From positions 1 through 21,339 of the IMG/VR virus record IMGVR_UViG_3300033143_003380: a stretch of 21,339 nt of DNA. One strand, given 5' to 3'. How positions within the stretch are numbered: the stretch's first letter is position 1; each line of letters starts with the position of its first letter. Below the pieces are notes generated by a model. The model was not told the DNA's origin. It did not search any database and saw only the letters and a list, made by a program, of their open reading frames with translations. Source of the DNA: a virus. Shown in pieces: positions 1-21,339 of this stretch. The position numbers and the translations under genes were made by a program.

Positions 1-327
1 ATTTTCCCGAATACAATACTTAGAACGGTGCAACACCCCACTAAGGCACACGGATTATTAACTACATGGAGAGCCAAAAACGCAAAAGGTTTCCCAATGT
101 TTACGGCTTTCCCAACAGATAATCCAGATCACGATTCATTACGGATTAAGATTCCTAACGGAACTCAACTTTTAGTTAATAAAGTTCCTGTCAAAGGTGA
201 TAGTGCTAAATATGCGTCTAAGATTGTGGACCATGATGGATACTTCGCTGGGTTGGGCGCTGTAGATCACAAGGGTGAGCCGATGGATGTAAATAAACTT
301 TATATGCGTGAAGAGTGGCTTGTATAA
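1..327 (+). CDS. 3' end of a phage gene, possibly the endolysin C-terminal domain
   Basis: The frame is open from base 1, so this is the C-terminal part (108 codons visible) of a gene that begins upstream. A GTG at 28 is possible as a start but has no Shine-Dalgarno site, so I prefer a partial gene. The visible part is a small basic domain rich in Gly, Lys and beta-prone residues (IPNGTQLLVNKVPVKGDSAKY) and has no membrane segment. It has the look of an SH3-like or wall-binding tail. It lies directly before a one-span membrane protein and a tandem holin, which is the normal place for an endolysin. No catalytic domain is in view, so the lysin assignment rests on context. A virion or tail-tip C-terminus is the alternative. 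Confidence 0.5.
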   Translation: MFPNTILRTVQHPTKAHGLLTTWRAKNAKGFPMFTAFPTDNPDHDSLRIKIPNGTQLLVNKVPVKGDSAKYASKIVDHDGYFAGLGAVDHKGEPMDVNKLYMREEWLV

Positions 328-347
328 TCAATAGCCTCTAGGTTGAG

Positions 348-707
348 ATGATATTTATGGAAACCCTCACAGTTGAATTCGTAGTTACAATGGTGGCGAC
401 GCTGTTTGCTTCTTCCGGTTTTTGGGCTTTTCTTGAGTATAAGCTCAGAAATCGGAAGGCGGTTGAAGACGTTCGCAAAAACCAGACCTTGTTGCTTCTT
501 GGGTTAGCACATGATAGACTTATATCTTTAGGTTACGAAGCGATCGAACGTGGGTCTATAACCCTCGATGATTATGAAAATTTATGCGAGTATTTATATA
601 AACCATATGTCGCTATGGGTGGTAATGGCTCAGCAATGAAAATAATGAAGGAGGTAGATAAGTTACCAACGACAATACGGACGATTACGGTACAAGAACC
701 GCATTAA
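348..707 (+). CDS. Small phage membrane protein, holin-like or minor structural family
   Basis: 119 residues. One hydrophobic segment at about residues 9-30 is followed by a charged helix and a conserved-looking region: LGLAHDRLISLGYEAIERG, then the YLYKPYVAMGGNGSA stretch near residues 83-97. Small phage proteins with one N-terminal span and a YKPY...GGNGSA region are common next to holins and are often annotated as holin or minor structural protein; I recognise the family pattern, not a proven function. ATG 348 has a weak AGG-containing site just upstream; ATG 357 would also be in frame. The gene sits between the presumed lysin end and the tandem holin and ends at a likely terminator, so it is probably part of the lysis cassette. 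Confidence 0.7.
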   Translation: MIFMETLTVEFVVTMVATLFASSGFWAFLEYKLRNRKAVEDVRKNQTLLLLGLAHDRLISLGYEAIERGSITLDDYENLCEYLYKPYVAMGGNGSAMKIMKEVDKLPTTIRTITVQEPH

Positions 708-712
708 ACTTG

Positions 713-735
713 AAAAATTCCCCGATGGGGTTTTT
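713..735 (+). terminator. Probable Rho-independent terminator after the 348-707 gene
   Basis: An A-run leads into CCCC-GAT-GGGG followed by five T. The stem is only 4 bp with a 3-nt loop, so it is short, but its position right after the stop codon and the T-tract support a terminator. It would separate the lysin-side transcript from the next gene. Confidence 0.5.
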
Positions 736-782
736 CCAGAAAACATTTTACAATTTATTAAATAAGTTAAAGGAGATCTAAT

Positions 783-1232
783 ATGATATTCAACATTCAA
801 AACCGAACGTACGATATTCTTAAATGGCTTGTTATGATTGTTTTCCCTGCCTTTGCCGTTCTTTATGGGACACTTGCCGATACTCTTGGCCTAGGAATGG
901 GCCCTGAGATTGTAGCCACAATCGGAGCAATTACAGGACTCCTTGGCGCTTATTTACAGATGAATATGGTTATGTATGCCCGATATGCGGGTATCGCACC
1001 AGAAGATAACACGAACTCGTACCCCTTCTCTATGTCAACCGATGTATACGATACCTTAAAATGGATGGTCAAGGTAGCGTTACCTAGCCTGGCAGTGGCG
1101 TATGTTGCATTAGCAAGTACCTGGGGATTCCCGTATATTGACGTGGTTCCCGTGGTCTTTAGTGCAATTGCCCTCTTCTTGGGTACGACTCTACAAATAA
1201 GTGCAAAACAATTCAAGCTTTCGCAGGTATAA
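783..1232 (+). CDS. Holin-like protein made of two tandem holin units
   Basis: 149 residues with two copies of the same hydrophobic unit. Copy 1 starts near residue 10 (YDILKWLVMIVFPAFAVLYG) and copy 2 near residue 89 (YDTLKWMVKVALPSLAVAYV). Each continues through a (W)G(L/F) turn into a second hydrophobic helix. The pattern YDxLKW...PxxAVxYxxLA, then W/LG, then a second span, matches small phage holins of the Dp-1-like type, which normally contain one such unit of about 75 residues. Four membrane helices are expected. Holins form inner-membrane holes that release endolysin at the end of infection. A good AAAGGAG lies 8 nt before ATG 783. A promoter motif overlaps the gene's 3' end and serves the next gene. 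An alternative is a membrane protein recruited to another role after duplication. Confidence 0.75.
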   Translation: MIFNIQNRTYDILKWLVMIVFPAFAVLYGTLADTLGLGMGPEIVATIGAITGLLGAYLQMNMVMYARYAGIAPEDNTNSYPFSMSTDVYDTLKWMVKVALPSLAVAYVALASTWGFPYIDVVPVVFSAIALFLGTTLQISAKQFKLSQV

Positions 1233-1246
1233 CATAGCCTATAATG
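1221..1246 (+). promoter_or_regulatory. Promoter for the 1277-1546 gene (TCGC-N15-TATAATG type)
   Basis: TATAAT at 1240-1245 follows TCGCAGG at 1221 with 19 nt from the T of TCGC to the T of TATAAT. There is no TTGACA-like -35 box. The same layout occurs at 1622-1647 and 12928-12953. Downstream comes GAAACCCATAACTTGAGAGGAG, where the last part is the ribosome binding site; the 1641 leader is closely similar. The element overlaps the end of the holin-like gene. Confidence 0.65.
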
Positions 1247-1276
1247 AAACCCATAACTTGAGAGGAGTTATTTAGA

Positions 1277-1546
1277 ATGAAAGCTTCGGATAAAAATCAT
1301 GCATTTGACGTACAAATCAAGCGTGTTTTTGAAGAGCTAAAGGCACATGCTGTCGATTCAGGGGAATACCAAGAGCTATTATCTACGTTGGAATCATTAG
1401 TGAGCATAAATAAGAAATCATTAAAGATCTCACCGGAGACTATTGCGCTTGGCGTAGTCAACTTAGTCGGTATCTTGCTAGTTTTGAACTTCGAACGCGT
1501 AGGTGTTGTCACATCGAGAGCACTGAACTTTATCAAGAAACAATAA
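1277..1546 (+). CDS. Small membrane-anchored phage protein of unknown function
   Basis: 89 residues. The first 50 residues are soluble and charged with a predicted helical stretch. A single hydrophobic segment at about residues 54-72 (SPETIALGVVNLVGILLVL) is followed by a short basic tail ending in FIKKQ. The arrangement ISPET...NLVGIL..NFERVGVVTSRAL resembles small phage proteins often found beside DUF6353 genes, but I know of no function. It has its own promoter (1221-1246), a CTTGAGAGGAG ribosome site, and a strong terminator at 1581-1603, so it is probably a single-gene transcription unit. An antisense frame over this gene lacks any start signal and is taken as a shadow. Confidence 0.75.
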   Translation: MKASDKNHAFDVQIKRVFEELKAHAVDSGEYQELLSTLESLVSINKKSLKISPETIALGVVNLVGILLVLNFERVGVVTSRALNFIKKQ

Positions 1547-1580
1547 TAGATACGAAAACAAGAGGTGTTTCGGAGTAGGG

Positions 1581-1603
1581 AGGTCGAATAATTCGGCCTT
1601 TTT
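1581..1603 (+). terminator. Strong Rho-independent terminator
   Basis: AGGTCGAA-TAA-TTCGGCCT forms an 8-bp stem (one G-U pair) with a 3-nt loop and runs into TTTT. It ends the transcript of the 1277-1546 gene, and the next promoter begins about 20 nt later. Confidence 0.85.
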
Positions 1604-1621
1604 ACTTCGATTCTCCTTTTT

Positions 1622-1647
1622 TCGCGGCAGTTACATATGCTATAATG
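1622..1647 (+). promoter_or_regulatory. Promoter for the 48-residue peptide gene (extended -10)
   Basis: TATAATG at 1641-1647 is preceded by TG at one base distance (TATGCTATAATG), giving an extended -10 box. TCGCGGC begins 19 nt upstream of the TATAAT, as in the promoters at 1221 and 12928. It sits between the terminator at 1581-1603 and the gene start at 1677, so it is well placed to start a short transcript. Confidence 0.75.
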
Positions 1648-1676
1648 AAACCATATTAACTTGAAAGGAGTTAGAA

Positions 1677-1823
1677 ATGAAAGCCAAACTGAAGAGCGTT
1701 TTAACCAAAGACAATGCTATTAAAGTTACTGGCACAATTATTGCATGCGCAATCGTCGTGACAGTCGCAATCGTAGCTGTTCGAGGTGGAAAAGCCCTAA
1801 GCAACGAATTCAGAAATAACTAA
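1677..1823 (+). CDS. 48-residue single-span membrane peptide
   Basis: ATG 1677 follows CTTGAAAGGAG with good spacing and reads 48 codons to TAA 1821-1823. The peptide has a Lys-rich N-terminus (MKAKLKSVLTKDNAIK), a hydrophobic segment at about residues 17-35 (VTGTIIACAIVVTVAIVAV), and a short charged tail. It is bracketed by its own promoter (1622-1647) and a terminator (1845-1880), which supports it as a real gene despite its size. The function is unknown. The layout resembles the 52-residue peptide at 3274-3432, and both sit next to larger membrane proteins. Possible roles are a holin-like or antiholin-like peptide or a partner of the DUF6353 proteins; neither is shown by sequence. Confidence 0.75.
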   Translation: MKAKLKSVLTKDNAIKVTGTIIACAIVVTVAIVAVRGGKALSNEFRNN

Positions 1824-1844
1824 GTAATAGTAAATATAGGAAAC

Positions 1845-1880
1845 AAAAGGACGTGCTTGCGATACGAGCATTTCCTTTTT
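1845..1880 (+). terminator. Rho-independent terminator or attenuator
   Basis: AAAAGGA and TCCTTTT arms, continued after one mismatch by GTGCT/AGCAT, enclose a loop of about 9 nt and run into five T. It follows the 48-residue peptide gene. The ribosome site of the next gene starts only about 12 nt later, with no visible promoter between. The hairpin may therefore work as a partly leaky attenuator for the 1907 gene. Confidence 0.75.
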
Positions 1881-1906
1881 CAATTTTTCTTGAAAGGAGA
1901 AAATGA

Positions 1907-2755
1907 ATGAATAAATTACAAATCACCATACAATCTATAGGTAAGACACTGAATAAAAACTCTCCAACGATCATGATTGGTTTGGGTATTAGTGGACTTA
2001 TCGGATCTACCATTATGGCCGTAAAGGTTACACCGAAAGCACGCAAACTTATAGATGAAGAATTACATCGTATTTATCTTGAGGATAATCCGCACAGCAC
2101 TTGGAACCTTAACTCATTCATGGATTTTAAATTCTCCTTACCGGATACTCCACCATCTAAAAGATATACTGAATTACCATCGAAGCAGTTAGTAGCTCTT
2201 TGTTGGCGTCTATACGCCCCGGTAGCAGCATCTACAGTATTAGGTGTAAGTGCTGTCATTCTTGGTAATCGACTACATTTGCGACGTGCGGCGGTTCTGG
2301 CAAGTCTATATTCCCTTGCTGAGAATACCCTACAAGTTTATCAACAAAAGGTTATTGAATCTGTCAGTAAATCTAAAGCTGATTCGATATTTGCTGACAC
2401 TAGCGATGCATTAGTTGTCGAGCCTCCGGACGAAGAAAATATACATAATGCTGGCGGTGGGACGGAGCTTTGTTATGAGGTCTGTACCGGACGATATTTC
2501 GACTCGGATGTAACTAAAATTCGAGCGGCCGAAAATGAATTTAATAAGGAGCTTATTACTGATAATGAAAAACCAATGAACGAACTTTTCTATATGTTGG
2601 GACTTCCGGCTGTAGCTTTGGGGGAATCTGCTGGTTGGGTTGTTGATGACGGTTTACTTGAAATATTGATAAATCCCAAAATATCAAAAAATGGTGAACG
2701 CCCTTGTTTGGCTATTGACTTCACAAGGCGACCGAAACCTCTATGGCTCAAATAA
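1907..2755 (+). CDS. DUF6353-like phage membrane protein (copy 1)
   Basis: 282 residues. A first membrane segment at about residues 21-40 (PTIMIGLGISGLIGSTIMAV) and a second at about 95-120 (the LYAPVAASTVLGVSAVILG stretch) are followed by a helical region (RAAVLASLYSLAENTLQVYQ) and a mostly soluble acidic C-terminal half. The layout, 'SPxIMxGLGIxGxIGSTIMA' and then 'YAPxxxxxxxSxxxxxGxxxxxRRxAxLAxxYSLAE', matches the phage family I know as DUF6353, whose function is unknown. A second copy lies at 4550-5464. ATG 1907 is 7 nt after AAAGGAG. An ATG at 1903 would give only three codons. The gene leads a likely operon with the zinc-ribbon gene (2766) and the 2950 gene. Confidence 0.8.
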   Translation: MNKLQITIQSIGKTLNKNSPTIMIGLGISGLIGSTIMAVKVTPKARKLIDEELHRIYLEDNPHSTWNLNSFMDFKFSLPDTPPSKRYTELPSKQLVALCWRLYAPVAASTVLGVSAVILGNRLHLRRAAVLASLYSLAENTLQVYQQKVIESVSKSKADSIFADTSDALVVEPPDEENIHNAGGGTELCYEVCTGRYFDSDVTKIRAAENEFNKELITDNEKPMNELFYMLGLPAVALGESAGWVVDDGLLEILINPKISKNGERPCLAIDFTRRPKPLWLK

Positions 2756-2765
2756 GGAGCTAAAC

Positions 2766-2966
2766 ATGACAGCCTTAGTTTTGATCCTCTCTTGTCCAAC
2801 TTGTCAGCATGAGCGCCTAGCGCATCGTCGAACAATTGGAGTTTGGTATGACTATTTTTGTTCTGTATGTAAATCTCGATTGTGTCGTTTAAACCGTATA
2901 CCAGCTGGAACTAAATTTCCTCGTCCTCGCAACACAAAAGGAGAGAATAATGACCAAAGGCCGTAA
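2766..2966 (+). CDS. Small zinc-ribbon-like protein
   Basis: 66 residues from ATG 2766, which follows AAGGAGC at a normal distance. The longer frame from 2691 lies inside the DUF6353 gene and has no ribosome site, so I reject that start. Two cysteine pairs, C10-P-T-C13 and C32-S-V-C35, with a further C40, form a likely four-Cys zinc ribbon. The rest is basic (RLNRIPAGTKFPRPRNTKGE). Such small phage zinc ribbons can bind nucleic acid or proteins; nothing here distinguishes the two. Its 3' end overlaps the next gene by 17 nt, which suggests coupled translation. Confidence 0.65.
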   Translation: MTALVLILSCPTCQHERLAHRRTIGVWYDYFCSVCKSRLCRLNRIPAGTKFPRPRNTKGENNDQRP

Positions 2967-3207
2967 TATGTACGGTGTTAAATTGGTTGAATTGGCGCCT
3001 TATGAGCTGTCTGTATTTAGAACATTGGTGTCGAGTAATAAGGTACACTCAATCCACCTTGTATACCATTTCGAAAACTACATGGCGGATATGGTGTTGA
3101 AAGAAGCGTGGCCAGCACGGATACCCTTAGAGGACCGAGTAGACCATTTTCTTGCTTACATGAAGAAGGCGGATCATAATGATAATGCTGGATGTAAGCA
3201 TTGCTGA
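2950..3207 (+). CDS. Small phage protein of unknown function
   Basis: 85 residues, soluble, with AAAAGGAGAG upstream of ATG 2950. It contains an aromatic middle stretch (SIHLVYHFENYMADMVLKEA) and ends in CKHC, which could bind a metal together with nearby histidines. I do not recognise a family. It overlaps the zinc-ribbon gene in another frame and ends in TGA, one of only three TGA stops among the genes of the window. It is probably the last gene of the 1907-3207 operon. Confidence 0.6.
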   Translation: MTKGRNMYGVKLVELAPYELSVFRTLVSSNKVHSIHLVYHFENYMADMVLKEAWPARIPLEDRVDHFLAYMKKADHNDNAGCKHC

Positions 3208-3273
3208 AAGGAGGTATTTGAAAACCCCGGTATATATTTAATTAATTTTTTAGTTGCTTAAAGGAGCATCGAA

Positions 3274-3432
3274 ATGAAAGACAAATTTATGAAGTTAATG
3301 GCAGAACGAAAGCATGAACTGCTCAAAGTTGGTTCTGCGATCTTAGGCGCGCTTGTCGGCGTAGCTGTCGTCACGATTATCGAAAACCAAACCGCCGAAG
3401 AAAATCTGAAGGGCGAGCCAGAACCCTTCTAA
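3274..3432 (+). CDS. 52-residue single-span membrane peptide
   Basis: ATG 3274 lies 7 nt after AAAGGAGC and reads 52 codons to TAA 3430-3432. A charged N-terminus (MKDKFMKLMAERKHELLK) precedes a hydrophobic segment at about residues 19-36 (VGSAILGALVGVAVVTII) and an acidic tail (ENQTAEENLKGEPEPF). A strong terminator follows immediately. It resembles the 1677-1823 peptide in size and topology but not clearly in sequence. Its function is unknown; membrane-associated. Confidence 0.7.
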   Translation: MKDKFMKLMAERKHELLKVGSAILGALVGVAVVTIIENQTAEENLKGEPEPF

Positions 3433-3440
3433 TCCAAATT

Positions 3441-3477
3441 ATCAGGCCCTACAGACCGTAGGGTCTGATATATTTTT
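3441..3477 (+). terminator. Strong Rho-independent terminator
   Basis: ATCAGGCCCTAC and GTAGGGTCTGAT form a 12-bp stem (one G-U pair) around AGACC, followed by ATATTTTT. It closes the transcript of the 52-residue peptide. The next ribosome site (CTTGAAAGGAG) lies about 15 nt further with no clear promoter, so some readthrough or an unseen promoter must feed the 3510 gene. Confidence 0.85.
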
Positions 3478-3509
3478 AATATGTTTTTTTCTTGAAAGGA
3501 GATTAAAAA

Positions 3510-3791
3510 ATGAACGCTTTAAAGATCGCTCGGTATGCTGTAAAAGTAATATCGGTAATAGCTGTCCAACAAGTAGTTGACAATGTAATTGTAGCTACTA
3601 CACCCGAAATATTAAGTGCTACCAACAAAATCATGACTCGTATTGGTGGTGCCGTAATCAGTGCTTATATTGGTGATGCTATTTCTCAGTATGTTACTCG
3701 AGAATGGGACGAGTTATTTGCAAAGGTTGTATCACCAACTGAAACAGAAAATAAAACTGACGGTGATGCCGCAGTTCCTGCTGGGAGTTAA
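3510..3791 (+). CDS. Small phage protein, weakly hydrophobic, unknown function
   Basis: 93 residues with CTTGAAAGGAG 8 nt before ATG 3510. Two moderately hydrophobic stretches (about residues 11-30 and 45-62, the latter TRIGGAVISAYIGDAISQYV) suggest membrane association, followed by an acidic tail (SPTETENKTDGDAAVPAGS). This is the first gene of a run (3510, 3801, 4550, 5607, 6358) with short gaps and strong ribosome sites. I do not know a function. The overlapping frame 3661-3930 is a shadow. Confidence 0.65.
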   Translation: MNALKIARYAVKVISVIAVQQVVDNVIVATTPEILSATNKIMTRIGGAVISAYIGDAISQYVTREWDELFAKVVSPTETENKTDGDAAVPAGS

Positions 3792-3800
3792 GGAGGTCTC

Positions 3801-4535
3801 ATGTCAGACGAATATCCCTCAAATAGCAACAGTAAACGAGATGGAAAGCCCCAAGTCCCTACAAGGGGGAAACGCCCCACCAAAAAAGAACCAGCAAGCG
3901 AAGCTATTGTTGAGGTCGAACGAGTTGTAAAGAGGGCAAATGTTAACCCTCGAGTTAGGAAGGAAAACTTTATACAACGCACGACCAAAGCAATTTTCGG
4001 AGCTGATCCAGATGGTGTTGTGTCTTATATTCTGTGGGACGTGCTTATACCCGCAGCAAAAGAAACGATGCAAGATATGGTTACCCAGGGAATTGAAATG
4101 TTCTTATTCCCGAATTCAGGTGGCCGGAGTCGCCGTGGAAGAGGGTCAAGAAGTCGTGGTAAAACCGGAGTTGTTTCTTATGGGAATATGTATCGGAATG
4201 AAAGTTATACCCATAGGAGACCGCCTTGGGAAAAACCTTCTTCAGGATATAGCTCTTCTAGAACTCCCCGGTCATCTCGACATAGAAGTCGCCTAGACGC
4301 TGTGGTATTTGAAACCGGTGACGAAGCTCATCAAGTATTAAGTATAATGCGCGAAATCTTAGAGCAGTATGGCGCTGTTACAGTTGCCGATTTCTATGAT
4401 ATTGCCGGATTAGAAAATCATGCGCAAGCTACGGATAACGCTTGGGGTTGGGAGAACTTAGAAAACTCCAGTGTCTCTAGAACTCGTGATGGTTTTGAGA
4501 TCCATCTACCAAAGTCATATCAACTCGATAGATAG
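3801..4535 (+). CDS. Lys/Arg/Ser-rich phage protein with conserved C-terminal domain
   Basis: 244 residues. A basic disordered N-terminus (about 1-55) leads to an amphipathic segment near residues 72-104 (VSYILWDVLIPAAKETMQDM and then IEMFLF). A very Arg/Ser/Gly-rich linker spans about 107-165 (GGRSRRGRGSRSRG), followed by a folded acidic C-terminal domain (EAHQVLSIMREILEQYGAVT, VADFYDIAG, WGWENL). I recognise this as a widespread conserved phage protein found with DUF6353 genes, without known function. The RS-rich linker would bind nucleic acid non-specifically or carry modifications; that is inference. An AAGGAGGT site precedes ATG 3801. Frames at 3940-4296 and on the opposite strand are shadows. 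Confidence 0.75.
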   Translation: MSDEYPSNSNSKRDGKPQVPTRGKRPTKKEPASEAIVEVERVVKRANVNPRVRKENFIQRTTKAIFGADPDGVVSYILWDVLIPAAKETMQDMVTQGIEMFLFPNSGGRSRRGRGSRSRGKTGVVSYGNMYRNESYTHRRPPWEKPSSGYSSSRTPRSSRHRSRLDAVVFETGDEAHQVLSIMREILEQYGAVTVADFYDIAGLENHAQATDNAWGWENLENSSVSRTRDGFEIHLPKSYQLDR

Positions 4536-4549
4536 GAGAAAAAAGTATA

Positions 4550-5464
4550 ATGAACGCTTCTAGTTTAGTACCAAAGTTAAAATTTATCGCCGGTAGGGGT
4601 GGACTCCTACTGAAGAAACACAGTCCGGATATTTTATTTGGATTGGGTATTACCGGTATGGTTGGTTCCACTATCTTAGCCAGTAAGGCTAGCATTAATC
4701 TCAAGCAAGTTCGAGAAGATAACGGTCTATCAGCCATGGAGGAGCGGATTCGGTTGTCTGCTCTAAATATGGATAAAGAATCGGTAGAATATAAGCAAGC
4801 CATTGGAAAGAACTATATGTCTAACACGTTTAAGTACGTTAAGATGTATGGTCCTGCAGTATCCTTGGGTGTTGCTAGTATTACCATGTTAGTCGTTGGT
4901 CACCAAAAAAGTAAGCAACGCGTTGCTTCTGCTATGGCAGCATTCACTCTCGTAGATAGAGCCTATGGACAGTATCGAGATCGTGTTGTTGACAAATATG
5001 GCGAGGAAGTAGATAACGACCTCCGCTTCGGAAAGGCTGAAAACCGTTCGTATTCCACCGTGGATGAGGACGGTAAAAAAAAGAAAGTCAAAAATCGTGT
5101 TTGGACCCTTGACGATGAGTCATCTGAATATGCTCGATTCTTCGACGAGTATTCTGTTCGTTGGCGAAGTGAATCAGGATTAAATTTGTATTTCTTGAAG
5201 ACCCAGCAAGCATATTACAATGATTTACTAATCACTCGTGGTCATGTATTCTTGAATGAAGTTTACGATGGTCTCGGCATCCCAAGAACCAAAGCTGGCG
5301 CGATCGTTGGTTGGGTTAAAGGTGATCCAAATGTAGACGGTGCTGGTGACGGTTATATTGACTTCGGTTTATATAGCGATTTGAACAAGGCGTTCATCAA
5401 TGGTCACGAAGTCTCTGTTCTAATCGATCCGAATGTTGATGGTGTTATTTACGATTTACTTTGA
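4550..5464 (+). CDS. DUF6353-like phage membrane protein (copy 2)
   Basis: 304 residues. A first membrane segment at about residues 26-46 (PDILFGLGITGMVGSTILAS) and a second at about 98-118 (KMYGPAVSLGVASITMLVVG) match copy 1 at 1907-2755. Both are followed by the helix with RVASAMAAFTLVDRAYGQYR. The C-terminal half is soluble and ends with the NVDGVIYDLL motif typical of the family as I know it; copy 1 lacks that ending. An AGGAG site precedes ATG 4550. The stop is TGA, and the same frame stays open for 41 more codons (see 5465-5590). The two copies are diverged and are probably not redundant. A role in membrane-associated organisation is possible but unproven. Confidence 0.8.
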   Translation: MNASSLVPKLKFIAGRGGLLLKKHSPDILFGLGITGMVGSTILASKASINLKQVREDNGLSAMEERIRLSALNMDKESVEYKQAIGKNYMSNTFKYVKMYGPAVSLGVASITMLVVGHQKSKQRVASAMAAFTLVDRAYGQYRDRVVDKYGEEVDNDLRFGKAENRSYSTVDEDGKKKKVKNRVWTLDDESSEYARFFDEYSVRWRSESGLNLYFLKTQQAYYNDLLITRGHVFLNEVYDGLGIPRTKAGAIVGWVKGDPNVDGAGDGYIDFGLYSDLNKAFINGHEVSVLIDPNVDGVIYDLL

Positions 5465-5590
5465 GTCCGTGACGGAATAAAAGCACTCGTATACCAATGC
5501 ATTTTCGGCGATGAGTTTAGCGAAACGCCAGATTACTATATTCATGATCGGTTGACTCTGGAATACGAAGCGATTATGGCAGATAGTTAA
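5465..5590 (+). pseudogene. In-frame coding-like extension after the TGA of the 4550 gene
   Basis: After TGA 5462-5464 the same frame continues for 41 sense codons to TAA 5588-5590. The translation (VRDGIKALVYQCIFGDEFSE, later RLTLEYEAIMADS) has balanced, protein-like composition, and the first usable start in the frame is a TTG at 5552. It could be a remnant of a small gene that lost its start, a readthrough extension of the DUF6353 protein, or chance. The stop context (CTT TGA GTC) is not a classical readthrough signal. I list it as a broken gene with low confidence. Confidence 0.35.
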
Positions 5591-5606
5591 TTAGAAAGGA
5601 GATAAA

Positions 5607-6365
5607 ATGAGAAACAAAATTATAGGCGGGGTAGTAGGGGGCTGCCTCGGCTTTATCATCGGTGCAATCGTGGCCGATCGCTTATTCCCTGAGTTTTATG
5701 AAGAATGGGAAGATGTACCAAGGATCAATGAATATCTGGTAAACTACGGTCCGAGTGCTGTACAGGAAATTGAAACTAAAAAACTCGTTGGTAAACCCCT
5801 ACATGGGAACAAAAAGGGTAAAATTGTTGATTATGTTAAATATGGTGGATTTGAGAAGAAACCATCTTTAGACACTTTGGTCAAAGAAAAAGAAGAGGAT
5901 CTCGTGGAAGAAGGTAAAAAGTTTGAGTTTGATGAGGATGATCCCGTACTGTTTTCAGATTATACGGATCTCTCCGTTGTATCGTATGAAGAATATCTTG
6001 CTGTTCGAGATGAAACCTTACCGTTCTTCTTGTCTGCAGCGGAATTTGAGGATATGGAAGCTGATGAGCCAAATATGCCTATAACGAAGCTTACCTATTA
6101 CACACATGATGACGTGCTTGTCCGTTCTGTCGACAATCGCCCAATCGTTATAGATCCTGTAAAGCTTATTGGTGAGGCTGCGTTATATCCTCATAACTCT
6201 GGAATCTTTGGGAACCCTACGGACGTCGTTTATATTTACAACCCTATCCTTGATGGTGTATATCGAATCGTTACTGTCCATAAATCTTTTGAAGATGTTG
6301 TTGCTGGTGTAGTGAGAAAGCCTGAACGCACCAAGCCTGATCATAAAGAGGAGGAAGATGAATAA
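5607..6365 (+). CDS. Membrane-anchored acidic phage protein
   Basis: 252 residues. A glycine-rich hydrophobic N-terminal segment (about residues 5-24, IIGGVVGGCLGFIIGAIVAD) anchors a long, very acidic cytoplasmic part. The middle (about 95-155) is rich in Glu/Asp and Tyr. The C-terminal region (from about 160: TYYTHDDVLV, then DPVKLIGEAAL, DVVYIYNPILDGVYRIV) forms a mixed alpha/beta domain seen in phage proteins beside DUF6353 genes. It ends in a charged tail (KPDHKEEEDE). The function is unknown. The leader TTAGAAAGGAGATAAAATGA is identical over 20 nt to that of the SSB gene. Its stop overlaps the start of the next gene (ATGAATAA), which suggests coupling. Confidence 0.75.
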   Translation: MRNKIIGGVVGGCLGFIIGAIVADRLFPEFYEEWEDVPRINEYLVNYGPSAVQEIETKKLVGKPLHGNKKGKIVDYVKYGGFEKKPSLDTLVKEKEEDLVEEGKKFEFDEDDPVLFSDYTDLSVVSYEEYLAVRDETLPFFLSAAEFEDMEADEPNMPITKLTYYTHDDVLVRSVDNRPIVIDPVKLIGEAALYPHNSGIFGNPTDVVYIYNPILDGVYRIVTVHKSFEDVVAGVVRKPERTKPDHKEEEDE

Positions 6366-6906
6366 AATTCAAGACGCTTACTTTGCTTGGTTAGGTAAAC
6401 GCGTGGATCCTACTGCGCAATACTCACATCTGAATTCTTATATTCATGCTGGTTGGGACTTTCGTTGGACAATAGCGATTGATAAAAATCGCCAGATCGA
6501 CGGGTACTATCTTCGGGAAGATTTTTTGAAGACGTGTTGTGATGTTGATAATGCTTATTCAGAACTTAGCGATTTTGAATTCCAGCCTGTATCGGTCTTT
6601 GAGGTTCTTGTAGCTTTGGTCTCAAGGATGGATTATGAATTGGATGATTTATCAGGTGTAACCAGATTCGAAGTGTGGTATAAAGAGTTACTTACTAATC
6701 TAGATCTGGTTGGTTTAACCGATGATGTTTGGAAATGTAATGTAATACATGCAAAAGCCATAGTCTGGGAGGTTATGACTAAGCTGCTAGACCGTACGTA
6801 CGATCGTAATGGTGTCGGGGGACTCTTTCCTCTCAAAAATGCCCCACAAGACCTACGGACGGTTGAAATATGGTATCAGATGATGATTTACTTAAACGCC
6901 CGCTAG
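6358..6906 (+). CDS. Conserved phage protein of unknown function (GGLFPL...EIWYQM family)
   Basis: 182 residues, soluble, Trp/Tyr-rich. Recognisable blocks are YFAWLG near the start, VSVFEVLVALVSRMDYELDD around residues 80-99, and a C-terminal GGLFPLKNAPQDLRTVEIWY followed by QMMIYL. I know this pattern from many phage genomes, where it follows DUF6353-type membrane genes, but no function is established. It overlaps the 5607 gene by 8 nt and has GAGGAGG upstream. It is the last gene before the iteron region and ends in TAG inside the first GTTAC element. Confidence 0.75.
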   Translation: MNKIQDAYFAWLGKRVDPTAQYSHLNSYIHAGWDFRWTIAIDKNRQIDGYYLREDFLKTCCDVDNAYSELSDFEFQPVSVFEVLVALVSRMDYELDDLSGVTRFEVWYKELLTNLDLVGLTDDVWKCNVIHAKAIVWEVMTKLLDRTYDRNGVGGLFPLKNAPQDLRTVEIWYQMMIYLNAR

Positions 6907-7282
6907 TTACATATATGTTACGTTTTTGTTACACTGTTATTTTAAGTCTGTTTATAGAGTTACTTATTTGTTACGTTTCGTGAAAAAAAAGACGAAATCG
7001 TAAAATCCACACGAATAAATAAAACTTTAAGACTTTTAGTAATAAGTGTAACAAAAGCGTAACGGAGGTAACTTAGTATTATTTTATCTATATTTACTCG
7101 TAAAAACGTACTTTATAACCCCTATTTCTTGGCGTATTATAGTACTTTGTTACGTTTTCGGGTTATTCTATAAACTTCTAGTTAATTAATTATTAAAAAG
7201 TATAAAGTTTAGTATATACCCCAAAAACGTAACAACATAGTGTAATCACAAGTTAAAATCTCTTGAAAGGAGTGACTAATCA
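6906..7282 (+). other. Non-coding AT-rich region with phased GTTAC iterons; candidate replication origin
   Basis: No gene is visible here. GTTAC occurs at 6906, 6917, 6928, 6959, 6970 and 7149, and its complement GTAAC at 7048, 7059, 7068 and 7229. Spacings of exactly 11 bp recur (6906-6917-6928, 6959-6970, 7048-7059). GTTACGTTTTTGTTACAC at 6917-6934 matches the reverse complement of 7046-7063 at 17 of 18 positions, making a large inverted repeat. A very AT-rich tract (about 7178-7218) lies near the 3' end. The region directly precedes the helicase-primase-polymerase gene. This fits an iteron origin with an unwinding tract, or an operator array; the choice is inference. Confidence 0.6.
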
Positions 7283-10200
7283 ATGGACTTTTATAAAATT
7301 AAAACTGTTTTGACTAAGAATGGTAGTTACTCGGTCTATCCAGACTTCGTAGTTACTAGATCTCATGATTTAATGGTTAGAGGCAGGTCTTTCTACGCCG
7401 TTTGGGACGAAGCCCAGAGACTGTGGAGCCTAGATGAGTACGATATACAACGCCTGGTTGATGCCGATATTCGAAAGCTTGTTGATAAAATTCAAGCTGA
7501 TGAGCCGTATGCGGAAGTAACACCCAAATTTATGTCTGACTTTAAATCACAAAGCTGGACATTGTTTCAACGTTATCTTTCTAATATATCCGACAACTAC
7601 AAAGTATTAGATAGCCAATTAACTTTTGCTGACGACGTACCAAAGAAGCTAGATTATGTGAGTAAGAAACTACCTTACTCTTTAGGTGATGGTACACATA
7701 GAGCCTGGGACGAACTCATGTCTACAATATATGCTAAACCCGAACGAGCTAAGTTAGAATGGGCTATAGGCGGTATTGTGGCAGGAGAGGCAAAAGATAT
7801 TCAGAAGTTTCTAGTGATCTATGGCGAGGCTGGTGGTGGAAAGTCGACAATACTAAATATCATTCAGAAATTATTTGATGGTTACTATACTACTTTTGAA
7901 GCAAAGGCTTTAACTAGTCAGAACAATACTTTCTCAACAGAAGTCTTCAGAAATAACCCGCTAGTTGCGGTACAACACGATGGTGATTTGTCAAAGATTA
8001 AAGACAATACTAAACTTAATTCTATGGTATCACATGAATACATGACCATGAATGAAAAATATAAGTCTAGTTATACTGCCAGGTCTAATGCCTTCTTGTT
8101 TATGGGTACTAATACCCCAGTTAAGATTTCAAGTAGTAAATCAGGTCTTATTCGTAGGTTGATAAACGTTAACACATCAGGTAAACGAGTTCCAACATTA
8201 CGTTATAATTTGTTACTAGCTCAAATAGAGTTCGAGCTCGGGAATATAGCACAACACTGCCTTAACACGTTTAACGATATGGGTAAACGATACTATGATA
8301 GCTATAGACCGTTGGAGATGATATTAGAGACGGATTTCTTCTTTAACTTCATAGAAGAATTCTACTTTATATTTAAAGACACACCGCAGATTACGCTAAA
8401 TCGAGGATACGATCTCTACAAAGAATACTGCACTGAAACCGGGTATGAATATCCCTTAGCTAAACACCGATTCAGAGCTGAGTTTGGTAACTACTTTAGT
8501 GACTTTAAAACTCATGATAGGATTAATGGTAAACTCACAAGAAGTGTTTATAGTCAATTTCGTACGGAGAAGTTCGAATCTCCGACTGGTACTGAAGAGA
8601 CCGTCCGTATCGTTCCGGTGTTGGATAGCGAGGTTTCTATATTTGACGAAATGTATCCCGATGCTCCGGCCCAGTATGCTACGACTACGGGTATTCCCAA
8701 AAATAAATGGTCAACGATAACCACAATTCTAGCGGATTTAGATACGTCCAAACTACACTATGTGAAACCACCGTTGAATCATATTGTAATCGACTTCGAT
8801 CTGAAAGATGAATCCGGAGAGAAATCCGAACAACTCAATCTAGAAGCTGCAGCTAAATGGCCTAAAACATACACAGAATATAGTAAGAGTAGATGTGGTA
8901 TTCATCTTCACTATCTATTTGATGGACCCGTTGAAGATCTCAGCAGGGTTTATGATCACGGGATAGAAGTTAAAGTATTTGTTGGTGACGCATCTCTCAG
9001 GCGAGCACTATATAAATGTAACGACATTCCCGTAGCTACTATATCTAGTGGTCTACAATTCAAGGAGGTTAGAAAAGTGTTAGATTTCACCGCAGTACAA
9101 AGCGTGAAAGGACTTAGAAAATTAATAGAGCGAAATCTAATGAAAGAAATACACCCGGGTACAAAACCGAGTATAGACTTTATACATCGTATATTAGAGG
9201 ACGCATATGATGGCGATCTTTCATACGATCTAACCGAAATGCGCCCGAAGATTCTAACCTTTGCTACAAGAAGTACCAATCAATCGACATATTGTGTTAG
9301 TCTTGTAGGTAAGATGAAATTTAAATCTGAAGAACCTGAATTAAAGAGTGAAGAGAATGACGTAGATCCAAATAGTTATGTCTTCTTTGATGTCGAGGTG
9401 TTCCCAAATCTATTGCTAGTTGTTTGGAAACTACCAGGAGAAGAGAATAAACCCGTGAGGATGATAAATCCGACGCCGTATGAAATGGAAGAACTAATAA
9501 AACTTCCCCTTATTGGCTTTAACAATCGCCGATACGATAATCATATTTTGTATGCTCGGTATTTGGGTTATACCAACGCTGAGATATATAAACTAAGCGT
9601 TAAGATTATCGGTGGGAGTCGCAACGCTATGTTTAGAGAGGCCTATGGACTTTCTTACGCGGATATTTACGACTTTACTACAAAGAAGCAAAGTCTAAAA
9701 GCGTACGAGTTAGAATTAGGACTAAGACATAACGAGTTGGATTTACCATGGGATAAATCCGTTCCAGAAGATCTGTGGGAGTTAGTTGCTGAATATTGCG
9801 ATGATGATGTCATAGCTACAGAAGCGACCTTCTATTCTAGAAAGCAGGATTTCGTTGCTCGACAAATTCTATCTGAGCTTAGCGGTTTACCAGTTAACAA
9901 CACAACCCAATCTCATACAGCAAAGATATTGTTTGCTGGGGATAAATACGCTAAAGATTCATTCGAATATAAAACTCTTTCCGAAGAATTTCCGGGGTAT
10001 ACCTTTGAGGTAGGTCAGAGTTTATATCGTGGTGAAAACCCAGGAGAAGGTGGATACGTATATTCTGAACCAGGAATGTATGAGGATGTTGTTCTTCTAG
10101 ATATAGCATCAATGCATCCAACCTCTATCGAGATACTAAACCTTTTTGGTAAATATACAGAGCGGTATAGTGCCATCAAACAGGCTCGATTAGCTATCAA

Positions 10201-11158
10201 ACATAAGAGGTTTGAAGAAGCAGCTGAGATGTTTGACGGGAAACTCAAACCATATCTAAGTTCAGAAGAGGGATCCGATGCGTTATCGTTTGCTTTAAAG
10301 ATAGTTATAAATATTGTCTATGGGTTAACCTCAGCTAAATTTGATAATCCATTCAAAGATAATCGAAATAAAGACAACATTGTGGCTAAGCGTGGATCAT
10401 TATTCATGATCGATTTAAAACATGCAGTACAAGGCCAAGGATATATGGTTGTTCACATTAAAACTGACTCCATTAAGATCCCAAATGCTGACCAGAAGAT
10501 AATTGACTTTGTATTTGATTTTGGTAAAAGATATGGGTATGACTTTGAACATGAAGCCACTTATGAAAAGTTTTGTTTGGTGAATAATGCGGTATACGTC
10601 GCAAAGAAAGTGGAAGGTGGATGGACAGCAATCGGAGCAGAATTTTCGCACCCCGTTGTTTTCAAGTCTTTGTTCTCTAAAGACCCGATAACTTTTGAGG
10701 ATCAATGCGAGACTAAAGCCGTGACCTCTCCCGCGAAAATATACATAGATCTTAATGAAGATTTGGAGGATGTATTTAAATATGAACAAGAACTAATCAA
10801 AAGAAATCGGTTGGAAGAAAACCCAGAGAAGAGAATAAAACTGAACCCTGATATGGGGGGGATGTCCATACCGGAGTTAGAGGAAATAATAGGTAGGGGA
10901 CATAACTATCAATTCGTTGGTAAGACAGGATCATTTTATCCGATAAAACCTGGCGCTGGAGGAGGTATCTTATATCGAGTTAAAGAAGATTCATATTATG
11001 CCGTATCGGGATCAAAGGGGTTCAGATGGTTGGAGCGAGATATGGTTCGAACCCTAAATAAAGAAGAAGACGTAGATAAACTATATCACAAAGCTGTAAT
11101 CGATAGTGCCGTGGATCATTTATCAGAATTTGGTGATGTAGGATGGTTTTTAACTTAA
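7283..11158 (+). CDS. SF3 helicase-primase-exonuclease-family B DNA polymerase fusion
   Basis: 1291 residues, much larger than a usual phage polymerase. The N-terminal part (about 1-330) is a D5-like SF3 helicase: Walker A GEAGGGKST 181-189, an acidic motif QHDGD 231-235, sensor FMGTNTP with N277, and arginines R291/R292. Next comes an archaeo-eukaryotic-type primase (about 440-640): D504-F-D506 and the C538-G-I-H-L-H543 motif. Then a DEDDy 3'-5' exonuclease: D703-V-E705, D752, Y838-C-D-D-D842. Last is a family B polymerase: motif A D940-I-A-S-M-H-P, motif B K1006...N1010-I-V-Y-G, motif C K1060-T-D1062-S. K1060 replaces the first Asp of the usual DTDS. The protein would open, prime and copy phage DNA with proofreading. 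CTTGAAAGGAG precedes ATG 7283. The SSB gene follows after 19 nt. The primase call is the least certain domain. Confidence 0.85.
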   Translation: MDFYKIKTVLTKNGSYSVYPDFVVTRSHDLMVRGRSFYAVWDEAQRLWSLDEYDIQRLVDADIRKLVDKIQADEPYAEVTPKFMSDFKSQSWTLFQRYLSNISDNYKVLDSQLTFADDVPKKLDYVSKKLPYSLGDGTHRAWDELMSTIYAKPERAKLEWAIGGIVAGEAKDIQKFLVIYGEAGGGKSTILNIIQKLFDGYYTTFEAKALTSQNNTFSTEVFRNNPLVAVQHDGDLSKIKDNTKLNSMVSHEYMTMNEKYKSSYTARSNAFLFMGTNTPVKISSSKSGLIRRLINVNTSGKRVPTLRYNLLLAQIEFELGNIAQHCLNTFNDMGKRYYDSYRPLEMILETDFFFNFIEEFYFIFKDTPQITLNRGYDLYKEYCTETGYEYPLAKHRFRAEFGNYFSDFKTHDRINGKLTRSVYSQFRTEKFESPTGTEETVRIVPVLDSEVSIFDEMYPDAPAQYATTTGIPKNKWSTITTILADLDTSKLHYVKPPLNHIVIDFDLKDESGEKSEQLNLEAAAKWPKTYTEYSKSRCGIHLHYLFDGPVEDLSRVYDHGIEVKVFVGDASLRRALYKCNDIPVATISSGLQFKEVRKVLDFTAVQSVKGLRKLIERNLMKEIHPGTKPSIDFIHRILEDAYDGDLSYDLTEMRPKILTFATRSTNQSTYCVSLVGKMKFKSEEPELKSEENDVDPNSYVFFDVEVFPNLLLVVWKLPGEENKPVRMINPTPYEMEELIKLPLIGFNNRRYDNHILYARYLGYTNAEIYKLSVKIIGGSRNAMFREAYGLSYADIYDFTTKKQSLKAYELELGLRHNELDLPWDKSVPEDLWELVAEYCDDDVIATEATFYSRKQDFVARQILSELSGLPVNNTTQSHTAKILFAGDKYAKDSFEYKTLSEEFPGYTFEVGQSLYRGENPGEGGYVYSEPGMYEDVVLLDIASMHPTSIEILNLFGKYTERYSAIKQARLAIKHKRFEEAAEMFDGKLKPYLSSEEGSDALSFALKIVINIVYGLTSAKFDNPFKDNRNKDNIVAKRGSLFMIDLKHAVQGQGYMVVHIKTDSIKIPNADQKIIDFVFDFGKRYGYDFEHEATYEKFCLVNNAVYVAKKVEGGWTAIGAEFSHPVVFKSLFSKDPITFEDQCETKAVTSPAKIYIDLNEDLEDVFKYEQELIKRNRLEENPEKRIKLNPDMGGMSIPELEEIIGRGHNYQFVGKTGSFYPIKPGAGGGILYRVKEDSYYAVSGSKGFRWLERDMVRTLNKEEDVDKLYHKAVIDSAVDHLSEFGDVGWFLT

Positions 11159-11177
11159 TGTTTAGAAAGGAGATAAA

Positions 11178-11687
11178 ATGACTACTGATAGAGATGTTGA
11201 GGTTACTAAGAAGATAACGATCGAAGGGGCACTAATTGCTTTTCGAAATTTTGCAGGGAAAGAAGATAAATTCAACCCAGCAGGAAATAGGAATTTCTGC
11301 GTTCTTTTGGATCCAGAAGTTGCTCGTGCTCTTAAAGCCGATGGGTGGAATGTTAAACAACTAAATCCTCGAGATGAGGGCGATCCGCCTCAGGATTACA
11401 TGTCTGTGGCTGTTAAATATGATTTCCGCCCACCAAAGATTGTTATTGTGTCTCAATCGACCGGTGTAAAAACGTTCCTCGATTCTGATACTGTGCATAT
11501 TCTGGATTGGGCAGATATTGAAAACATTGATCTTATGATTACCCCATATCATTGGGAAGTAAATGGTAAGGTTGGCATTAAGGCCTATCTGAAAAAGATG
11601 TTCTTAATCCTCGAGGAAGATAAACTTGAAAAGAAATATGCTGAACCAACGCCATCTAAATTCGATGACGAGGAACCGTACGAATAA
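11178..11687 (+). CDS. ssb: Phage single-stranded DNA-binding protein
   Basis: 169 residues. The N-terminal motif IEGALIAFRNFAGKEDKFNP, then GNRNFCVLLDPE, is typical of a phage SSB-like family. The body is beta-rich (DYMSVAVKYDFRPPKIVIVS, ITPYHWEVNGKVGIKAYLKK), as expected of an OB-like fold. It ends in an acidic tail (KFDDEEPYE), a usual feature of SSBs that contacts partner proteins. It would coat single-stranded DNA made during replication and recruit the polymerase or nucleases. The leader TTAGAAAGGAGATAAAATGA is the same 20-mer as at 5591-5610. It lies between the polymerase fusion and the helicase, as expected of a replication operon. Confidence 0.85.
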   Translation: MTTDRDVEVTKKITIEGALIAFRNFAGKEDKFNPAGNRNFCVLLDPEVARALKADGWNVKQLNPRDEGDPPQDYMSVAVKYDFRPPKIVIVSQSTGVKTFLDSDTVHILDWADIENIDLMITPYHWEVNGKVGIKAYLKKMFLILEEDKLEKKYAEPTPSKFDDEEPYE

Positions 11688-11690
11688 CCA

Positions 11691-12926
11691 ATGGACATAA
11701 CCAGTCTTCGAAATTACCAAAAGGCTGCTATAGTTCGCCTAGAGACCGGCTCCATCTTACGAGGTGGGGTCGGCTCAGGTAAATCACTAACCAGCTTGGC
11801 ATATTTTTATCGCCAACTAGGGTGTCCGGTATACGATATTTTAGATCCAACATCATGTATTCCGGATAAGAGTATAGACCTCTATGTTATAACAACAGCT
11901 AAGAAGAGGGATTCTCTAGATTGGGAAAAAGAAGCCGCTTATTTTAGCATAGGCAAAAGGAGAGAAAATTCGATAAATAATATTCAATTGACTGTTGATT
12001 CCTGGAATAACATAAAAAAGTATAGGGATGTAGAAGGGGCTTTCTTTATATTTGATGAACAAAAAACGGTTGGTTCGGGAACATGGGCAAAACAATTTAT
12101 TAAAATAACCAAACATAATGCTTGGATTTTACTTACCGCTACACCTGGCGACACATGGATGGATTATATTTCCGTCTTTATTGCCAATGGGTTCTACAAA
12201 AATAGGACTCAGTTTGTAAGAGAACATGTTGTATTTAATAATTATGTTAGTTTTCCGAAAATCGAGCGCTTCCTCGGTGTTTCTAAACTTAAACGGCTTA
12301 GGGATAAGGTACTAGTTGAAATGAACTTCAAACCCGATACCGTTCGAAACGTAACTGAGATGATTGTCCCTTTTGATGATGAGCAGATGGCTATTGTCCA
12401 AAAGAAACGATGGAATGTGTTTAAAGATAAACCCATAATCAATGGGGGTGAATACTGCTATGCTATGCGCAGGGTTGTAAACTCAAATCCTGAACGGTTA
12501 AGGATAGTAAAGAATTTAGCTGTGAAACATGAGAAACTAATAGTGTTTTATAACTTTGATTATGAGTTAGAGATACTTAGAATGCTCAAAGATTCCGAAT
12601 TTTTCGTGGCCGAATATAATGGACACAAACATGAGCTAATACCAAAAGCCAGAAAGTGGATATATTTGGTACAATATACTGCCGGAGCTGAGGCGTGGAA
12701 CTGCATTGAGACAAACGCCATGGTTTTCTATTCGTTGAATTATTCATTTAGAATAACAGAGCAAGCTTCTGGTAGAATAGATAGAATGAACACGACATTT
12801 AAAAACTTATATTATTATTTTCTTAGATCTGACTCTCAGATTGATAGATCCATAGTAAAAGCACAGAGAGACAAGACAAAGTTTAATGAAAAAAAGTTTT
12901 TAAGAAAAATAGAGGTAATTTTTTAG
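11691..12926 (+). CDS. Superfamily 2 DNA helicase
   Basis: 411 residues with the SF2 motifs in order: Q-motif-like LRNYQ 6-10, Walker A GGVGSGKS 25-32, motif Ia around VITTAKKRDSLDW 67-79, motif II DEQ 122-124 (in the family DExx set), motif III TATPGD 149-154, a motif V-like YTAGAEAWN 329-337, and motif VI QASGRIDRMN 358-367. It is compact and lacks extra domains, like phage SF2 helicases of the UvsW/DEAD group. A likely role is branch migration, repair or replication restart with the SSB and the downstream nucleases. The start ATG 11691 is 3 nt after the SSB stop and has no good ribosome site, so translation is probably coupled. A promoter for the virion insert begins 2 nt after its end. 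Confidence 0.9.
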   Translation: MDITSLRNYQKAAIVRLETGSILRGGVGSGKSLTSLAYFYRQLGCPVYDILDPTSCIPDKSIDLYVITTAKKRDSLDWEKEAAYFSIGKRRENSINNIQLTVDSWNNIKKYRDVEGAFFIFDEQKTVGSGTWAKQFIKITKHNAWILLTATPGDTWMDYISVFIANGFYKNRTQFVREHVVFNNYVSFPKIERFLGVSKLKRLRDKVLVEMNFKPDTVRNVTEMIVPFDDEQMAIVQKKRWNVFKDKPIINGGEYCYAMRRVVNSNPERLRIVKNLAVKHEKLIVFYNFDYELEILRMLKDSEFFVAEYNGHKHELIPKARKWIYLVQYTAGAEAWNCIETNAMVFYSLNYSFRITEQASGRIDRMNTTFKNLYYYFLRSDSQIDRSIVKAQRDKTKFNEKKFLRKIEVIF

Positions 12927-12927
12927 C

Positions 12928-12966
12928 TCGCGCGTGAAACTTATGCTATAATGAGGGAATATCCCT
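12928..12966 (+). promoter_or_regulatory. Promoter of the virion insert, with an operator-like palindrome
   Basis: TATAATG at 12947-12953, with TG one base upstream (TATGCTATAATG), is an extended -10. TCGCGCG starts exactly 19 nt upstream, as in the promoters at 1221 and 1622. Immediately after it, AGGGA-ATA-TCCCT (12954-12966) is an inverted repeat that would overlap the transcription start, so it may be an operator or a 5' mRNA hairpin. It would drive the 13066-17480 genes. Confidence 0.75.
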
Positions 12967-12998
12967 AATTTAAACGATAATAAAAGGAGGTTATTTTT

Positions 12999-13010
12999 AT
13001 GTATGAATAA
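12999..13010 (+). other. Three-codon mini-ORF (MYE) in the leader
   Basis: TAAAAGGAGG (12981-12990) is a near-perfect ribosome site 8 nt before ATG 12999, but the frame stops after MYE (TAA 13008-13010) and runs into T-rich sequence. The next gene has its own site at 13051-13057. It could be a leader ORF that loads ribosomes, or the remains of a deleted gene. The whole gap 12927-13065 otherwise holds only the promoter. Confidence 0.3.
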
Positions 13011-13065
13011 TTTTTTGTTTTTTTATGCGTACCTATTAAGTTAATTTAAAACGGAGGATATTTTA

Positions 13066-13440
13066 ATGCCTAAAACAATTATTGATTCTATATTAGATGC
13101 AGCAATCGATGTGTTTGATCAGTGTACCGGAATGCATTTATGCTCAGATGAACCAACAACAAGAGCCGAAGCTGTAACGACATATCAACTAGCTTCAGCG
13201 GTAATGACACCAGATACAGATTTCACAAAAGCTGATGGTGGTACAAGTGGCCGAAAGGTTACAACTGCAGTTAAAAATGGAGTAATAGTAGATAACGATG
13301 GAACAGGAGACCATATTGCTTTTACAGATGGTTCCAATCTTCTGCATGTTACAACCTGTACTGGTCAAGCAGTTGTCGCAAACGGATCGAACGTTGTGAA
13401 TTTCCCCGCCTATGTTCTAGAGTTTAGAGATCCTACCTAA
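13066..13440 (+). CDS. Small phage virion-associated protein
   Basis: 124 residues. The N-terminal helix (IIDSILDAAIDVFDQCTGMH) leads into LCSDEPTTRAEAVTTYQLAS, then a beta-rich region with DGGTSGRKVTTAVKNGVIVD and FTDGSNLLHVTTCTGQAVV, ending FPAYVLEFRDPT. The combination 'CS.EPTT..EA..TY.LA', 'DG.TSGRKVT' and 'LL.VTTC..Q' is a pattern I know from phage structural regions, in many unrelated tailed phages; its exact place in the virion is not known. CGGAGGA precedes ATG 13066. It is the first gene of the GC-richer insert, followed after 5 nt by the Cys-rich gene. Confidence 0.75.
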   Translation: MPKTIIDSILDAAIDVFDQCTGMHLCSDEPTTRAEAVTTYQLASAVMTPDTDFTKADGGTSGRKVTTAVKNGVIVDNDGTGDHIAFTDGSNLLHVTTCTGQAVVANGSNVVNFPAYVLEFRDPT

Positions 13441-13445
13441 TAACG

Positions 13446-13790
13446 GTGAATAAGAATAATAAAAAATTACAATCAATTCCAGACTTACCAGAATGGACAG
13501 AGGAGAGACACCTTTATGTCATGGCGGGTCTGGAATTGGTTGCGTATAAGCGTCAGGGTGAAGAATGGAAAGTAAAAACATCCCGATGCTCTATGTGCGG
13601 AACTTGTTGCGAAAACATAGGCAAATATCCGGGGACAGAGTTTTTTCCAATCAATAAAGATGGAAGTTGTGGTCATCTTAAAAGTGATGGCAACAAAAGA
13701 GTCTGTGGATTGGGATTATCAAGACCCTTCTCATGTTCTGTAGGACTGGGATTGAATAGACATAAAGGGAGTACAGAACGTTTTGAGTAA
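13446..13790 (+). CDS. CxxCxxCC metal-binding protein (YkgJ-like)
   Basis: 114 residues from GTG 13446, with a weak ribosome site, so probably coupled to the previous gene. Seven cysteines follow the YkgJ/CxxCxxCC pattern: C48-S-M-C51-G-T-C54-C55, then G-S-C75-G-H, C87-G-L and R-P-F-S-C97. This family is thought to bind zinc or iron, and in cells some members sit in proteins linked to protein modification. Inside a phage structural operon its job is unknown: a virion assembly factor, a metal-binding part of the virion, or an enzyme acting on a neighbouring structural protein. All cluster residues I expect are present, so the protein looks intact. Confidence 0.75.
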   Translation: MNKNNKKLQSIPDLPEWTEERHLYVMAGLELVAYKRQGEEWKVKTSRCSMCGTCCENIGKYPGTEFFPINKDGSCGHLKSDGNKRVCGLGLSRPFSCSVGLGLNRHKGSTERFE

Positions 13791-13803
13791 AAGGAGATAA
13801 ACC

Positions 13804-14715
13804 ATGTCAGCAAAAAATCCCAATCTACAAGCAAGTAGGATACTCAATGCAACTAGGGTAGCTCAGGCAGCCGACGATACACCGGTTACCGATTGGTCGT
13901 TATCTGCTCCGTTCATTGTGGTCATGCAGCTTGATGAGACGGCAGGACCATGGACGGCGACCTACAAAATTCGCTGGCGCCGAACATTAGGTACTTTTGC
14001 TGACTTAGGCGCAACTGGAGAAATGAAGACCACCACGGCCACAGACCTCACTAATGGTAATGCTGTAACCATTGGAGAGAAAGCTTGTACCAATACTCCT
14101 AGTGGCCCATGGCAAGATGGTGAAGAGGTCGAGGGTACTGGCACTGCAGATAGTATCACCTTACAGGATGAAGATTATACCGAGGTACACTTTGCTGTTG
14201 ACCCTGCAGATGCTAACGATTTCCAAGAGTATGAGTTCGAAATCTATGACGTGACCAACGGAGCGGCAATTGGGACTGCAGAGGCTACACTCACAACCGG
14301 AGCAGGTGCAGCCTCTTATGACCTTGTACCAAGTGACTCATATATTCTTCTAGCTGCAGATAATGTGACTATGGAATATGAAACCGACGACGATCTTGTA
14401 CCAAGCGACTCTTATATTCTCTTGGCTGCAGATAACGTAACAGTCGAATACGTAGTAGTTTACGACCTTGTACCAAGTGACTCTTATATTCTCTTGGCTG
14501 CAGATAACGTAACAGTCGAATACGTAGTAGTTTACGACCTTATACCAAGTGACTCCTATATTCTTCTGGCTGCAGATAATGTAACCATGGAATATGAAAC
14601 AACTGATGATCTTATACCAAGTGACTCCTATATTCTCTTGGCTGCAGATAATGTAACAGTTGAGTATGAAACAACCGATGACCTTATACCAAGTGACTCT
14701 TATATTATAATGTAA
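13804..14715 (+). CDS. Virion/adhesin repeat protein, 5' part of a frame-split gene
   Basis: 303 residues. An N-terminal domain (about 1-172) is beta-rich and phage-structural in character (TWTATYKIRW-type strands; DWSLSAPFIVVMQLDETAGP, YEFEIYDVTNGAAIG). From residue 173 come five complete units and a broken sixth of the 24-residue repeat DLVPSDSYILLAADNVTVEY plus four variable residues. In unit 6, bases matching CTCTTGGCTGCAG (13 nt) are missing, so the frame runs into TAA 14713-14715. The other frame, open from 14697, carries on the repeat (NVTVEY) and then the whole 14820-17480 protein. The simplest reading is one gene of about 1225 codons with a frameshift. AAAGGAG precedes ATG 13804. A surface or tail-fibre role is likely. 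Assembly error is an alternative. Confidence 0.75.
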   Translation: MSAKNPNLQASRILNATRVAQAADDTPVTDWSLSAPFIVVMQLDETAGPWTATYKIRWRRTLGTFADLGATGEMKTTTATDLTNGNAVTIGEKACTNTPSGPWQDGEEVEGTGTADSITLQDEDYTEVHFAVDPADANDFQEYEFEIYDVTNGAAIGTAEATLTTGAGAASYDLVPSDSYILLAADNVTMEYETDDDLVPSDSYILLAADNVTVEYVVVYDLVPSDSYILLAADNVTVEYVVVYDLIPSDSYILLAADNVTMEYETTDDLIPSDSYILLAADNVTVEYETTDDLIPSDSYIIM

Positions 14716-14738
14716 CAGTTGAGTATACAGAAGGCGGA
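14320..14738 (+). repeat. 72-bp coding repeat array 1 (6 units)
   Basis: Units start at 14320, 14392, 14464, 14536, 14608 and 14680. Each encodes DLVPSDSYILLAADNVTVEY with a variable four-residue linker (ETDD, VVVY, VVVY, ETTD, ETTD). Units 2 and 3 are nearly identical in DNA, which points to recent duplication. The sixth unit is 59 bp long because 13 nt are missing. Confidence 0.95.
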
Positions 14739-14819
14739 GTCGCTGGTACAGTAGTTGTTGCCACAGTTAAAGTCGCTTGCAATACAGGCACGGGCGATCA
14801 GACTATAACCACATCGGAC

Positions 14820-17480
14820 TTGGGGGGATTGACTCCAAAAGCCGCAATGTTTACTTTGACTAAAGCGATTACAGACGGTATACCTGCCGATCATGCGGCT
14901 TTATCTACCGGATTTACAGACGGTACAAATCATGTTTCGACCTTAGTCCAGTCAGAAGATGGGTCAACCGGAGCAGACGTAAACAGACGCGGAGCAACCA
15001 ATCGAATTTGTACCGTGTTAACCGTAACCGGACAACTTGATGGAGAAGCTAGTTTTAAGGAGTGGACAACAAACGGCGTGGTTATTACGTGGGAAGATGC
15101 TCTTGACGCCGCTTATTTATTAACTGTAGTCTTTTACGCCGGGGAGGATGTAACCGCAGATGTTGGTACACATTTATTAGAGCACGATCAAACATCTGCA
15201 ATAACGGGATTAGGTTATGAGCCAGATTTGATTTTTGTGTTTGGGCACGGTGGGTCATACGATACTGGCAACGATAACGACTTTGTTGTACTAATGGGTA
15301 TTGGCTCCAACGAAGCTACATTGAAACAGGGTGCACACACGCTACACGACAAGCACGGCGCGTCAGCAAGTTTAATAAGTGAATATATAAGCGATGAAAG
15401 AATAGCCGTCAATCTATATAACGATGGAATATCACGTACATTTAAAATTAATACATTTGATGCGGGCGGAGTAACATTTTCCACTAAGCAAGAGGGTGTT
15501 ACCGACGCCGACCTTTGGGTTTGTTACATGACATTGAATTTTGGCGGGGCGGCTGCCACATGGCTAGGATGGGTAGACACGAGAACAACTATTGGAAGTC
15601 AGTCAATTACTGACCCCGGATTTACACCGCAAACCGTTATAACGCTACCCGCGCACCTTGATACCTTGAACACAATAGAGAGAGCCTTTGTTGGCGGTGT
15701 TGGTATAGGGGCGTTTGACGAAAACGATGAATATACTAACTTGATCTACAACGAGGACGGACTAGCAACCACGAACACCGGGAATGTGTCTGACGACAAA
15801 GCCCTGATCATTTTAGACGAAACGGGGGCGGTTGATGTTGTAGCCGCGTTTACCAGTTTTGACGCCAATGGTTGGACTTGGAATTATTCAGCGGTCAATC
15901 TTACAGCGCAAAAAGTTTTATGCCTTGCGATAGAAGAAACCGATGGTTCAGGTGCAGCCTCTTATGACCTTGTACCAAGTGACTCATATATTCTTCTAGC
16001 TGCAGATAATGTGACAGTTGAATATGAAACAACCGATGATCTTATACCAAGTGACTCCTATATTCTCCTGGCTGCAGACAATGTAACAGTTGAGTATATG
16101 GAAATTCATGACCTTGTACCAAGTGACTCATATATTCTCTTGGCTGCAGATAATGTAACAGTTGAATATATGGAAATTCATGATCTTGTACCGGACGATT
16201 CTTATATTCTCTTGGCTGCAGACAATGTGACTGTTGAGTATGAAACAACTGATGATCTTATACCAAGTGACTCCTATATTCTCTTGGCTGCAGATAATGT
16301 AACAGTTGAGTATGAAACAACCGATGACCTTATACCAAGTGACTCTTATATTGCAGATAATGTAACAGTTGAGTATATAGCAGGGTATAGTCTCATACCA
16401 AGCGATTCTTATATTCTCCTAGCCGCAGACAATGTGACTGTTGAGTATGAAACAACCGATGACCTTGTACCAAGTGACTCTTATATTCTCCTGGCTGCAG
16501 ATAATGTAACAGTTGAATATGAAACAACCGATGATCTTATACCAAGTGGCTCCTATATTCTCCTGGCTGCAGACAATGTAACAGTTGAGTATATGGAAAT
16601 TCATGACCTTGTACCAAGTGATTCACATATTCTCTTGGTTGCAGATAATGTAACAGTTGGATATGCAGAAGGGTATAGCATCATACCAAGCGATTCATAT
16701 ATTCTCCTAGCCGCAGACAATGTGACTGTTGAGTATGAAACAACCGATGATCTTGTACCAGACGACTCATATATTCTCCTGGCTGCAGACAATGTAACAG
16801 TTGAGTATGTAGGAAGCTATAATCTCGTACCAAGCGATTCATATATTCTCTTGGCTGCAGATAATGTAACCATGGAATATGAAACAACTGATGACCTTGT
16901 ACTAAGCGATTCACATATTATCCTAGCTGCAGACAATGTAACAATTGCCTATCAAGAAATTCACGACCTTGTATTAAGTGATTCGTATATTCTCTTGGCT
17001 GCAGACAATGTAACAGTTGAATATGTAGAAGTATACGATCTTGTATCTAGTGATTCCTATATTCTTCTGGCTGCAGATAATGTAACAATTGCTTACATAG
17101 AGATCCACAACCTTATACCAAGTGACTCCTATATTCTCCTGGCTGCAGATAATGTAATCATTGAATATGACGCAACATATGATCTTGTATTAAGTGATTC
17201 GTATATTCTTCTTGCTGCCGACAATGTAACAGTTGTGTTTGCAGAAGTCTATGATATCATACCGGACGATTCGTACATTGATGTAATAGCAGCAAATATT
17301 GATATTACGACCGGTGATGGAGGGATAAATCTAGTCATACCCAAATCATATATCGATTATTATGTGCGGTGTAACAATATGACTATTAATTATATACCTA
17401 CCTACTATGTCCTACCAAGCAATTCATATATTTCGTTGCATGCAGATAATGTGACAGTTGAAATAATTGAATTTGCCTAG
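14820..17480 (+). CDS. Virion/adhesin repeat protein, 3' part of a frame-split gene
   Basis: 886 residues if translated from TTG 14820, but no ribosome site is present. The frame is open from 14697 with coding-like sequence (NVTVEYTEGGVAGTVVV), so it is best read as the continuation of the 13804 gene. Residues 1-380 contain beta-sandwich-like domains known from phage virion proteins: GGLTPKAAMF, FTDGTNHVST, RRGATN, GEASFKEW, then GLGYEPDLIFVFG and WLGWVDTRT. From residue 383 there are 21 units of the DLVPSDSYILLAADNVTVEY repeat. The first 13 are highly alike and the last ones degenerate. Expected location is the virion surface or tail, binding the host. No chaperone or enzyme motif is seen. 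It has no terminator after it. Confidence 0.75.
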   Translation: MGGLTPKAAMFTLTKAITDGIPADHAALSTGFTDGTNHVSTLVQSEDGSTGADVNRRGATNRICTVLTVTGQLDGEASFKEWTTNGVVITWEDALDAAYLLTVVFYAGEDVTADVGTHLLEHDQTSAITGLGYEPDLIFVFGHGGSYDTGNDNDFVVLMGIGSNEATLKQGAHTLHDKHGASASLISEYISDERIAVNLYNDGISRTFKINTFDAGGVTFSTKQEGVTDADLWVCYMTLNFGGAAATWLGWVDTRTTIGSQSITDPGFTPQTVITLPAHLDTLNTIERAFVGGVGIGAFDENDEYTNLIYNEDGLATTNTGNVSDDKALIILDETGAVDVVAAFTSFDANGWTWNYSAVNLTAQKVLCLAIEETDGSGAASYDLVPSDSYILLAADNVTVEYETTDDLIPSDSYILLAADNVTVEYMEIHDLVPSDSYILLAADNVTVEYMEIHDLVPDDSYILLAADNVTVEYETTDDLIPSDSYILLAADNVTVEYETTDDLIPSDSYIADNVTVEYIAGYSLIPSDSYILLAADNVTVEYETTDDLVPSDSYILLAADNVTVEYETTDDLIPSGSYILLAADNVTVEYMEIHDLVPSDSHILLVADNVTVGYAEGYSIIPSDSYILLAADNVTVEYETTDDLVPDDSYILLAADNVTVEYVGSYNLVPSDSYILLAADNVTMEYETTDDLVLSDSHIILAADNVTIAYQEIHDLVLSDSYILLAADNVTVEYVEVYDLVSSDSYILLAADNVTIAYIEIHNLIPSDSYILLAADNVIIEYDATYDLVLSDSYILLAADNVTVVFAEVYDIIPDDSYIDVIAANIDITTGDGGINLVIPKSYIDYYVRCNNMTINYIPTYYVLPSNSYISLHADNVTVEIIEFA
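15966..17477 (+). repeat. 72-bp coding repeat array 2 (21 units)
   Basis: Tandem units like array 1, starting at 15966 right after the same GAASY junction sequence that precedes array 1. Linkers alternate among ETTD, MEIH, IAGY, VGSY, AEGY and others. One unit lacks 9 nt in frame (SYIADNV instead of SYILLAADNV). The three last units are strongly diverged. Units near the 5' side are nearly identical to each other and to array 1. Confidence 0.95.
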
Positions 17481-17509
17481 TAGATAAAACACTCTTGAAA
17501 GGAGATCCC

Positions 17510-17809
17510 ATGGCTGGTGAAATAGTATTTGAAAGAAGGTTAGTAGATAAACTTTTGGATAGATATCCAGGTGCTTATGTGTTAAAGAATAACCCGAATT
17601 ATATACAGGGGTTTCCAGATAGATTATTCTTGTATAGAAATTTTTGGGCAGCATTCGAAACAAAGATCCATGCCGATGCTAGCGTTCAACCAAATCAAGC
17701 GTATTATGTTGAGCATCTAAACGATTTATCCTTAGCCATGTTTGTTTATCCAGAAAACGAAAAGGAGTTCTTACGTGAAATACAATTCGCACTCCTCCGT
17801 CAAAGGTAA
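17510..17809 (+). CDS. VRR-NUC-like PD-(D/E)XK nuclease
   Basis: 99 residues from ATG 17510. A TTG at 17495 would extend it, but the TTG is part of the ribosome site CTTGAAAGGAG, so I start at ATG. The core motif is QGFPD37RLFLYRNFWAAFE50TK52: the conserved G-x-P-D then E-x-K of VRR-NUC-type endonucleases. Upstream E8 and the Y-P-G loop, and downstream Q-P-N-Q-A-Y-Y, also fit. These small phage enzymes act as Holliday-junction or structure-specific endonucleases in recombination and repair. It is the first gene after the virion insert and overlaps the next gene by 35 nt in another frame. Confidence 0.85.
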   Translation: MAGEIVFERRLVDKLLDRYPGAYVLKNNPNYIQGFPDRLFLYRNFWAAFETKIHADASVQPNQAYYVEHLNDLSLAMFVYPENEKEFLREIQFALLRQR

Positions 17810-18341
17810 ACATGCATTTTTGAGTCCTAGTCAATATCATTGGACAAACTATACCGAAGAGAAATTAATTAAACGTTTCCATGCCTATCGGGCAGCAGAA
17901 AGGGGCACACAACTCCATGAGTTAGCAGAAAAATTGATAGGTTTAGGTATAAAGATGCCAGCTAACGATACGGCATTTAGCTTATTCGTTAATGATGCTA
18001 TAGGATATGGCATGGTTCCAGAATTAATTCTATATTACTCTGAAAATTCATTCGGGACTGCTGATGCTGTGATATTTAAAGATGGTTTGCTTAGAATTCA
18101 CGATTTGAAAACCGGAGTCACAAAAGCTTCGGTCCGTCAATTGGAAGTCTATGCTTCTTTGTTCTGTTTGGAATATGAAGTTGATCCAGAGGACATAGAG
18201 ATAGAACTAAGAATTTATCAAGGGTCAGAAGTTATGATCTATGAACCAAACATCGAATTATTAACGCGTATTATGGAAACCATTGTCGAATTTGACAATA
18301 TTGTCGACGAACTAAAAGATAAAGTTGGAGTAACGATATGA
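17775..18341 (+). CDS. Cas4/RecB-like PD-(D/E)XK exonuclease
   Basis: 188 residues from GTG 17775, which lies 7 nt after AAAGGAG. A longer start at 17742 has no such site. Motifs follow the PD-(D/E)XK_1 pattern: G44-T-Q-L-H48 (the conserved HxxAE helix), F93-G-T-A-D97-A, D110-L-K112-T-G and the QLEVYA (Q122...Y126) motif. Phage proteins of this kind act as single-strand exonucleases or recombination nucleases. There is no iron-sulfur cysteine cluster, unlike Cas4 proper. It overlaps the VRR-NUC gene at the 5' end and the RNA polymerase-like gene at the 3' end (ATGA), so the three genes are translationally linked. Confidence 0.85.
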   Translation: MKYNSHSSVKGKHAFLSPSQYHWTNYTEEKLIKRFHAYRAAERGTQLHELAEKLIGLGIKMPANDTAFSLFVNDAIGYGMVPELILYYSENSFGTADAVIFKDGLLRIHDLKTGVTKASVRQLEVYASLFCLEYEVDPEDIEIELRIYQGSEVMIYEPNIELLTRIMETIVEFDNIVDELKDKVGVTI

Positions 18342-20983
18342 CAAAAACTATAAAACACTATGGTATTAAACGGCGTTCTGGTAGATACCCATGGGGGACT
18401 GGTGGTCATAGTCAACAACGAACGTCGGATTTTTTAGGTATCGTTGCTGAATTAAAGTCAGAAGGTCTTAGTGATAAAGAAGTAGCTAAAGCTATGGGAA
18501 TGTCCACCACAGCTTTAATACAAAATAAGTCCTTAGCCAAAGCTGAATTAAGAAGTGCCAATGAATCTCAAGCCCACAGATGGAAAGAGAAAGGAATGTC
18601 TAATGTTGCTATCGGAAAGCGAATGGGTATCAATGAATCCAGTGTTAGAGCACTATTAGATCCATCGATTAGTGCACGAGCTGCCGTAACAAAAAATACA
18701 TCCGAATATCTATCAGGTGTTATGGCCACTGAAGGCGTTATCGATATTGGTGTTGGTGTGGAAAGTGGATTAGGAATTAGTAGAACAAAACTCAATACCG
18801 CAGTAAAAGCTTTAGAAAATAAAGGTTACGAGGTATATTATATAAAAACACCACAACTAGGTACTGGTAAATTTACTAGTATTAAAGTGTTAGCTCCACC
18901 AGGAACTTCATATGGTGACGTATATAATGATCGAGCTAATATAGCCATACTTTCGGGACATTCGGATGATGGCGGTAGGAGCTTCTTAGGTTTGAAGCCG
19001 ATTCAAAATGTATCTGGTGAACGAATACATATTCGTTATGATGAAGATGGTGGTGGCGATAAAGATGGTGTTATAGAACTTCGACGTGGTGTAGATGATC
19101 TTGACTTAGGACAAGCCAAATATGCACAAGTTCGAATCGGCGTTGATGGTACACACTTTATGAAAGGTATGGCTATATATTCAGAATCTATTCCAGATGG
19201 TTCTGATATAATATATAATACAAGAAAAAAGAAAAGTGAGGCTCTACGACCAGAGGATATTTATAAACCGATTACAGCAGATCCAGATAATCCCTTTGGC
19301 GCAACAATAAAGTTAGGTGGTCAACGAGGGGCGTTAAATGTGGTCAATGAGGAGGGAGATTGGGGACAGTGGTCTAAAACAATATCCTCCCAGATACTAT
19401 CAAAACAATCCCCAGCTCTTGCAAAACGACAGTTAGAGCTGTCATATGATATAAAAAAGGCAGAATTTGATGAGGTAATGTCGTTAACTAATCCTGTTGT
19501 GAAGGCGCATTTATTACAAGGTTTTGCCGATGATGCAGATTCTTCTTCGGCTTATCTTAAAGCCGTAGCATTACCTAGACAAGCGACACATGTTGTTTTA
19601 CCAGTACCTTCGATGAGTATAAAAGAAGTTTATGCGCCAATGTATAATAATGGTGAAAATGTAGTTTTAATTCGACACCCTCATGGTGGAGTTTTTGAGA
19701 TACCAGAATTAACAGTTAATAATCGAAATCCAGAAGCTAAAAGTATTATGAAGAATGCTATAGATGCTGTTGGAATACACCCTAAGGTAGCACAAAAACT
19801 TTCAGGTGCTGATTTTGATGGGGATTTTGTAGTTGTTATACCAAATAAACGTGGCGAGATTCGAACTGCCCCATCGCTAAAGGCATTAAAAAACTTTGAT
19901 CCGATTGAAGCTTATCCTGGATATAAAGGTATGCCAGTAATGGAAGGTCCAAATAAACAATTAGAGATGGGTAAAGTTTCGAACCTTATCACAGATATGA
20001 CAATTAAGGGCGCTACACAGAATGAGATAGCAAAGGCTGTTAAACACTCGATGGTTGTTATTGATGCCGAGAAACATGGATTGAATTACAAACAATCAGC
20101 TTTTGATAATACTATAGCTGAACTAAAAATCAAGTATCAAGGGGCTGCTAATGCCGGTGCTTCAACACTAATCTCTAAGGCTAAGTCCCAAGTCAGAGTC
20201 CCTTTTCGAAAAGAGGGCGTACTGATTACCGACCCAAAGACGGGTAAAACTAAACGTGTATACATAGACAAGCGAACTGGAAAGAAGTTGTATGAAGAAA
20301 CCGGCGAGTCTTATGTAAACAAAAAAGGTATAACGGTTAAACGCCAACAGGTAATTAGTAACATGATCAAAGCTAAATCGGCTTTTGAGTTGTCATCTGG
20401 TACTAGAATGGAAACGATCTATGCTACCTATGCTGATCGGTTAAAGGGTTTGGCTAATAAGGCTAGACTAGCAGTCTTAGACACACCGAGACAGGTCTAT
20501 GTAGCAAAGGCTAAGAAAGCTTTTCAACCACAAGTTGATAGTTTATTAGCTAAGCTTAGGCTTGCAGACAGAAACAAACCGTTGGAAAGAAAAGCTCAGC
20601 TAGTTGCCAATAAGATCTACCGTGAGAAGTTAAAGGGTAATCCTTCGATGGATGCGGCAGATAAGAAGAGACTACGGGGGCAGGTCCTAACTGAAGCCCG
20701 CACCCGTTTAAATGCAAAGAAGCCTGAGATTGAGATAACGCCTAAAGAATGGACTGCCATTCAACTGGGAGCAGTTAGTCATCATACTGTTACCCGTATC
20801 ATTAAAAGCGCTAACCAGGAGATGCTAAAACAATTAGCTATCCCAAGGACTGCATATGTAATGACTACGGCTAAGGTATCAAAAGCTAATGCCATGGCGG
20901 CTGTAGGATACACACCAGCTGAGATAGCATTTGCACTAGGCGTCTCCGCAACAACAGTAACCAATACACTTGGTGGTGGATAA
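18338..20983 (+). CDS. YonO/QDE-1-like single-chain RNA polymerase with HTH segments
   Basis: 881 residues. The key signature is SGAD492FD494GD496FVVVIP, the metal-binding DxDGD of the two-barrel RNA polymerase fold (beta', QDE-1, YonO, crAss-type phage polymerases). Upstream, VVLIR446HPHGGVFEIPELTV resembles the beta' region before DFDGD, where NRxPxxHR leads into the catalytic loop. Two helix-turn-helix-like segments lie near residues 42-63 (EGLSDKEVAKAMGMSTTALI) and 82-107 (KGMSNVAIGKRMGINESSVR), and one at the C-terminus, about 857-878 (YTPAEIAFALGVSATTVTNT). The N-terminus carries HYGIKRRSGRYPWGTG, which I know from gut-phage relatives. The likely role is a phage-encoded RNA polymerase that finds its own promoters by the HTH segments; that is inference. 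RdRP activity cannot be excluded. ATG 18338 overlaps the nuclease stop. Confidence 0.8.
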   Translation: MTKTIKHYGIKRRSGRYPWGTGGHSQQRTSDFLGIVAELKSEGLSDKEVAKAMGMSTTALIQNKSLAKAELRSANESQAHRWKEKGMSNVAIGKRMGINESSVRALLDPSISARAAVTKNTSEYLSGVMATEGVIDIGVGVESGLGISRTKLNTAVKALENKGYEVYYIKTPQLGTGKFTSIKVLAPPGTSYGDVYNDRANIAILSGHSDDGGRSFLGLKPIQNVSGERIHIRYDEDGGGDKDGVIELRRGVDDLDLGQAKYAQVRIGVDGTHFMKGMAIYSESIPDGSDIIYNTRKKKSEALRPEDIYKPITADPDNPFGATIKLGGQRGALNVVNEEGDWGQWSKTISSQILSKQSPALAKRQLELSYDIKKAEFDEVMSLTNPVVKAHLLQGFADDADSSSAYLKAVALPRQATHVVLPVPSMSIKEVYAPMYNNGENVVLIRHPHGGVFEIPELTVNNRNPEAKSIMKNAIDAVGIHPKVAQKLSGADFDGDFVVVIPNKRGEIRTAPSLKALKNFDPIEAYPGYKGMPVMEGPNKQLEMGKVSNLITDMTIKGATQNEIAKAVKHSMVVIDAEKHGLNYKQSAFDNTIAELKIKYQGAANAGASTLISKAKSQVRVPFRKEGVLITDPKTGKTKRVYIDKRTGKKLYEETGESYVNKKGITVKRQQVISNMIKAKSAFELSSGTRMETIYATYADRLKGLANKARLAVLDTPRQVYVAKAKKAFQPQVDSLLAKLRLADRNKPLERKAQLVANKIYREKLKGNPSMDAADKKRLRGQVLTEARTRLNAKKPEIEITPKEWTAIQLGAVSHHTVTRIIKSANQEMLKQLAIPRTAYVMTTAKVSKANAMAAVGYTPAEIAFALGVSATTVTNTLGGG

Positions 20984-20995
20984 AGGAGGTATAGA

Positions 20996-21280
20996 GTGCC
21001 AAAAACTAAAGAACAGTCAAACAAAGTCATGCTTACTACAATTGACAATCCTTACAATCCATTCACCCAGTTCGATCAATGGTTGAACTATGATGTTAGT
21101 CAAGGTTACAATACCTGTGGCCTACTCTCTAGAATTGCCCGCACCTCACCAAGTTTAAGCGTTGTTGATCAGGCATTAGCTATAGTTATTGCAATGGACG
21201 AGATCGTAGCTCATAATGTTATGGGTGTTCACAAGAAAGTTACAGATAAAGATTATACAGATATTGTGTTAAAAACATAA
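20996..21280 (+). CDS. Small conserved phage protein upstream of the presumed packaging genes
   Basis: 94 residues from GTG 20996, 6 nt after AAAGGAGGT. The motif MLTTIDNPYNPFTQFDQW, then GYNTCGLLSRIARTS, then DQALAIVIAMDEIV is a pattern I recognise from many phages, where it lies between an RNA polymerase-like or nuclease gene and the terminase. Its function is unknown; the size and charge suggest a small soluble factor. The gene is followed by a G-run/C-run hairpin and then the window ends, so the terminase is not seen. Confidence 0.7.
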   Translation: MPKTKEQSNKVMLTTIDNPYNPFTQFDQWLNYDVSQGYNTCGLLSRIARTSPSLSVVDQALAIVIAMDEIVAHNVMGVHKKVTDKDYTDIVLKT

Positions 21281-21300
21281 TACTGATGATATAGCCACCT

Positions 21301-21333
21301 AGGGGGGCCCATCTCGCAAAAGACCCCCCCCCT
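21301..21333 (+). other. G-run/C-run hairpin after the last gene
   Basis: AGGGGGG (21301-21307) and CCCCCCT (within the nine-C run 21324-21332, then T) can form a 7-bp GC stem around a loop of about 19 nt, and GGGCCC overlaps the first arm. There is no T-tract, so it is a weak terminator candidate. A similar structure is, as I recall, common just before terminase genes in related phages. Confidence 0.5.
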
Positions 21334-21339
21334 TAACAT

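Follow-up and report, generated by a model that had tools for sequence, protein, structure and literature searches.

Genes and features of the locus

We analysed the virus record IMGVR_UViG_3300033143_003380, a stretch of 21,339 bases that we call the window. Its right end encodes two nucleases, a protein of 881 residues and a small protein, and three copies of a promoter-like motif lie further upstream (Table 1). A preliminary description of this DNA had reported the large ORF together with SGADFDGDFVVVIP, in which DFDGD occupies residues 492-496, and we found both exactly as described. The ORF belongs to the PHROG 4291 family, whose profile matches it over its full length (1132 bits, residues 4-879 of 881). 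This match and the 250 phage records that match the protein indicate that the ORF is not a product of chance. All but one of these records (249) match over at least 80% of the query, the best with 52.6% identity, and they are mostly from phages of Arthrobacter, Gordonia, Streptomyces, and Lactococcus. Further homologues were found in more than 500 stretches in IMG/VR and in 152 GTDB contigs, and a search of plasmids gave no match.

Table 1. Coordinates of the features discussed in the text, as positions in the window.
Feature	Coordinates	Strand	Basis or context
Promoter-like motif TCGCAGGTATAACATAGCCTATAATGAAACC...	1221-1256	+	Shares bases with the end of the holin ORF; small ORF 1277-1546 follows
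Promoter-like motif TCGCGGCAGTTACATATGCTATAATGAAACC..., early region	1622-1657	+	Repeat and PWM
Promoter-like motif, right after the helicase stop, conserved operon position	12928-12954	+	Pattern and PWM; ORFs 13066-17480 inserted between motif and VRR-Nuc
Small stem-loop AGGGA/TCCCT, immediately behind the TATAAT of the 12928 copy	12954-12966	+	Leader folding
VRR-Nuc-type endonuclease, opens the conserved operon	17495-17809	+	PHROG 93, 7e-10; VRR-Nuc annotation in relatives
Cas4/RecB-like exonuclease, overlaps the polymerase start	17742-18341	+	PHROG 3953, 2.4e-73; DUF2800, 3.4e-8
Single-chain two-barrel RNA polymerase (predicted), PHROG 4291 family, 881 aa, ATG start	18338-20983	+	Profile, matching phage records, alignment, AF2, Foldseek, hhalign
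Residues 1-186 (N-terminal), with the disordered SGRYPWG motif, a pair of HTH repeats (~32-107), and a winged HTH (~133-186)	18338-18895	+	Pfam HTH, AF2 helices and strands, at least 90% conserved HTH positions
K276-G277, expected basic residue of barrel 1, invariant R266 ahead	19163-19168	+	Invariant in 115 sequences; same R...KG order in the YonO family
DFDGD metal-binding triad of barrel 2, residues 492-496	19811-19825	+	Invariant; aligned to DxDGD of YonO by profile comparison
C-terminal three-helix HTH, residues 844-881	20867-20980	+	Pfam HTH_23, 3.4e-9, and Sigma70_r4_2, 2.4e-6; AF2 helices 844-856, 860-867, 871-878
Small protein, PHROG 4303, candidate accessory factor	20996-21280	+	Directly 3' of the polymerase in nearly all loci where visible

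The linkage to nucleases noticed in the preliminary description is real but is not peculiar to the window, since the VRR-Nuc gene, the Cas4/RecB-like exonuclease, the polymerase, and the small ORF form a conserved operon. The order primase-polymerase, SSB, helicase, VRR-Nuc, exonuclease, polymerase, and small ORF recurs in phages of Streptomyces, Arthrobacter, Gordonia, and Faecalibacterium, with insertions in some, and Lactococcus phage 1706 has extra genes between the exonuclease and the polymerase. The AF2 model of the small protein (pLDDT 88), which carries an invariant DNPxxPF...W motif, found no fold match in the PDB. In the relatives whose genomes are complete, the operon is followed by late genes that point the same way, either directly, as in a temperate Faecalibacterium phage, or across the joined genome ends, as in the linear genomes of Streptomyces, Arthrobacter, Gordonia, and Lactococcus phages.

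The phage homologues are usually annotated as 'helix-turn-helix DNA-binding domain protein', and the label of PHROG 4291 is 'RNA-dependent RNA polymerase'. Hence, the earlier view that the HTH flanking and the linked nucleases are uncharacterised must be qualified: the family is already catalogued in hundreds of phages under one or the other name, but we found no functional study. The open-access literature that we searched describes the RNA polymerases (RNAPs) of YonO, P23-45, crAss-like, and jumbo-phage type, and we found in it no study of the PHROG 4291 family or of the motif presented below.

A predicted two-barrel polymerase with helix-turn-helix units at both ends

The alignment of 115 homologues revealed a set of invariant residues: DFDGD (D492, D494, and D496), R446-x-P448-H449, R266, K276-G277, G545, and N549. 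Two-barrel polymerases have DxDxD on one barrel and basic residues on the other, and the invariant DFDGD, R266, and K276 correspond to this arrangement, in the same order as in YonO. The AF2 model of the protein has a mean pLDDT of 88.8 and a pTM of 0.81, with residues 1-28 and 207-217 disordered. Its best Foldseek matches in the PDB are QDE-1 (1.7e-9), maize RDR2 (1.6e-7), and gp64 of phage P23-45 (9.8e-7), from which we deduce the barrel topology. Global TM-scores are low (~0.3), as expected for a shared core within divergent surroundings, and a phmmer search of the protein against PDB sequences returned chance matches only. A predicted structure lacking double-psi barrels had been named beforehand as a result that would refute the assignment, and these matches do not point that way. 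The model thus points to a two-barrel polymerase fold in one chain, and this fold, together with the conserved catalytic residues, suggests that the protein is an active polymerase.

The preliminary description had counted two HTHs at the N-terminus and one at the C-terminus. Both ends do carry such units, but Pfam and AF2 agree on four of them, three N-terminal and one C-terminal. The Pfam matches lie near residues 36-60, 76-107, 145-167, and 850-880, in agreement with the AF2 helices, and the model of residues 133-186 resembles a winged HTH. The HTH positions are at least 90% conserved among the 115 aligned homologues. Ahead of these units stands a universal motif, KHYG..RRSGRYPWGSG, in a disordered N-terminal segment. 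We considered RSGRYPWGSG as a general phage targeting tag and rejected the idea, as the motif is absent from the other proteins of the polymerase loci.

Comparison with known polymerases

The kinship with YonO, named as a relative in the preliminary description, and with QDE-1 as single-chain two-barrel polymerases is supported by Foldseek, by hhalign, and by a shared motif order. YonO, from Bacillus phage SPbeta, resembles the window protein in being a single chain of about 840-880 aa, and its family has eight catalytic motifs in the same order as ours (DG, R, KG, Q, RxPH, DxDGD, G-x-x-SN, ID..K). BLAST and single-sequence profile comparisons with YonO found nothing real. The comparison of the two family alignments by hhalign gave an E-value of 1.3e-4 and a probability of 53% over 126 columns, from RxPH through DFDGD to G-x-x-SN, which we take as evidence of homology.

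QDE-1 and RDR2, the best Foldseek matches, are eukaryotic RNAi polymerases that have both barrels in one chain, as in the window protein. They are RNA-silencing enzymes and, to our knowledge, have neither a flanking HTH array nor a phage operon. The non-virion RNAP gp64 of P23-45 is also a phage single-chain two-barrel polymerase, but it is smaller (~590 aa), and its paper, which assigns it a GC-rich promoter motif, mentions no HTH (PMC10770324). The virion RNAP gp66 of crAss-like phage phi14:2 (PDB 6vr4), again a phage two-barrel RNAP in one chain, differs in its length of 2180 aa and in being a virion protein, and it is not among the listed PDB matches of our model. Pfam detects no domain at all in YonO and the crAss-like RNAP, and so no HTH, whereas the window protein has four HTH units. 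Structurally, it is mainly this flanking array that sets the protein apart from those relatives that have been characterised.

A rigid promoter-like motif accompanies the polymerase

Repeats found in three Streptomyces phages led us to a rigid motif, TCGCR-N6-ACAT-N4-TATARTGA, and repeats of the window led independently to the same element; its three window copies are all on the polymerase strand. TCGC and TATART stand exactly 15 nt apart in 81 of 92 cases. Positions left free by the pattern are informative too, as shown by GGC ahead of the TATA box and CCCCTAC following TGAGAC in one group. About a dozen copies in the Lactococcus phage follow the variant form yCrCA-TTTTACATAyaCTATAGTAG.

We then measured how closely the motif and the polymerase go together. 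A regular expression gave 25 matches on the polymerase strand and 2 on the opposite strand of other polymerase loci. The strict 30-nt pattern occurs in at least 119 IMG/VR stretches, against about one expected by chance as estimated from base counts, and scrambled patterns gave 0 matches (same length) and 10 (shorter). Among the contigs of at least 30 kb with the motif, 34 of 39 encode the polymerase, and motif and gene are on the same strand in all 34. The other five lack the region of the gene: three carry the primase-polymerase but end, or have no further sequence, before the place of the exonuclease and polymerase, and two are fragments without the replication module beyond its edge. The polymerase was found in none of 10 control contigs, most of which are short.

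A position weight matrix (PWM) applied to 169 polymerase loci (2.2 Mb) with a score of at least 18 gave 146 sites on the polymerase strand and 1 on the opposite strand, relative to 0.5 per strand in shuffled sequences; this matrix (iteration 0) was trained on the loci of the pattern scan, and because a number of its contigs also belong to the tested loci, the test is independent of the training only in part. Iterations 1 and 2 were retrained on polymerase-strand hits, so that their strand bias is not independent evidence, and iteration 0 remains the figure that we trust. With a matrix that was not trained on the window, its site at 1221 reaches a score of 44.8 and the one at 1622 a score of 31.9. 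A matrix retrained on polymerase-strand hits placed a copy ahead of the operon, ~0.9-1.6 kb upstream from the polymerase gene, for 144 of the 161 loci. The motif is present in all seven complete genomes of Streptomyces, Arthrobacter, Gordonia, Lactococcus, and Faecalibacterium phages.

The copies stand before early genes and before the nuclease-exonuclease-polymerase operon. We saw none in front of the terminase genes of the genomes examined, and an alignment of the genome-end junctions of three Streptomyces phages showed conserved blocks and no motif copy. YonO, a strict DNA-dependent RNAP, transcribes the late genes of SPbeta, its promoter being not known and the need for other factors having been left open (PMC5467207). 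The yonO gene lies upstream of the terminase and portal genes, in the same direction. A similar late-gene role would agree with the gene order in our family, but the motif copies precede early genes and the polymerase's own operon. We found no clear copy in the SPbeta stretch searched (yonN-yonK region). The association of motif and polymerase is at the level of the phage lineage; since members of this lineage have the primase-polymerase, SSB, helicase, and exonuclease in common as well, the motif could be read by a different shared factor.

Predicted transcription start

In most cases, an early copy is followed at 10-30 nt by a start codon with a ribosome-binding site. Behind the operon copies comes a stem-loop that varies in sequence; its 5' arm starts 0-2 nt after TATAAT in 92 of 149 cases, versus 35 of 149 in shuffled sequences. 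A folding z-score below -2 was observed for 44% of the operon leaders against 7% of the other sites, and removal of the first 6 nt of the operon leaders costs 4.2 kcal/mol. The sequence AGAAGGAG after the operon TATAAT was considered as a ribosome-binding site and discarded, because it forms the 5' arm of the hairpin, with the start of the gene lying further on. We found no enrichment of TTGACA at the spacings usual for a sigma-70 -35 box (spacers of 15-19 nt): for a box 16-18 nt from TATAAT, the mean number of matches is 1.1-2.0 of 6, and 4 or more matches occur in 2-9% of the sites. The hairpin directly after TATAAT, the folding of the leaders, and the lack of a -35 box suggest that the RNA would start directly beside the TATA box and not at the sigma-70 distance. 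As markers of the start site, tRNA genes provided one case only.

We also searched 32 genomes for region 2 of sigma-70 and did not find it, although the controls worked. A search for T7-type RNAPs is uninformative because its controls were silent. Separately, a T-rich stretch usually follows the 5'-terminal hairpin of the operon leaders (for instance in loci L033, L073, L091, and L161), and the two together could be a stabiliser, an attenuator, or a terminator.

A possible self-amplifying polymerase and its alternatives

We consider it probable that the protein is a DNA-dependent phage RNAP that amplifies itself and uses the motif through promoter-binding domains within its own chain. It would begin RNA synthesis at this rigid promoter, immediately after the TATA box. 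Copies of the putative promoter precede small early or middle genes between the lysis and replication modules, as well as the operon of the two nucleases, the polymerase, and its small partner protein. Given the copy ahead of its operon, the polymerase, once some exists, would amplify its own expression. Read-through from the operon could carry transcription into the late genes in the same direction, and late expression would need it since no copy was seen before the terminase genes. That the polymerase reads the motif is the simplest account of an element kept across unlike hosts, without a -35 box, with rigid spacing, and in a group where 32 genomes revealed no sigma-70 region 2. The earlier suggestion that the HTHs stand in for sigma receives indirect support from the same polymerase-linked motif and from the lack of a detectable sigma factor in these genomes. 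Further points against our explanation are that TATAAT resembles the -10 box of host sigma factors and that early genes need transcription before newly made polymerase exists. Concerning this timing, either the genes in question are middle genes, or the host RNAP helps initially, or the enzyme is packaged. We see an even balance for and against the broader picture of a sigma-independent single-chain two-barrel RNAP whose HTH array reads the promoter and which initiates directly at the TATA box, with positive feedback on its own operon, a dedicated small subunit, and spread together with its promoter through phages whose hosts belong to several phyla.

The resemblance of TATAAT to the sigma-70 -10 box also suggests that the host RNAP may read the motif, perhaps with a phage activator on TCGC/ACAT, and that the two-barrel polymerase has another target. 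The sites drive early genes, which host RNAP would normally transcribe. Against this reading, TTGACA is lacking at spacers of 15-19 nt, the spacing of the motif is fixed, a sigma-type start would truncate the leader hairpins, and the motif is kept across phages of hosts from different phyla. We regard this reading as unlikely.

We find it a little less plausible still that the polymerase is packaged in the virion, injected with the DNA, and transcribes the early genes at the motif, like crAss-like gp66 and P23-45 gp96. It is a variant of our preferred explanation that differs in timing, and it would fit the motif copies before early genes, the search that found no phage sigma factor, and the universal, disordered N-terminal motif. 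On the other hand, the annotation of Lactococcus phage 1706 marks several ORFs as structural and the polymerase is not among them, the gene lies among replication nucleases and not tail genes, and no other protein of the polymerase loci has the N-terminal motif.

It is very improbable that the protein is a genuine RNA-dependent RNA polymerase, as the PHROG label implies, and acts on RNA of the phage or its host. The closest solved folds are indeed eukaryotic RNAi polymerases, and there is a weak match to the Pfam RdRP profile (PF05183; E-value 0.007), but at 15.6 bits it stays below the gathering cut-off of 23.8. Moreover, QDE-1 is in the PDB also with a DNA template (7y7s), YonO strictly prefers DNA, and the protein has several DNA-binding HTHs in a dsDNA phage context. 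The label is probably wrong about the template. Finally, a catalytically dead DNA-binding regulator, in line with the 'HTH DNA-binding domain protein' annotation of many homologues, is hardly credible given that DFDGD, R266, K276, RxPH, and G..SN are invariant in 115 sequences.

What is new here is a promoter-like cis-element that accompanies the polymerase across hundreds of phages. Together with a minimal enzyme, it makes testable how such a polymerase finds its start sites. The family offers hundreds of natural enzyme-promoter pairs, cultured phages included, for which promoter, start site, and recognition domains are all predicted. If our explanation is true, these phages would reveal how promoters can be located without sigma by the simplest enzymes related to cellular RNA polymerase, the widespread 'RNA-dependent RNA polymerase' label would have to be corrected, and the family could be a source of compact orthogonal polymerases for Gram-positive and other hosts.

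Other genes of the window

The window encodes a fused D5-like primase-helicase and family-B-like DNA polymerase at 7283-11158 (1291 aa, PHROG 4210). The ORF at 13446-13790 (114 aa) has CSMCGTCC and further cysteines and resembles a metal-cluster protein, with no Pfam match. The ORFs at 13804-14715 and 14820-17480 share a 72-nt tandem repeat (~5 and ~18 copies, within 14316-17235) coding for DLVPSDSYILLAADNVTVEYETT, and they sit within the otherwise conserved interval between the helicase and VRR-Nuc. Closer to the left end, the ORF at 1907-2755 belongs to DUF6353 (7.7e-53) and the one at 4550-5464 looks similar; relatives of DUF6353 recur in Faecalibacterium phage FP_oengus.
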